NCBI GenBank assembly: GCA_016281055.1
Contig: JAEEHW010000076.1
Span: 17,605 to 81,604, forward strand
Length of the DNA stretch: 64,000 bases
Origin: Prevotella sp.
Lineage (GTDB): Bacteria; Bacteroidota; Bacteroidia; Bacteroidales; Bacteroidaceae
Direction of reading: 5' to 3'
In this document: positions 1 to 64,000 of the stretch, in pieces
Position numbering within the stretch: position 1 is the stretch's first letter
Layout of the letters: the number at the start of each line of letters is the position of its first letter
Translations under genes and position numbers: made by a program
Notes under the pieces: generated by a model
What the model saw: the letters and a program-made list of their open reading frames with translations, nothing else
Database searches by the model: none
Told to the model about the DNA's origin: nothing

Positions 1-2379
1 ATAAGAGTCAGCACCTGGGTAGGTTGAACTGAATCCGAACAATCCGTAAGCGGTACCACCAGGAACTTTCCACGAACCATCAGTCTTGTAGAAACCTACA
101 CCTCTGTTACCATCGCGGAATTCATAAACATATTTATATGAAGCCTGCGAAGCAGAAACTGTAACGATGGAATCGCAATAAAATCCCTTAACATAAGTAT
201 TTGATGGTTTAGAGTTTGCTGCAACTGCTGTCGGAACGAATACAGGATTCTTCTCCTTAGAGTTGAATACTATAGGCATGTTGGCTCCTATCACCTTTCC
301 TGCTTCGATAGCAGAAACCTTCAGCGTATCATATCCTTCTTCATACTCATATTCTGTTACAGAATAAGCTGTCACACCTTCCGGTACTATTACAGGATAT
401 GTCACATAGATGGCACCCCAGTATTTTCCATAGTTGTCTGGTGTATCCTCCACTTCAAACGTCTCTGCAGTAATTTTCTTTGATTCGCGCAGGTTATAAC
501 CCAGGTGAGGTGGTTGGTTGTAGCAGCAGTTTTCAGCTATTATCTGTGCTCTATAGTCAATATCATCGAGCAGATGTGGCACAATATAATCTGTCTGATA
601 GTTCGTAGCATTCACTACCAGCCGGTAACCAGTAGTTCCTCCTTCTGACCAGCAGATCACCTCTTCACGCCAGTCACCAAAAACATCTCCCAACAGGCAG
701 GCATTATTCTTTGTAGCATTATTGGTTCTTCCGTATGTATAGTTGCTTCCATTTACGCAGCCCGTCAATCTGTCAAAGTTCTTTAACGAAGGATTCCAAG
801 TCTCAAGGACACCTTTTCCCCAGAAGTCATCACCCAGTGTTCCCGTCCAGTATAAGCGATCCTGTGCAGGAGCGCGACCATCCCAAGTCTTTGAGTCAAC
901 TACGCTGTTTCCTTCTTTATCAAAGATGTTTAACCAAGCAGAAGCCTGCCACAAGGCATCATCCCTCTCAGGGTCGAAGTTAGCCATAAATCCACGGTCA
1001 GTATCTCCTGAGGCAGTCTGGTGCAACAACAGCTTACCAGTAGTAGCATCTCGATAATCTATACCAAAAGGACTATCCCCATGCACCATGAATGCCTCCA
1101 GTCCTGGCCGATTAGGATCGAAGTCACTCACATGTAGGGCTTCACCATATTTTAAGCCTGTACGATAGAGTGTTGTACCGTCAGGCTTCAAGGCTCCTGA
1201 GCCGTATGTTATCTCCTGCTTGCCATCAAGGTTTACATCAGCTACAGCAAACCAGAAACCGCCTTCACCATATACTGTTTCTGTAAGTTGCTGTGTCGTT
1301 CCATCAGCATACTTCACTTCACCATTATCTACAGCAAGAGCTCTGTGTATCCAGCGCAGGGTGAGATCTGTTCCATTCCAGTCATAAGCACCTATGAAAG
1401 CGCCATTATACTGTCCGCGAGCAAAGATACCACTTGGGTTCCCATCCTTTCCGTCCAGCCATGCTATACCGGCAAGATACCTCTCAGAGCGGTTTTGTCT
1501 ACTATCCCACCAGTATGATGACCCTGCAGCATAGTCTGTATGATAAGGAATAGTCTTCAGTTCTGCACCATTGCGGCCATCAAATACAGTAATCCATTCC
1601 TCACCAGATTCTTGCTTCCCTCTTGAATTGAGGTAGTTGCCAGTAGGATCTTTATCTACACTAAGATATTTACCCTCTCCATCAATGGCTCCATGCCCTG
1701 TCTTAATCATTAATTCTCCATATCCATCGCCGTCGAAGTCCCATGCTACGAAGGAAGAACTGTGTGCTGATGAGAACATATTCGGTCCACCAGTTAGAAT
1801 CCACAGACGTTTGCCATTCATCTTGTAGCATCCGAAGTATTCGGGAGAAGTAATACCAGTTGATGCAACATCCTTTTCGTTTGAAGGACTCCACTTCAGT
1901 ATTATCTCATACTCCCCGTCGCCATCCATATCGCAGATAGAGGCATCATTCGGAGTGTATGTGGCTCCCCTGCCCCAGATATCTTCAGGAGCACCACCTT
2001 CAAGGTCTATGTATGTCACCTGTGAAGACCAAGCCTTACAGGTATCTCGTTCTACTATCTCGTTATTTTCATTATACACTTCCAGGCGATAGTACGTTGA
2101 TGTTCTTCCGCTGGAATGGGCGAAATTAGTCTTGCCGATGATGAAGTCACCACTGTTCAGTGTAGAATTTATGGTTGCAGCATTGGTGCCATAATACAAT
2201 CTAAACTTATAGTTTCTATTATCATATGCTCTTGCACGCCATGAAACCAGGTTTCCTGAGCCTCCTGACAGTGACAGGTCTATAGCCACGAGTCCACGTT
2301 TCAAAGGTGTTGCAGCAGGTTTTGGAAAAGCAGTTGCAGCCAAAAACATAAAAATTAAGACTATCAGGTTCCTTTTCAT
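1..2379 (-). CDS. Rhamnogalacturonan lyase, PL11-like (partial, C-terminus beyond window start)
   Basis: My minus-strand translation from ATG at 2379 gives MKRNLIVLIFMFLAATAFPKPAATPLKRGLVAIDLSLSGGSGNLVSWRARAYDN... followed by DMDGDGEYEIILKWSPSN and HTDYAAGSSYWWD, typical of the PL11 RG-lyase family. Open to the window edge; not in the ORF track because it is partial. Confidence 0.85.
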   Translation of the reverse strand, partial: MKRNLIVLIFMFLAATAFPKPAATPLKRGLVAIDLSLSGGSGNLVSWRARAYDNRNYKFRLYYGTNAATINSTLNSGDFIIGKTNFAHSSGRTSTYYRLEVYNENNEIVERDTCKAWSSQVTYIDLEGGAPEDIWGRGATYTPNDASICDMDGDGEYEIILKWSPSNEKDVASTGITSPEYFGCYKMNGKRLWILTGGPNMFSSAHSSSFVAWDFDGDGYGELMIKTGHGAIDGEGKYLSVDKDPTGNYLNSRGKQESGEEWITVFDGRNGAELKTIPYHTDYAAGSSYWWDSRQNRSERYLAGIAWLDGKDGNPSGIFARGQYNGAFIGAYDWNGTDLTLRWIHRALAVDNGEVKYADGTTQQLTETVYGEGGFWFAVADVNLDGKQEITYGSGALKPDGTTLYRTGLKYGEALHVSDFDPNRPGLEAFMVHGDSPFGIDYRDATTGKLLLHQTASGDTDRGFMANFDPERDDALWQASAWLNIFDKEGNSVVDSKTWDGRAPAQDRLYWTGTLGDDFWGKGVLETWNPSLKNFDRLTGCVNGSNYTYGRTNNATKNNACLLGDVFGDWREEVICWSEGGTTGYRLVVNATNYQTDYIVPHLLDDIDYRAQIIAENCCYNQPPHLGYNLRESKKITAETFEVEDTPDNYGKYWGAIYVTYPVIVPEGVTAYSVTEYEYEEGYDTLKVSAIEAGKVIGANMPIVFNSKEKNPVFVPTAVAANSKPSNTYVKGFYCDSIVTVSASQASYKYVYEFRDGNRGVGFYKTDGSWKVPGGTAYGLFGFSSTYPGADSY

Positions 2380-2410
2380 AATAAATACTTTCTTGATTAA
2401 TGTACGTTTG

Positions 2411-3535
2411 TTAGTCCTTATTGTTCAGCTCCATCAGATATGCCTTGATAAATCCGTCGAGCTTACCGTCCATCACTGCGTCAACGTCAGATGTCTGATA
2501 GTTTGTGCGATGGTCCTTCACGCGGCGGTCGTCAAACACGTATGAGCGTATCTGCGAACCCCATTCTATCTTCATCTTTCCTGCCTCGATGGCTGCCTGG
2601 GCCTCCATGCGCTTCTTCATGGCGCGGTCATAAAGCTGCGACTTCAGCAAGCGCATGGCGTTCTCACGGTTCTGCTGCTGCTTGCGGCTCTCGGTGTTGG
2701 CAATGAGTATCTCCTCCTCCTCGCCGGTGTCGGGGTCTTGATACATATAGCGTAGGCGCACGCCGGTCTCCACCTTGTTCACGTTCTGACCACCAGCACC
2801 GCTTGAGCGGAAGGTGTCCCATGATATGCGTGAAGGGTCAACATACACTTCGATGGTGTCGTCAACGAGCGGTGTTACAAAGACAGAGGCAAAGCTGGTC
2901 ATACGCTTGCCCTGCGCGTTGTACGGACTCACGCGCACCAGACGGTGCACGCCGCTCTCCGATTTTAGGTAGCCGTAGGCGTAGTCGGCACTGCCGGTGT
3001 TCTCTATCTGCATGGTCACCGACTTGATGCCGGCATCGTCAGCCTCCAGCAGGTCAACGATGGTGCATTTGTAACCACCTTTCTCTGCCCAGCGCATATA
3101 CATACGCATGAGCATCTGCGCCCAGTCCTGCGCTTCGGTACCGCCGGCACCAGAGTTTATCTTCAGTACTGCGTCCATAGGGTCTTCCTCCTGGCGCAGC
3201 ATATTCTTCAGTTCAAGGTCTTCAATGGCTTCCAGCGCACGGTCGTATGCCTGGTCCACCTCTTCCTCGGTGGCCATCTCCTCACGGTAGAACTCCATGG
3301 CGAGGTCCAGTTCTTCAGCTGCCGTGCTCACCTCCTTGTATCCGTCAATCCATTTCTTCAGTTCGCCCACCACCTTCATCTGCGCGCGGGCGCGGTCGGG
3401 GTCATCCCAAAAGTCGGGAGCCTGCGTACGCAGGTCCTCCTCTTCAAATTCAATCTTTTTCCTGTCAATGTCGAGATAGCGTGCCAATGCTTCTGCACGC
3501 TCACGGATGTCTTTCTGTTGATCTTGTGTTATCAT
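2411..3535 (-). CDS. prfB: Peptide chain release factor 2
   Basis: Class I RF with GGQ motif (SSGAGGQNVNKVETGVRL); contiguous ORF. Confidence 0.95.
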   Translation of the reverse strand: MITQDQQKDIRERAEALARYLDIDRKKIEFEEEDLRTQAPDFWDDPDRARAQMKVVGELKKWIDGYKEVSTAAEELDLAMEFYREEMATEEEVDQAYDRALEAIEDLELKNMLRQEEDPMDAVLKINSGAGGTEAQDWAQMLMRMYMRWAEKGGYKCTIVDLLEADDAGIKSVTMQIENTGSADYAYGYLKSESGVHRLVRVSPYNAQGKRMTSFASVFVTPLVDDTIEVYVDPSRISWDTFRSSGAGGQNVNKVETGVRLRYMYQDPDTGEEEEILIANTESRKQQQNRENAMRLLKSQLYDRAMKKRMEAQAAIEAGKMKIEWGSQIRSYVFDDRRVKDHRTNYQTSDVDAVMDGKLDGFIKAYLMELNNKD

Positions 3536-3545
3536 TGTCTGTTAA

Positions 3546-5381
3546 TTATTCTTCATACATCTTCTCAATCACCTCGGCGTAGTTCTTTATTATCACGGGG
3601 CGGCGGGTCTTGAGAGTGTTGGTGAGTTCGCCGTTCTCCATCGTGAATGGCTCGGTGAGCAGAGTGAAACGCTTCACCTGCTCGTATCCTGCCAAACCCT
3701 GCTGCAGGGTATTGATGCGCTCCATGAGCATGGCCTGTATCTTCTCGTTGGCACAGAGGTCCGCACGACCCGTGAACGGTATGCCGTTCTCTCGTGCGTA
3801 TTCCTCAAGCAATGCGTAGGCAGGCACTATCAGTGCGGAGACAAACTTACGCTCGTCAGCGATGACGGCTATCTGCTCGATGTATTTGTCAACGAGCAGT
3901 TTTGACTCTACAGCCTGTGGCGCCACATACTTGCCGTTGCTGGTCTTATACAGGTCTTTTATGCGCTCCGTAAGATACAGTTCGCCGTCCTTCAGGTAAC
4001 CGGCGTCGCCAGTGCGGAAGAAACCGTCCTCAGTAAACGATTCCTTATTGATGGCATCGCGATTGTAGTAGCCGCGCGTGATGGTGGGTCCCTTGAGGAG
4101 TATCTCGCTGTTCTCGCCTATCTTTATCTCTATGCCGTTGATGGGACGCCCCACAGAACCTATGGTGTAAGGCTCGTCGCGGTGGTCGCACGAAACAGTG
4201 GCAAGACTTTCCGTCAGTCCGTAACCCACAATCATGTTGAGTCCCAGACAGTGAACGAACTCTTCCACTTCCTTCGATACCACGGCACCTGCGGTAGGGA
4301 AGATATTCGGGTGTACCAGTCCGAACTGCTTGCGCACTATAGACAGCAATGTCTTGTTGACCATAGCATATTTCATGCGCAATGCAAGTGAAGGCTTCTT
4401 TCCTGCCGCCTTACATTCGATGTTGTACTTGTGACTGATTGCCAGTCCGTCCTTGAACATCTTCTTATGTAAGGCAGAGGCATTGTCTATCTTCTCCTGC
4501 ACACCGGCATACACCTTTTCCCAGAAGCGCGGCACGGCCGACATACATGTGGGATGTGTCTCGCGCATGGACTGCTGTATCTCACGCGGATTGGTATTGA
4601 TGATAAGCGTGGCGCCCTCTGTGAGTGCGAGGAAGTCCCATCCACGCTCGAAGATATGCGTTATCGGCAGGAATGTTATCACGCGGTCGTCCTCACCCAC
4701 CGGCACGCACTCATCATTTGCCTTGAAGGCTGCCATATACTGACCGTGGGTAAGTATCACGCCCTTTGACTCTCCCGTGGTGCCTGATGTGTAAAGGATA
4801 TTGGCGATGTCATCTTCATTTCGTGAGGAGTGAAGGGCAGAGAGTGAAGAATCTAAAGCTGCATCTTCATTTCCTGCAATGAAGTCATTGAAATACTGCG
4901 ATGTGGTATCATGCTCTGCCAGTGTCACAGTAGGGTCGTAAATAACTATGCGTTCCAACGTAGGACAGAGGGCCTGCACACGGCGTGCCTTGTCATACTG
5001 CTCCTGTTCGCCAACGAAGAACAAACGTATCTGCGCATCGTTGATGACATACTGCAACTGCTGTTCAGAACTCGTGGCATAGAACGGTATCGTCACTGCA
5101 CGTATTCCGAATGCACCAAAGTCGGTGTATATGTATTCCAGCGAATTCTGCGAGAATACACCGACATTCTCCTGTACCTTCACCCCTGCGCGAAGCATAG
5201 CCAGCGACACACGCCGTGCATTGTCAGCGAAGACCTTCCATGAGGCCTTCTTCCATACAGTGCCGCCGAAGTCCTTGTACTCAAACACGGTCTTGTTGCC
5301 GTATTTCTTCGCCTGTTCGTATGGCAGGCGCGCCAGGTGACATAATGTTTGCATAGCAGTTTCAATTGTTATTGGTTTCAA
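3546..5381 (-). CDS. Long-chain fatty acid--CoA ligase (AMP-forming)
   Basis: AMP-binding motif ILYTSGTTGESKGVILTH; GYGLTES; FRTGDAGYL. Confidence 0.93.
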   Translation of the reverse strand: MKPITIETAMQTLCHLARLPYEQAKKYGNKTVFEYKDFGGTVWKKASWKVFADNARRVSLAMLRAGVKVQENVGVFSQNSLEYIYTDFGAFGIRAVTIPFYATSSEQQLQYVINDAQIRLFFVGEQEQYDKARRVQALCPTLERIVIYDPTVTLAEHDTTSQYFNDFIAGNEDAALDSSLSALHSSRNEDDIANILYTSGTTGESKGVILTHGQYMAAFKANDECVPVGEDDRVITFLPITHIFERGWDFLALTEGATLIINTNPREIQQSMRETHPTCMSAVPRFWEKVYAGVQEKIDNASALHKKMFKDGLAISHKYNIECKAAGKKPSLALRMKYAMVNKTLLSIVRKQFGLVHPNIFPTAGAVVSKEVEEFVHCLGLNMIVGYGLTESLATVSCDHRDEPYTIGSVGRPINGIEIKIGENSEILLKGPTITRGYYNRDAINKESFTEDGFFRTGDAGYLKDGELYLTERIKDLYKTSNGKYVAPQAVESKLLVDKYIEQIAVIADERKFVSALIVPAYALLEEYARENGIPFTGRADLCANEKIQAMLMERINTLQQGLAGYEQVKRFTLLTEPFTMENGELTNTLKTRRPVIIKNYAEVIEKMYEE

Positions 5382-5461
5382 CTTGCAAAAATAAGAAAAA
5401 ACTTTCAGATAGCCAAATTTTCCTCTAAAATATATATTTATTTCATGAAATATTCGTAATT

Positions 5462-6775
5462 TTGCAATCAGATATGAAAAAGACAGTTATAGATAAGGAT
5501 GTATTGGAAAGATACGTCAGCGATGCCGTTGAACTGTTGAAGCGCCTCATCAGCACTCCCCGCGTGAGCCGCGACGAGACCGCTGCAGCAGACATCATGG
5601 AGCAGACCATGCGCCAGTATGGCTATGAGTCTGAGCGCAAGGGTAACAACCTGTGGATACGTTCCAGCAACTGGGACGACAGCAAGCCCACCATCATGCT
5701 CAATGCTCACATCGACACCGTGAAGCCCGTGGCCACATGGACACGCGACCCCTTTACGCCAAGCATCGAGGGTGACCGCCTATACGGACTGGGATCCAAC
5801 GACTGCGGCGGCGGACTGGTAAGCCTGCTGCAGGTGTTCAGGATTCTGACCCAAAAGCCCCTCCCCGCGGGGGAGAAAAAGCCCCTCCCTACCCTCCCCG
5901 TGGGGGAGGGGAAGAAACTACCTTCGTCAAATGATAGCTCTGAGGAAGCAGGTAATATCATACCCTCCACCACACGGAAGGTTGGAAGGGACTTCAACCT
6001 CATCTACCTCGCCTCATGTGAGGAAGAGGTAAGCGGTGCAGGAGGCATAAGGAGTGTACTGCAACAACAGCCCCTCCCTACCCTCCCCGCGGGGGAGGGG
6101 GATAAATCACCTTCGTTAAATGACAACTCTGAGAAAGTATGTAGTGTCATACCCTCCACCTCGGGGAGGGCAGGGAAGGACTTGATTGCCATCGTAGGTG
6201 AGCCTACGGGCATGCAGCCTGCCATTGCTGAGCGCGGACTGATGGTTATTGACGGCACTGCGCACGGCAAGAGCGGACATGCTGCACGCAACGAAGGCGT
6301 GAATGCCATATATGAAGCGCTCGACGACTTGATGTTCATCCGTGAATATAAGTTTGAGAAGGTGAGTGACCTGCTCGGACCTACAAAGATGCAGTGCACC
6401 GTAGTGAACAGCGGTACGCAGCATAACGTGGTGCCTGACGAATGTAAGTTTATCATCGACGTGCGCACAAACGAGCATTATACAAACGAAGAGGTGTTTG
6501 AGTTTCTGCAAGGCAAACTGAAGAGCGAGATAAAGGCACGCTCCTTCCACCTGCACTCATCGAGCATTCCACGCACACATCCGCTGATACAACGCTGCAT
6601 TAAGATGGGTATGGAGCCTTTCGGTTCACCCACACTGTCAGATCAGGCCCTGATGCGTTTCCCATCGTTCAAGTTAGGACCAGGTGAAAGCAGTCGCTCA
6701 CACAGCGCCGACGAATACATCTGCATATCAGAGATACGCGATGCAATAGAAAAATATCTGCAGTTACTCAGATAA
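5462..6775 (+). CDS. M20 family deacetylase (acetylornithine deacetylase/ArgE-like) carrying two in-frame repeat insertions
   Basis: M20 motifs NAHIDTVKP, SNDCGGGL, SCEEEVSGAGG, GEPTGMQPAIAERG and a C-terminal SRSHSADEY. Interrupted by two PLPTLPxGEG... segments. Confidence 0.85.
   Translation: MQSDMKKTVIDKDVLERYVSDAVELLKRLISTPRVSRDETAAADIMEQTMRQYGYESERKGNNLWIRSSNWDDSKPTIMLNAHIDTVKPVATWTRDPFTPSIEGDRLYGLGSNDCGGGLVSLLQVFRILTQKPLPAGEKKPLPTLPVGEGKKLPSSNDSSEEAGNIIPSTTRKVGRDFNLIYLASCEEEVSGAGGIRSVLQQQPLPTLPAGEGDKSPSLNDNSEKVCSVIPSTSGRAGKDLIAIVGEPTGMQPAIAERGLMVIDGTAHGKSGHAARNEGVNAIYEALDDLMFIREYKFEKVSDLLGPTKMQCTVVNSGTQHNVVPDECKFIIDVRTNEHYTNEEVFEFLQGKLKSEIKARSFHLHSSSIPRTHPLIQRCIKMGMEPFGSPTLSDQALMRFPSFKLGPGESSRSHSADEYICISEIRDAIEKYLQLLR
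5879..5994 (+). repeat. Inverted-arm repeat element, copy A (about 116 bp, inside M20 deacetylase CDS)
   Basis: aagcccctccctaccctccccgtgggggagggg...ggaaggttggaagggactt; about 80% identical to copy B by hand alignment over 115 bp. Confidence 0.85.
6068..6183 (+). repeat. Inverted-arm repeat element, copy B (about 116 bp, inside M20 deacetylase CDS)
   Basis: Left arm CAGCCCCTCCCTACCCTCCCCGCGGGGGAGGG; reverse complement of right arm AAGTCCTTCCCTGCCCTCCCCGAGGTGGAGGG. Confidence 0.85.
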
Positions 6776-6802
6776 AAGAATATAAAGGAATAATAAAAAC
6801 AA

Positions 6803-6843
6803 AAAAACGGCATCACACTATCGGTAGTGCGGTGCCGTTTATC
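6803..6843. terminator. Bidirectional intrinsic terminator between M20 deacetylase and dgt
   Basis: AAACGGCATCACACTA-TCGG-TAGTGCGGTGCCGTTT, flanked by an A tract on one side and TTT on the other. Confidence 0.75.
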
Positions 6844-8180
6844 TTTTGGTAGAAATCGAGGGCGAACACATCTGTCATGCCTGATATGAAATCAAGCACT
6901 GCCATGATTCGCGTCTCTACATCTGTAGCGTTTATCTCATATTGACTGCTTACGCGGCGCAACAGCTGTTGTGAATAGAAACGGTCTGGATTCATTATGG
7001 CTTCTATCATCTGCTGCAACAGGGTTTCCATAATCTTGTAACCACCCAGCTCGATGTCAAGTACCGGCTTTGAATGATATATCTTGCCGTAAGCCACATC
7101 AATACAGCGTTTGTATGCCTCACGCTGAAGCATACTAACATGCTTTATCAGACTGCCCTGAAATGTTCCGTCAAGAATTTCTTTTTCATGTCTGAGGAAA
7201 GCCTCGACACATTCGTTTTCCAACTTGCCTATCACACAGGCTCGCATATAAACAACCTGTTCGTTAAGGTCTGCTATGTTCTCCGTGCTTATACGGTTGA
7301 GTATGCTCTTTTGTGTCTGTTCATCAAAGAAACCAAGCAGCAAATCGCGTGTCTCTTCGTATGATATGAGTTTCAGTTTATGGGCATCCTCTATGTCCAT
7401 TATCTCGTAGCAGATGTCATCAGCCGCTTCTACGAGATATACCAAAGGATGACGCACATAACGCAATGGTTCTCCATCAGCGGAGAGTCTCAGCATGCCG
7501 AGGTCGTCTGCCACACGGCGGAAGGTCTCTGCCTCTGTGGTGAAGAATCCAAACTTTTCCTTGCCTCCCACGACAGGAGTACCGGAATAGTAAGAAGCAA
7601 ACGGATATTTCACAATGCTGGCGAGCATGGAATATGTCATGACAAAACCTCCATCTCGTCGGCCGCTGTATTTATGGGTGAGAAGACGAAAAGCATTGGC
7701 ATTGCCCTCAAAATGGGTTATGTCATTCCATAATTCAGGTGACAAATCATCCTTCAACTTGAGTCCTACACCTTCACTGAAAAACGTCTGTATGGCCTTC
7801 TCGCCACTATGCCCGAACGGAGGATTACCAAGGTCATGAGCCAAGCAGGCAGACGACACTATGGTACCCAGTTCCTCTATCACCGTACCGGCATAATCGG
7901 GATTGCGCTTGATGATAGCACGCGCCACATCATTGCCGAGCGACATGCCTACACTCGCCACCTCAAGGGAATGTGTCAGACGGTTGTGGACAAATACCGA
8001 ACCCGGCAAAGGAAACACCTGCGTCTTGTTCTGCAATCGACGGAACGGTGCAGAGAATATCAGACGGTCATAGTCACGTTTGAACTCTGTACGTTCATCA
8101 TGGCGCTCAGTATGACGCAGTTCCTGTCCGAGACGTTTGTTAGATATAAGTCTTTGCCAATCCATTTCCTTCTCTTGCAT
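6813..8180 (-). CDS. dgt: Deoxyguanosinetriphosphate triphosphohydrolase (HD domain)
   Basis: FRRLQNKTQVFPLP, RLTHSLEVASVG, CLAHDLGNPPFGHSGE. Confidence 0.93.
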   Translation of the reverse strand: MQEKEMDWQRLISNKRLGQELRHTERHDERTEFKRDYDRLIFSAPFRRLQNKTQVFPLPGSVFVHNRLTHSLEVASVGMSLGNDVARAIIKRNPDYAGTVIEELGTIVSSACLAHDLGNPPFGHSGEKAIQTFFSEGVGLKLKDDLSPELWNDITHFEGNANAFRLLTHKYSGRRDGGFVMTYSMLASIVKYPFASYYSGTPVVGGKEKFGFFTTEAETFRRVADDLGMLRLSADGEPLRYVRHPLVYLVEAADDICYEIMDIEDAHKLKLISYEETRDLLLGFFDEQTQKSILNRISTENIADLNEQVVYMRACVIGKLENECVEAFLRHEKEILDGTFQGSLIKHVSMLQREAYKRCIDVAYGKIYHSKPVLDIELGGYKIMETLLQQMIEAIMNPDRFYSQQLLRRVSSQYEINATDVETRIMAVLDFISGMTDVFALDFYQKINGTALPIV

Positions 8181-8194
8181 TCAACACATGATTA

Positions 8195-9523
8195 TCAAGC
8201 AAACTTAATCACGCTGCTATTGCTTGAGCGTGTGCCGTCGGTACCATTCTTTTCATCTTCTCCCGGTTTCTGATAATTAACCGAAAGACGAGAGATGGTG
8301 TCAAGAGCCTGACGAGTGCGCCCATAAGTAGGAGCATTCTCCACTGCCAATATCAGGTCTTCGTTGTCAAGGTCATTTGCCTGGAAGAAATAAATGTTCG
8401 GACGACGCTTCTGCGGAGTGTTCCTTCCATCTGTACCATAGTAATGGCGCAGACGATCTGCCTCTTTGGCCTTGCGTTCCTCCTCCTCTGCCAACTTAGC
8501 CATATCCTCCGTGGTCTTGGTCTTCATGCGATTATCCTCTACATTGATATCGCTAAGTCCGAAACCAGTAGCCAATATCGTCACTTTTACCTTCTCACCC
8601 AATGTTGGATCGTTTGCAACACCCCACTTAAGTTCGAAATTGTCGAAGCGACCCATGAACTCATTGACATCATTCATCTCCTCCATCATTAATCCACGGT
8701 TGTCATCATCGTTGTGGAATGATATGGACAGGAGAATCTTCTTAGACTTGAATATGTCGTTATCATTAAGCAACGGAGAATGAAGCGCATCCTCAATGGC
8801 TTTCTTCACACGTCCGTCACCCTCACCATAACCTGTTGACATGATGGCAACGCCACCATCCTTGAGCACTGTCTTTACATCATTGAAGTCGAGGTTCACC
8901 TTTCCATGTACGGTGATTATCTCTGAAATGCTCTTGGCAGCCACCGACAGTGTGTCGTCAGCCTTGGCAAAGGCATCAATAAGCGACAGATCAGTATATA
9001 TCTCACGCAAACGCTCGTTGTTGATTACAAGCAATGCATCAACATTCTTCGCCATCTCTTCCACACCGTCGAGAGCCTGATTGATTTTCTTCACACCCTC
9101 AAACTTGAACGGTATAGTGACAATACCAACTGTGAGTATGTCCATATTCTTTGACTCACGAGCAATGATAGGTGCGGCACCTGTACCCGTACCACCACCC
9201 ATGCCGGCAGTAATGAATGCCATGCGTGTGCCGTCGTTGAGCATCTTCCTGACATCCTCAATGCTCTCCTCTGCAGCAGCACGTGCCTTCTCTGGCTTGT
9301 TACCAGCTCCCAGTCCTTCGCTGCCCAACTGCAGATGAACCGGAACTGGTGAATCATTGAGTGCCTGTGCGTCGGTATTACACAATGCGAAAGTTACATC
9401 ATGTATGCCCTCGCGATACATATGGTTAACAGCATTGCCGCCGCCACCACCTACACCAATAACCTTTATTATGCTCTTCTCCTGTGCCACTGGACCGAAA
9501 GCATCTAATATATTGTCTTCCAT
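8195..9523 (-). CDS. ftsZ: Cell division protein FtsZ
   Basis: GVGGGGGNAVNHM and tubulin signature GGGTGTGAAPIIA. Confidence 0.97.
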   Translation of the reverse strand: MEDNILDAFGPVAQEKSIIKVIGVGGGGGNAVNHMYREGIHDVTFALCNTDAQALNDSPVPVHLQLGSEGLGAGNKPEKARAAAEESIEDVRKMLNDGTRMAFITAGMGGGTGTGAAPIIARESKNMDILTVGIVTIPFKFEGVKKINQALDGVEEMAKNVDALLVINNERLREIYTDLSLIDAFAKADDTLSVAAKSISEIITVHGKVNLDFNDVKTVLKDGGVAIMSTGYGEGDGRVKKAIEDALHSPLLNDNDIFKSKKILLSISFHNDDDNRGLMMEEMNDVNEFMGRFDNFELKWGVANDPTLGEKVKVTILATGFGLSDINVEDNRMKTKTTEDMAKLAEEEERKAKEADRLRHYYGTDGRNTPQKRRPNIYFFQANDLDNEDLILAVENAPTYGRTRQALDTISRLSVNYQKPGEDEKNGTDGTRSSNSSVIKFA

Positions 9524-9555
9524 TTCTGTATGGTCTTATTAATGTTTATACTCTA

Positions 9556-11013
9556 TTACTCTTCATCAGGTTTTGTCAGACTATTGAGGAAACGAATAAC
9601 CTTCGTTCCAAAGCTTGGCTTCTTGCGTTTTTCCTCTTCCAGACGCTGTGCTTCTTCCTCCTTACGACGTCTTTCTTCCTCAAGCTTTCGCTGTGCCTCA
9701 GCCTCTACGGCAGCCTTCTCTGCTGCAAGTTTCTCTGCCGCTGTCTGTACCACTCCGGGTGGCAGGTTGTTCACATCACGCGGCTCTGTCACTCCATATT
9801 CTTCCGTATCATTACTTGATGGCGTCACAGTACCAAAGATGTCACGTGGCTGCTTCTGTTCTTCCTGCAACCAACAGTTCTGATCTCCCTTGGCGAGCAA
9901 ACCTATGATAGTATTCATTGTGCCGTCCTTGGCATTAACCTCGCTACTTGTGCTGCTCACTGTCATGTTGACAAACTTCGCTATGCGCACCTTCTCAACA
10001 TTAGTGTGTTTTCTGAATGCCAACTCTATGTTCTTCATATTAGAACCACCGCCGGTAATAATCAATCCACCCAGTAGTTTGTCGGAGAAATCAGACGGCA
10101 CCTGATTCCATACATTGGCAATTATCTCATGCACACGGGCTTCTACGAGGTCTATGAAACGTGTGCTGTCAACCTTGCGATCGTTGTCTATCTCATACTT
10201 CAACATCGAATCTATTTCCTCCACAGGAGTATATGCTGAAGCGAAACGCAGTTTCATGTCCTCAGCATCCATCTCGTCAATCTGCAACGAACATATATCC
10301 TTCGTGATATTGTTGCCGCCAAGCGGTATGACAGCAATATGTCTGAGTACATCCTTATAATACACCATCACGGTGGTAGTCTCGGCTCCCATATCCACAA
10401 GCACGCAACCGCTGCGCTTTTCTATAGGCGTAAGCACTGCATCAGCCAATGCAAATGGTGCGAGATACATCTCTGCTATCTTCACGCCTGCCTTCTCAAA
10501 GCACATGTTTAGTTTGTTGTAATGGCGGCGGTTCTGCAGTATGTTAAGGAAATTTCCCTCAAGGTGGGAGCACTGCACACCTACAGGGTCCGACTGCAAG
10601 AGAGAATCGGCACGGTACTCCTGCTCCACAACATCGAGTATCTCCATTTCCGGATACTCCATGCTGCGGTTATTGTCCATCATGTCGGCCACCATCTGTG
10701 GCGAAACGGGCAATCCCTCCTGCAGTTCACGTATTATGACATTACGTTCGGAATGGATGGACTGTCCTCCCACACCGATGAACACATGTTTGATGCCCAC
10801 ATGCAACTGACCGCGCAATTTCTGCATGATGTTGGTGATGCACTGCACTGTCTTGTCGATGTTGTACACAACACCTTTGCGTATGCACTGCGTGGCATCT
10901 TCTCTCACCACTGAAAGAACGGCAATGCTTCCATCAGGTTTCTGCTGTCCGGCAATGCCTGTAATCTTTGTTGAGCCAAGTTCTATGGCTACGATAAAGT
11001 TTTTTAGTGCCAT
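9556..11013 (-). CDS. ftsA: Cell division protein FtsA (long charged C-terminal extension)
   Basis: Actin-like ATPase ELGSTKITGIAG, VDMGAETTTVMVY, GLIITGGGS; next to ftsZ. Confidence 0.95.
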   Translation of the reverse strand: MALKNFIVAIELGSTKITGIAGQQKPDGSIAVLSVVREDATQCIRKGVVYNIDKTVQCITNIMQKLRGQLHVGIKHVFIGVGGQSIHSERNVIIRELQEGLPVSPQMVADMMDNNRSMEYPEMEILDVVEQEYRADSLLQSDPVGVQCSHLEGNFLNILQNRRHYNKLNMCFEKAGVKIAEMYLAPFALADAVLTPIEKRSGCVLVDMGAETTTVMVYYKDVLRHIAVIPLGGNNITKDICSLQIDEMDAEDMKLRFASAYTPVEEIDSMLKYEIDNDRKVDSTRFIDLVEARVHEIIANVWNQVPSDFSDKLLGGLIITGGGSNMKNIELAFRKHTNVEKVRIAKFVNMTVSSTSSEVNAKDGTMNTIIGLLAKGDQNCWLQEEQKQPRDIFGTVTPSSNDTEEYGVTEPRDVNNLPPGVVQTAAEKLAAEKAAVEAEAQRKLEEERRRKEEEAQRLEEEKRKKPSFGTKVIRFLNSLTKPDEE

Positions 11014-11016
11014 AAT

Positions 11017-11949
11017 TTATCTCGTTTTGCTAATTTGCTTTTCGCTCTTCTTCTCTTTGTCTTTATTTTCCTTCTTCTCTCCCTGCGCAGGACTTGTCGT
11101 TTCACCTTCCTGTGGTGATGATACCGGAGGTGCCGCTGTCACCACCTGCGTTCCTCTTCTATGACATACTATCTGATTTGAGAATTCAAGTGATATGTAG
11201 TCATATTTCTTCCACCCTGCATGACAAAGTCCATGTGTGTAGAACAGCTGCAGGCGGTTCATCTGTCTTCCTACAAACTCTTCCATCAGTTCTGCCCTTC
11301 GTTTTGCAACATTGCTGATTGGTAACTGACCTATATTTATTATATGGTCTCCCACACGAGGCACGAGTTCCACGCTACTGTCGGGCAGCACATTTATTTG
11401 CTCCACCTGATTTCTCCACAAGTCATCAGCCATGAGCAAGCGTGCCAGATGGTATATGTATTTCACCGCATAAGAACGGTCAATGTTACCTGTTGCCACT
11501 ATCATGTCGCTGGTGTACTGTGAGTTTGGCATCACTCCACCGTTGTCATCGATGTAATAGTCGTCACCGGATTCTGCCTTCACCCTCACCACCGGTGTTC
11601 TCTGTGTCACCGACACGAAAGCATGTCCCGCCTGATTCACATAGCATTGTGCCGTTTTCACAAAAGGCATCTTGACAAGTCTCTGCTCAATATCTCGCGT
11701 ACAGATGCTGCTTAATGGCTTTGACATAGGATACAGGTCATATCTCTCAAGCAGTTTCTTTACTTCCTGCTCATCGAGAAACACATTGTCGTGCTCATCT
11801 TCTATCCTTATCACCACCTTGTTGCATGTGCCATTCTTTGCCATTGGCTTGTGCCATGACGCAAACACCAACACGAGATAAACAGCAATGAGTCCGTCAA
11901 TCGTTATCAGCAGTGTTCTTTTCCAGTCTATGTTGAGTTCGAAACGCAA
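11017..11949 (-). CDS. ftsQ: Cell division protein FtsQ
   Basis: Single N-terminal TM, POTRA-like region, position between murC and ftsA. Confidence 0.85.
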   Translation of the reverse strand: MRFELNIDWKRTLLITIDGLIAVYLVLVFASWHKPMAKNGTCNKVVIRIEDEHDNVFLDEQEVKKLLERYDLYPMSKPLSSICTRDIEQRLVKMPFVKTAQCYVNQAGHAFVSVTQRTPVVRVKAESGDDYYIDDNGGVMPNSQYTSDMIVATGNIDRSYAVKYIYHLARLLMADDLWRNQVEQINVLPDSSVELVPRVGDHIINIGQLPISNVAKRRAELMEEFVGRQMNRLQLFYTHGLCHAGWKKYDYISLEFSNQIVCHRRGTQVVTAAPPVSSPQEGETTSPAQGEKKENKDKEKKSEKQISKTR

Positions 11950-11952
11950 TTC

Positions 11953-13314
11953 TTACTTACTCTTTATTATCTTTGTTATCTCCGGCACGTAGTTGTCGAG
12001 GTCACCGGCTCCAAGTATTATCAACACATCGAAGTCACGAGAGCGCACATAATCAAGTACGCCGTCCTTGCTTATCATCTCCTTCTTCACGCCTGGTGCG
12101 AGGTTGTCGTATATCAGCTGTGACGTAACGCCCGGTATTGGTTTCTCGCGAGCAGGATAGATGTCACACAAAACCACCTCGTCAAGCTGCGACAGGGCAT
12201 CAGCAAACTCCTTATAGAAATCACGCGTGCGAGTATAGAGATGCGGTTGGAATATGGCGGTGATATGTCTGTCATTATACACCTGTCTCATACTCTTGGC
12301 GCTTTCAAATATCTCCTTCGGATGATGTGCATAGTCTGACAACACCACATGACGCTTGTCGCGCAGGGCGAAGTCGAAACGACGGTCAACGCCACGATAT
12401 GTCTGCATACCATAACGCAATTCGTCAGGCGAGCAACCGTTAAGCTGTGCCATTGCCATGGCGGCTATGCCGTTGTCTATGTTTATCGGCACAGGCTGTC
12501 CCAGACGTATATTCTCCACGTTGCCGAACGGCGACACGTAATCGAATGTTATCTCACCTTTTTCTATACGTATGTTCTCTGCATGGAAGTCACCTTCCTC
12601 TGTGCCGTATGTGAACGTACGCACTCCTTCCGGTACATCTGGCTGCATCTCCAAACCGGTATGTATGATGAGCGTACCTCCCGGTTGTATGAGAGTGGTG
12701 TAGTGTCGGAAGGATTCGAGATAAGCCTCCTTTGTGCCGTATATGTCAAGATGGTCGGGATCTGTAGATGTTATGACCGTCATCCATGGACGCAGCCAGT
12801 GGAAACTGCGGTCAAACTCATCGGCCTCTATCACCACATAGTCTGACTTGTCGCTGAGGATGTAGTTCGTGCCGTAGTTCTTAGATATTCCCCCGAGGAA
12901 GGCGTTACAGTCTTTTGATGACTGGTGCATGATATGCGCACACATGGTGGATGTGGTTGTCTTGCCGTGCGTACCTGCCACACAGAGTCCTTTGTGCTCT
13001 CGCGTGAGCATTCCGAGCACCTGTGCTCTTTTTTGTATGTCAAACCCGTTTTGGCGGAAATACTTCAACTCCTTGTGTTCTTCCGGTATAGCCGGTGTAT
13101 ATATCACCAATGTGTTTTTCGGGTCGCGACATGCCACAGGTATCTGTGTCACGTCTTCCGTGTAGTGTATAATCATTCCCTCCTTCTCAAGATGGCGTGT
13201 CAAGGCTGATGGTGTCTTGTCATAACCTGCCACCACCAGGCCCTTACGTATGAAATAGCGCGCTATGGCGCTCATCCCAATGCCTCCTGCACCTACAAAA
13301 TATACTGCTTTCAT
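11953..13314 (-). CDS. murC: UDP-N-acetylmuramate--L-alanine ligase
   Basis: GAGGIGMSAIA; GTHGKTTTSTM; VVIEADEFDRSF. Confidence 0.96.
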   Translation of the reverse strand: MKAVYFVGAGGIGMSAIARYFIRKGLVVAGYDKTPSALTRHLEKEGMIIHYTEDVTQIPVACRDPKNTLVIYTPAIPEEHKELKYFRQNGFDIQKRAQVLGMLTREHKGLCVAGTHGKTTTSTMCAHIMHQSSKDCNAFLGGISKNYGTNYILSDKSDYVVIEADEFDRSFHWLRPWMTVITSTDPDHLDIYGTKEAYLESFRHYTTLIQPGGTLIIHTGLEMQPDVPEGVRTFTYGTEEGDFHAENIRIEKGEITFDYVSPFGNVENIRLGQPVPINIDNGIAAMAMAQLNGCSPDELRYGMQTYRGVDRRFDFALRDKRHVVLSDYAHHPKEIFESAKSMRQVYNDRHITAIFQPHLYTRTRDFYKEFADALSQLDEVVLCDIYPAREKPIPGVTSQLIYDNLAPGVKKEMISKDGVLDYVRSRDFDVLIILGAGDLDNYVPEITKIIKSK

Positions 13315-13340
13315 TAAATCTGTTTTTACTATATCTGTGT

Positions 13341-14441
13341 TTAGTTATTTTTTATAAGTTTCATCACTTCATCGGCTATGATGTCTGCCGAGTCTGGCAG
13401 GGCGAGTTTGCTCACCTCCACCTCGAGTTTTGTCACGGTTGCTGCATCTGACACAAGTGCTATGGACTCTTCCACGAGTGTCTTCTCTGCCATTGAGTCT
13501 GGTATGAAGAGGGCTGCCCCCTTGTCTGACAATGCCCTTGCATTCTTTGTCTGGTGATCCTCCGCTACATTGGGCGACGGTACGAGTATCGATGCTTTGC
13601 CCAACAGGCACAACTCACTTATCGATGATGCTCCGGCACGGCTGATTACGATGTCTGCAGCCTTATATGCCGTTGCCATGTCGCTGATGAATGCCTGCGG
13701 ATGAACCAGTACGGCACCTGCTTCGCGGGCTTTGCGCTCACACTCTTCGGCATAGTATTTTCCTGTTTGCCAGATAACCTGTACCTGCCGTTCATCAAAA
13801 CGCTTTATGCCGTCGGCGATGGCATTGTTGATGGTGCGTGCTCCGAGCGATCCTCCTATGACGAGTATCGTAGGCAGGTCTTCCCGCAGTCCGAGAGACT
13901 TACGCGCTTCTGTGCGTGTCATGGTGTTTGCCATCAGTATCTGCCTGACGGGGTTACCTGTCTTTATGATACGCTCTGCAGGAAAGAACCTTTCCATGCC
14001 GTCGTATGCCACGCATATCTTCTTAGCACGCTTGGCCAGTGATTTGTTTGTCACGCCAGCGTATGAGTTCTGTTCCTGTATCAGGCATGGTATGCCCATG
14101 TCGGCCGCAGCATTCAGCGTAGGAGCAGAGGCATAACCTCCCACACCCACCGCCACCTGCGGACGGAATTCCTTTATTATATTCTTGACCATCCGCTTGC
14201 TGCGGAAGAAGTCAATCATCACCCAGATATTCTTAGGGCTCCACAACGGACGTATCAGTCCACGCACCGGCAGTCCCTTTATATTGTAGCCTGCTTCCGG
14301 CACACGTGTCATCTCCATCCTGCCTTCTGCCCCCACGAAGAGAATCTCAGCCTCCGGGTCTTTGGCTTTCAAGGCATTTGCTATGCTTATGGCTGGGAAG
14401 ATATGGCCTCCCGTACCGCCACCACTGATGATTATTCTCAT
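13341..14441 (-). CDS. murG: UDP-GlcNAc:undecaprenyl-PP-MurNAc-pentapeptide GlcNAc transferase
   Basis: ISGGGTGGHIFPAISIA; VIGGSLGARTIN. Confidence 0.96.
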   Translation of the reverse strand: MRIIISGGGTGGHIFPAISIANALKAKDPEAEILFVGAEGRMEMTRVPEAGYNIKGLPVRGLIRPLWSPKNIWVMIDFFRSKRMVKNIIKEFRPQVAVGVGGYASAPTLNAAADMGIPCLIQEQNSYAGVTNKSLAKRAKKICVAYDGMERFFPAERIIKTGNPVRQILMANTMTRTEARKSLGLREDLPTILVIGGSLGARTINNAIADGIKRFDERQVQVIWQTGKYYAEECERKAREAGAVLVHPQAFISDMATAYKAADIVISRAGASSISELCLLGKASILVPSPNVAEDHQTKNARALSDKGAALFIPDSMAEKTLVEESIALVSDAATVTKLEVEVSKLALPDSADIIADEVMKLIKNN

Positions 14442-14465
14442 GGCATCTATATTTTTATATCATAA

Positions 14466-15752
14466 TTACATTTCATTCTCAACTTCCACCTTAGCAGTTT
14501 TCATGCGTTTCTTGGCTGTACGGCTGACACTGAGTATCACGCCGATGTATATGCAGTTGATGATAGACGACGTTCCGCCTTTGCTTATCAACGGCAACGG
14601 CTGACCCGTGACGGGTGCCAGTCCGACGGCCACTGCCATATTGAAGAGTGCCTGCACCACTATCATCAATGCCAGTCCCATGGCCAACAGGGCAGGGAAG
14701 GTATTCTCACACTGCATAGCTATGATACCTGTGCGGAAGAGCAGCGATATATACAGCAGCATTACAAAAGCCGCGCCAAGCAATCCCAACTCTTCAAAGA
14801 TGATGGCAAAGATGAAATCAGAGAATGCCAACGGCAGCAAGTCACGCTGCACTGAGTTGCCCGGACCTACACCCAGCACTCCACTCGATGCTATTGCTAT
14901 GCGTGCGCGGCCCTCCTGACCTTTGTTGTCCATATCGTATTCCTCTGGCGGCACATCCCTCACGTCAAAGAATGACACTATACGTTCCTTCCATACATCG
15001 GCACGGTGCCATATACCTCCACGCGTGACGGGAGTCTCATCTGCATCTTTTGCCTCGTTGGTTTCCACATATTCCTTGCCAGCCGCCGAGTGGGCCTCCG
15101 CCAACTGCGACTTTGACTGTCCTATAAGCATGATAACCATTACCAACACCATGGCAGCGCCTACCACCGAAGCAAACAGACCGAGCAACTGCTTTATCGA
15201 GACTCTGCCCACGAACATCATGATAAACACTACTGTAAACATCAGTGCGGCAGTGGAGAAGTTCTCAGGCAATACCAGTCCTATGAGCAGAAGGCTCGTA
15301 CCCAATATATATTTGAATGCCTTTGATGACACTCCTTCTGGTGTCTGCAACTGACTCAGTATATGAGCCGTGGTGAGCACCAACGTACCTTTCGCCACCT
15401 CTGACGGCTGCAATGGTATGAAGCCAATCTTCAGCCATCGAGCGGCATCGTTTTCCTTTGTACCTATGAGATATACCAATACCAGCAGGAGTATGGAGCC
15501 TACAAACATGATGGGCGTCATCACCTTGAAATAGCGGCACGGTATATTGAGCACAAATATCATACAGAGGAAACCGACAAACAGAAGCGCACTGTGATAG
15601 GTTGCCGCAAACCAATAGTTGCCCGACTTATAGCCGAGACTGGCAGACGCAGAATATACCTCCACCACACTTACGAGGCAGAGCAGGAAGAAGATGATCC
15701 ATATCACACCATCTCCCTTAAATACATTCTGTAGTCGCTTCAGTTTTTCCAT
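14466..15752 (-). CDS. ftsW: Lipid II polymerase FtsW (SEDS family)
   Basis: Polytopic; GVGPGNSVQRDLLP and PLISKGGTSSI SEDS motifs; dcw context. Confidence 0.93.
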   Translation of the reverse strand: MEKLKRLQNVFKGDGVIWIIFFLLCLVSVVEVYSASASLGYKSGNYWFAATYHSALLFVGFLCMIFVLNIPCRYFKVMTPIMFVGSILLLVLVYLIGTKENDAARWLKIGFIPLQPSEVAKGTLVLTTAHILSQLQTPEGVSSKAFKYILGTSLLLIGLVLPENFSTAALMFTVVFIMMFVGRVSIKQLLGLFASVVGAAMVLVMVIMLIGQSKSQLAEAHSAAGKEYVETNEAKDADETPVTRGGIWHRADVWKERIVSFFDVRDVPPEEYDMDNKGQEGRARIAIASSGVLGVGPGNSVQRDLLPLAFSDFIFAIIFEELGLLGAAFVMLLYISLLFRTGIIAMQCENTFPALLAMGLALMIVVQALFNMAVAVGLAPVTGQPLPLISKGGTSSIINCIYIGVILSVSRTAKKRMKTAKVEVENEM

Positions 15753-15763
15753 TTCTTATTTTT

Positions 15764-15833
15764 GGTAATCGAAGTTTTTCGGAGTAATCGGAATATTCGG
15801 AATACTCGGAGTATTCTGATTAATCTGAGTTCT
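15764..15833. repeat. 9-bp tandem repeat array (TAATCGGAA/TATTCGGAA/TACTCGGAG/TATTCTGAT/TAATCTGAG)
   Basis: Read directly in the murD-ftsW gap. Confidence 0.8.
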
Positions 15834-15837
15834 ATTC

Positions 15838-17181
15838 TTATTCTTTCGCCAATGCCTTGAACTGCTCACCACGGTCTTCCATGTTCTTGAAGAGGTCGAA
15901 GCTGGCACAGCATGGTGACAACAGCACTACGTCGCCCGGCTTGGCGAAACGACGGCATGCCTCTACGCACTCTTTCATTGAGTGGGTATCTGCAACAGGC
16001 AGTCCAAGGTCGTCGAATGCTGCATGCAGCTTAGCATTGTCAACACCCATATACACCACTGCACTGCACTTTTCTTTTACCAGTGCCTTGATGTCGTTGT
16101 AGTCATTGCCCTTGTCCTTGCCTCCGACAATGAGTACCGTAGGACGGCTCATGGCTTCAAGAGCCACATGGCAGGCATCAACGTTGGTGGCTTTCGAATC
16201 GTTAATCCACAGCACTCCGTCCTTCTCTATCACTTTCTCCAGACGATGCTCCACGCCTGGGAAGTCTTTCAGACACTGTGCAAGGATGGCTTCCTTCTTC
16301 TCCTGCTCACCGGCAGAGAGTTCCATCTTTGCCATGGCTGCACGCACTGCTGCACGGGCTGCCATCATGTTGCGCTGATTATGCTTTCCGGGCAGTGGGA
16401 AGTCGCTGTTGGGGTCGATGTCCTTGTCGCTGAATGGTTCGAGCGTAGGATTGCCCATCACTGCCTTGCGTGATGATGGTGTTGGCTTGGGTGCGTAACC
16501 GTCAAGACGCTTCTGCAGTTCGTTGTCTATGTATTCGTCATCGCTCCAATATACGAAGGTGTCCTTCGGCGTCTGGTTCTGTATGATGCGCATCTTGGAA
16601 TCGACATAGTTCTGCATCTCGAACTCGTAGCGGTCGAGGTGGTCGGGCGTGATGTTCATCAGCACTGCCACGTCGGCGCGGAAGTCGAACATATTGTCGA
16701 GTTGGAACGAGCTTATCTCAAGCACATACCAGTCATGGTCCTGCGTAGCCACCTGCAGGGCGTATGAGCGGCCGATGTTGCCTGCCAGTCCTACGTCAAC
16801 GCCCCACTTCTTCATTATATAATATATGAGTGATGTGGTTGTTGTCTTGCCGTTGGAACCGGTGATGCAGATGGTCTTGCCCTTGCTGTAGCGGTGGGCA
16901 AACTCCAGCTCCGCCAGTATCGGCGTGCCTTTGGCCATCAGAGCCTCCACCATCGGCGCAGTGTCTGGTATGCCCGGACTCTTCACTACCTCGTCGGCTG
17001 AGAGAATCTCAGCCTCTGTGTGCTGACCTTCCTCCCAGCGTATGCCTTCGTCGTTAAGCCGTTTCTTGTATTTCGGCTTAATCTGTCCCATGTCTGACAC
17101 GAACACGTCGTATCCCTGCTGCTTACCCAGGATGGCGGTGCCTACGCCGCTCTCACCTGCTCCAAGAATGACTAATTTCAT
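15838..17181 (-). CDS. murD: UDP-N-acetylmuramoylalanine--D-glutamate ligase
   Basis: ITGSNGKTTTTSLIYYI; NDSKATNVDA. Confidence 0.96.
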   Translation of the reverse strand: MKLVILGAGESGVGTAILGKQQGYDVFVSDMGQIKPKYKKRLNDEGIRWEEGQHTEAEILSADEVVKSPGIPDTAPMVEALMAKGTPILAELEFAHRYSKGKTICITGSNGKTTTTSLIYYIMKKWGVDVGLAGNIGRSYALQVATQDHDWYVLEISSFQLDNMFDFRADVAVLMNITPDHLDRYEFEMQNYVDSKMRIIQNQTPKDTFVYWSDDEYIDNELQKRLDGYAPKPTPSSRKAVMGNPTLEPFSDKDIDPNSDFPLPGKHNQRNMMAARAAVRAAMAKMELSAGEQEKKEAILAQCLKDFPGVEHRLEKVIEKDGVLWINDSKATNVDACHVALEAMSRPTVLIVGGKDKGNDYNDIKALVKEKCSAVVYMGVDNAKLHAAFDDLGLPVADTHSMKECVEACRRFAKPGDVVLLSPCCASFDLFKNMEDRGEQFKALAKE

Positions 17182-17196
17182 ACTCTTTATAGAATT

Positions 17197-17297
17197 TTAG
17201 GAGTTAAGGAGATAAGGAGTTAAGACATTACGCTTTATCTGATGGCTTTGCTGCACCAACAGCATTTGTCTTTACTACTTAACTACATAACTACTGA
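17197..17297. repeat. Inverted-arm repeat element in murD-mraY gap (30-bp arms of 8-bp sub-repeats)
   Basis: TTAGGAG-TTAAGGAG-ATAAGGAG-TTAAGAC versus reverse-complemented right arm TCAGTAG-TTATGTAG-TTAAGTAG-TAAAGAC. Confidence 0.7.
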
Positions 17298-17300
17298 CTA

Positions 17301-18569
17301 CTATCTGATTTTCAGCGTTATTATTGCCAATGCCGCCATGCCGATGGTGACAATCCAGAAACGTGTGGTTATCTTTGATTCCAGCCAGCATCCGCGCGGC
17401 TTGTTGAGGAATACCTTGATGTCGTCTCCCAACTGTCCCGGTTTTATGCGGAATGCATCGTGTATGGGCGCACGCTTGAAGAGACGCAGTTTTTTGCCCC
17501 TCTTGTTGCCATATTTCGCCACCTGCACCTGCAGCATCACCGAGATGCTCTCCATGAGGAACACGAAGCAGATGATTGGCACAAGCAGTTCCTTGTGTAT
17601 GATGACCGCCGTTACGGCTATGATGCCGCCGATGGCCAGCGAACCGGTGTCGCCCATGAATATCTGTGCAGGATATGCGTTGTACCACAGGAAGCCCACC
17701 AGCGCACCGACGAAGGCGCTGAGGAATATCACCAGTTCTTCTGACTGCGGTATATACATTATATTAAAGTATGATGCAAAGCCTATATGGCTCGACACAT
17801 ACGCCAGTATGCCCAGCGCTATGCACATGATGGCGGAATTGCCTGCACACATACCGTCCATGCCGTCGTTGAGGTTTGAACCGTTGCTGACAGCCATCAC
17901 CACAAACGTGGTCAGTATGACGAAGAATATCCATCCTGCTGCAGAGCGGTGCTCACCCATCCATGAGAAGAACACGTCGGTGTAGTTGAGGTTGTTGTTC
18001 TTGACGAACGGTATGGTCGTGGTCGTTGACTTCACCGGTGCACTCTTGTGAATCACTATCTCCTGCGAGTCATTCTTCTGCACTGCAACATTCTCGCGCA
18101 TCACGGCATCCGGACTGAGCCACAGCGTGAGGCCAACAATCAGTCCGAGCAATGCCTGTCCTACAAGTTTGTAGAGAGGACGCAGACCGTCTTTGGTCAC
18201 CTTCATCTTGATGTAGTCGTCGGCAAAGCCTATCGCACCGAGCCACAGCGTGGTGACTATCATCAGCAGCATGTATATGTTTCTCAGACGACCGAACAGC
18301 AGGCACGGCACTATCGTTGCCACGATGATGATAACACCTCCCATCGTAGGCACGCCTTTCTTCTCCACGCCATAGGGGTCGATGGAGCGGTCGCGCTGCG
18401 CCTCCATGCCGCCGTGACGGCGCATCCATTTGATGAAGTACTCACCAAACCATACAGAGATTACAAGCGACATCACCAGCGCCAATATAGAGCGGAAGGA
18501 GATGTAACTCCACATACCCGAACCGGGAATGTTCCATTGTTCAAGAAATCTGAAAAGATAGTATAACAT
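17301..18569 (-). CDS. mraY: Phospho-N-acetylmuramoyl-pentapeptide-transferase
   Basis: KKGVPTMGGVIII; NLNDGMDGM. Confidence 0.96.
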   Translation of the reverse strand: MLYYLFRFLEQWNIPGSGMWSYISFRSILALVMSLVISVWFGEYFIKWMRRHGGMEAQRDRSIDPYGVEKKGVPTMGGVIIIVATIVPCLLFGRLRNIYMLLMIVTTLWLGAIGFADDYIKMKVTKDGLRPLYKLVGQALLGLIVGLTLWLSPDAVMRENVAVQKNDSQEIVIHKSAPVKSTTTTIPFVKNNNLNYTDVFFSWMGEHRSAAGWIFFVILTTFVVMAVSNGSNLNDGMDGMCAGNSAIMCIALGILAYVSSHIGFASYFNIMYIPQSEELVIFLSAFVGALVGFLWYNAYPAQIFMGDTGSLAIGGIIAVTAVIIHKELLVPIICFVFLMESISVMLQVQVAKYGNKRGKKLRLFKRAPIHDAFRIKPGQLGDDIKVFLNKPRGCWLESKITTRFWIVTIGMAALAIITLKIR

Positions 18570-18618
18570 CGTTTTTTCTTACAGTTTGCTCTTTTTTATG
18601 TTAATTTTCTTACGCCGA

Positions 18619-18742
18619 TTCTTAACGGCTGTTAAATATTGCCTTGCTTTGCAATAGCATACCTTTTACGTTGTAAAAGCATAGGTATTACCATGTAAAA
18701 CGATAGCTATTACAGTGTAAAAGCATAGCTTTCATTTTGTCA
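18619..18742. repeat. 22-bp tandem near-palindromic repeat element (site 1)
   Basis: Four units at exact 22-bp spacing (GTAAAAGCATAGGTATTACCAT etc.), ending AGCTTTCATTTTGTCA. Confidence 0.8.
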
Positions 18743-18754
18743 TCTGCATGCTTT

Positions 18755-20206
18755 CTAAATTCCGAAGGCATTACGCAGTTCCTCGCGGTCGTCGAAGTGG
18801 TGCTTCACACCCTTCACGTCCTGATAGTCCTCATGGCCTTTGCCTGCCACGAGTATCACGTCGCCTTTCTCTGCCATCATGCAAGCCGTCTTGATGGCCT
18901 CGCGGCGGTCAACGATGCTGACCACCTTTTTCATCTGCTGCGCAGACAGTCCGGCAAGCATATCGTTGATGATGTCCTGCGGTTCCTCGAAGCGCGGGTT
19001 GTCGCTGGTTATGATTACGCGGTCGCTCTGCTTGACGGCTTCCTGTGCCATGAGCGGTCGCTTGCCTTTGTCACGGTTGCCTCCGGCTCCACACACGGTG
19101 ATGACCTTTCCCTTGCCGTTGAGCACTTCATGGATGGCATTCAGCACATTCTCAAGTGCATCAGGCGTATGAGCATAATCCACGATACCTGTAACGCCAT
19201 CGTTGGAGCGTATTGGTTCCAGTCGGCCTGCCACACTCTTTAGCGTGCTCATCACCACGAGAATATCCTCTGGCTGCTTGCCCAGCATACGTGCTGCGCC
19301 ATATACGGCGAGGAGGTTGCTGACGTTGAATTTTCCGATGAACTGCACTCCCACCTCATGACCGTCCATCTCAAGGTACATGCCCTCGAAGTGACATTCC
19401 ACGATATGCGCAGTGTAGTCTGCCATGGAGCGGGTAGAGTATGTCTTCACTGCAGCCTTGCAATTCTGCGTCATGACGAGACCGTTCTTGTCGTCGGCAT
19501 TGGTTACGGCGAATGCTGTCTTAGGCAGGTCGTCGAAGAATTTCTTCTTTGCATCGCGATAGTTCTCAAACGTCTTGTGATAGTCCAGGTGGTCGCGTGT
19601 GAGGTTGGTGAAGATGCCGCCGGCGAATGTCAGTCCACCGATACGCTTCTGCGCAATGGCATGGCTTGAACACTCCATGAAGGCATACTCGCAACCTGCC
19701 TCCACCATGCGGTGCAGCAACTGGTTGAGTTCTATCGGGTCAGGTGTGGTGTGGCTTGCCGGCACCGCCTCTCCCTCTATGTAGTTGCATACGGTGGAGA
19801 GCAGTCCGCACTTGTGACCCATCGCACGGAACATATTATATAATAAGGTGGCGATGGTGGTCTTGCCGTTAGTGCCTGTCACACCCACGAGGCGCAGTTT
19901 CTTCGTAGGGTTGCCGTAGAAGGTGGTTGCTACTGTGCCTACGCAGTCCTCGCAGTCTTTTACACAGATGTATGTGACGCCCTCCGCCTTCTCCTCGGGT
20001 ATCTGCTCGCATAGAACTGCCGCAGCTCCCTGCTCAATGGCTTTGGGTATGAACTGATGGCCATCCACCTGAGTGCCGCGCATGGCAATGAACATGGTTC
20101 CCTGCTTCACCTTGCGCGAGTCTATCTCAACGCCAGTGATGTCAACGCTGGTGCCGCCGACTATCTCTTCTGGCTTTATCTTCTGTATAAGTTCCTCTAA
20201 TATCAT
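18755..20206 (-). CDS. murE: UDP-N-acetylmuramoyl-L-alanyl-D-glutamate--2,6-diaminopimelate ligase
   Basis: [27 protein letters not shown]. Confidence 0.95.
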
Positions 20207-20228
20207 AATATTATATTATTGATTATTC

Positions 20229-22415
20229 TCATGACAGATACAGTGTCACCACCTCTCCTTTCTTTATCGCCGAACCGGCTGGTTTGCTCTGCTGCGAAAC
20301 CCTGCCGCAGCCCTTTATATGAACCTTGGCTCCACGATTTTCTATTATATATACGGCATCACGCGCACCCATGCCTCTGACATCAGGCATCTGACGCATA
20401 CTGCGTCCGCGCGACCTGCGGAGCTGAGCCCCGTTTCTGCGACGTGTGACGATACCCCAGATAGGGCTGCCTTCACTGCGCTCACCGTTCCATCCGCCTT
20501 CAACCTCGAAACCCAGACGAGACAGCACATAGTCGGCTGCCTGCAGATTGCCTGCCTTGGTGTCGGGTATCTTGGAGTAGTCCACATCGTGTGCACCCTT
20601 GGCATTGTAGTATATGTCTTTTGCCATGATGCCCTCGGCTATGTCATGGAACACCTGTCCGCTCATCTGACCGCCAGATGCCGGGAGTCCGGCTTTCTGT
20701 ATGCAGACGATGCATGAATAACGCGGCGCATCAGCAGGGAAATACCCTGCGAAGGATAGCAGATAATGTGTTACACCATTGGTGTTATAACCTCGCTCGC
20801 CAACCTTCTGTGCGGTGCCTGTCTTGCCTGCTACAGAGAACGACCGTGAACCTGCCGGTTTTCCCAGACCATAGTCCACAACCTCGCGAAGCATGTTCTG
20901 CATCTGCTTGAGGACATTGTGGTTCTTGACAATGCTCTGTCTGAGCACCTTAACTGGAAATTCCTCTATCGTCTCACCGTCACGCTCTATGCTTTTGACG
21001 AAACGAGGGCGAACCATCACACCGTCGTTGGCTATGGCGTTGTAAAACGTCAGCACGGAGATTGGCGGGACGTTGGTCTCATAACCTATGCTCATCCACG
21101 GCAAGGCGGTGTTACTCCAGCCCTTGGTCCAGTTGCCGTATTTATCACGCTCAGGATAACGTATGCGGGGCTTGCGGTATTCCTTGAACTTCAGTTTAAG
21201 GTCTTCGCCTATACCCACACGGTGCAGTCCTGCCACGAAATCTTCCGGACGGTTGTGATAGTATTTGTCTATCAGCAAACTCACACCGATGTTTGAACTC
21301 TTCTGCAGTATCTGGGGAACCGTCAGAGGGTCTTTGTAACCACCCGACGTCCAGTTGTGGTCTTTCATCTCTGCACCATACATCTCGCGCTTGCCACCGC
21401 TGCAGTCCACCTTCATGGTGGTGTCTATCTTGCCGTCATCCATCGCCACGAGGAAACTGGCTGTCTTGAACACCGAACCCGGTTCAAGGAAATCGGCCAG
21501 GGCATGGTTACGCAATTCCACGTATTTTCCTGTAGAACGGTCAAGGTCAAGGTTGACCATGGCCTTGATGTCACCCGTGGAAACCTCCATGACTATCGCT
21601 ACTCCTGTATATGCATTGTCCTTGCGCAACTCTTTCTCCAAGGCACGCTCGGCAAGATCCTGAAAACCTACGTCTATGGTGGTGACAACGTCACTGCCGT
21701 TGATGGCTGCGGAATCGACAACCGACACCCATTTGTTCAGTTCTTTCTTATAGTGTTTGAATCCCTGACTGCCTTTGAGCACGGAATCGCATATCCATTC
21801 CAAACCAGAGAAGGCCCTGCCGTCACTCTTATATATATCGCCAACCACACATGATGCCAACGAACCGTAAGGACGGTTGCGAACCATGTGCTCCTTGGCG
21901 GTGAATCCGCTGAGACCTGGACGAAGACAGAAGATAGGCAACTGACGCACACGCTGGTAAGTGCTGTAATCCACACGCTGTTTCACCACGGGGTAATAGC
22001 GTTTGTTCTCGTCATAGCCTTTCTTCAGGTGCTCCTTGAATTCCTCTGCACTCTTCTCAGGGAATATCTCGTGCAATCCTTCACAGAGCATTATGAGTCC
22101 CTTTGCATCATTGCCTTGCTTATCGTGCCACAGGGTATCGGCTTTGCCAGACTTGAGCGCCACGAAATCCATGTGCAATTCATATTCAGGCAGATTGCAT
22201 GCTAGACGCTGACCGCCAGCTGCCAGGATATTGCCGCGTATGGGTTCTACAATGTCGCTCTGCGGCATGCGCAGCGAGTCAACCTTCATCCAGTAGTCAC
22301 GCTCAGACGTCATGATGTAGAACCCCTTGCCCAATATGACAATGGCAAACAGCATAAACACTATAGAGAAAATAGTGTAACGCCACAACGAATGTTCTGA
22401 TGCAAACTTACTCAA
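20229..22415 (-). CDS. ftsI: Penicillin-binding protein, FtsI-like transpeptidase with C-terminal PASTA domain
   Basis: EPGSVFKTASFLVAMD; SSNIGVSLL; AGKTGTAQ; C-terminal MPDVRGMGARDAVYIIENRGAKV. Confidence 0.93.
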   Translation of the reverse strand: MSKFASEHSLWRYTIFSIVFMLFAIVILGKGFYIMTSERDYWMKVDSLRMPQSDIVEPIRGNILAAGGQRLACNLPEYELHMDFVALKSGKADTLWHDKQGNDAKGLIMLCEGLHEIFPEKSAEEFKEHLKKGYDENKRYYPVVKQRVDYSTYQRVRQLPIFCLRPGLSGFTAKEHMVRNRPYGSLASCVVGDIYKSDGRAFSGLEWICDSVLKGSQGFKHYKKELNKWVSVVDSAAINGSDVVTTIDVGFQDLAERALEKELRKDNAYTGVAIVMEVSTGDIKAMVNLDLDRSTGKYVELRNHALADFLEPGSVFKTASFLVAMDDGKIDTTMKVDCSGGKREMYGAEMKDHNWTSGGYKDPLTVPQILQKSSNIGVSLLIDKYYHNRPEDFVAGLHRVGIGEDLKLKFKEYRKPRIRYPERDKYGNWTKGWSNTALPWMSIGYETNVPPISVLTFYNAIANDGVMVRPRFVKSIERDGETIEEFPVKVLRQSIVKNHNVLKQMQNMLREVVDYGLGKPAGSRSFSVAGKTGTAQKVGERGYNTNGVTHYLLSFAGYFPADAPRYSCIVCIQKAGLPASGGQMSGQVFHDIAEGIMAKDIYYNAKGAHDVDYSKIPDTKAGNLQAADYVLSRLGFEVEGGWNGERSEGSPIWGIVTRRRNGAQLRRSRGRSMRQMPDVRGMGARDAVYIIENRGAKVHIKGCGRVSQQSKPAGSAIKKGEVVTLYLS

Positions 22416-22519
22416 TTTCTATTTTATTTTCTTTTTATTCTCCTATTATTTCCCGTCATGTCCTGTTGTCGGACTGCACTTCCCTCATCATTCACAGAAG
22501 AGAGGGCAGGAACGGTGCG

Positions 22520-23161
22520 TTATTTCTCCTCTATCTTTATAAGATATGGTGGTTCGTCAGCTATGGTCAGCGTACTGTCACCACACTCTGCCAGTCGTTT
22601 CAGCACATTGCTCTCGCGGCTTGCCTCCGTCAACTGACTGGTGCACACTGTAGCCTTGTAGCGTGCATTGACAATTTTGGATTCCGTCTTGTCTATCTCC
22701 ACCAGTTTCTTCTGACACATATAGCGCAGACTTATATATATAATAATGAATGCGCCAATGAGCAGCACTACACCTATCTGACGTCTTATAAAGCGCGAGA
22801 TGAAAGCACCACCCAACGTGCGCGACAGGGAGAATGGCGATGATGTATCCTGCTCCTCCTTGGCCTCACGCTCTATCACGTCCTCCAGTGTCTTGTTGCC
22901 AAACACTCCACGCAAAGAGCCTAACGGCGTGCCGTGAGATTCTTCTGAGTCTTCAGAGTTGTCAGGAGATTCTGAATGTTCTGAGTTTTCTGAGTCCTCT
23001 GAGTCCTCCGAATCCTCTGAATTCTCAGAATAATCGGAATTATCCGATTCCTCAGTTTCCTCAGAATACACCTTCCCATTCAGTTCATCGCTTTCTTCTT
23101 CACTTCCGTTCTGAATCTGGAAATCTACTATGTTCTCACTGTCACTCAATTTTCTATTCAA
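22520..23161 (-). CDS. ftsL: FtsL-like cell division protein with acidic Ser/Glu/Asp repeat N-terminus
   Basis: Position between rsmH and ftsI; single TM GVVLLIGAFIIIYISLRY followed by a coiled region. Confidence 0.75.
   Translation of the reverse strand: MNRKLSDSENIVDFQIQNGSEEESDELNGKVYSEETEESDNSDYSENSEDSEDSEDSENSEHSESPDNSEDSEESHGTPLGSLRGVFGNKTLEDVIEREAKEEQDTSSPFSLSRTLGGAFISRFIRRQIGVVLLIGAFIIIYISLRYMCQKKLVEIDKTESKIVNARYKATVCTSQLTEASRESNVLKRLAECGDSTLTIADEPPYLIKIEEK
22938..23067 (-). repeat. 9-bp tandem repeat array within ftsL-like CDS
   Basis: TTCTGAGTC TTCAGAGTT ... CTCTGAGTC CTCCGAATC CTCTGAATT CTCAGAATA ATCGGAATT (plus-strand reading). Confidence 0.85.
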
Positions 23162-23179
23162 TCAGATTATCAATTATCT

Positions 23180-24097
23180 TCATTCCTCAACTCTCTTCGC
23201 CCCTACCCTCAGTTTCGCACTTCGTGAGCGTGGATTGCTCTGCTGCTCCTCAGGTGTCGGCAATATCGGCTTGTTGTTCACCGCTGTGAGCGGAGTGTCA
23301 ACCCTACCGTAGAAGTCTGCTTCACGACGGCCTTCAACATTGCCTGTCTTTATGATGTTCTTCACCATGCGGTCTTCCAGACTGTGATAAGTAATCACGC
23401 TGAGACGGCCTTCCGGTTTCAACAACTCTGTGGCAGACATCAGCATTTCCTTTAAGGCATCCATCTCATGGTTCACCTCTATGCGCAGTGCCTGAAAGAG
23501 TTTCGCCATGTCTTTCTTCTCACGCTCGCGTTTGAAGAACGGCTGCACCACACCGAGAAACTCCTGCGTGGTCGTTATCTTCTGAGAGGCTCTCGCCTTC
23601 ACTATGGCTGACGCTATGCGGCGCGATGTCTTCAACTCACCGTACAGATAGAATATATCTGCCAACTGCTGTTCGTCGTATGTATTCACCACATCGGCTG
23701 CAGTAATGCCAGCGCGTTTGTTCATGCGCATGTCGAGCGGTGCGTCAAATCGGAATGAGAACCCGCGTGTCTCATCGTCAAAGTGATGGCTCGACACTCC
23801 AAGGTCGGCCAACAGTCCGTCTATCTTCTCTACGCCATAATAACGCATCCAGTTCTTCAGGTATCGGAAGTTAGAGCGTACAAACGTGAAATTTGACACG
23901 TCAGCCGTTATGTTGCGCTCTGCATCCTCATCCTGGTCGAATGAGAAAAGCCTTCCCTTGCCGTTTAGCCGTTTCAGTATCTCGCGGCTATGTCCACCGC
24001 CACCGAAAGTTACATCCACATAAATTCCGTCAGGCTTGATGTCCAAGCCATCAACACTCTCTGAGAGCAATACTGGTATGTGATATGTTTCTTCCAA
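23180..24097 (-). CDS. rsmH: 16S rRNA (cytosine1402-N4)-methyltransferase
   Basis: HIPVLLSESVDGL; YVDVTFGGGGHSREIL; DLGVSSHHFD. Confidence 0.96.
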   Translation of the reverse strand: MEETYHIPVLLSESVDGLDIKPDGIYVDVTFGGGGHSREILKRLNGKGRLFSFDQDEDAERNITADVSNFTFVRSNFRYLKNWMRYYGVEKIDGLLADLGVSSHHFDDETRGFSFRFDAPLDMRMNKRAGITAADVVNTYDEQQLADIFYLYGELKTSRRIASAIVKARASQKITTTQEFLGVVQPFFKREREKKDMAKLFQALRIEVNHEMDALKEMLMSATELLKPEGRLSVITYHSLEDRMVKNIIKTGNVEGRREADFYGRVDTPLTAVNNKPILPTPEEQQSNPRSRSAKLRVGAKRVEE

Positions 24098-24100
24098 ATC

Positions 24101-24170
24101 CTAACTATAAACTGTAAACCATCCACCGTAAACTATAAACCGTAAACAGTAAACCGTAAACCGTAAACTA
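24101..24170. repeat. 7-bp tandem array, ten phased units of TAAACYG type, filling the mraZ-rsmH gap
   Basis: ctaacta taaactg taaacca tccaccg taaacta taaaccg taaacag taaaccg taaaccg taaacta. Confidence 0.85.
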
Positions 24171-24608
24171 TCTCATCATCAGCTCCAGTTCGTCGGCAAA
24201 GTTCTCTTTTCCCTGCTCCATCTCCTTGGCTTTCTCTTCCGACCATATCTCGATGGTGTCACCTACGCCGATGAAGCGCACTGACTGCGTAACTCCGAGC
24301 ATATCCTGAAAACGCTGCGAAAGGATAAAACGCCCATTGGAGTCGAGCGTTATCTCTTCTGCATCAATCACAAACTGACGGAACACCTGTTGCTGCTGTC
24401 TGTTCCAACGGTTCAGACGACTGCGCAGACTGTCCATCTGTTCATTCCATACCGATTCAGGGTAAAGCACAAGGCAAACCTCATGCACATCCTTACGCAA
24501 CACAAGCCTGTCCTCGCCAGCCGCCTGAAGCGTCTTGCGGAACACCGACGGTAGGAAAACCCTGCCTTTTGCATCGGTCTTTGCCTCTATGTTACCTAAA
24601 AATCGCAT
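24168..24608 (-). CDS. mraZ: Transcriptional regulator MraZ (start reassigned to MRFLGNIEAK)
   Basis: MRFLGNIEAKTDAKGRVFLPSVFRK. The track start at 24653 would include the operator-like repeats. Confidence 0.93.
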   Translation of the reverse strand: MRFLGNIEAKTDAKGRVFLPSVFRKTLQAAGEDRLVLRKDVHEVCLVLYPESVWNEQMDSLRSRLNRWNRQQQQVFRQFVIDAEEITLDSNGRFILSQRFQDMLGVTQSVRFIGVGDTIEIWSEEKAKEMEQGKENFADELELMMR

Positions 24609-24628
24609 ATAATAAGGTGATTTGGTTG

Positions 24629-24661
24629 CAAAGTTACAAAAAAATCCCCACATTTCCCCAC
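24629..24661 (-). promoter_or_regulatory. mraZ promoter region: TAACTTTG (-7 type) plus two 10-bp direct repeats GTGGGGAAAT/GTGGGGATTT (candidate MraZ boxes)
   Basis: Minus strand reads GTGGGGAAATGTGGGGATTTTTTTGTAACTTTG; the repeats match the TGGGN-type MraZ site. Confidence 0.65.
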
Positions 24662-24798
24662 TTTACTTCTATTTTTTCACAAAATCACTGAATTTATTAT
24701 TATTTAACAGTTTGCAAAGCTATATCTCACTATAAAATTATAATTTTGCACTCGCAAAACGCAATTATAATAACAGAAACATATTATAGCGAAAAAAA

Positions 24799-26319
24799 AT
24801 GGCAAAGAAAGCACTTCTCATGATTCTCGATGGATGGGGAATCGGAAAGCACGGTAAGGGTGATGTTATCTTCAACACACCGACTCCTTACCTCGACTAT
24901 CTGCAGGCTGTAAGCAGCGTATCTCAACTTAATGCTTCGGGTGAAGACGTAGGTCTGCCCGACGGACAGATGGGTAACTCAGAGGTGGGACACCTCAACA
25001 TCGGTGCGGGACGCATCGTATATCAGGACCTCGTGAAGATAAACCGCGCATGTGCTGACGGTTCTATCTCTCAAAATCCACAGGTGAAGGAAGCATACGA
25101 ATATGCAAAAGCCAACGGCAAGAAACTGCACCTCATGGGACTGACATCTGACGGTGGTGTGCACTCTTCTCTCGACCATCTCTTCAAACTCATCGAGGTA
25201 GGCAAGGAGTATGGCCTGAAGGACCAGCTGTTCGTTCACTGCTTCATGGACGGTCGCGACACCGACCCGAAGTCAGGCAAGGGCTTCATTGAGGCTCTGC
25301 AGGCCAAGTGTAAGGAGAATGACGCAGCCATAGCTTCAATCATCGGCCGTTTCTATGCAATGGACCGCGACAAGCGCTGGAACCGTGTGAAAGAGGCATA
25401 CGACCTCATCACCGCCGGCACAGGCAAGCAGTCTGCCGACATGGTGCAGGCTATGCAGGAGTCATACGACGAGGGTGTTACCGACGAGTTCGTAAAAGCC
25501 ATCAGCAACTCTACCGTAAACGGCAAGATTGAGGAAGGCGACGTGGTTATCTTCATCAACTTCCGCAACGACCGCGCTAAGGAGCTGACACAGGTGCTCA
25601 CACAGCAGGATATGCCTGAAGAGGGAATGAAGACCATCGCAGGACTGAAATACTACTGCATGACTCCATACGATGCATCATTCAAGGGTGTAGGCATCCT
25701 CTTCCCTAAGGAGAACGTGGCAAACACATTGGGCGAATACCTCTCACAGCAGGGAAAGAAGCAGCTTCACACCGCTGAAACCGAGAAATATGCTCACGTT
25801 ACATTCTTCTTCAACGGTGGCCGCGAGGCTCCATTCGAGGGTGAGGATCGTGTTCTCGTAGCATCACCGAAGGTTGCAACATACGACCTCAAGCCTGAGA
25901 TGTCAGCCTACGAGGTAAAGGACAAACTCGTAGAGAACATCAAGAAGGATATCTACGATTTCATCGTGGTGAACTTCGCAAACGGTGACATGGTAGGTCA
26001 CACAGGCGTATATAACGCCATTGCAAAGGCTGTAGTTGCTGTTGACAACTGCGTGAAGGACGTAATCGAGGCAGCAAAGGCTACCGGATACGAGGCAATA
26101 ATCATTGCTGACCACGGTAATGCCGACAATGCAATCAACGCTGACGGCACACCAAACACCGCTCACTCGCTGAACCCGGTACCATGCATCTACGTCACCG
26201 ACAACAACTCTGCTACGATAAAGGACGGCCGTCTGGCTGACGTTGCTCCTACAATCCTCCACATCATGGGACTGGAGCAGCCTGCCGACATGACTGGTGA
26301 AAACCTTATCACAGACTAA
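24799..26319 (+). CDS. gpmI: 2,3-bisphosphoglycerate-independent phosphoglycerate mutase
   Basis: [37 protein letters not shown]. Confidence 0.96.
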
Positions 26320-26366
26320 GTACATACTAAACTCCTGCTATTCTGACAGGAGAAGGGTTTATATGT

Positions 26367-26400
26367 TAGAGCCGCACCACGTATGTGATGCGGCTCTAAT
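26367..26400 (+). terminator. Intrinsic terminator-like hairpin after gpmI
   Basis: TTAGAGCCGCACCACGTATGTGATGCGGCTCTAA. Confidence 0.7.
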
Positions 26401-26611
26401 TAACTAACTAACTATTATTTTCTACTACTATAGCGTTTGCCTTCGCAATTTCACAATTGTATATACAAACGACAAAAAAGTACAAGTAAACTTAAACAGA
26501 TGCAAAGTTACTGTGATTTCAACGAAAAAAAGGAGAAAAAAAAGCCAAACTGGTGTAAAATGTTGAAAAAAAACATTATCTTTGCATTTGAATAAATATT
26601 ACACTATTGTT

Positions 26612-27304
26612 ATGGTACAAATAGAAGAAAGCTGGCGCCAAGCTCTCGAAACAGAATTTGAAAAGGACTACTTCCACAAACTCACTGACTTCGTACGCAA
26701 CGAATACCGCCAACACACATGCTTTCCTCCCGGCAAGGAGATATTCAATGCCTTTAACCTTTGCCCTATAGACAAAGTGAAGGTAGTGATACTTGGCCAG
26801 GACCCTTACCATGGTCCGGGCCAGGCAGAAGGTTTATGTTTCTCGGTAAAATCGGGCATTCCGCTTCCTCCTTCTCTTATAAACATCTTTAAGGAAATAA
26901 AGGATGACGTAGGAAGGATTCCGAAAGTCATAACCGATGGAATGGGCAAGAAGCTATATGATGGATCACTGAGACGATGGGCAGAGCAGGGTGTTTTTCT
27001 TCTCAATGCCACACTTACAGTGCGCGAGCATCTGGCTGGCTCGCACCAGAAGCAAGGTTGGGAAACTTTCACCGATACAGTCATACAAAAAGTATCAGAA
27101 AACCGCGAACACTGCGTATTTATCCTATGGGGAGGATATGCACGAAGCAAAGCAAAACTGATAGACAAATCGAAACATCTCATCTTGGAGAGCGTACACC
27201 CCTCACCATTGTCGGCCAATCGAGGTGGATGGTTTGGCAACCATCATTTCTCACGATGCAATGAATGGCTGATTTCAAAAGGTATAACCCCGGTGGAATG
27301 GTAA
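26612..27304 (+). CDS. ung: Uracil-DNA glycosylase
   Basis: VVILGQDPYHGPGQAEGLCFSV; HPSPLSANRGGWFGNHHF. Start at MVQIEESW rather than the upstream M. Confidence 0.95.
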   Translation: MVQIEESWRQALETEFEKDYFHKLTDFVRNEYRQHTCFPPGKEIFNAFNLCPIDKVKVVILGQDPYHGPGQAEGLCFSVKSGIPLPPSLINIFKEIKDDVGRIPKVITDGMGKKLYDGSLRRWAEQGVFLLNATLTVREHLAGSHQKQGWETFTDTVIQKVSENREHCVFILWGGYARSKAKLIDKSKHLILESVHPSPLSANRGGWFGNHHFSRCNEWLISKGITPVEW

Positions 27305-27308
27305 AAAA

Positions 27309-27350
27309 TAATTTGGGTAATCTGCATAACACAGATTACCCAAATTTTGT
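27309..27350. terminator. Bidirectional terminator between ung and PL4-like gene
   Basis: AATTTGGGTAATCTG-cataaca-CAGATTACCCAAATTTT. Confidence 0.8.
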
Positions 27351-27380
27351 TTATGTCCCTAAAAAGATTATTTCAATGGT

Positions 27381-29258
27381 TTACTTTATTTGTGTGCCTA
27401 CAGCATTGAACGTGCCTGTCGGAGTCTTTATAAGTATCTTTCCGTCAACAAACACCTTACTAACCTTTTTCTCGTTTTTAACGGTTTCATCAGCAACAAC
27501 ACCATTGATTGCAGTCACTACATCGCCCGCTTCCAATTTAAGGCAGTCATACATAAAACCGCCATTTGAACCATTGCCAGTCGTCTTCAGTGTAATGGTA
27601 TTTGTACCTTTTTTCAGTGAAGAAGCAGGGAATTTACATGTAAGCAAATGATGGAGTCCGCTGTTCACCGCACTGCGATATATACCTGCATCGTTAATAC
27701 CAGGTTTCCATGTGGCACGCGTGGTACCATTCACACCCACCGTTACTGTTGAACCTGTACCCGTGCATCCTGCAAGGGAGGCAGTAAGGACAGCATCGCC
27801 CGTATATGTCTCGTCAAGGTTGAATTTTATAGTCCATGTACCATCTTTCTGGCACTGCGCATAATACCAGTCTTCTTTCGGATTGCTTTGTCCAATGGTA
27901 TATGTCAGATTCTGCGGTACAAGATTCCATAATCCATATTGTCGCACATTATCTGACAGACAGAACTCGTCAGAGCGTCGATTATTCTTACCTATCATCC
28001 ATAGCAAGTTCTCATATTTTGTTGGTGTCCACTCGATGGTTCCGAGGGAATTGTCACCTTCTGCCACAGTAATATTCTTCACCTGAAGCATGTCTGTGAC
28101 ATCACCTGCTTGAGCGTATGCATAGAGAGTATAGTTACCCGGACGCACCTTATTTATAGTGAAATCACCGTTTGCTTTAGTAGTTGTCCAGAATTGATAG
28201 CCATGTACCTGACGCATTGGTTCCACATCCTCCTCCTGTGCCAATATAATACGCACGCTGTCATTGCGCTGACCTGTCAACACACTGAGATGTCCACTGA
28301 CGGTACCACGCGTTTTGGGATATAGTTCATTGTCAAACCACTGGTACGGCCATGTCGTACGCTCCGTAGTACTACGTAAACGTGCATTATTTAATGGATT
28401 CTGCGCATAGTTCGCATATATAAGGATAGGACCGTATAGTTTCTTCTCACCTTCTGCCAATACCATGGCATTACCTCCGAAATGCTCGCCCTGAAGCATC
28501 TGTATAGTGATAGGCGACTTGCTTGTGGCATGAACCATCAGTTCCTGTCGGTCGCAACCACCGTTAAGCCATTCGTATGACACGGGTATATTCCATACCC
28601 CATACAACGAATTGTTGTAAAGACCATGCAGAGTGTCACGCTCCACATAGTTTGCCCAGTTGTACTTGGTATATACGGAGCCGTCAGTGAGGTAGTAAGT
28701 GGCATCCTGTATTGTGTTTTCGGATTTTTCTGCTTCTGCCATTTCGGAATTATTCGGTATCGTGCCATTCATCCGATAATCCACATATCCGTTGAGCATA
28801 TCGCTGATAAGACGTGTGCATACACGGGCCTCCTTGATGGGTTCGTCAGCAGATGTAGCCGTACCCGTAGCAATGATGTATGTATATATTCCCGTTACAT
28901 TCTTACGCATGATGAAGCCTTGCTGGAAGATGGTGTTGCCACTGGTGGCACTATAAAGCACCTCACACATATCAGCCGTCTCTTTTATTATCTCCACCTT
29001 CGTGGGCGAAAGTCCCTTGTTGCCATTTGCGGTGGTATAATCGAAGTACACACCATTGGATGCCATAAGTTCCTTTGTCTTGTTGAACTTCATACTGCTT
29101 ATACGTCCGTTACTGTCAATCTTGACGAGCAACTTTCCGTTGTCAAGCGTTGTCGTCATACCACTCACCGTCACACTTACATCCGTGAATTGTGCGGCAG
29201 CGGCAATGCGTATCACGCACGCTGAAACGAGAGCAAAAGATAATAATAGTTTTTTCAT
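27381..29258 (-). CDS. Rhamnogalacturonan lyase, PL4-like, secreted
   Basis: Signal peptide; RQELMVHATSKSPITIQMLQGEHFGG; FN3-like RPGNYTLYAYAQAGDVTDML; C-terminal CBM-like region GNGSNGGFMYDCLKLE. Confidence 0.82.
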   Translation of the reverse strand: MKKLLLSFALVSACVIRIAAAAQFTDVSVTVSGMTTTLDNGKLLVKIDSNGRISSMKFNKTKELMASNGVYFDYTTANGNKGLSPTKVEIIKETADMCEVLYSATSGNTIFQQGFIMRKNVTGIYTYIIATGTATSADEPIKEARVCTRLISDMLNGYVDYRMNGTIPNNSEMAEAEKSENTIQDATYYLTDGSVYTKYNWANYVERDTLHGLYNNSLYGVWNIPVSYEWLNGGCDRQELMVHATSKSPITIQMLQGEHFGGNAMVLAEGEKKLYGPILIYANYAQNPLNNARLRSTTERTTWPYQWFDNELYPKTRGTVSGHLSVLTGQRNDSVRIILAQEEDVEPMRQVHGYQFWTTTKANGDFTINKVRPGNYTLYAYAQAGDVTDMLQVKNITVAEGDNSLGTIEWTPTKYENLLWMIGKNNRRSDEFCLSDNVRQYGLWNLVPQNLTYTIGQSNPKEDWYYAQCQKDGTWTIKFNLDETYTGDAVLTASLAGCTGTGSTVTVGVNGTTRATWKPGINDAGIYRSAVNSGLHHLLTCKFPASSLKKGTNTITLKTTGNGSNGGFMYDCLKLEAGDVVTAINGVVADETVKNEKKVSKVFVDGKILIKTPTGTFNAVGTQIK

Positions 29259-29296
29259 AGTCTTTCTTTGCTATTTATCATGTAGGTTTAAGGAAC

Positions 29297-29333
29297 AAAT
29301 GCCCCACAGACATAAAAGCCTGCGGGGCATTTT
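29297..29333. terminator. Hairpin between dockerin-like and PL4-like genes
   Basis: AAATGCCCCACAGacataaaagcCTGCGGGGCATTTT. Confidence 0.6.
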
Positions 29334-29357
29334 CACTTTATAAATTATTAATCTATC

Positions 29358-31226
29358 TTACTCCTTTTCTCCTTCGCCAGCAACTCCGAGGAAGATGTTA
29401 ACGATAGCATTGGCATCAGCCATAGTGATATCACCGTCAGTAATTACGTCAGCAGCCTCAACGTTGAAATTATTTTCAATCATCTGAGCCTTTTCTGTAT
29501 CACTTGCAAGGAAGTAGTTCACCACTGCATTAGCGTCAGCCATGGTAATTTCATTGTCACCGTTCACATCACCAAGCACATAGTCAGGCTCTGGCAATTC
29601 GTCAGTAGCATAGATTACGAAACAATCGAAACCATTAGTGTCTGCACCACCTTTAGCCCACACTATATCTGTTTCTTCCTTGAGCTCAAAGATGTTCTCT
29701 GCCTCTGTCCAGTTATCAGCTGTTGCCGAGAAAAACAATGTGTCATTTTCAGTCGTACCAACAGCAATTTTTTGATAACGACCACTTGTTTTACCAGTGT
29801 TATCGAAAATGATAGCCGTCATTTTATATGTTCCAGCCGGGAGCGTAATTAACTTAGTATCAGCTGTTGTATAAGCAGCTTTACAATTTGAAGATCGAAT
29901 TGCAGCATTTGCTTGAGTACATAATTTTACTGGGCAGTCCATATCTTCTTCATCATAAAAATCTTCTGCTTCTGCAAGGAATACTACACCTGTGATGTCT
30001 GCCTTTGTATAATTGATATGGAATATTGTGTCACTTACAAGATCCAACGTCTCAACGAAAGGTGTACCCTTTGCACCATGAGTGTAAAGGTTGCCATCCT
30101 CATCAGTAAGCCAGTAAGAGTAATTTACCTTTACGGTAGTGCCAGTAATTCCGTCAGTCTCAGAAACCAGTTCCTTAAGTACTTTCACATTGTCACCATC
30201 CTTATATACCGCCTGTGCACTATATTTACATGGTACTTTTGCTACACCTTCTGTTATAGTTATTGAATACAAACGAGCATTACTTAACTTAAAGGTGATA
30301 TCACCGTCCTCTTGTACCTCAAACTTGTAAGCAGTTTTCGTACCATTAAGTGTAATACTGTCAGCTACACCATCAGGATTTGTAGCTTGCTCTGACACGA
30401 AACCATCAACAGCAACGGCTGTACCATACTGCGACATGATGCTTGCGAATTTATTTTTGCTAGGTTTGTTTGCTGACGCATGGACTGCTGTAAATGCCAC
30501 CACATCGCCTACCTTACAATCTGGAACAGTAACATACAGATGGTTTGTATTGAATACGAGATTTTCCTTGTATGTCGTTGTAACAGTGTCACCTACATAA
30601 ATCTTATCAGCATTTGCTGTAAATGTCAAGCCTTCCGTCATTGGGAGTACGGTATTTGCATCGAGCATCATCTCATCATAATTCGTTTTTACGTGATAAT
30701 AATGACGAGTATCTTTAGTTACAACACTCCAATACTGACCTGATCCTTTATCTTCATTTTTATCATCAGCATGTATCTTCTTGACGCTCTCTCCATCTAT
30801 TGTGAAGGTCCAAGACAACTTACGCTCTCCACCACGAGTCTTGAAGTTTATTACAAAAGTGGTGTCACCTATTGCTTCTACTCCATCCACTTTAACAGAT
30901 GTGATTTTCAAAGTATATGAAGTATTCTCCACTACCTCAAAGTCTGCAAGAGGGAATGCAACTGGATCAAGAACATTGGCCTCAATACCATCAAACGCAT
31001 TGTCTTCTGTTGCTTCTTCTCCTTCTGCGAAAAGATTTCCTGCAAGACTGATTGTGGCAGTACCATCAACACCATTGATGTTGGGGAATTGAATAGTGAT
31101 AGTCTTTGCAGGATTGACTTTAGCACCATCCCTGATGCTCCATTTGACATCACCAAGTACCACCTGTGCAGTAGCGGCGAGAGATGCAAATGCTGTGAGC
31201 ATCACTAAAAGTAATGTTTTTTTCAT
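29358..31226 (-). CDS. Secreted protein with two C-terminal dockerin-like/EF-hand repeats
   Basis: Signal peptide MKKTLLLVMLTAFASLAATAQ; GDVNGDNEITMADANAVVNYFL and TDGDITMADANAIVNIFL. Start reassigned to 31226. Confidence 0.8.
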   Translation of the reverse strand: MKKTLLLVMLTAFASLAATAQVVLGDVKWSIRDGAKVNPAKTITIQFPNINGVDGTATISLAGNLFAEGEEATEDNAFDGIEANVLDPVAFPLADFEVVENTSYTLKITSVKVDGVEAIGDTTFVINFKTRGGERKLSWTFTIDGESVKKIHADDKNEDKGSGQYWSVVTKDTRHYYHVKTNYDEMMLDANTVLPMTEGLTFTANADKIYVGDTVTTTYKENLVFNTNHLYVTVPDCKVGDVVAFTAVHASANKPSKNKFASIMSQYGTAVAVDGFVSEQATNPDGVADSITLNGTKTAYKFEVQEDGDITFKLSNARLYSITITEGVAKVPCKYSAQAVYKDGDNVKVLKELVSETDGITGTTVKVNYSYWLTDEDGNLYTHGAKGTPFVETLDLVSDTIFHINYTKADITGVVFLAEAEDFYDEEDMDCPVKLCTQANAAIRSSNCKAAYTTADTKLITLPAGTYKMTAIIFDNTGKTSGRYQKIAVGTTENDTLFFSATADNWTEAENIFELKEETDIVWAKGGADTNGFDCFVIYATDELPEPDYVLGDVNGDNEITMADANAVVNYFLASDTEKAQMIENNFNVEAADVITDGDITMADANAIVNIFLGVAGEGEKE

Positions 31227-31296
31227 AAGCATTGAATTTTGTATTGTTTTGTTTATAGTTTGATTATTTTTCTGAACAATATTCACATTCTAATTG

Positions 31297-31326
31297 CAAA
31301 GTTACGAATAAATTCTGATTTTACAA
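31297..31326 (-). promoter_or_regulatory. Bacteroidetes-type promoter (TTG-N19-TAACTTTG) for dockerin-like gene
   Basis: Minus strand TTG TAAAATCAGAATTTATTCG TAACTTTG. Confidence 0.6.
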
Positions 31327-31394
31327 TATTTTCCCATTATAAATAAGGTGATTGACTCAATTTTACACCTTAATATGTATTTTTTCTTACATCC

Positions 31395-32072
31395 TTACTG
31401 CATCTTCTGCATCTCAGCAGCAGCTATCTCCAGCTGATCATACCACTCTTTTCCGAACCTGCGTATCAGGGGTTCACGGAGAAACTGATATACCTTTATT
31501 CCTTCACGACGACCTTTTTCCACCGCATCGCGACATATTTCCCACCGATGATAATTTATGGCGGTAATATTGTTGCTCAGCGTTTTCACACGGATAGGGT
31601 ACAAAGCGCATGACATTGGCTTGCACCATCCTGTCTTCCCTTGTCGGAATAAGCGCTCGTAAGCACAGAGACAGCAATTTTTAACGGTTTTATCGGAAGA
31701 ATCAGAATCTTCAGAGTATTCGGAGTATTCTGAATTATCTGAGTTCTCGGATTTATCGGAATTATCGCCGATTTTTATATCATCATAGCAGGTGAATACG
31801 CAGTCTTTTCCATTGACTATTGAGGTGACGAGTTCTCCTTCGGGGTCATTATATGCCACCCCCTGCTGATCTATCACCGACTGCGCCGATGCTGACAGAT
31901 GCGGCCATACCTTATCGAGATTATCTTCAATTTCTGCGATTTCATCGAGTGTAACAGGTGCTCCTGCATCGCCTTCTATACAGCAACGCCCCTTGCACTT
32001 GGCAAGGTCGCACGCGAAATACTCGGTAAGTATATCGGAAGAAACAAGAATATTGTCAATATCAAGTATCAT
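31395..32072 (-). CDS. DUF3109-like Cys-rich protein with in-frame Ser/Asp/Glu repeat insertion
   Basis: FACDLAKCKGRCCIEGDAGAPVT...CVFTCYD...CCLCAYERLFRQGKTGWCKPMSCALYPIRV. Confidence 0.75.
   Translation of the reverse strand: MILDIDNILVSSDILTEYFACDLAKCKGRCCIEGDAGAPVTLDEIAEIEDNLDKVWPHLSASAQSVIDQQGVAYNDPEGELVTSIVNGKDCVFTCYDDIKIGDNSDKSENSDNSEYSEYSEDSDSSDKTVKNCCLCAYERLFRQGKTGWCKPMSCALYPIRVKTLSNNITAINYHRWEICRDAVEKGRREGIKVYQFLREPLIRRFGKEWYDQLEIAAAEMQKMQ
31686..31772 (-). repeat. 9-bp tandem repeat array within the DUF3109-like CDS
   Basis: TATCGGAAG AATCAGAAT CTTCAGAGT ATTCGGAGT ATTCTGAAT TATCTGAGT TCTCGGATT TATCGGAAT. Confidence 0.85.
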
Positions 32073-32974
32073 TTCTCTGGTTCCATGCCGTTGCGATAGT
32101 CGGACGGACTTACTCCGACGTTTTCCTTGAAATATTTTCCGAAGAAAGACTGTGATGTAAAGCCCATCCTGGCTGCTATCTCACCCATGCGCATATCGGT
32201 GTGGCGCAACAGGTTGCGCATTTCTGCGGTCACGAACTTGTCTATCCACTCATTCGGTGAGCGTCTGCTTGTGGCACTTATCACCTCACTGAGATACTTC
32301 GGCGTTATGTTCATCTCGCTGGCATACCACTGCACCTGACGGTGTTCACGATAGTGAGCACGCACTCGCTGTATGAACTCCACGAAGATTTGCTCCGAGC
32401 GTGTCTGCCGCTCATCCTTCTGCGATGCATGTATGGTACGGTCGATGGCTCCAGACAGATCATATATCATGGTCAGCAGCATGAGTCTTACCACCTGCAT
32501 GCGTCGCGGGTGCACCTCCATGTTGATGCGCCTTCCTATGCTCTGGAAATACTGCAGCATCTCATGCGTTTCATCGTGCGTCAGTTCAAAGACCGGATAG
32601 TTATGCGTCAGCAAGAAAAGATCGCTCATGTTATGCACGTCACACAGTATGTCCTGCAGGAACTTGTATGACACAAAAACGCCCATTCCATCGAAGTCAT
32701 CGCTGAACAACAGATTGTCTATCACCGACTCATCGGTTATTATCATCACATTGTCAGCCGTGGCGGCACGCTTCCGGTCGTTCACCGTGAGCGTCACCAC
32801 TCCTGATGTGCATACACCTATGAAGAGACACAACGACATTCTCTTTGCTTCGATAATCTTCTGCAATGAATGTAACGTCGGCATCAGCACTATGTCGTTA
32901 CCTATGTTTGGCAAACCATATTTCTGTGCTATTCCTTCAATTGTTATGGTCTCTATGTCTCGCTTCGCTCGCAA
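32069..32974 (-). CDS. AraC family transcriptional regulator
   Basis: C-terminal HTH ASEMNITPKYLSEVISATSRRSPNEWI...IAARMGFTSQSFFGKYFKENVGVSPSDYR. Confidence 0.9.
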   Translation of the reverse strand: MRAKRDIETITIEGIAQKYGLPNIGNDIVLMPTLHSLQKIIEAKRMSLCLFIGVCTSGVVTLTVNDRKRAATADNVMIITDESVIDNLLFSDDFDGMGVFVSYKFLQDILCDVHNMSDLFLLTHNYPVFELTHDETHEMLQYFQSIGRRINMEVHPRRMQVVRLMLLTMIYDLSGAIDRTIHASQKDERQTRSEQIFVEFIQRVRAHYREHRQVQWYASEMNITPKYLSEVISATSRRSPNEWIDKFVTAEMRNLLRHTDMRMGEIAARMGFTSQSFFGKYFKENVGVSPSDYRNGMEPEK

Positions 32975-33030
32975 AATTTCAGTATTGGTTTTAAGTTATA
33001 GTTATGTGTATGCACTGGGCATTTTTAGCT

Positions 33031-35004
33031 TTATGCATCAATGTTGGCGTATGTAGCATTCTCCTCGATGAACTGGCGGCGTGGCTCCACGTCGTCGCCC
33101 ATGAGCATTGAGAATATCTCGTCTGCATCGGCAGCGTTCTGTATCGTCACCTGCTTCAGCAGTCGGGTCTCCGGATTCATGGTGGTGTCCCAAAGCTGTT
33201 CCGGGTTCATCTCACCGAGACCTTTGTATCGCTGCGTGTGCAGTTTGGTGTCGTCGGCATCGCCGTTGCAGTATGTGTCGATGAACTTCATACGATCTTC
33301 CTCCGTGTAGCAGTACTCCTTGTGATTCTTGTATGAACACTGGTAGAGTGGCGGAGTAGCGATGTAGAGGTGTCCCTCCTGTATCACCTTCGGCATGAAG
33401 CGGAAGAAGAGTGTCATGATGAGCGTGTCGATGTGTGAACCATCGACGTCGGCATCGGTCATGATGATAATCTTGTCGTAGCGCAGCTTGTCGATGTTGG
33501 CTTCCTTGGAATCCTCACCGTCAACACCGAAACGCACGCCGATGGCCTGTAGTATGATGTTTACCGACTCTGCCTCGAACACCTTGTGCCACTGCACCTT
33601 CTCCACATTCAGAATCTTACCGCGGAGCGGCAGTATGGCCTGTGTGTTACGATCGCGGCCCTGCTTTGCTGAACCGCCTGCAGAGTCACCCTCGACAAGG
33701 AATATCTCTGTCTTCTTCGGATCGCGGCTTGAGCAGTCGGCAAGCTTGCCTGGTAGTCCGCCACCCGTCATCGGGTTCTTTCTCTGCACGCTCTCACGCG
33801 CCTTGCGTGCGGCAATACGTGCGGCAGCGGCAAGGATCACCTTCTCGCATATCTGGTGAGCCTCTTTCGGATGTTCCTCCAGATAGTTGCCCATTGCCTC
33901 GCCTACGGCCTTCTGCACGGCACCGTTCACCTCGCTGTTGCCCAGCTTGGTCTTTGTCTGACCCTCAAACTGAGGCTCTGCCACCTTCACAGAGATGATG
34001 GCTGTCAGTCCCTCACGGAAGTCGTCCTGTGCTATCTCCACCTTGGCTTTCTCTATCTGCTTGCGCAGCTGGTCGTCGTCGTCAGAGTATTTCTTCAGCG
34101 AGCGTGCCAGTGCTATGCGGAAGCCAGTGAGGTGCGTGCCGCCCTCAATGGTGTTGATGTTGTTTACGTATGAATGGATATTCTCCGAATAGTCGTTGTT
34201 ATAGAGCAGTGCTATCTCGATAGGCACACCGTCCTTCTCTGTCTTCAGGCAGATAGGATCGCCGATGATGCTGGTGCGGTGACGGTCAACGTAGCGCACG
34301 AACTCCTTCAGTCCTTCCTTGGCATGGAACACCTCCGGCTTTCTGAGGTTGCCCTCCTCGTCGGGACGCTTGTCGGTAAGCGTGATGGTGATGCCGGCGT
34401 TGAGGAACGCGAGCTCACGCATACGGCGTGCCACGATGTCGTACTTATATTCCGTCGTGGTGAATATCGAGCCGTCAGGCCAGAACTGCTGGCGCGTACC
34501 GCGCTTGTCGGTCTCGCCCACCACCTTTACCGGATACAGCGGCTTACCCTTCTCGTATTCCTGCTGGTATATCTTGCCGTCGCGGAACACCTGCGACATC
34601 ATGTGCGTAGAGAGCGCGTTCACACAACTCACGCCCACACCGTGCAGACCGCCTGACACCTTGTAAGAGCCCTTGTCGAACTTACCTCCGGCGTGCAGCA
34701 CTGTCATAACCACCTCAAGTGCCGACTTGTGCAGTTTCGGATGCTCGTCAACAGGGATACCACGTCCGTTGTCCTCCACCGTGATGGAGTTATCTTCGTT
34801 GATTACCACCTGAATGTCTGTGCAGTAGCCAGCCATTGCCTCATCGATAGAGTTGTCCACGGTCTCGTTTACGAGATGGTGCAAGCCCTTCTCTGATATG
34901 TCGCCGATATACATCGCCGGACGTTTACGCACGGCTTCAAGGCCTTCAAGCACTTGAATACTACTGCCGGTGTAATTCGCTTCTGTGTTCTGGTTTTCTT
35001 CCAT
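33031..35004 (-). CDS. gyrB: DNA gyrase subunit B
   Basis: VRKRPAMYIGD; GGLHGVGVSCVNALS; EGDSAGGSAKQGRDR; MTDADVDGSHI. Confidence 0.95.
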   Translation of the reverse strand: MEENQNTEANYTGSSIQVLEGLEAVRKRPAMYIGDISEKGLHHLVNETVDNSIDEAMAGYCTDIQVVINEDNSITVEDNGRGIPVDEHPKLHKSALEVVMTVLHAGGKFDKGSYKVSGGLHGVGVSCVNALSTHMMSQVFRDGKIYQQEYEKGKPLYPVKVVGETDKRGTRQQFWPDGSIFTTTEYKYDIVARRMRELAFLNAGITITLTDKRPDEEGNLRKPEVFHAKEGLKEFVRYVDRHRTSIIGDPICLKTEKDGVPIEIALLYNNDYSENIHSYVNNINTIEGGTHLTGFRIALARSLKKYSDDDDQLRKQIEKAKVEIAQDDFREGLTAIISVKVAEPQFEGQTKTKLGNSEVNGAVQKAVGEAMGNYLEEHPKEAHQICEKVILAAAARIAARKARESVQRKNPMTGGGLPGKLADCSSRDPKKTEIFLVEGDSAGGSAKQGRDRNTQAILPLRGKILNVEKVQWHKVFEAESVNIILQAIGVRFGVDGEDSKEANIDKLRYDKIIIMTDADVDGSHIDTLIMTLFFRFMPKVIQEGHLYIATPPLYQCSYKNHKEYCYTEEDRMKFIDTYCNGDADDTKLHTQRYKGLGEMNPEQLWDTTMNPETRLLKQVTIQNAADADEIFSMLMGDDVEPRRQFIEENATYANIDA

Positions 35005-35030
35005 TTATCTTTTGTTTACGGTTTTCCTTG

Positions 35031-35061
35031 CAAAGTTACTAAAAATTATTTGATTACGCAA
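35031..35061 (-). promoter_or_regulatory. Bacteroidetes-type promoter (TTG-N20-TAACTTTG) for gyrB
   Basis: Plus strand CAAAGTTA-N20-CAA just upstream of the gyrB start. Confidence 0.6.
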
Positions 35062-35184
35062 GAAATAGAAAACGAAAAATATTTTTTTTACAAACATTAT
35101 CTTTTTTCATAATTGTCCTATTTCTCGCCTACTTATTTGTGAACAAATGACACATGATTTGAAAGCGCAAAAGAGATGTTAAAA

Positions 35185-35287
35185 TAATTCACAATTCATA
35201 ATGCACGATGCACAATCATGCTAAACGGAACGAATAATACGAGTTATACGCAACAATTGTGCATTATGCATTGTGCATTGTGCATTA
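35185..35287. repeat. Inverted-arm repeat element, gyrB-rpsT intergenic (32-bp arms)
   Basis: Left TAATTCACAATTCATAATGCACGATGCACAAT; reverse-complemented right TAATGCACAATGCACAATGCATAATGCACAAT. Confidence 0.8.
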
Positions 35288-35372
35288 AAACATAAGGTTT
35301 TACATGGTAAAAAATATGCAATTACAAGGTAAAAGCTATCGTATTACAATGTAAAAGGTATGCTTTTACAGT
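35285..35372. repeat. 22-bp tandem near-palindromic repeat (site 2)
   Basis: GTAAAAAATATGCAATTACAAG / GTAAAAGCTATCGTATTACAAT / GTAAAAGGTATGCTTTTACAGT. Confidence 0.75.
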
Positions 35373-35545
35373 TGGAAGGGACGACTAAAATTGGTAATTC
35401 TTAGCTATATTGCTGTGATACAGCAATATACTAAACTTGCGAAATACTGGCGCAGACGAGAGCGCAGAAGCGGTTGGTGATTTCTATCGCAAGGAAACGG
35501 CAGTTTATTTCACCGTGATACCGGTTTGCGAGTGAGACTTGTGGA

Positions 35546-35595
35546 GAAAAAGAAAAAAGGTTGCTACCCCTCACGGGCTGCAACCTTTTCAAAAA
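35546..35595 (-). terminator. Intrinsic terminator of rpsT
   Basis: Minus strand AAAAGGTTGCagCCCgtgaGGGgtaGCAACCTTTTTTCTTTTT. Confidence 0.75.
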
Positions 35596-35665
35596 AATTA
35601 TTATGGAAACAATCTTGTGTTCTTTCCTATTTAAATATATCTATAAAGTCATTTTTATGCATTAC

Positions 35666-35920
35666 TTATCCAAGCTTCTGAATGTGCTTGGTAAGGCTTG
35701 ACTTGATGTTGGCAGCTTTGTTCTTGTGAATGATGTTCTGCTTTGCAAGTTTGTCAAGCATCTTCTGTACTTTTGGATAGAGCTCTACAGCCTCTTCCTT
35801 GTTTGTCATTGCGCGGAGTTTGCGCACTGCATTACGCATAGTCTTTGCGTAGTACTTGTTGTGAAGTGTACGTGTCTTAGTCTGACGAATGCGCTTCACT
35901 GATGATTTGTGATTTGCCAT
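35666..35920 (-). CDS. rpsT: 30S ribosomal protein S20
   Basis: [36 protein letters not shown]. Confidence 0.96.
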
Positions 35921-36124
35921 TTTTTAATAAAATCTTTTTGCCTCCACCTGATGTAGGGTTTCAGCGAATTAAATGATAGCCCATGGGTCTTACGCCACTA
36001 CAGCAGCCCTAAGCAAGAACGTGTTACCACATTCCCATCACCACCAATTCGTCCATGTTAACGGAACTAAGCGCAACCACTGCGCGATGGTGAACATCCA
36101 AGTGAGTTAAATATTACAAAGTTG

Positions 36125-36196
36125 TAGCGTGTAGGGGAGTCGAACCCCTCTTGCGAGAATGAAAATCTCGAGTACTAACCGATATACGAACACGCC
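36125..36196 (-). tRNA. tRNA-Glu (anticodon TTC)
   Basis: GGCGTGTTCGTATATCGGTTAGTACTCGAGATTTTCATTCTCGCAAGAGGGGTTCGACTCCCCTACACGCTA; CGAGA-TTTTCAT-TCTCG anticodon arm. Confidence 0.95.
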
Positions 36197-36370
36197 GCCT
36201 AAATATGACTAAGCGAACAAGCTGTCAACGACAGAACAACAGTTATGACAAGGCGTCACTGACCTTCTTTCACTTAGCGGGTGCAAAGGTACGGCTTTTT
36301 TCTGAATTGTGCAAATTTTCCATTGATTATTTTCTGTAAATCAGTTTTTTTTCGTATTTTTGCATTTGTA

Positions 36371-37090
36371 ATGGAGATAAAAACGCGTGGAATAGTGCTC
36401 AGAACGGTGAAATATGGTGACAACAAGTTGATAGCCGACTTGCTGACACGTGAAGGTGGCCGTGTATCTGTAGCAGTAAAAACAGGTTCGTCGGCGAAAA
36501 GCCGTACCAAACGCCAGTTGTTCCAACCACTCACAATCCTCGATACAGAAATAAGCCAAACGCCGCGACAGCAGATAGCACAGCTACGCGAAGCACACAT
36601 AGGCGAGGTATATACCACCATTCCTTATGACGGAGTTAAAATGTCGATAGCTTTCTTCACTGCCGAGTTTCTAAGTCATGCAACGCGCGATCTGCACACC
36701 GACCCGTATCTGTACGATTTCCTGGAACAAAGTTTCTTGTGGCTTGACGCCAGCGAGCGTGGCACTGCCAATTTCCACCTTATGCTGATGATGCACCTGA
36801 CAAGGTTTCTCGGATTTCAACCAGACACTGAAAGTTTCTGTAAAGACAGTTTCTTCGACCTGCGCGAAGGGCGCTTCTGCACCACCGCACCCGTGCACCC
36901 GGACTTTCTCAACAAGGAAGAGGCACAACAAATGCTCATGCTACTGCGTATGTCTGCCCACAATGTGCATCTCTTCCATCTGTCACGCGATGAGCGTAAC
37001 CGCATTACCGACTTCATACTGCGTTTCTACAACATACACATCCCATCGTTTCACGAACTGAAATCACTGGCTGTGCTGAGAGAATTGTGA
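36371..37090 (+). CDS. recO: DNA repair protein RecO
   Basis: MEIKTRGIVLRTVKYGDNKLIADLLTREGGRVSVAVK. Start reassigned from the track. Confidence 0.88.
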   Translation: MEIKTRGIVLRTVKYGDNKLIADLLTREGGRVSVAVKTGSSAKSRTKRQLFQPLTILDTEISQTPRQQIAQLREAHIGEVYTTIPYDGVKMSIAFFTAEFLSHATRDLHTDPYLYDFLEQSFLWLDASERGTANFHLMLMMHLTRFLGFQPDTESFCKDSFFDLREGRFCTTAPVHPDFLNKEEAQQMLMLLRMSAHNVHLFHLSRDERNRITDFILRFYNIHIPSFHELKSLAVLREL

Positions 37091-37170
37091 TACACCTTAT
37101 TATATTAGTACATTTTAAGAGGATTGGCACCAAAAACAATGTTATTTGCATTTTTTAACAGCGTTTTTAA

Positions 37171-37200
37171 TTTGTTATTGGTTATTTTTTAATAATTTTG
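37171..37200 (+). promoter_or_regulatory. Bacteroidetes-type promoter upstream of the giant gene
   Basis: TTTG-N18-TAATTTTG, about 100 bp before the ATG. Confidence 0.45.
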
Positions 37201-37297
37201 CAGAATAGTATATTTTTTTGACTAAAACTGAAATAGCACTACAATACATATTATTATAATTCATACAACGAAACACAAACAATTAAACAATAATATC

Positions 37298-40200
37298 ATG
37301 AAAACAGCAAACGAGAAAAATTATTTCACATGGTTGGCAACATTGTTGCTGACGATGACTGTGATGCTCGCAATGCCGCAAGTGACAAAAGCCAACGACG
37401 GTGAGTTCGATACTCCCGAGAAGGCTTTCAGTTGGTATTCGAAAGGGCCGGGCTGCATGCACGTGGCAGTTAAGTTGTGCAACAACAGTCCGAGGCGCAC
37501 CTTCCATGACGGTGTATTCACGCTTACCGATTCGAAGACTGGGGAAAAGGTGATATGCTTTATTGTTGGTGAGACGAATAGTTCCAATACTGGATACTCA
37601 GCAATGAACATGAGCAACCAGTTGGAAGGCGAATCACACATTTTCCTGACCAACGTGAGGAACAAGAACGGACAGAAAACGTATGTGGTTTCAGGTACAA
37701 ATAGTTACGAGATTACCGCCACTGGCAGCACTGCCTATTCGGAATGCTATGCCGAATTTGACTGGTATTATCCAGTGCGCTTCGCTGGTCGTTCATTCAA
37801 TGTTTCTGTCGGGGGAGCAAGAATATGGAACGGAGACAATAGTTCTTACAGTAGTTATGCCAAGGAGAACTTCGCCACGATGGAGTTCGACGAGATCAAC
37901 CTCGAAACCTACGATGCCATACCTGGTACAGAGGCCGAGAATGCAGGTCTGCTTCGCATCCCACTGTCATCAGACCGTGTAATGAACTATGCCGACGTGG
38001 ACATCAAGACTGCCAATGGATGGCGCAGTCTGGGCCGTACAAAGTTTGATTCAAAAGCTTATTCCGGCTTCATCAAACTGCCGTCATACGAGGCTATCGA
38101 CAGTGTGAAGATGAATGTCAACCTCGTTTCTGCTTCATGGACAGACGTCACAGGCAGCGCCCCGAAAAGTCTTGAAGGCAATGTGACAATTAAGAAAGGT
38201 GCTGTATCTGCCATACACAGCCCGAGATTGCTGAAGTCAGAGATGGTGGACGGACGCGAAGACTTGAGTCACGCCGGTGCAGTGAGACTGCAGTGGCAGA
38301 TTGGCGACGTGGGCAAGGACGACCTGCTCGACGGTGACATGTTCCAGGTGCAGCGCTCGCTCACAGGCAGGATAGAGGACTATGAAGACATAGCTCTCGT
38401 ACAGTTCGACAAGGACACCAAGGACTATCAGTATCTCGACACACTGCTCATTGAGTCACTCGACACGTCATTAATCGACAAGAACCTCGGCATACCACTG
38501 GTGCGCTACCGTGTGTACCGTGCAGCGACTTCCTCGCTGTGGGGTATGGAGCACAATCCCACAGTGGCATATACCATGCCGCAGATTCCTATGCTTGACC
38601 TGCACGAGATACTTGACTTCGACGCCGACTGGGCTGACGAGGAGGAGCACAAGCTGCGCGTGAAATGGGGCTACAGGTATGACGGCGGCGACGGCGACCG
38701 CATACGCGTGTGGGATGACCGTGCGCAGATCAAGATATGGTATAAGATGCGCAACCGCAACAAAGAAGAAATCGGCACTGGCGAGTATGTACTCAGCAAG
38801 GAAGAACTGATAAAGAAAGAAACAATCATACCGCTCAGCCGCTCATGCGTATATTATGACCTGTATATGGAGACATTCCCCGGCACATCGCCTATAGGGA
38901 AGGGTACGGGCGACATCTATGTGCAGTTGAAGACAGAGAATGACTGGAAGGACTTCGCAGCCCGCGTGGACGCCGGCGAGCAACAGCTCAACGCATTTCT
39001 GATGGAGGACATTACCGCACACTCAAAATACAGCAATGCTGACGTAACCATCGGAGGAACATACAAGGGCGTGTTCAACGGCAACGGACATAAACTGAAC
39101 GTGCGCTGCAGTTCCAGTGACAAGAGACTGTCACCATTTGAGAACCTGGCCGACGGCGCAGTCGTCTTCAATTTGAATGTGGTCGGATACTTCCCGTCAA
39201 AGGGACGCTATGCGGCCGGCATCACCTCACACATAAAGTCGGGCGTGGTGTCCATAGAGCAGTGTGCCGTATCAACAGGCTTCTACCAGGGGTCCGGCGC
39301 GTGGTTTGCCGATAATTCGACTGGCGGTCTGGTCGGTACGGTTGACGATGCGGCCACCCTGCACATATACAACAGCTCATTCACCGGTGAGTTTGAAAAT
39401 GAATATGCTCTTAATTCTGGCTACGGTGGATTCGTGGGATTCTGCGCCAATACCGCCTTTACGAAAGTCAGCAACAGTTATTTCAATCCGTCAAAGATAC
39501 AGAATAGTTTCGGCGGCTCGCACACCTTCGTGCACTTTAACGAGGATGCATGCGTCTTGCCGCCGATGATAGATGGCTGTCGCTATATGACTGCGCTGGG
39601 CACCCCACAGGGTGTTTATTCCAACTTAGCCCCACAGAACAACTTGTGGAAGGACGGTGCACCGCTTCTTGTTCAATACATATTTGGCACCCACGTAACG
39701 GATTTAAGCACATGGCTCGACCCGGAGAAGTCAGCCAAACTCAACTGGTTCTACTATGAGAACTCAGGTCAGGTGCTTAAAAAATCTTTAGTGACGGAAA
39801 CGCATCAGTCATCTGTTACGCTTAGTTGGGAGAGCGACGGCGGAGCCATCGACTCCTACGAGATATACCGCCGCAAGACTGACAAAGGCGCAACATGGGA
39901 GAAAATCGCCAGCAACATCACCCAGATGGAATATGAGGACAAGACAGTCAAGCCTGTATTCTCATATTACTATAAGGTGGCATCACTCGTGAGCTGTGAG
40001 GGAGAGAAACGCGTATATACCGACTCCGTTGCCGGCAACTGCGTGCAAACGGGTAAGGTAGAAGGCTATGTGCGCTTTGCTGATGGTTCGGGCATAGCCA
40101 AGACAACAGTCACTGTGTCGCAGTATGGCGAGGGCGCAAGTTCGCAGGAGTGGAATGCAACCACTGACGAGGCAGGTTTCTTCAGCATTGACGAACTGCC

Positions 40201-43200
40201 TTACTGGAAAGGACAGACAGGACAGTATCAGATTATGCCTAACATAAGCAGCGACGACCTTGCAACTGACTGCAAGACTGGTCTGTTCGTGACATTCAAT
40301 TCAGAATGCAACCTCTACCAGAACCGCATATTCACCGTGACCAACGGCGTGAAGTTCTCTGGCTCCGTGCTATACAAAGGCACCAGCATACCTGTGCAGG
40401 GCGTGAAGTTCCTCGTTGACGGCACTGAGGTACGCTCTGGCAATGGTCCTGTGACATCCGACTTTGAGGGGCATTTCTCATTCCAGATGCTCGGCGGTTC
40501 GCACACTATACAGGCGGTAAAGGATGGTCATAAGTTCTGGCAGGACGGTTTTTATACTAACGAAAAAGGACAAACCTATGTTGAGTTCTCTACCGACAAG
40601 GCCGGCATTTACTTCTATGACGACACCAAGGTGAAACTCATAGGTCGTATAGCCGGTGGCAAGCAGCAGGGCGACATACCACTCGGCCACTCACTGTCGC
40701 GCAACAACCTGGGTAAGGACTTGAAGATGGTGATGACGCTCGAGGGCGACAACGCCTCATGGCTCGTGTTTGAGAATACAAACAAGGCTCTCACCGAACG
40801 TGACACCACATACATACACACCAAACATTCAAAGAACGACAATAACGTATATAAGACCAGTGTACACACCAACCGCCACCGCATGGAGATAACGCCCGAC
40901 GTGAACACAGGCGAATATGAGGTATTGCTGCCTCCGGTGAAATGGAAGATACAGCAGATTACAGCACGCGGATATGCTACACTCTTCCAGGACGGCAAGA
41001 CAAGCGACGTGATAGACCTTACCGACTCATTGACAGAGCACACCGACACTTACTACGGTGCGTGGTCAGTGGGCAACGGCGACACCATACGCGAGGCTGA
41101 CGTGACGTACTACGCACAGTACAGCCGCATATACCGTGCTCCGATACAGATAGAGTACAAGCAGATAGGCTACGACAAGTTCGACTATTTCGGCGACCGC
41201 ATCTACACGGCACAGTCGCTGGTGGGCGACAAGGTAAAGGTGCCGCTGGTATATCAGGCTCTGAAGGAGGAATACAAGGCTCTGAAGGACAAGTCAAAGT
41301 GGACAGGCAAGGACTCCACGGAGGTCAGATATACCTTCGGAGCGCCGGTATTCAATATCGACCGTCAGTATCCATTCCAGATTTCGGCAGTGGAGAAATA
41401 TTTCTTCAACAACAATACGAAGTCTGACACCGTTGACATCGTAAGCGTTGACAGCGGTGAAGTGACAATACGCAACGGCATGGTGAGCGGCACACACAAG
41501 GAAGTAGTGAAGCTCGATGAAAACGGCGAGGGATACTACGTAATGAGCGCTGCACAGCGGCCATACAGCGTGACGGGCAAGGATGCACTATGCACCGTCA
41601 GCTTTACACTGCTGAAAGACGGTGTGACATACGAAGCTACACCGCTCAAGGCATTCACTCTGAACCAATACTCACGTCCGGGAGCCAAGGACTATGTCAG
41701 CGTGTCCACCCCTGTACTCGTTGACGTACTGCGCGACCCACCAGGTAGCGGCTCTTCGGCAAAACTCAGCAAGGGTTCTACACTGAAGATGGCATACCAG
41801 ATGGACATGTCATGGGCTGCAGGTCTGTCGCTTGCAGTACAGGCCGGTGCCGGTGCCAACTACTATACGGGCATCGGAGGAATTGGCTTCGAGGCAGGTT
41901 TCATCAACAATGCCAAGACTGTGTTCAAGACTTCGTTTGACCTTATATTCTCAGGCAGCGGCCAGCGTGCATTCTCATACACCATGACCAACAACGAGGA
42001 TATATCCACCGACGCAGGTTCAACAATGGTGGGAGCCGATGCTGACGTGTATATGGGTATCGTGACTGACATGTTTATGCGTCCCACGGTAATGATACGC
42101 GCCATACCTGACAGCACCTTCCAGCACAAGATAGGTGAACTGGCTGCAGGACAGATGGTGGAAATAGCAAAGGGCTACGGTGACGACGGTGGACTATTCC
42201 ACCTCGTGCGCGACGAAGCAATAGGTTACGGCCAACGTGTGACGGCGGACTTCACTCATTCACAGCAGTACATTATCAAACAGTTGATACCAGACCTTGC
42301 CAATAAGGCACTGGCAAAGATGTATATAGGCACAAAGAGCGAGGCAGAGTCGCTGGCAAACTCCACCGGCGAACCGGTATATCTCTCACTTCGCAGTAAG
42401 GATGATGAGCGATTCGGCATGCTCAATACCGATTCCGTTACAAAACAATATGTCTATAACACCACACGAACCAGCAAGGATATAGACCAGTCGAAGATGA
42501 ACTACCTCATCGTATTGCCAAGCACCGACGACGGCAAGACGCAGAATGATGAGATATATAACACTGCACAACTCATACTCGGCTGGACGAACATCATTGC
42601 ACTGAACGAACAGCAAAAGCTTGAGGCCACCGACCTTGTGAAACACTTCGACGTGGATGGCGGTGCAAGCATATCATATAGTGAGGACTTTGCTACAGAG
42701 TACAACAACACACACACATTCAAGAACCCGATATCATCTTGGACTCACAACTATTTCGAGTGGGATGACGTAAATAATCACACCAGTGCTACAACGACAA
42801 CTGCTGCAGTATTTTCGGGTATCGTAGCACTGCTGGGCAAAACCGCCGGGCAACTCATAGGCAGTGTAGCCCAGACATCAGTAGGCGGAAGCAGCATCAG
42901 TGGAGCGACAAACAATGGTGGTACATACACAACTGCTGCTGGTATAGACAATGCATTCAACTATACTTCTCTTGAGTTTGCTGGTTGGAAATGGAATTTC
43001 GGCCTGACGCCAGTTCTTTCCTTCGACACAACACCGAAGCAGACCACCGGTACGAAGTACAACCGCAAAGAATCGTTCACTATCAAGATGGACAAGAAGA
43101 GCCATCTGCTTTTCGATGTATATCGTGTGAATACTATTGACGACAACAAGGAGAACTCCACCGTGACAGGAAACCTTAAGGGTGACCGTGACATATTCGT

Positions 43201-46200
43201 GGAGACAAACTTCCTGCGCAACGTGGAATACGTGAAGAACTTCCTCGACCGCGACCTCGGAGTTTATCAGAAGGCAAAGTTCGAGTATCCGAAGAGTTTC
43301 GTCTATCGTACTCGTGGCGGTGCTACCGTTCGTACATGGGAAAACGAGCGCAAGACTCTCTTCTATAATGCGGGCACCGTACTCGACGAACGCACGAAGA
43401 AGATAGAGAACCCTATAATAAAACTCGACAAGCAAAGTATCAGCGGTGTGCCTTACAGTGATCCGGCACGTTTCAAAATCTATGTAACCAACGAAAGTGA
43501 GGAACCTGATGCCATAGGCGGTGCATTGAGATTCTTTACGCTCTATGCAGATTCTAAGTCTAATCCCAATGGCGCAAAGATGTTTGTTGATGGCATGCCG
43601 CTCACTGCTGACGGCATGACGGTGATGGCAGTGCCTGGTGAGGTCACACAAAAGACTCTCGAGGTTTATGCCGGTGAGTCGTTCGACTATGATGATCTGA
43701 CAATAGGCATTATATCACCGGGTGACGTGCAGTGTGTAGATCAGGCGGCCTTCTCCGTTCACTACCTGCGCACGGCTGGCAGCGTGAGCATACAGACACC
43801 GGGCGACAAGTGGATAATGAACACCGACGCACCGTTTGACTCAATACGCGGATGGTACATGCCTGTCATCATCAGCGGATATGACCGCAACCAGAAGAAC
43901 TTCGACCACATCGAGTTCCAATACAAGGAATCGACTCGCGGCGATGACTACTGGACGAACCTCTGCTCATTCTATGCCGACTCTACATATTACCGTCAGG
44001 CAAGTGGAACGCGCGAGATGATGCCAGAGAACGGCTACATCAACACAAAGTTCTACGGCGAAGGACAGGTGATGGAGAAAGCCTACGACCTGCGCGCAGT
44101 GCTCTTCTGCCGCAACGGCAACAGCTATATTACCAATTCATCGCCAGTGCTCACGGGTATCAAGGACACCCGAAGGCCTCAGCTATTCGGTTCTCCAGAA
44201 CCAAAGGACGGCATAGTGGGAATTGGCGACAACATCATCTTCAACTTCTCTGAGCCGATAGAACACAACTACCTGCGCGAGGAGACAAACTTTGAGGTGA
44301 TGGGCGAAACCAACGAGACAGCCCTGCAAGAAGAACCATCGCTGCAGTTCAATGCAACGGGTTACGTGGAGACCGACGCACGACGCAACTTCGCCGACAA
44401 GAGTGTGGCAGTTGATATGATGATACGACCAGACACTTTAATAGGCAAGGACATGCCACTCTTCTCGCACGGTACCGACGGCAACCGCCTGCAATTGTGG
44501 ATTACTGATGACATGAGACTGAAGGCTGTGGTTGATAACAAAGAGTACTATAGCAATTATTCAATAGAGAAAGGCACGCTGCAGCACGTAGCTCTTATAC
44601 TAAACCGCAACGACAGCACCCTGTCACTCTACAACGATTCCATCATAGCAACATACAACAAGGTGTGGTACAACGGTTATGGTTCGCTCATCTTCGGCGC
44701 GACAAACGAGAATGACATCAACATGCGCAGCCATTACAAGGGTCGCATGCTGGAGGCTCGTATATGGAACCGTGCCATGAACACGACCTTGATGAGACTC
44801 TATGCCAAGCGTCAGCTTACGGGCTATGAGATGGGACTCATCGACTACTACCCGATGAATGAGGGCGAAGGCAACTACGCTTACGACAAGGCACAGGGTG
44901 CACATGCTGAACTTAACGGTGCGGCATGGGCACTGCCACGCGGCATGTCTCTGCATCTTGACTGGAATGAAGAAAAGCCTGTCAAGGGTATCAAACTCCT
45001 TAAAGACCGCATGGCACGCAGTGCAGAGGATGACTACACGCTGATGTTCTGGTTCAAGACCAACGATAACGGCAAGGGTGCACTCGTCAGCAACGGCTCA
45101 GGCCGCGCCACCGACGACAATGCCGCCAACCGCTTCTACATTGGTTTTGAGGGCAATCAACTCATCTATCGCTCAAACGGCATGACACTCAACCTTGGAG
45201 ACGACCTTGCCGATGATGAATGGCACCACTATGCCATGACTGTAAGCCGTGCGCACAAGGTGGCAAACATCTATGTTGACCGCACGCTGACGGCAAGTGT
45301 GCCTGCTGACACTCTCGGCGGCATGGACAGCGAGGAGTTCTACGTGGGCAACATGGTATGGCGTGAGGCCGGACTGCACGTCGACGTGCTGCATCAGGCT
45401 AATGCCCTGACAGGTAACATTGACGAGCTGTGTCTCTTCTCACAGGCCCTGCCACATTCTCTCATAAAGAGATTCTCCACAAAGAGCCCGAGCGGCAAGG
45501 AGAAAGGACTGCTCACCTATCTGGGCTTCAACCGCCAGCAACGTATGGATAACAACGACTATGTCTTGAGGCCATACGTTTACAACCAGGTGACAGAAAC
45601 CGACAAGTATGGTAATGTCATAGAGAAAAAAGACTCTGTATTTGCCGAGCCGATGGCATACGTCATGAAGCACATTGACACGGAAGTCGGTGCACCGGTA
45701 CAGCCCAACGTGGAACTGAAGAACCTCAACTTCAGCTTCGTGGGACGCGATCACCAGCTGCTCGTGAACATTGATGAGATAGACTCGCGCATCAACAAGC
45801 GCAACCTCTATGTCACCGTAAGTGATATTCCTGACCTCAACGGCAACTACATGACTTCACCATACACTGAAGTGTTCTATGTGGACCGTAACCCATTACG
45901 CTGGGAAAAGAAAATAATAAAGGAGAACTACTTCACTAACTCTGGAATGTATCTGTATACAAAGATTATCAACAACAGCGGTGCATCACACAAATACGTC
46001 ATTGAGAATCTGCCGAACTGGCTCACTGTGGACCATCAGGAAGACATCATTGACGGCAAGAGTGAACAGGAGATTGTATTCTTCGTCAACAAAGACCTGA
46101 ACGTCGGCACATACGACGAGACCATCTATCTGACAGACGAGAACGGACTGTCCGAGCCGTTGATTCTCAACATCACCAGGGAGGATATAATGCCAAGCGA

Positions 46201-47572
46201 TTGGTATCCTTCCGACGACATGAAACGCTACTCCATGAGTCTTGTGGGACGCGTTATGATTGGCGACGCCATCGTCACCGACATCAATGACCGTCTTGGA
46301 GTGTTCGATGCCAACGGCCGAGGCATGGGCGTTGCAGACATCAACTACAACGAGACAACAGGTGTGAGTCTCGTGTTCCTGACAGTGTTCGACAGCACCG
46401 TGACAGAGAAGCCGCTGACATTCAAGTTGTGGCACAACCGCACCGGCAAGGTGATGCTCCTGCAACCAAGCAAGCCAATCACCTTCGTGCCGAGCAAGAT
46501 AGAAGGTTCGGTGAACGACCCGATAGTCTTCCACACAACAAACCAGTTCGTACAGAGCATCAATCTTGACTACGGCTGGAACTGGGTATCGATGAATGTA
46601 TATAACAATGACCTGCGCAACATCATTGACGTGCTCAACAAGTACGAGTGGGACAATGGTGACATCTTCGTCAGCGACCGCGACAACCTCACGCTGGTTT
46701 ACAACGAGAAAATCAAGGCATGGGTAAAGAATATGACACAAGAGCAGGTTGACAAGGTGAAGATGCTTCCATGCAATGGTTACCGCATCTACCGCCACAA
46801 ATATACGACCATCGAAATCGTTGGCGACAGACTCAGCCATATCAACTTACGCACGATACCTGTCAGCAGGGGCTGGAACAGCATTGGTTACACTCCGATG
46901 ATCAACCTGCCGGTTACCACCGCATTGTCTGACTACAACACCTTTGCCAAAGACCGTGATGTAATCAAGAGCCGCGAGGCATTCGCCATCTTCACCGAGA
47001 CGAAGAACGGTGGTGGATACTGGTCTGGCGACCTTACATACATGAAGCCTGGCGAGGGTTACATGCTCTACCGTCACGGTGAAGCCGATGTATCGTTCAA
47101 GTACCCATATTACGAACCGGGGAGCACCATCTTCGGAATGGGCGAGCTGCAGGCGAAAGCTGCCACCTTCATGGAGTATCCTACCACAATGTCGCTTGCG
47201 GCAAGTGTGACAGGCATCGACACCGAGGACGGCGACCAGCTCATAGCCATGACCGACATGGGTGAGGTTTGCGGCACAGCCACGCTCATCGACTCCGTAT
47301 ATTACATGAGCATCTGCAACGAGGCCAAGGCTGCCATCACCTTCGCCATTGAGCGCGACGGTGAGATAATAGCCACCGCAACCACCGCCATGCAGTATGA
47401 GGACAATGCAGTAAGCGGCAGCCCGTCAGAACCAACAGAGATTGATTTCACACGCTGCAACCCTGTGAAACTCAACGATGACTGGTACTCCATCGACGGA
47501 CGCAAGCTTGACGGATGCCCGGCAAAGGCTGGCATATACATCCACAACGGCAGCAAGGTAGTGATTGAATAA
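37298..47572 (+). CDS. Giant secreted multidomain surface protein (3424 aa; FN3-like, carboxypeptidase-regulatory-like and two LamG-like regions)
   Basis: Continuous ORF; N-terminal hydrophobic signal; LamG-like SLQFNATGYVETDARRNFADKSVAVDMMIRPDT and DDYTLMFWFKTNDNGKGALVSNGSG...DEWHHYAMTVSR; C-terminus YSIDGRKLDGCPAKAGIYIHNGSKVVIE. Confidence 0.85.
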   Translation: MKTANEKNYFTWLATLLLTMTVMLAMPQVTKANDGEFDTPEKAFSWYSKGPGCMHVAVKLCNNSPRRTFHDGVFTLTDSKTGEKVICFIVGETNSSNTGYSAMNMSNQLEGESHIFLTNVRNKNGQKTYVVSGTNSYEITATGSTAYSECYAEFDWYYPVRFAGRSFNVSVGGARIWNGDNSSYSSYAKENFATMEFDEINLETYDAIPGTEAENAGLLRIPLSSDRVMNYADVDIKTANGWRSLGRTKFDSKAYSGFIKLPSYEAIDSVKMNVNLVSASWTDVTGSAPKSLEGNVTIKKGAVSAIHSPRLLKSEMVDGREDLSHAGAVRLQWQIGDVGKDDLLDGDMFQVQRSLTGRIEDYEDIALVQFDKDTKDYQYLDTLLIESLDTSLIDKNLGIPLVRYRVYRAATSSLWGMEHNPTVAYTMPQIPMLDLHEILDFDADWADEEEHKLRVKWGYRYDGGDGDRIRVWDDRAQIKIWYKMRNRNKEEIGTGEYVLSKEELIKKETIIPLSRSCVYYDLYMETFPGTSPIGKGTGDIYVQLKTENDWKDFAARVDAGEQQLNAFLMEDITAHSKYSNADVTIGGTYKGVFNGNGHKLNVRCSSSDKRLSPFENLADGAVVFNLNVVGYFPSKGRYAAGITSHIKSGVVSIEQCAVSTGFYQGSGAWFADNSTGGLVGTVDDAATLHIYNSSFTGEFENEYALNSGYGGFVGFCANTAFTKVSNSYFNPSKIQNSFGGSHTFVHFNEDACVLPPMIDGCRYMTALGTPQGVYSNLAPQNNLWKDGAPLLVQYIFGTHVTDLSTWLDPEKSAKLNWFYYENSGQVLKKSLVTETHQSSVTLSWESDGGAIDSYEIYRRKTDKGATWEKIASNITQMEYEDKTVKPVFSYYYKVASLVSCEGEKRVYTDSVAGNCVQTGKVEGYVRFADGSGIAKTTVTVSQYGEGASSQEWNATTDEAGFFSIDELPYWKGQTGQYQIMPNISSDDLATDCKTGLFVTFNSECNLYQNRIFTVTNGVKFSGSVLYKGTSIPVQGVKFLVDGTEVRSGNGPVTSDFEGHFSFQMLGGSHTIQAVKDGHKFWQDGFYTNEKGQTYVEFSTDKAGIYFYDDTKVKLIGRIAGGKQQGDIPLGHSLSRNNLGKDLKMVMTLEGDNASWLVFENTNKALTERDTTYIHTKHSKNDNNVYKTSVHTNRHRMEITPDVNTGEYEVLLPPVKWKIQQITARGYATLFQDGKTSDVIDLTDSLTEHTDTYYGAWSVGNGDTIREADVTYYAQYSRIYRAPIQIEYKQIGYDKFDYFGDRIYTAQSLVGDKVKVPLVYQALKEEYKALKDKSKWTGKDSTEVRYTFGAPVFNIDRQYPFQISAVEKYFFNNNTKSDTVDIVSVDSGEVTIRNGMVSGTHKEVVKLDENGEGYYVMSAAQRPYSVTGKDALCTVSFTLLKDGVTYEATPLKAFTLNQYSRPGAKDYVSVSTPVLVDVLRDPPGSGSSAKLSKGSTLKMAYQMDMSWAAGLSLAVQAGAGANYYTGIGGIGFEAGFINNAKTVFKTSFDLIFSGSGQRAFSYTMTNNEDISTDAGSTMVGADADVYMGIVTDMFMRPTVMIRAIPDSTFQHKIGELAAGQMVEIAKGYGDDGGLFHLVRDEAIGYGQRVTADFTHSQQYIIKQLIPDLANKALAKMYIGTKSEAESLANSTGEPVYLSLRSKDDERFGMLNTDSVTKQYVYNTTRTSKDIDQSKMNYLIVLPSTDDGKTQNDEIYNTAQLILGWTNIIALNEQQKLEATDLVKHFDVDGGASISYSEDFATEYNNTHTFKNPISSWTHNYFEWDDVNNHTSATTTTAAVFSGIVALLGKTAGQLIGSVAQTSVGGSSISGATNNGGTYTTAAGIDNAFNYTSLEFAGWKWNFGLTPVLSFDTTPKQTTGTKYNRKESFTIKMDKKSHLLFDVYRVNTIDDNKENSTVTGNLKGDRDIFVETNFLRNVEYVKNFLDRDLGVYQKAKFEYPKSFVYRTRGGATVRTWENERKTLFYNAGTVLDERTKKIENPIIKLDKQSISGVPYSDPARFKIYVTNESEEPDAIGGALRFFTLYADSKSNPNGAKMFVDGMPLTADGMTVMAVPGEVTQKTLEVYAGESFDYDDLTIGIISPGDVQCVDQAAFSVHYLRTAGSVSIQTPGDKWIMNTDAPFDSIRGWYMPVIISGYDRNQKNFDHIEFQYKESTRGDDYWTNLCSFYADSTYYRQASGTREMMPENGYINTKFYGEGQVMEKAYDLRAVLFCRNGNSYITNSSPVLTGIKDTRRPQLFGSPEPKDGIVGIGDNIIFNFSEPIEHNYLREETNFEVMGETNETALQEEPSLQFNATGYVETDARRNFADKSVAVDMMIRPDTLIGKDMPLFSHGTDGNRLQLWITDDMRLKAVVDNKEYYSNYSIEKGTLQHVALILNRNDSTLSLYNDSIIATYNKVWYNGYGSLIFGATNENDINMRSHYKGRMLEARIWNRAMNTTLMRLYAKRQLTGYEMGLIDYYPMNEGEGNYAYDKAQGAHAELNGAAWALPRGMSLHLDWNEEKPVKGIKLLKDRMARSAEDDYTLMFWFKTNDNGKGALVSNGSGRATDDNAANRFYIGFEGNQLIYRSNGMTLNLGDDLADDEWHHYAMTVSRAHKVANIYVDRTLTASVPADTLGGMDSEEFYVGNMVWREAGLHVDVLHQANALTGNIDELCLFSQALPHSLIKRFSTKSPSGKEKGLLTYLGFNRQQRMDNNDYVLRPYVYNQVTETDKYGNVIEKKDSVFAEPMAYVMKHIDTEVGAPVQPNVELKNLNFSFVGRDHQLLVNIDEIDSRINKRNLYVTVSDIPDLNGNYMTSPYTEVFYVDRNPLRWEKKIIKENYFTNSGMYLYTKIINNSGASHKYVIENLPNWLTVDHQEDIIDGKSEQEIVFFVNKDLNVGTYDETIYLTDENGLSEPLILNITREDIMPSDWYPSDDMKRYSMSLVGRVMIGDAIVTDINDRLGVFDANGRGMGVADINYNETTGVSLVFLTVFDSTVTEKPLTFKLWHNRTGKVMLLQPSKPITFVPSKIEGSVNDPIVFHTTNQFVQSINLDYGWNWVSMNVYNNDLRNIIDVLNKYEWDNGDIFVSDRDNLTLVYNEKIKAWVKNMTQEQVDKVKMLPCNGYRIYRHKYTTIEIVGDRLSHINLRTIPVSRGWNSIGYTPMINLPVTTALSDYNTFAKDRDVIKSREAFAIFTETKNGGGYWSGDLTYMKPGEGYMLYRHGEADVSFKYPYYEPGSTIFGMGELQAKAATFMEYPTTMSLAASVTGIDTEDGDQLIAMTDMGEVCGTATLIDSVYYMSICNEAKAAITFAIERDGEIIATATTAMQYEDNAVSGSPSEPTEIDFTRCNPVKLNDDWYSIDGRKLDGCPAKAGIYIHNGSKVVIE

Positions 47573-47585
47573 TATTATAAAAAAA

Positions 47586-47609
47586 GGGGAAACCGTTCGC
47601 GGTTTCCCC
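47586..47609 (+). other. Perfect 10-bp hairpin with TTCG tetraloop between giant gene and lipoprotein
   Basis: GGGGAAACCG-TTCG-CGGTTTCCCC; no downstream T tract on the plus strand. Confidence 0.8.
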
Positions 47610-47629
47610 CCACTAAAGAACATAAGAAT

Positions 47630-48418
47630 ATGAAAAAAAATCTTTTCTACATACCATTTCTCACACTGCTCCTCACAGCTGTGACATCATGTACGTCTGA
47701 CGGTGAGGACGGAGGCAACGGCAACACTGCAGTGTTTACCGCAGTAAGCAATGCACCCGATTGGCAAAGCAGTTTGCTGGAGGCCATGGTTTTCAACGAT
47801 GCCAAGCCCGACTGGAAACTTGCCGACCTTTCCGACTATGAGAGTTTCACTGTGCTTGTGGTAAAACTGGATGAAGTACTTGCACCTCGCTCCAACGATG
47901 ATGATGTCATGGCAGTCTTCATTGACAACGAATGTCGCGCCATATCACCACGCAACGTCACAGATGATGGCATCGTGTTCGTGTTCAACGTGCGTGGCTC
48001 CTCCACCGAAGGAGCGTCGGAATATCGCCTGAGCTACTACAGTGGCGGACTGCATCAGATTTTCAGTCTGTCAGAAACAGGTGGCTACCTTATCAACGAA
48101 TACATACTCGGCACCGACAAGGACTTCGTACTGCCACTTACCTATGGCACCACAAAGTTCTCCACAAAGACTGCATGCACCGTCTCTATTCCGTCAAACG
48201 CACCATTCACTCCCTCTGAAGATGACCTTGTAGCAGCATTCATCGGCAACGAATGTCGCGGAGTGGGCAAACCCGGCAGTATATTTACCATTTACTCAAA
48301 CAGCAGCAACGAACAGGTGCAACTGCGCTATTACAGTGCTGAGAAGCAAGGCGTATATTCTGACCCCACACCAATAACACTCTCTGACTTTGGCATAGAC
48401 AAGGAATTCAATTTCTAA
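47630..48418 (+). CDS. Predicted lipoprotein
   Basis: Lipobox-like LLLTAVTSC; two DxxxAxFIxNECR modules. Confidence 0.75.
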   Translation: MKKNLFYIPFLTLLLTAVTSCTSDGEDGGNGNTAVFTAVSNAPDWQSSLLEAMVFNDAKPDWKLADLSDYESFTVLVVKLDEVLAPRSNDDDVMAVFIDNECRAISPRNVTDDGIVFVFNVRGSSTEGASEYRLSYYSGGLHQIFSLSETGGYLINEYILGTDKDFVLPLTYGTTKFSTKTACTVSIPSNAPFTPSEDDLVAAFIGNECRGVGKPGSIFTIYSNSSNEQVQLRYYSAEKQGVYSDPTPITLSDFGIDKEFNF

Positions 48419-48452
48419 CGCACAATTCTAAATTAATATACATAACCACAAG

Positions 48453-49295
48453 ATGAAAAAAACAATTCTCTCATTGCTGCTGTTGCCAGCGATGGCATTG
48501 GTAGGTTGCTCGTCTGATGACGACAACATCACACCGCCTACCTACCGCCCACTGAATGTAGAAATTGACGAAACTCGTGCAGCAATCACGAAGACCAGTA
48601 CACTGACGTCATTCAAATTGTATGCCGTTGATCCAGCTACAGAGTACACTCTTAACAAAGACGATGTCGGCAACTGGGTACCATCTCCCCTTTCATCATG
48701 GCCATTATCTGCCGATGACGATGATAAAGTAACTTTCTACGCCATAGACGGTGGTTCATACAGCCAGTCAGGTCAGCATGTGACACTGACAGTCAACGAG
48801 GATGCCTTTAATCAGAAAGACCTGCTCGTGGCTAAGACAGACACAAGTTATACAAAATCGGGGGGAACGCTTTGCTTGAAGTTCAATCATGTATGCACGG
48901 CTGTCAACTTCTATGTCAATGCAACAAACACTCTGTTGGGCAATCTTGGTGGAAGCACCCTCTACATCACGGAAATAAAACTCTGTAATGTAAAGAACAG
49001 CGGACGATACGACCTCGGCACTGGCGAATGGACTATACTGGACGGCACATCGTCATACACCCTAACCGATGGCACCATCGCCGTTACCAACACTGCTGTG
49101 GAACTCCCATGCAAATACTTGTTCATGATACCGCAGACACTTGGTGAGGATGCCAAGCTTGAGTTCAAGTACAAAATAGGAGAAAACGGTGCGGAGAAGA
49201 GCAACTCCATTTCTCTTAATGGAAAGACATGGAACGCTAACGAGCAGAAGAGAATTGACATAAAACTCGGAACATCCCTGATAGAGGTAAACTAA
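48453..49295 (+). CDS. Fimbrillin-like lipoprotein
   Basis: Lipobox AMALVGCSSDDD; DETRAAITKTSTLTSFKLYAVD, LCLKFNHVCTAVNFYV layout typical of fimbrillin-family proteins. Confidence 0.7.
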   Translation: MKKTILSLLLLPAMALVGCSSDDDNITPPTYRPLNVEIDETRAAITKTSTLTSFKLYAVDPATEYTLNKDDVGNWVPSPLSSWPLSADDDDKVTFYAIDGGSYSQSGQHVTLTVNEDAFNQKDLLVAKTDTSYTKSGGTLCLKFNHVCTAVNFYVNATNTLLGNLGGSTLYITEIKLCNVKNSGRYDLGTGEWTILDGTSSYTLTDGTIAVTNTAVELPCKYLFMIPQTLGEDAKLEFKYKIGENGAEKSNSISLNGKTWNANEQKRIDIKLGTSLIEVN

Positions 49296-49313
49296 TTGCA
49301 CAATAAAAAAAAA

Positions 49314-49445
49314 ATGAAGAAACAACAATACACACAACCCACAGTATGTTTCCACACTGTAAAGCCTCATGTGATGCATGTAGCCAGCGTGGAGGATTTT
49401 AAGGACAAGACGTCAGAAACAATAGGTGACGAGGACGAAGACTGA
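49314..49445 (+). CDS. Small ORF, 43 aa (MKKQQYTQPTVCFHTVKPHVMHVASVEDFKDKTSETIGDEDED)
   Basis: Below the ORF-track cutoff; ATG follows an A-rich leader; stop TGA overlaps the ATG of the downstream MFS gene. Confidence 0.6.
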   Translation: MKKQQYTQPTVCFHTVKPHVMHVASVEDFKDKTSETIGDEDED

Positions 49446-50476
49446 TGTCATTCAGTGTTGAAAATGAGATGAACGCAACAAAGACCCTGCTTCCCTTTAT
49501 GCACCTGATGGTGGATGCCTTGTGCGCATGCTGCCTGTGCCTGCTGTCAGTAAGGTACGGCGGTGCATACAACATACTCGAACTATACATACTGTATAAT
49601 GTTGCGGCATTCCTAACGCAACCCCTTACAGGATATGTGGCCGACAGATGCAGCGTGGAGAGATATGCACCATCATTCTGCATCATGCTCACCCTCGTAG
49701 TGACGGCATTGGCATGGTTCGGGATAGGCAGTATGACACCTGATGGCAATGGCATGGTGATGTGGGTTACGGTCACGGTGCTTGGACTGGGCAACTCTGC
49801 CTTTCATGTATGGGCAGGACGGCTGACAACACTGCGCACCAACAACGACATACGGTGGCTCGGAGTGTTCGTCTCCACGGGAGCCGTGGGACTGTCCATC
49901 GGCACGTTGTTCGCTTCATGGTCACTGGCATGGCTGCTGGTAATAGGAATATGTACGTTCACCTTGTTGTATCTGCACAGCGAGAGGGAACTTCCTCAAA
50001 CAACGACAAGCAGTGGCAATTCTTTCCACAAAACACTGGAAGCCTCACTTCAAGGTGACCAATACACTGAGGTGGATGCAAGCGTGGCTATCGTCTGCAT
50101 CATAGTTGTGGCGCTGATGGCATTGGTATTCCTGCGTTCTATGGTGGGCGGCAACTTTAATGCTGCCTTGCCACATGCAAAGAGCATGATACTCATTGCA
50201 GGAATGATAACCATGACAGGCAAGATAGCAGGGGGATGGATAGCACGCTCCATGGGACTGGCCACCACTCTCATCGCTGCAGTCATAGCAACGGCATTGT
50301 GCAGCCTATATATTGACAAGAGCGTTGTGGCAGTACTGACAGGATTGTTTGCCGTCAACTGCACCATGCCGCTGACACTTTACCTGATAAACGTGGTGAT
50401 GCGTGGTCGCGAGGCACTGGCATTCGGACTGCTTGCAGCTTCACTCATGCCGGCGTATCTCATCACATTAATATAA
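49445..50476 (+). CDS. MFS-like integral membrane transporter
   Basis: Polytopic; YNVAAFLTQPLTGYVADR and GLGNSAFHVWAGR motifs. Confidence 0.7.
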   Translation: MSFSVENEMNATKTLLPFMHLMVDALCACCLCLLSVRYGGAYNILELYILYNVAAFLTQPLTGYVADRCSVERYAPSFCIMLTLVVTALAWFGIGSMTPDGNGMVMWVTVTVLGLGNSAFHVWAGRLTTLRTNNDIRWLGVFVSTGAVGLSIGTLFASWSLAWLLVIGICTFTLLYLHSERELPQTTTSSGNSFHKTLEASLQGDQYTEVDASVAIVCIIVVALMALVFLRSMVGGNFNAALPHAKSMILIAGMITMTGKIAGGWIARSMGLATTLIAAVIATALCSLYIDKSVVAVLTGLFAVNCTMPLTLYLINVVMRGREALAFGLLAASLMPAYLITLI

Positions 50477-50484
50477 TATTACAG

Positions 50485-50811
50485 ATGTTGTCACTACTCA
50501 TACCGCTCATACTGACCATTGTCATCGAAGTGCTCATACTGATAGCCCTGCGTGAGTACCGCATAAAAGTGTTGCTGGCATGCATGGCTATGAATGTGCT
50601 CACCAACATACCACTAAACCTATACATTCAATATATAGATTATAGCCTGATGGTTGTGATAGTTGGTGAATTTCTCGTGTTCCTAATAGAAGCCCTATTG
50701 TACCGCATCGTGGTCAAATGGCGCCCAGCCCTGACATACAGTGCCCTGTGCAATGCTGTAAGCTACTTCACAGGCATACTGATAATAAGCATACTTGAAT
50801 TTATATTATAA
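50485..50811 (+). CDS. Hypothetical small polytopic membrane protein (108 aa)
   Basis: Several hydrophobic segments; 8-bp gap after the MFS-like gene. Confidence 0.65.
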   Translation: MLSLLIPLILTIVIEVLILIALREYRIKVLLACMAMNVLTNIPLNLYIQYIDYSLMVVIVGEFLVFLIEALLYRIVVKWRPALTYSALCNAVSYFTGILIISILEFIL

Positions 50812-50823
50812 AAGACTTTTACT

Positions 50824-51156
50824 ATGCAGATACTTGACATCGTAATGCCTTCGCGTCTTGATATGATTAAGGAAGGCCCGCACTTCAGTTTTGAGGATAC
50901 TCCAGAATACAAAGAGATGGTACGCCGCGCCACCGACTCCCTGCAACACATACAGGACTCCATCAGGGCTGCAGCCACTGACACCACGCAGGCTGTCAGC
51001 GACACCATACAGGCTACTGTGCCGATGGCAGGTTCTGCAGGTGGAAACGACGACATGTCGCTATTGTTCACACTGCTTGGCTCAATAGCAGCACTGTCTA
51101 TGTGTGCATATCTCATCGTCAACATAAACAAAAACAGGAAACCATGCAGTTGTTAG
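50824..51156 (+). CDS. Hypothetical single-TM protein with N-terminal MQILDIVMPSRLDMI
   Basis: C-terminal TM LLFTLLGSIAALSMCAYLIV plus basic tail. Confidence 0.6.
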   Translation: MQILDIVMPSRLDMIKEGPHFSFEDTPEYKEMVRRATDSLQHIQDSIRAAATDTTQAVSDTIQATVPMAGSAGGNDDMSLLFTLLGSIAALSMCAYLIVNINKNRKPCSC

Positions 51157-51317
51157 ACATTGCCACTCCGTCACTATGGGATACCATAAATTACGAATAT
51201 GAGAATATCATTCTCCTTGTACTTTCAATCTTCATACTGACCATCGCCATATACTTCATCATCAAACTACGCAAAAACGGTATCAACACCAGTAAGCAGG
51301 ACAATTCCCAGCAGTAA
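51144..51317 (+). CDS. Hypothetical single-TM protein, 57 aa (MQLLDIATPSLWDTINYEYENIILLVLSIFILTIAIYFIIKLRKNG...)
   Basis: In frame inside the 51102 track ORF; start overlaps the previous gene's end; shares its N-terminal motif. Confidence 0.6.
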   Translation: MQLLDIATPSLWDTINYEYENIILLVLSIFILTIAIYFIIKLRKNGINTSKQDNSQQ

Positions 51318-51355
51318 CTACGTAACTACTGATATAACTGCATAAATAGAAAATC

Positions 51356-51394
51356 GGGCTTTTACTTACAGATTGTAAGCAAAAGCCCATTTTT
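51356..51394 (+). terminator. Intrinsic terminator closing the giant-gene cluster
   Basis: GGGCTTTTaCTTACAgatTGTAAGcAAAAGCCC-ATTTTT. Confidence 0.85.
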
Positions 51395-51405
51395 CGTGAC
51401 ACAAG

Positions 51406-51529
51406 TTCCTAACGGATGTTAAATTCCATAGGGTATCGTAAAAGCATAGCTATTACACTGTAAAAGCTATCATATTACACTGTAAAAGCATAGCTATTAC
51501 AAGGTAATACGATAGCTTTCATTTTGTCA
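51406..51529. repeat. 22-bp tandem near-palindromic repeat element (site 3)
   Basis: Four 22-bp units from 51438; left flank CTAACGGATGTTAAAT and right flank AGCTTTCATTTTGTCA shared with site 1. Confidence 0.85.
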
Positions 51530-51620
51530 AAGCATATCAATAACATTTAGCTATTTTCGCCTATGCTATATCATTGCCATAAAAAATAAAAAAGAGACGA
51601 CCAAAAAGTCATCTCTTTTG

Positions 51621-51694
51621 CGCTCCCTCTTGGGCTTGAACCAAGGACCCCCTGATTAACAGTCAGATGCTCTAACCAACTGAGCTAAGGAAGC
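51621..51694 (-). tRNA. tRNA-Asn (anticodon GTT)
   Basis: GCTTCCTTAGCTCAGTTGGTTAGAGCATCTGACTGTTAATCAGGGGGTCCTTGGTTCAAGCCCAAGAGGGAGCG; cloverleaf arms check by hand. Confidence 0.95.
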
Positions 51695-51848
51695 AATTTC
51701 TTATTTGCGAGTGCAAAGGTACTACGAAAAATCGAAACTACCAAACTTTTCGGCATTTTTTTTTGTTTTTGTGCGAAAAAAAGTTGAAATGATGCAAAAT
51801 AAAACATAAAAATATGGTGTTTTCAAGGAAAATGTGTATTTTTGCAAT

Positions 51849-53582
51849 ATGAAACACATGAGAATTGTATTGTTATTTGTCTTCGCCGTATTGTCGCTGT
51901 CTGCGAAAGCCGACGAAAAGAAGAAAAACGACGCTTTCGCCGTTGCGCGCAATCTGGAGATATTCTCCGCTATATACAAACAACTTGACATGATGTACGT
52001 CGATACACTGGACGCTGACGTCACAGTGGGAGCCGGCATACGTTCCATGTTGAGGTCGCTTGATCCATATACCGAGTATTATCCACCAGAGGAGGTGAAA
52101 GACCTCAAGACCATGCTCACCGGCAAATACGCCGGCATAGGAGCATTGATAAAGCAGAACCTCAAGCTGAACCGCGTCATCATTGACGAACCTTACGAGG
52201 GTATGCCCGCTGCAGAGGTTGGACTGAAGAAAGGTGACATCATTCTTTCCATCGACGACACCACTATGGTGGGAAAGTCGGTGTCTTACGTGTCGAGCCA
52301 CCTGCGCGGCGAACCCGGCACGACCTTCCTGCTGAAGGTGTTGCGCCCATCAGCTGACGGTGAGGTGTCCAAAGGAAAGAAAGACAAGCTGGCTGGCGAC
52401 ATTCCCGGCGAGGTGCTCAAGTTCAAAATCACGCGCAAAGCCATACAAATGCCGTCAGTGCCATACTACGGACTGATACCTTCGTCTGACGGAACGCCAA
52501 GCACGGTGGGATACCTGATGCTGTCACAGTTCACGGAAGACTGCTCACGCAATGTACGCCGTGCTCTCGTTGACATGCGCCAGAAGGGTATGAAAAGCCT
52601 TGTGTTCGACCTCAGGAACAATGGTGGAGGTTCGCTCAGCGAAGCTGTGAAGATAGTCAATATGTTCGTACCTAAGGACGTGACACTCGTAACCACCAAG
52701 GGACGCATCAAACGCTCCACCAATGAATACAAGACTGACTCAGAACCACTCGACACCCTGATGCCCGTGGTCGTATTGGTAAACGGCAACACGGCTTCGG
52801 CAAGCGAAATAACCAGCGGTTCACTGCAAGACCTGGACCGCGCCGTAATCATGGGCACACGCACCTTCGGCAAGGGACTGGTGCAGCAGACAGTGGAACT
52901 GCCTCATGATGCTTCTCTCAAACTTACTGTGTCAAAGTATTACATCCCAAGCGGACGATGCATACAGGCAATCAACTACAAGCACACCGGCGGCGGCTAT
53001 CGCGAACACATACCTGATTCGCTGACACGTGAGTTCAAAACCCGCGGTGGCAGAACCGTACGCGACGGTGGCGGCATAAAGCCTGACGTAGAGGTGAAGC
53101 CCGACTCCATCCCCAATATCGCCGGTTACCTGTGCCAAGGTGGTTTCGACTCTACCGAGGTAGTGCTCAACTACGTTATGGACTACGTGCGCAAGCATCC
53201 ATCTATAGCATCGGCAGAAGAGTTTCATCTCTCTGATGAGGAATACGCCGACTTCAAGCAGCGTGTCATAGAGAGTGGGTTCAAGTATGACCGAGAGACA
53301 AGCAAGGTGTATGATGAACTGGTAGAGATGGCGAAATTTGAAGGATATTACGATGATGCTAAGGATGAATTTGAGGCATTGAAGACAAAACTGAGCCACA
53401 ACCTGTCACGCGAACTCGACAATAACCGCACCGTCATTTCGCACCTCATAGAACAAAGCATCATCACCACCTACTACTATCAGAAAGGTTCGATAGCATG
53501 CACACTAAGTTATGATACACAGGTGCAGGAAGCAGTAAAACTAATTAACGACAGAGAGAGATACGAGTCAATATTGAAATAA
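51849..53582 (+). CDS. S41 family C-terminal processing peptidase
   Basis: PDZ domain GLKKGDIILSIDD; catalytic VNGNTASASEITSGSLQDLDRAVIMGTRTFGKGLVQ. Confidence 0.9.
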   Translation: MKHMRIVLLFVFAVLSLSAKADEKKKNDAFAVARNLEIFSAIYKQLDMMYVDTLDADVTVGAGIRSMLRSLDPYTEYYPPEEVKDLKTMLTGKYAGIGALIKQNLKLNRVIIDEPYEGMPAAEVGLKKGDIILSIDDTTMVGKSVSYVSSHLRGEPGTTFLLKVLRPSADGEVSKGKKDKLAGDIPGEVLKFKITRKAIQMPSVPYYGLIPSSDGTPSTVGYLMLSQFTEDCSRNVRRALVDMRQKGMKSLVFDLRNNGGGSLSEAVKIVNMFVPKDVTLVTTKGRIKRSTNEYKTDSEPLDTLMPVVVLVNGNTASASEITSGSLQDLDRAVIMGTRTFGKGLVQQTVELPHDASLKLTVSKYYIPSGRCIQAINYKHTGGGYREHIPDSLTREFKTRGGRTVRDGGGIKPDVEVKPDSIPNIAGYLCQGGFDSTEVVLNYVMDYVRKHPSIASAEEFHLSDEEYADFKQRVIESGFKYDRETSKVYDELVEMAKFEGYYDDAKDEFEALKTKLSHNLSRELDNNRTVISHLIEQSIITTYYYQKGSIACTLSYDTQVQEAVKLINDRERYESILK

Positions 53583-53603
53583 AAATGAAATAATCTACTT
53601 ACT

Positions 53604-55922
53604 ATGGCAAAATCAAAGGGAAAGAAGGGCGGCAAGCACATGACAAAGGCGCAGCTGGCCGAACAGTTGGAATCATATTTCCGTTCACGTCCGGGAGAGA
53701 CAATCTCTTTTAAGACAATATTCAAGGACTTGCACCTTAACACTCATCCGCTGAAGATGCTCGCCATCGACACTCTTGAGGACATGGCATGGGATGATTT
53801 CCTCGTGCGTGTTACCGACTCATCATATAAACTTGCTGAGAACACACAGGTGATGGAGGGTGTTTTCCAGGCCAAAGCCAACGGACGTAACTCCATAACA
53901 CCTGACGGAAGCGACAAACCTATATTCGTGGCAGAACGCAACTCCATGTATGCCATGACGGGCGACCGCGTGCGTTTCTGCATGATGGCACGTCGCAAGA
54001 GCCACATACGCGAGGCACAGGTGACGGAGATAATAAAGAGAAAGAAAGACCAGTTCGTGGGTCGTCTGCAAGTGGAAGACGGATATGCCGTACTCATTCC
54101 ACAGGACCCTATGCCGTGCAGCATCTTCATACCGAAAGACAAGTTGCTTGGCGGCAAGACCAACGAGCGTGCAGTGGTGGCTGTAAGGAAATGGCCCGAT
54201 GCAGAGCACCGCACCATCGTTGCAGAGGTTATCGACGTATTGGGCGAGCGTGGTGACAACGACGTTGAGATGAACACCATATTGGTGCAGTATGGCTTGC
54301 CATACAAATATCCGAAGGAGGTGGAGGATGCCGCCAACAAGATAAGCGACAAGATTACTCCTGAGGACATGGAGAACCGTGAGGACTTCCGCGATGTATT
54401 CACCTGTACCATCGACCCGCGCGATGCCAAGGACTTTGACGATGCGCTGTCAATAAGGAAAATTGAGAATGGAAAATTGAAAGTTAAAAATTCCGATTAC
54501 TCACAGACTGATGAAACACTGGATTCAGCCAGCAAGGGTAATCATAATTCTCAACTTTCAACTCTCAACTCTCAATTATATGAGGTGGGTGTTCACATCG
54601 CTGATGTATCACATTATGTCACCGAAGGCTCCATTATAGATAAGGAGGCAGAGAAGCGTGCCACGAGTGTCTATCTCGTTGACCGCACCATCCCTATGCT
54701 GCCTGAGCGCCTGTGCAACTATATCTGTTCGCTGCGCCCCGATGAGGAGAAACTGGCATACAGTGTCATCTTCACCATGGATGAGGAAGCTAATGTGAAG
54801 GACTACCGCATCGTACACACCGTGATACGTTCTGACCGCCGCTATGCATACGAGGAGGTGCAGAAGGTGATAGAGGAAAGTTGGAAATGGCGCGGTGAGG
54901 ACGGCAACCACTCTTCACCAGTGACTGCAAAAGGCATGGAAGCCCTGAAGAAGATGGATCCGAACGCCGAGCGACTGCTCATACTTGACAGCCTGGCCAA
55001 GAAGTTGCGCGAACATAGGTTCAAGAACGGCTCGGTGAAGTTCGACCGCGAGGAGATGAAGTTTGAAATCGACGACAAAGGCAAACCTGTAAGTTGTTAT
55101 TTCAAGCGTTCTCTCGATGCCAACAAACTCATTGAGGAGTTCATGCTCCTTGCCAACCGCACCGTAGCCGAGCACATTGGCAAGGTACCTAAGGGCAAGA
55201 AGGCCAAGACATTGCCTTACCGCATACACGATGATCCAGACCCAGTGAAACTGGAGCAGTTGAAACAGTTCGTCGTGAAGTTCGGCCATCGCATGAAATC
55301 CACCAGCACCAAGGGTGCCACAGCACGCGCCATCAACACGCTGATGGACGAGGTGGAGGGCCGCCCTGAGTGCAATGCCGTGCAGATGGTGGCACTGAAG
55401 GCCATGATGAAGGCAAAGTATTCAACACACAACATCGGTCACTTCGGACTGGCGTTCGACTATTACACACACTTCACATCGCCCATACGCCGCTATCCAG
55501 ACACAATGGTGCACCGTCTGCTCACTCGCTATGCCGAGGGTGCGCGTTCTGCCAACCAGGATCACTACGAGGAGCTCTGCGAACACTCGTCCGATATGGA
55601 ACAGATAGCAGCCAATGCCGAGCGCGACTCAATAAAATATAAGATGGTGGAGTATATGAGCGAGTTCATCGGTCAGGAGTTCGATGCGCATATCTCCGGC
55701 ATCACCAGCTACGGCATATACGCCGAGATAGACGAGAACCACTGCGAGGGCATGATTCTCATACGTGACCTCAAAGACGACTACTACGAGTTTGACGAGC
55801 GTAATTTCTGCCTCATCGGTCGCCGTCGCCACAACCGCTATCAGTTGGGCGACCCACTGCGCATCAAGGTGGCACGTGCCAATCTCGACAAGAAGCAACT
55901 CGACTTCGTGTTAGCGGAATAG
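53604..55922 (+). CDS. rnr: Ribonuclease R (with 39-codon repeat insertion)
   Basis: RNB DPRDAKDFDDALSI ... YEVGVHIADVSHYV; HFTSPIRRYPDTMVHRLL; C-terminal S1 domain. Confidence 0.94.
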   Translation: MAKSKGKKGGKHMTKAQLAEQLESYFRSRPGETISFKTIFKDLHLNTHPLKMLAIDTLEDMAWDDFLVRVTDSSYKLAENTQVMEGVFQAKANGRNSITPDGSDKPIFVAERNSMYAMTGDRVRFCMMARRKSHIREAQVTEIIKRKKDQFVGRLQVEDGYAVLIPQDPMPCSIFIPKDKLLGGKTNERAVVAVRKWPDAEHRTIVAEVIDVLGERGDNDVEMNTILVQYGLPYKYPKEVEDAANKISDKITPEDMENREDFRDVFTCTIDPRDAKDFDDALSIRKIENGKLKVKNSDYSQTDETLDSASKGNHNSQLSTLNSQLYEVGVHIADVSHYVTEGSIIDKEAEKRATSVYLVDRTIPMLPERLCNYICSLRPDEEKLAYSVIFTMDEEANVKDYRIVHTVIRSDRRYAYEEVQKVIEESWKWRGEDGNHSSPVTAKGMEALKKMDPNAERLLILDSLAKKLREHRFKNGSVKFDREEMKFEIDDKGKPVSCYFKRSLDANKLIEEFMLLANRTVAEHIGKVPKGKKAKTLPYRIHDDPDPVKLEQLKQFVVKFGHRMKSTSTKGATARAINTLMDEVEGRPECNAVQMVALKAMMKAKYSTHNIGHFGLAFDYYTHFTSPIRRYPDTMVHRLLTRYAEGARSANQDHYEELCEHSSDMEQIAANAERDSIKYKMVEYMSEFIGQEFDAHISGITSYGIYAEIDENHCEGMILIRDLKDDYYEFDERNFCLIGRRRHNRYQLGDPLRIKVARANLDKKQLDFVLAE
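54461..54577 (+). repeat. Inverted-arm repeat element, 117 bp, inside rnr CDS
   Basis: Left AATTGAGAATGGAAAATTGAAAGTTAAAAATT; reverse-complemented right AATTGAGAGTTGAGAGTTGAAAGTTGAGAATT (26/32 by hand). Confidence 0.85.
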
Positions 55923-55996
55923 ATTTTATCTATAGTGGAGTTAAGAGGAGTTAGAGTAGTTAACTACCCACTAAAAACTCCCATTATCACTCAACA

Positions 55997-56821
55997 ATGA
56001 AAAAAACACTACTATACTTTCTGATCTTTGTCGCCGTACAGTTAGGTATCGGCGGCATAGCCTCGGTGGTCATGAGCTTATGGTTCCCGAAGGTCAGTCC
56101 CACCAATCCAACAGCAATGATAATCATCACTGCTGTATGCAGCCTGCTGCTCATCGGTATGTTCCTATGGTTTAAGTGGTGCCCCGTCAGCCGCAACTAC
56201 ATACGCACACGACCATGGGCCACACTGGCATGGACGGTGCTGCTCGCCATCGGCATCGTCATACCACTGACATGGCTGATGGAACAGATACCGCAATCAT
56301 GGATGCCCAATCTCATGGAAAATGAACTGAAAGGAATGATGTCAACGAGCGAGGGATATTTCGTCGTCTGTATGCTTGCTCCACTGATGGAGGAGGTGAT
56401 ATTCCGCGGAGCCATCATACGCGCCCTAAGCGAATGGTTCGCGAAGCGATGGGGCAACACACCCGTACTCAACGAACTCTCAAAAGCGGAATGGACGGCA
56501 ATCATACTGTCAGCGGTAATCTTCGGCATAGCCCACTTCAACCCCGCACAGATACCTTACGCACTCATTGTCGGCATACTGTTGGGATGGCTGTTCGTAA
56601 AGACAGGCAGCATAGTACCGGGATTCCTCATACACTGGATAAACAACAGTGCAGCATACGTGGCTGTGAAACTCTTCCCCACCCTGCCCACCGATGCACG
56701 GCTTACCGACTATTTCGGTTCGTCATCGACAGTGCTCAGGGCTGTGGTATGCTCACTGATGATAGCCCTGCCTGCCCTGTATCAGTTAGTGAAGGTGAAG
56801 CGCAGCAGCATCCAGTCCTGA
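55997..56821 (+). CDS. CPBP family intramembrane metalloprotease
   Basis: EEVIFRGAIIRAL and FGIAHF motifs; multi-TM. Confidence 0.88.
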   Translation: MKKTLLYFLIFVAVQLGIGGIASVVMSLWFPKVSPTNPTAMIIITAVCSLLLIGMFLWFKWCPVSRNYIRTRPWATLAWTVLLAIGIVIPLTWLMEQIPQSWMPNLMENELKGMMSTSEGYFVVCMLAPLMEEVIFRGAIIRALSEWFAKRWGNTPVLNELSKAEWTAIILSAVIFGIAHFNPAQIPYALIVGILLGWLFVKTGSIVPGFLIHWINNSAAYVAVKLFPTLPTDARLTDYFGSSSTVLRAVVCSLMIALPALYQLVKVKRSSIQS

Positions 56822-58753
56822 TTGCAGGAATTTCAGATACTCGTCAATGTCCTCGTTATAGCCACGGGGCTGTGCCAGCAGGCGACCGTCATGGCTGAGT
56901 ATAACATAAAACGGTTGGGCATTACTCCCAAACGTATTGCTTTCAAGAAAACTCCACTTCGCACCCACCGTGCGGAGTGTTTTCTTTTTTTCCGCTGCAT
57001 CCGTTACTTCCAAAGGTTCCTTCAGCGGTGTCTTATCATCTACATATAATGATATGAGAATGTAGTCATTCTTCAATATAGAAGCCACGCGCGGATCTGT
57101 CCATACCGCTGCCTCCATCTTGCGGCAGTTTACACAACCATAGCCTGTGAAATCTATCATCACAGGCTTTTTTTGTGCGCGTGCCGCCGCCATTCCCTGA
57201 TCATAGTCGGTATAGTGTGCTTTCACCGATTCCATCGGTGGGGCGAAGGCACTGACAAGTGTACATGGCGCTCCCCACAGTCCCGGCACCATATACACTG
57301 CCAGGGCTATCGATGCCAGTCCAAAGGTCATGCTGACCCATCGGACCATACCACGTCCTTTGCCTATCAGCAGATATATGCCGAGCGCACCGAAGATTAT
57401 TATCCATAATATAAAGAACAGTTCACGACTCAGCAGGTGCCAGCCGTATGCCTGGTCGGCAACGCTGAGAAATTTCAAAGAAAACGCCAATTCAACGAAA
57501 GCTAGCGCCACTTTCATACGGTTCATCCATTCGCCAGAGCGCGGCATCTGTTTCATCCACGACGGAAAGAGTGCAAAGAACGTAAACGGCAATGCCAACG
57601 CCAGGGCAAAGCCAAACATTCCCATGAGTGGTGACAGCCAGTTGCCGGTGGTAGCCACCTGCACCAACAGCAGTCCCACAATCGGTGCGGTGCACGAGAA
57701 CGACACCACCACCAGCGTCAGTGCCATGAAAAAGCTTTCCGCAAGTCTTCCCCACAGGGACGAACCACTTTTGCGCGAAAAACTATCCAATGCCGTGGCC
57801 CATGATGATGGCAGGCGCAGTTCAAACAGTCCGAAGAGCGACAGGGCAAACACCACAAGCATCAGGAATATTGCGATGTTAAACACAGCACTCGTTGAAA
57901 AAGCATTCAATGCATCAGAGCCAAACAATAGTGTTACCGCCAATCCCAGCGTAACGTAAATGACGATGATGCTCAGTCCGTAGAGCAAGGCATCCCTCAC
58001 ACCCTTGCGCCTGTCTTCCTTCGCGTTTCGCATAAAAAAAGACACTGTCATCGGTATTATCGGCCAAATGCAAGGCATCAGCACGGCAAGCAGGCCTCCC
58101 AACAGTCCGAGAAAGAATGTTTCTATCGGTGCAGATGGCGTGGTCGTTGGTGCATCTGCCGTATCTATGTAGGCTACAGAATCGGTGGATTCGATATTTT
58201 TCGCTATATCTGCAGAGTCACTGTTAGCTAGCGGCACGATGGAATCGGCATTTTCTTTCTTATCATCATCGAGTGTTTCTTCCTCTTTCTTATCAAAAGA
58301 AATGGTGCCGTTCTTCGTCAGTCTTACCTCACCGGGCGGCAGACACATCTCCTCATTGCATACGCCATACTCCAGATAGCAGTCTATGTCATACTGTGGT
58401 TTGGTGAACCTGATGCGCTGCACGAATACTGCGCGATGCTCCATATAACTCACCTCCATGCCGAACATATCGTCATATTTCCTCACCACACTTCCCTTAG
58501 GCTGAAGACTGCCCAACGTCTCCACACCTTCCATGCGGACAGCATTGAACGATGCTCGAATAGGACCGCCGCTCTTGATGTCGGTGGAATAGACGTGCCA
58601 GCCGTCATCAACAGTGCCAGTGAATACTATCTCTGCTTCCTTTTCACCTACCATTCGCATCTCCGAAGAGAAATGCGCAGGGTCATGCATCTGACCCCAT
58701 ATCGGAAAAGCTGATAATAAAGTTATGGCTAATAAAAGAATCCTGTTCGTCAT
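56786..58753 (-). CDS. Thiol:disulfide interchange protein DsbD-like
   Basis: N-terminal DsbD-alpha-like region, multi-TM core, C-terminal thioredoxin-like MIDFTGYGCVNCRKMEAAVW. Confidence 0.88.
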   Translation of the reverse strand: MTNRILLLAITLLSAFPIWGQMHDPAHFSSEMRMVGEKEAEIVFTGTVDDGWHVYSTDIKSGGPIRASFNAVRMEGVETLGSLQPKGSVVRKYDDMFGMEVSYMEHRAVFVQRIRFTKPQYDIDCYLEYGVCNEEMCLPPGEVRLTKNGTISFDKKEEETLDDDKKENADSIVPLANSDSADIAKNIESTDSVAYIDTADAPTTTPSAPIETFFLGLLGGLLAVLMPCIWPIIPMTVSFFMRNAKEDRRKGVRDALLYGLSIIVIYVTLGLAVTLLFGSDALNAFSTSAVFNIAIFLMLVVFALSLFGLFELRLPSSWATALDSFSRKSGSSLWGRLAESFFMALTLVVVSFSCTAPIVGLLLVQVATTGNWLSPLMGMFGFALALALPFTFFALFPSWMKQMPRSGEWMNRMKVALAFVELAFSLKFLSVADQAYGWHLLSRELFFILWIIIFGALGIYLLIGKGRGMVRWVSMTFGLASIALAVYMVPGLWGAPCTLVSAFAPPMESVKAHYTDYDQGMAAARAQKKPVMIDFTGYGCVNCRKMEAAVWTDPRVASILKNDYILISLYVDDKTPLKEPLEVTDAAEKKKTLRTVGAKWSFLESNTFGSNAQPFYVILSHDGRLLAQPRGYNEDIDEYLKFLQSGLDAAALHLH

Positions 58754-58898
58754 AAGATGATGAAATTTTCCTGCAAAGTTAATAATAATCAGGTGAATTA
58801 CAAAAAATATAGCGCAAAAACTTGTCTATATGGAAGTTTTTGAGTAAATTTGTTCTTTCAAGAATTTATTGGCATAAAACCAAGAGAAATTAACAACT

Positions 58899-60974
58899 AT
58901 GAAAAAAAATATACTTTTCGCGTTATTCGCAAGTATGACACTGCTGACACAGGCACAGTCATGGACTGCCGACAATGGCAACGGCACATTTACCAACCCC
59001 TTGTTCTATGATGAGTTTTCCGACCCCGACATCATCCGCGTGGGTGACGACTACTATCTTGCCGGCACCACCATGCACACCGTGCCAGGACTGGTCATAC
59101 TTCATTCACGCGACCTCGTGAACTGGGAGAACATCTCCTATTGCTTCGACCGCTTCGACTTCCAGGACGATGCCTTCTCACTCAAGAACCATAAGGAGAT
59201 ATACGGTCAGGGCATCTGGGCTCCGTGCATACGCTATGCCAACGGACAGTTCTATGTCTTCTCCAACATGAACGGCAAGGGACTGCAGTGCTATACCGCC
59301 AAGGACATACACGGTCCGTGGACTCACCACAACATGCAGGGACGCATATACGACCTCGGCGTATTGTTTGACGACGACGGAAAGATCTATGCCATACATG
59401 GCTACGGCGAGGTGCACTGCACTGAACTGAAGGCTGACATGTCGGGACCTATCGAGGGTACCGACCGCATCATCATACCAGAGGGTAACGGTGTGGGTGA
59501 AGGTCATCACATGTATAAAATCAACGGCATGTATTATCTCATATCCACCGACTATATGCCAAACGGCCGCACGCTCTGCTCTCGCTCCAAGAACATCTGG
59601 GGACCATACGAGACTCGCGTGATTACCGCCGACGAGACCTTCGGATATCACGCTGCCGGCATTACCGGCGTACCGCCACGCGGTCGCATCATGCCTGACG
59701 GCACACACTTTACACAGCCCGAACCAGACAAAGACGCTACGGCATGCACCAACATTCATCAGGGAGGCATTGTGCAGGACCAGAGCGGACAGTGGTGGGC
59801 ACTGCTGATGATGGATTTCCATTCCATAGGGCGCACCGTGACGCTGGCTCCCATGACATGGCAGGACGGATGGCCCATGCTCGGACTGGAAGGCAACCTC
59901 GGACGTGCACCACGCACATGGCTGAAGCCAAACACTGGTATAACAGTAACGCCACATGCTCCGTATGAGCGCAATGAAGATTTCAACGGCAAGACACTGG
60001 GACGTGTATGGCAGTGGAACCATAACCCTGACGACAGCAAATGGGCACTCAAAGGTGGCAGACTCAGACTCAACACTATGCCGTCAGATCAACTGATGTG
60101 GGCACGCAACTCACTCACTCAGCGCGTAATAGGTCCTTCAAGCATTGCCACCGTGGAACTATACACCAAGGGTATGAAAGACGGCGACGTGGCCGGACTG
60201 GGTAACATCAACGTGCCTTGCTCATGGGTTGGCATAGTGAAAGAGAACGGCAAACTCACGCTGCGATGGTTTGACCAGACGAAAAACGACACCGTAGATA
60301 TGCCCATCACACTGCCTAAGCAGAAGATATGGCTGCGCTGCTGCGGTGAATATGACAAGGATGAGATGGACTATGCCTACTCTACCGACGGCGAGACATT
60401 CCACAACCTCGGCTGCGCACTGCGCCTGACATACCAGCTGATTACTTTCCAGGGCTCGCGCCACGCTCTGTTTGCCTTCAACAAGGACGGCCGTGAGGGA
60501 GGCTTTGCCGAGTTTGACAACTTTACCGTACATGAATCAATGGCAGACCGCACGGAGAACATCCCATACGGCAAGACCATCCGCATCATCAACCTTGCCA
60601 CTGGCAAACCGATGACAGCCACAAAGCACGGCGTACTTTATGACACCGCGCCTAATGACAAGTCACCACAGACTCTTTTCAGCATCATCGACAAGGGCAA
60701 CGGACAGGTCATCTTGCAGTGCAAGGACGGCCGCTACCTTATGTCGTCAGGCCTCGGACTGGCAGGCGACGTGCGCATGACCACCGACCCGGCGCAAGCA
60801 GAAGTCTTCATGTGGCAGGACTACCTGAACCATGAGTTCATGCTCATGTCGATGCGCACCCACAAATACATTGGCAAGAGCCCTACCACTGGCAGTCCCT
60901 ACTCCATGGACTACAGCGGCAGCGACCCAGCCCGCCGCAACGGTGCAGTGTTCAAGTGGGAAGAGACAGAGTGA
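58899..60974 (+). CDS. Glycoside hydrolase family 43-like beta-xylosidase/arabinofuranosidase
   Basis: NPLFYDEFSDPDIIRVGDDYYLAGTTMHTVPGLVILHSRDLVNWE; IWAPCIRYANGQFYVF. Confidence 0.9.
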   Translation: MKKNILFALFASMTLLTQAQSWTADNGNGTFTNPLFYDEFSDPDIIRVGDDYYLAGTTMHTVPGLVILHSRDLVNWENISYCFDRFDFQDDAFSLKNHKEIYGQGIWAPCIRYANGQFYVFSNMNGKGLQCYTAKDIHGPWTHHNMQGRIYDLGVLFDDDGKIYAIHGYGEVHCTELKADMSGPIEGTDRIIIPEGNGVGEGHHMYKINGMYYLISTDYMPNGRTLCSRSKNIWGPYETRVITADETFGYHAAGITGVPPRGRIMPDGTHFTQPEPDKDATACTNIHQGGIVQDQSGQWWALLMMDFHSIGRTVTLAPMTWQDGWPMLGLEGNLGRAPRTWLKPNTGITVTPHAPYERNEDFNGKTLGRVWQWNHNPDDSKWALKGGRLRLNTMPSDQLMWARNSLTQRVIGPSSIATVELYTKGMKDGDVAGLGNINVPCSWVGIVKENGKLTLRWFDQTKNDTVDMPITLPKQKIWLRCCGEYDKDEMDYAYSTDGETFHNLGCALRLTYQLITFQGSRHALFAFNKDGREGGFAEFDNFTVHESMADRTENIPYGKTIRIINLATGKPMTATKHGVLYDTAPNDKSPQTLFSIIDKGNGQVILQCKDGRYLMSSGLGLAGDVRMTTDPAQAEVFMWQDYLNHEFMLMSMRTHKYIGKSPTTGSPYSMDYSGSDPARRNGAVFKWEETE

Positions 60975-61001
60975 TATCTACTAACATAGTATAATACAAA
61001 A

Positions 61002-62408
61002 ATGAAATTCCCCTTAATCTTGATAGCAGCATTAGCGTGTAGTTCGTTAGCTTACTCACAGTCAAAAAACAATGAATCTACATTCCCAGAAGGTAAAAAT
61101 GCTTGGAAAGAATATCTCAAAAATAATCTGAGGTATCCTGAAGAAGCCAAGAAGGCAGGTAAGTATGGCACTGTCTTCGTAGAGTATAATACCAACAAAG
61201 ATGGATATGTTACAAACATCCTTGTCAGAAAATCTTTAGATTCACTACTCGACAGAGAGGCTATGCGCGTAATTGCCACGATGCCTCAACGACAACCGGA
61301 TGTGCCACACCTTATGAGAGTGCCAATATCATTTGGCGTAGATGATACAAAAGAATTTGAGAGGAAAGCAGATTCCGTTAAAAAAGCCAGACTGGAAAGG
61401 ATGAACGTGCTTACAAAAGCAGAGAGGATGCCGTCATACCCTGGCGGCAACAAAGCCTTAAACGAGTTCCTTGAAGACAATCTGAAATACTCCAAGTCAG
61501 CATTAAAAGATGGCAAAAGCATAAGTGTACTCGTTGAATTCATCGTAAATCCTGACGGAAGCCTCTCCTATATAGGAATAAAAAGATCCGTAAATTCCCA
61601 ACTTGATGCAGAGGCTATGCGCGTGGTAAACATGATGCCGAAATGGAAGCCCGGCACAATACAAGGTCAGCCCGTTGCTGTTTATTATGTGCAGCCTATA
61701 ATATTCAAGGGAAAAGACCATTACAATGATAACGCTGGTGAAAAAAACAGGTATCCTTCATTTCATGGCGGACAAAAATATCTGAATGATTTCATCGAGA
61801 AAAACATCGAATATCCACAGGCTGCCAAGAACGACAGCATAGAAGGACGTGTGTTCGTTGATTTCATAGTCAACACCGACGGAAAGATATCTGACGCAAG
61901 AATATTAACCTCTACTGACACCATATTCAATGAAGAGGCCCTGCGCATAGTAAACAGTATGCCGAAATGGGATTGCGCCAAGAAAAAAGGAGATAAAATT
62001 GCAATGCGCTATGCCATTCCTATCAACTTCACACTGAACGACAAGAAGGACTGCCACCCTTTGTTTCCTGGTGGTGAAGAGGAACTGCAAGAGTATCTGC
62101 ATAATGAGATAAAATATCCTTTAGAGGCCTTGATTACGGAAACTAACGGAAGCGTTGTGGTCAGATACACCATTGACGAAAAAGGCAAGACAACGGATGT
62201 TGAACTGCTAAATCCTGCTCCAGAAGTACTGTTCAGGGAAGTGAAGCGCGCTATAATAGGCATGCCTAAATGGATTCCGGGTAAGAAGGATGGCAAGGTT
62301 GCAAGCACACGCTGCACCATGCATATAAAGTTCGTGCATCCTAAAGATAAACATATTACAGCCAAGAGGCCTCACTACAAGTTTGAATTTGAACCATTCT
62401 TTCGTTAA
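61002..62408 (+). CDS. Secreted protein with four tandem TonB C-terminal-like domains
   Basis: Repeated FPGG...L..YL..NLKYP..A...G...V.F.V..DG.......S....L..EA.RV...MPKW.PG. Confidence 0.8.
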   Translation: MKFPLILIAALACSSLAYSQSKNNESTFPEGKNAWKEYLKNNLRYPEEAKKAGKYGTVFVEYNTNKDGYVTNILVRKSLDSLLDREAMRVIATMPQRQPDVPHLMRVPISFGVDDTKEFERKADSVKKARLERMNVLTKAERMPSYPGGNKALNEFLEDNLKYSKSALKDGKSISVLVEFIVNPDGSLSYIGIKRSVNSQLDAEAMRVVNMMPKWKPGTIQGQPVAVYYVQPIIFKGKDHYNDNAGEKNRYPSFHGGQKYLNDFIEKNIEYPQAAKNDSIEGRVFVDFIVNTDGKISDARILTSTDTIFNEEALRIVNSMPKWDCAKKKGDKIAMRYAIPINFTLNDKKDCHPLFPGGEEELQEYLHNEIKYPLEALITETNGSVVVRYTIDEKGKTTDVELLNPAPEVLFREVKRAIIGMPKWIPGKKDGKVASTRCTMHIKFVHPKDKHITAKRPHYKFEFEPFFR

Positions 62409-62435
62409 AATAAAATGAATAAACAGAAAAGCATT

Positions 62436-62900
62436 ATGAAGAAACTAACCGCAATCATCGTGCTGCTGCTCACACTGGGTTTCAGCACCAACGCCATGGC
62501 GCAGGCTAAGGGCAGGAGCGCCGTAGCAACTCCTGAAAGTAAGATTCTGGGCAGACACCCGCTGTCGCTGCAATGGATTTCATGGGACTATTTCGGCAGC
62601 GTGGAGGTAAGGAAGGAGAACGGCCGCCTGCACTGCATAGGCTCACAACGCAGCAAGGAGAACAGTGACTACGTGATAATAGACGGATACATCGAGATGA
62701 TCGACGCACTGCGTTTCACCTTCACCGGCACCATCATAACGAAGATCTATCACATAAACAACGGTCAGCCATGCATACGCGACGGTCACTTCGAGTTTGC
62801 ATCTACGCAGGGACGTAAGTACTGGCGACTGCAGCAGATGGAGAATCCATGCGACGGAGTCACCGACTATGTTGATATATATTTCGCCAAATCGAAATAA
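62436..62900 (+). CDS. Hypothetical secreted protein
   Basis: Signal peptide MKKLTAIIVLLLTLGFSTNAMAQ; start reassigned from 62415. Confidence 0.6.
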   Translation: MKKLTAIIVLLLTLGFSTNAMAQAKGRSAVATPESKILGRHPLSLQWISWDYFGSVEVRKENGRLHCIGSQRSKENSDYVIIDGYIEMIDALRFTFTGTIITKIYHINNGQPCIRDGHFEFASTQGRKYWRLQQMENPCDGVTDYVDIYFAKSK

Positions 62901-62929
62901 GCTTACGTCACAAGACAAGAATAAAGAGT

Positions 62930-63760
62930 ATGAAACAGTTTGTTCTTTTAACCATGCTGATGTTTACCATATGCGTATATGCACAGGAACAAACAGTCAG
63001 CGACTCCTTAAAAGCACGAAGGGAAAGAAGAAAAGTTGATGTAGGCCCCTCATTCCCCGGAGGCAAGGAGGTGCTAAAGAGATATCTGGAACTTAACACC
63101 CACTATCCTGAAGATGCCCTGAATGCAGGCATCACAGGAAGTGTTATAATTGGTTTCTTTGTTGAACCAAACGGCAACATTGACAATGTAACCGTCTTGA
63201 AGTCTGTACATCCCCTGCTTGACGCAGAAGCCGTACGTGTGATATCTGCCATGCCACGATGGACTCCCGGATTGGTTGACGGCAAACCCGTACGGGTAAG
63301 GACACGAATACCCGTAACCTTTGGAAAAACAAGCGCAAGGCATGACACCATATCTACCGACGCAACAACGTCAAAAGACAAGGAAGATGCCTTAAAGACT
63401 CATAAACAGCCATCATTCCCAGGAGGTAGCGATGCTTTGAAAAAGTATCTGTCCGAAAACCTCCGATACCCTGAAGATGCTCAGAAAGCTGGCATACAAG
63501 GTAACGTAACCATTTGTTTTATCGTAGAAAAAGACGGTTCTATATCATGTCCGGAAATAGAGAAGCCTCTTCACCCGTCACTAAATGAAGAAGCCATGCG
63601 TGTAGTAAAGGAAATGCCACGATGGGAGCCCGGTATGAACAAAGGCAAGCCTATATCCGCAAAATATCATCTGCCAATCCATTTTCAACTTAAAAGCTAC
63701 CAAACGCTGCAAAAGCCAATGTCAAGACCGGGTGTAAACAGGAATGTTTTTGGGAGATAA
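62930..63760 (+). CDS. Secreted protein with two tandem TonB C-terminal-like domains
   Basis: SFPGGKEVLKRYLELNTHYPEDALNAGITGSVIIGFFVEPNG and SFPGGSDALKKYLSENLRYPEDAQKAGIQGNVTICFIVEKDG. Confidence 0.8.
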   Translation: MKQFVLLTMLMFTICVYAQEQTVSDSLKARRERRKVDVGPSFPGGKEVLKRYLELNTHYPEDALNAGITGSVIIGFFVEPNGNIDNVTVLKSVHPLLDAEAVRVISAMPRWTPGLVDGKPVRVRTRIPVTFGKTSARHDTISTDATTSKDKEDALKTHKQPSFPGGSDALKKYLSENLRYPEDAQKAGIQGNVTICFIVEKDGSISCPEIEKPLHPSLNEEAMRVVKEMPRWEPGMNKGKPISAKYHLPIHFQLKSYQTLQKPMSRPGVNRNVFGR

Positions 63761-63771
63761 CGAAAAGTAAA

Positions 63772-64000
63772 TTACTTTTTCCTACCTCTCAGATATTCCT
63801 TCACGCGGTTATAGCCATCGACGCCAAGGATGGTGATGCCACCATACTGGCAGGTCTTGGCAAGTCCGAAGAGCACCGTCCACAGCACTCCCTTGGCGGC
63901 AGCGCTGATAGGCAGCAGCATCTGGGCGAACGACAGAATGTAAAATGGTATGCAGCACAGCAGCACTATGACACCGGTACGGAAAGAGAGTGACTGCAGC
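63772..64000 (-). CDS. Hypothetical small membrane protein (partial, N-terminus beyond window)
   Basis: Frame stays open to the window edge: LQSLSFRTGVIVLLCCIPFYILSFAQMLLPISAAAKGVLWTVLFGLAKTCQYGGITILGVDGYNRVKEYLRGRKK. Confidence 0.55.
   Translation of the reverse strand, partial: LQSLSFRTGVIVLLCCIPFYILSFAQMLLPISAAAKGVLWTVLFGLAKTCQYGGITILGVDGYNRVKEYLRGRKK

Follow-up and report, generated by a model that had tools for sequence, protein, structure and literature searches.

Palindrome-ended inserts translated within an M20 deacetylase gene of Prevotella sp. share their ends with cassettes carrying a DUF559 gene

How do two similar pieces of DNA come to lie, in frame and translated, inside the gene of a conserved enzyme? 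The question is raised by an M20 deacetylase gene found in a window of 64,000 nt (the whole stretch analysed, contig JAEEHW010000076.1, positions 17,605 to 81,604) from a metagenome-assembled Prevotellaceae genome of 3.17 Mb in 151 contigs. Judged from its sequence, the gene is of the M20 acetylornithine deacetylase type, with both M20 domains (catalytic and dimerisation) and the conserved motifs present, and its nearest solved homologue 3ct9 (‘acetylornithine deacetylase’, E=1.9e-122) has neither insert. The motif residues H79, D81, E183-E185 and G242-E243-P244-T245 are invariant in 33 homologues and all lie outside the inserts, in agreement with an earlier reading of the same DNA made without database searches (the sequence-only reading), which had described the motifs as intact and the segments as placed between them. 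The frame is open across both insert copies and gives the peptides quoted in that reading. AlphaFold models the inserts as disordered loops, with a pLDDT of about 39–70 in the inserts and mostly >85 in the core. The gene and the repeats inside it are listed here with their positions in the window.

5474 to 6775, + strand: host gene, M20 family deacetylase (Pfam PF01546 and PF07687; PDB 3ct9)
5856 to 5876, + strand: older single palindromic unit at site 1, the ‘third arm’ (palindrome at 5859-5877); a related short unit, AAAAGCCCCTCCCTGCGGGGAAGG, stands in L013, the M20 locus of UBA3849, which is without copy 1
5877 to 5994, + strand: element copy 1, in frame, about 39 codons; direct repeat, net insertion of 105 nt relative to L013 and to genome G001
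5880 to 5910, + strand: left terminal repeat of copy 1, head AGCCCCTCCCTA plus palindrome CCCTCCCCGTGGGGGAGGG, matching both ends of a DUF559 cassette on contig C148
5963 to 5993, - strand: right terminal repeat of copy 1, degenerate and with its palindrome decayed, in register with the right arm of copy 2
6066 to 6183, + strand: element copy 2, in frame; direct repeat, net insertion of 99 nt relative to G001
6069 to 6099, + strand: left terminal repeat of copy 2, one half of an inverted pair (84% complementary)
6152 to 6182, - strand: right terminal repeat of copy 2, the other half of that pair, with palindrome CCCTCCACCTCGGGGAGGG at 6152-6170

The two copies (5877-5994 and 6066-6183) form a direct repeat of 118 nt each, 81% identical and 189 nt apart from start to start. 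The sequence-only reading was right about two in-frame copies of about 80% identity in the same orientation, but its unit of 116 nt is slightly too short, and its term ‘inverted-arm repeat’ is correct for the two ends of one copy and not for the copies themselves, which are direct repeats. Inverted arms are found at 6069-6099/6152-6182 (31 nt, 84% complementary) and also at 5879-5921/6141-6183 (43 nt, 81%), and the partial third arm that had been noticed just upstream is present as the palindrome CCCTCCCCGCGGGGGAGAA at 5859-5877. The four palindromes of the M20 gene share the form CCCTCCCC-NNN-GGGGAGGG. Searching the whole window for the pattern CCCTCCCCNNNGGGGAGGG with up to three mismatches gave four matches, all of them inside this gene, where 0.05 would be expected for the window, and none of 100 shuffles of the window reached four. 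Both units are short elements bounded by terminal inverted repeats, which are made up of a C-rich head and the CCCTCCCC-GGGGAGGG palindrome.

Empty sites exist for both units. Site 1 spans 159 nt in the window and 54 nt in L129 (the locus of G001), L013 and a third locus, L014, while site 2 spans 150 nt in the window and in L013 and 51 nt in L129 and L014. G001, the closest genome in the genus, has neither insert at its M20 gene, and UBA3849 carries the element at site 2 together with the short palindromic unit alone at site 1. Both net insertions, 105 nt at site 1 and 99 nt at site 2, are multiples of three. Short loops are found at both places in 3ct9 and in most of 48 aligned relatives. Site 1 is a permissive loop whose length varies among many relatives: L018 and L021 have simple repeats there, and unrelated insertions are found in other lineages, among them palindrome-type peptides of a different kind in L025, L044 and L049. 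The same peptides at the same positions across the genus, which the sequence-only reading had named as an argument against its own proposal, were not found; in some relatives the site-1 loop holds other insertions. Two horse-gut Bacteroidaceae M20 genes (L044:1962-3281 and L049:1962-3170) hold the repeat peptides LSPTGGGVGGGL and LPLGGIEG in this loop.

Comparison of the two copies with each other gave a dN of 0.24 and a dS of 0.17 (dN/dS about 1.4), while the rest of the M20 gene, compared between the window and L013, gave 0.086 and 0.92 (dN/dS 0.09). This contrast leaves no detectable sign of purifying selection on the insert peptide. As the dS between the copies is below that of the gene, they either diverged once the L013 lineage had separated or underwent homogenisation. 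Over its first 60 nt, copy 1 resembles the site-2 element of L013 more closely (56/61) than copy 2 does (53/61), which fits copying from site 2 to site 1. Most likely, as far as these alignments suggest, a further copy entered site 1 from site 2 after the window and L013 had separated, with a deletion in L013 as a possible alternative for site 1. The histories of the two copies differ because site 1 holds the extra older palindromic unit that is also present in L013.

Within the genome the full 118-nt unit is found in the M20 gene only, and the same is true for its interior. The terminal arm of about 33 nt does recur, with the best non-self matches on contigs C148 (100% over 33 nt and 97% over 34 nt) and C62 (95% over 38 nt). 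The sequence-only reading had expected a mobile unit to occur elsewhere in the genome, and this turned out to hold for the terminal arms and not for the unit as a whole. In total 43 palindromes with up to two mismatches were counted in the genome, a number based on pattern and BLAST searches that miss strongly diverged copies; the reversed pattern used as control gave 0. Many of these palindromes sit after genes, and single ones without a partner are common. Others are in frame, namely at three places in metH (PF02574, PF00809, PF02607, PF02310, PF02965), once in mnmG (PF01134), where the insert coincides with an alignment gap against 3cp8, twice in ispG (PF04551), twice in a very long Rhs/YD-repeat-like frame and once near the start of a lipoprotein gene, the last two being named from sequence only.

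Repeats of other kinds are also present. An in-frame repeat of 9/18/27-nt tandem units encoding SENSEYSEDSE-type peptides occurs in several unrelated genes (window 22941-23031 and 31693-31766, and the mnmG locus L229). Dispersed 22-nt tandem repeats of a near-palindromic GTAAAAGCATAGCTATTACA type, probably intergenic, lie at 18649-18730, 35286-35370 and 51438-51517, and a sequence similar to them is found in G000:C116 (L011). The RNase R-like gene at 53604-55922 has an in-frame low-complexity insertion, KLKVKNSDYSQTDETLDSASKGNHNSQLSTLNSQL, between conserved parts at about 54450-54600.

The two arm matches on C148 are the inverted ends of a single-gene cassette that encodes a DUF559 protein of about 143 aa and sits between era and der (both names assigned by sequence). 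We therefore surveyed the DUF559 genes of 60 relatives, aligning the left flank of each gene to its own right flank in reverse complement. The mean left-versus-right score of 40 DUF559 loci was 24.0, compared to 10.8 for cross pairings between genomes. Scores of 15 or more were obtained for 31/40 of these loci (Bacteroidales) and for 15/26 Y1_Tnp genes, which served as the positive control class, but for 0/57 random intervals and 0/35 M20 gene flanks. The DUF559 ends follow a common plan, with a C-rich head outside and a palindrome inside, in a flavour specific to each genome. Among ten plasmid-borne homologues from other phyla, those from Pseudanabaena (63), Deinococcus (41.5 and 18.5), Sphingomonas (26) and Picosynechococcus (17) passed the same threshold and five scored <15. 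The other DUF559 gene of the window's own genome, on C67, has palindromes on both sides with no clear matching inverted repeat (score 10).

G001 has a C148-type cassette at the same era-der junction, with two tandem left ends, while most other genus members examined at scorable loci show a short junction without a cassette. A recent movement of the C148 cassette is unsupported, since G001 has it at the same place. Another unit, of 608 bp, is found in G026; in the 98% identical G003 the sequence is continuous apart from a few bases, and the break points lie at the terminal repeats or within about 20 nt of them. As the more distant relatives G016 and G023 have DUF559 at this place, a gain in G026 is no more likely than a loss in G003. 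Neither the G026/G003 junction nor M20 site 2 shows a clear target-site duplication. Across 36 genus members, carrying at least three palindromes of one pattern goes along with having a DUF559 gene (11/14 vs 5/22, P=0.002, uncorrected for phylogeny). The DUF559 profile matches 3r3p, a ‘mobile intron protein’ (E=3.7e-8) which we take to be I-Bth0305I, as well as 3hrl, and in 16 DUF559 domains D67, E78, D80 and D93 are invariant and H84 nearly so.

The ends also occur in pairs without the gene. A 79-nt DUF559 end from G011 has 49 scored copies in G011 itself and weaker matches in most other genomes tested. Where neighbouring end copies lie <400 nt apart, 21/23 pairs are arranged outside-in, with the heads outwards, and are 102-301 nt long; there were no inside-out pairs among the 23 (P ~3e-11 for random orientation, in related genomes that are not fully independent). 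The M20 units share the anatomy of these head-out short elements, and several of twenty such elements sit in long open frames. Two short elements, L331 and L332 (G034:C19), lie about 3.3 kb apart on the same contig, each in a long open frame that by sequence resembles the glutamate synthase large subunit.

Not only the short elements but also complete DUF559 domains are read through in host genes. In leuS of G054 (L272:491-3721) and G037 (L273:652-3909), which belong to two families, a complete DUF559 domain is translated through at about the same place and carries palindrome-type linker peptides; in G054 it separates the stretches that align to residues 236 and 242 of T. thermophilus LeuRS. 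DUF559 is also found in frame within a DegT/DnrJ/EryC1 aminotransferase gene of the closest relative G001 (L184:851-2587), within an ABC-F type ATPase gene of G028 and, read through, within a helicase-like gene of G030. As DUF559 beside helicase domains also exists as a natural fusion, the last is the weakest nested case. In addition, DUF559 is fused in frame at the starts of gmk (three genomes), argB and ispF (L106, L111, L115, L176, L180), several of these having PLPLGGSGVG-type repeats in between, and at the start of an RNase H gene.

We thus favour, with a probability of roughly 0.6, the reading that the M20 inserts are short non-autonomous members of a palindrome-ended element family that is linked to DUF559 and spread by a nuclease. 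Each end is a terminal inverted repeat that consists, from the outside inwards, of a C-rich head AAGCCCCTCCCTA and the GC-rich palindrome CCCTCCCC-NNN-GGGGAGGG, followed by a short interior, and in the longer members a single gene between the ends encodes the DUF559 nuclease (Vsr/PD-(D/E)XK). Empty sites, element anatomy, in-frame copies at other loci, shared ends, their polarity and the relaxed constraint on the peptide are results of the analysis; we infer the cutting, the copying and the dependence of movement on DUF559. In the simplest model the nuclease would cut DNA, and repair would copy long or short members in from an element-bearing locus in a homing-like manner. No cleavage site was identified for the DUF559 elements. 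At the M20 gene an element would have entered site 2 before the window lineage and UBA3849 (L013) split, and a copy of it would have reached site 1 afterwards. Stop codons are nearly absent from the ends in most frames, and copies lying in frame in surface loops would therefore be translated and tolerated, housekeeping enzymes included. The idea of a small element that tolerates translation, as put forward in the sequence-only reading, is borne out by the empty homologues, the recurring arms and the in-frame copies; its ends being those of a DUF559 cassette had been missed. Whether palindrome-bounded DUF559 genes in general are a widespread minimal mobile element of bacteria, powered by a Vsr-like nuclease, amplifying REPIN-like copies and persisting translated in essential genes, is in our opinion an even bet.

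A different enzyme, such as a RAYT/Y1 transposase working in trans, could instead spread the palindromes, with DUF559 as a passenger or homing into existing palindromes, so that the shared ends would be its target. RAYTs are associated with REP palindromes elsewhere (PMC3733652), the genome has one weak Y1_Tnp gene (C88:6136, 24.8 bits), its many single palindromes lack partners, and the two tandem left ends in G001 look as if the cassette had been inserted beside an existing unit. However, no such palindrome lies within 3.4 kb around the C88 gene, DUF559 is present with no Y1_Tnp match in G003, G008, G019, G023, G026 and G030, and a DUF559 end has its closest and most numerous copies within its own genome, which leaves another enzyme as a somewhat doubtful explanation. 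A RAYT acting in cis was rejected, as the only Y1_Tnp gene has no palindrome nearby.

Explanations without any mobility are much less probable. A hypervariable surface loop growing by local tandem duplication and slippage of C-rich sequence would agree with a site-1 loop that varies in length among many relatives and holds simple repeats in some (L018, L021), and with two copies whose similarity is greater than the lineage split would permit. As the arms recur at unlinked loci with outside-in polarity, in frame in other genes and at DUF559 cassettes, local slippage as the sole origin is rejected, and we give this account very little credit. We think just as little of a functional peptide added to the enzyme by selection, even if the inserts are in frame and retained and similar site-1 insertions recur in several lineages: the dN/dS between the copies is far from that of the gene (although over 39 codons it is compatible with positive selection), the inserts are predicted to be disordered, and relatives do without them. 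An artefact of the metagenome assembly might be suspected from its 151 contigs and from repeats that are GC-rich palindromes, but is extremely improbable, given that the site-2 element is present with sequence divergence in the independent assembly of UBA3849 (L013) and that the frame is kept across both inserts.

Several known systems resemble the DUF559-linked elements that we favour. Rickettsia palindromic elements are about 105-146 bp long, have terminal inverted repeats, occur in many copies per genome and are tolerated in frame in genes of conserved proteins, according to the accessible parts of the reports (PMC2229807, PMC3767692). The sequence-only reading had aptly named them as the closest precedent: the 118-nt units with 31-nt arms of 84% complementarity fall into their 100-150 bp class, and conserved genes (M20, metH, mnmG, ispG) contain the units or their palindromes in frame while homologues are without insert. 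Differences are the phylum, the GC-rich ends and the match of the ends described here to those of a candidate autonomous partner with a nuclease gene, and homology in sequence would not be expected; those same parts of the Rickettsia reports describe no such partner (PMC2229807, PMC3767692). REP/REPIN palindromes and RAYTs (REPtrons) form inverted pairs in genome-specific families, with gene-bearing versions flanked by the repeat (PMC3733652). Inverted pairs of fixed polarity (21/23 outside-in) and gene-bearing versions with the same ends are seen here as well, but the linked gene encodes a DUF559 PD-(D/E)XK nuclease instead of a tyrosine transposase of the HUH type, neither a GTAG nor a CGTC tag is seen, copies lie in frame inside genes, and the only Y1_Tnp gene of the genome (C88) is without a flanking palindrome within 3.4 kb. 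The short elements also share terminal repeats with a longer gene-bearing element, as MITEs do with their parental insertion sequence, but the parental gene would here be a DUF559 nuclease and no known transposase, and no clear target-site duplication is seen.

The nuclease itself has relatives among homing enzymes, as I-Bth0305I is an EDxHD homing endonuclease (PMC3943268). The profile match to 3r3p suggests kinship with these Vsr-like enzymes, and in both cases nuclease genes are nested in conserved host genes. Unlike them, the DUF559 domain shows no evident intron or intein, is read through as host protein and bounded by terminal inverted repeats, and the protein, with about 140 aa, is too small for a long DNA-binding extension. 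The DUF559 Pfam domain is also shared by VsrA of Caulobacter, which was proposed to be a mismatch-repair enzyme, with no mobility reported in the accessible part of that paper (PMC12907096); the domain is thus not specific for mobility. In the open-licence literature, by title and abstract, we found no description of DUF559 with terminal or palindromic repeats, and an earlier report elsewhere is possible.

In summary, translated palindromic repeats are already known, and it is the link to DUF559 that differs here. In-frame palindromic repeats of bacteria have been known since those of Rickettsia, and the accessible parts of the reports name no engine for them; the DUF559 cassette is a specific and testable candidate. 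The nested leuS cases in two families suggest a hypothesis for the function of DUF559, still a Pfam domain of ‘unknown function’, and the nested cases give a measure of how far conserved proteins tolerate interruption. With this knowledge, PLPTLPAGEG-type peptides in annotated enzymes would become recognisable as derived from such elements.
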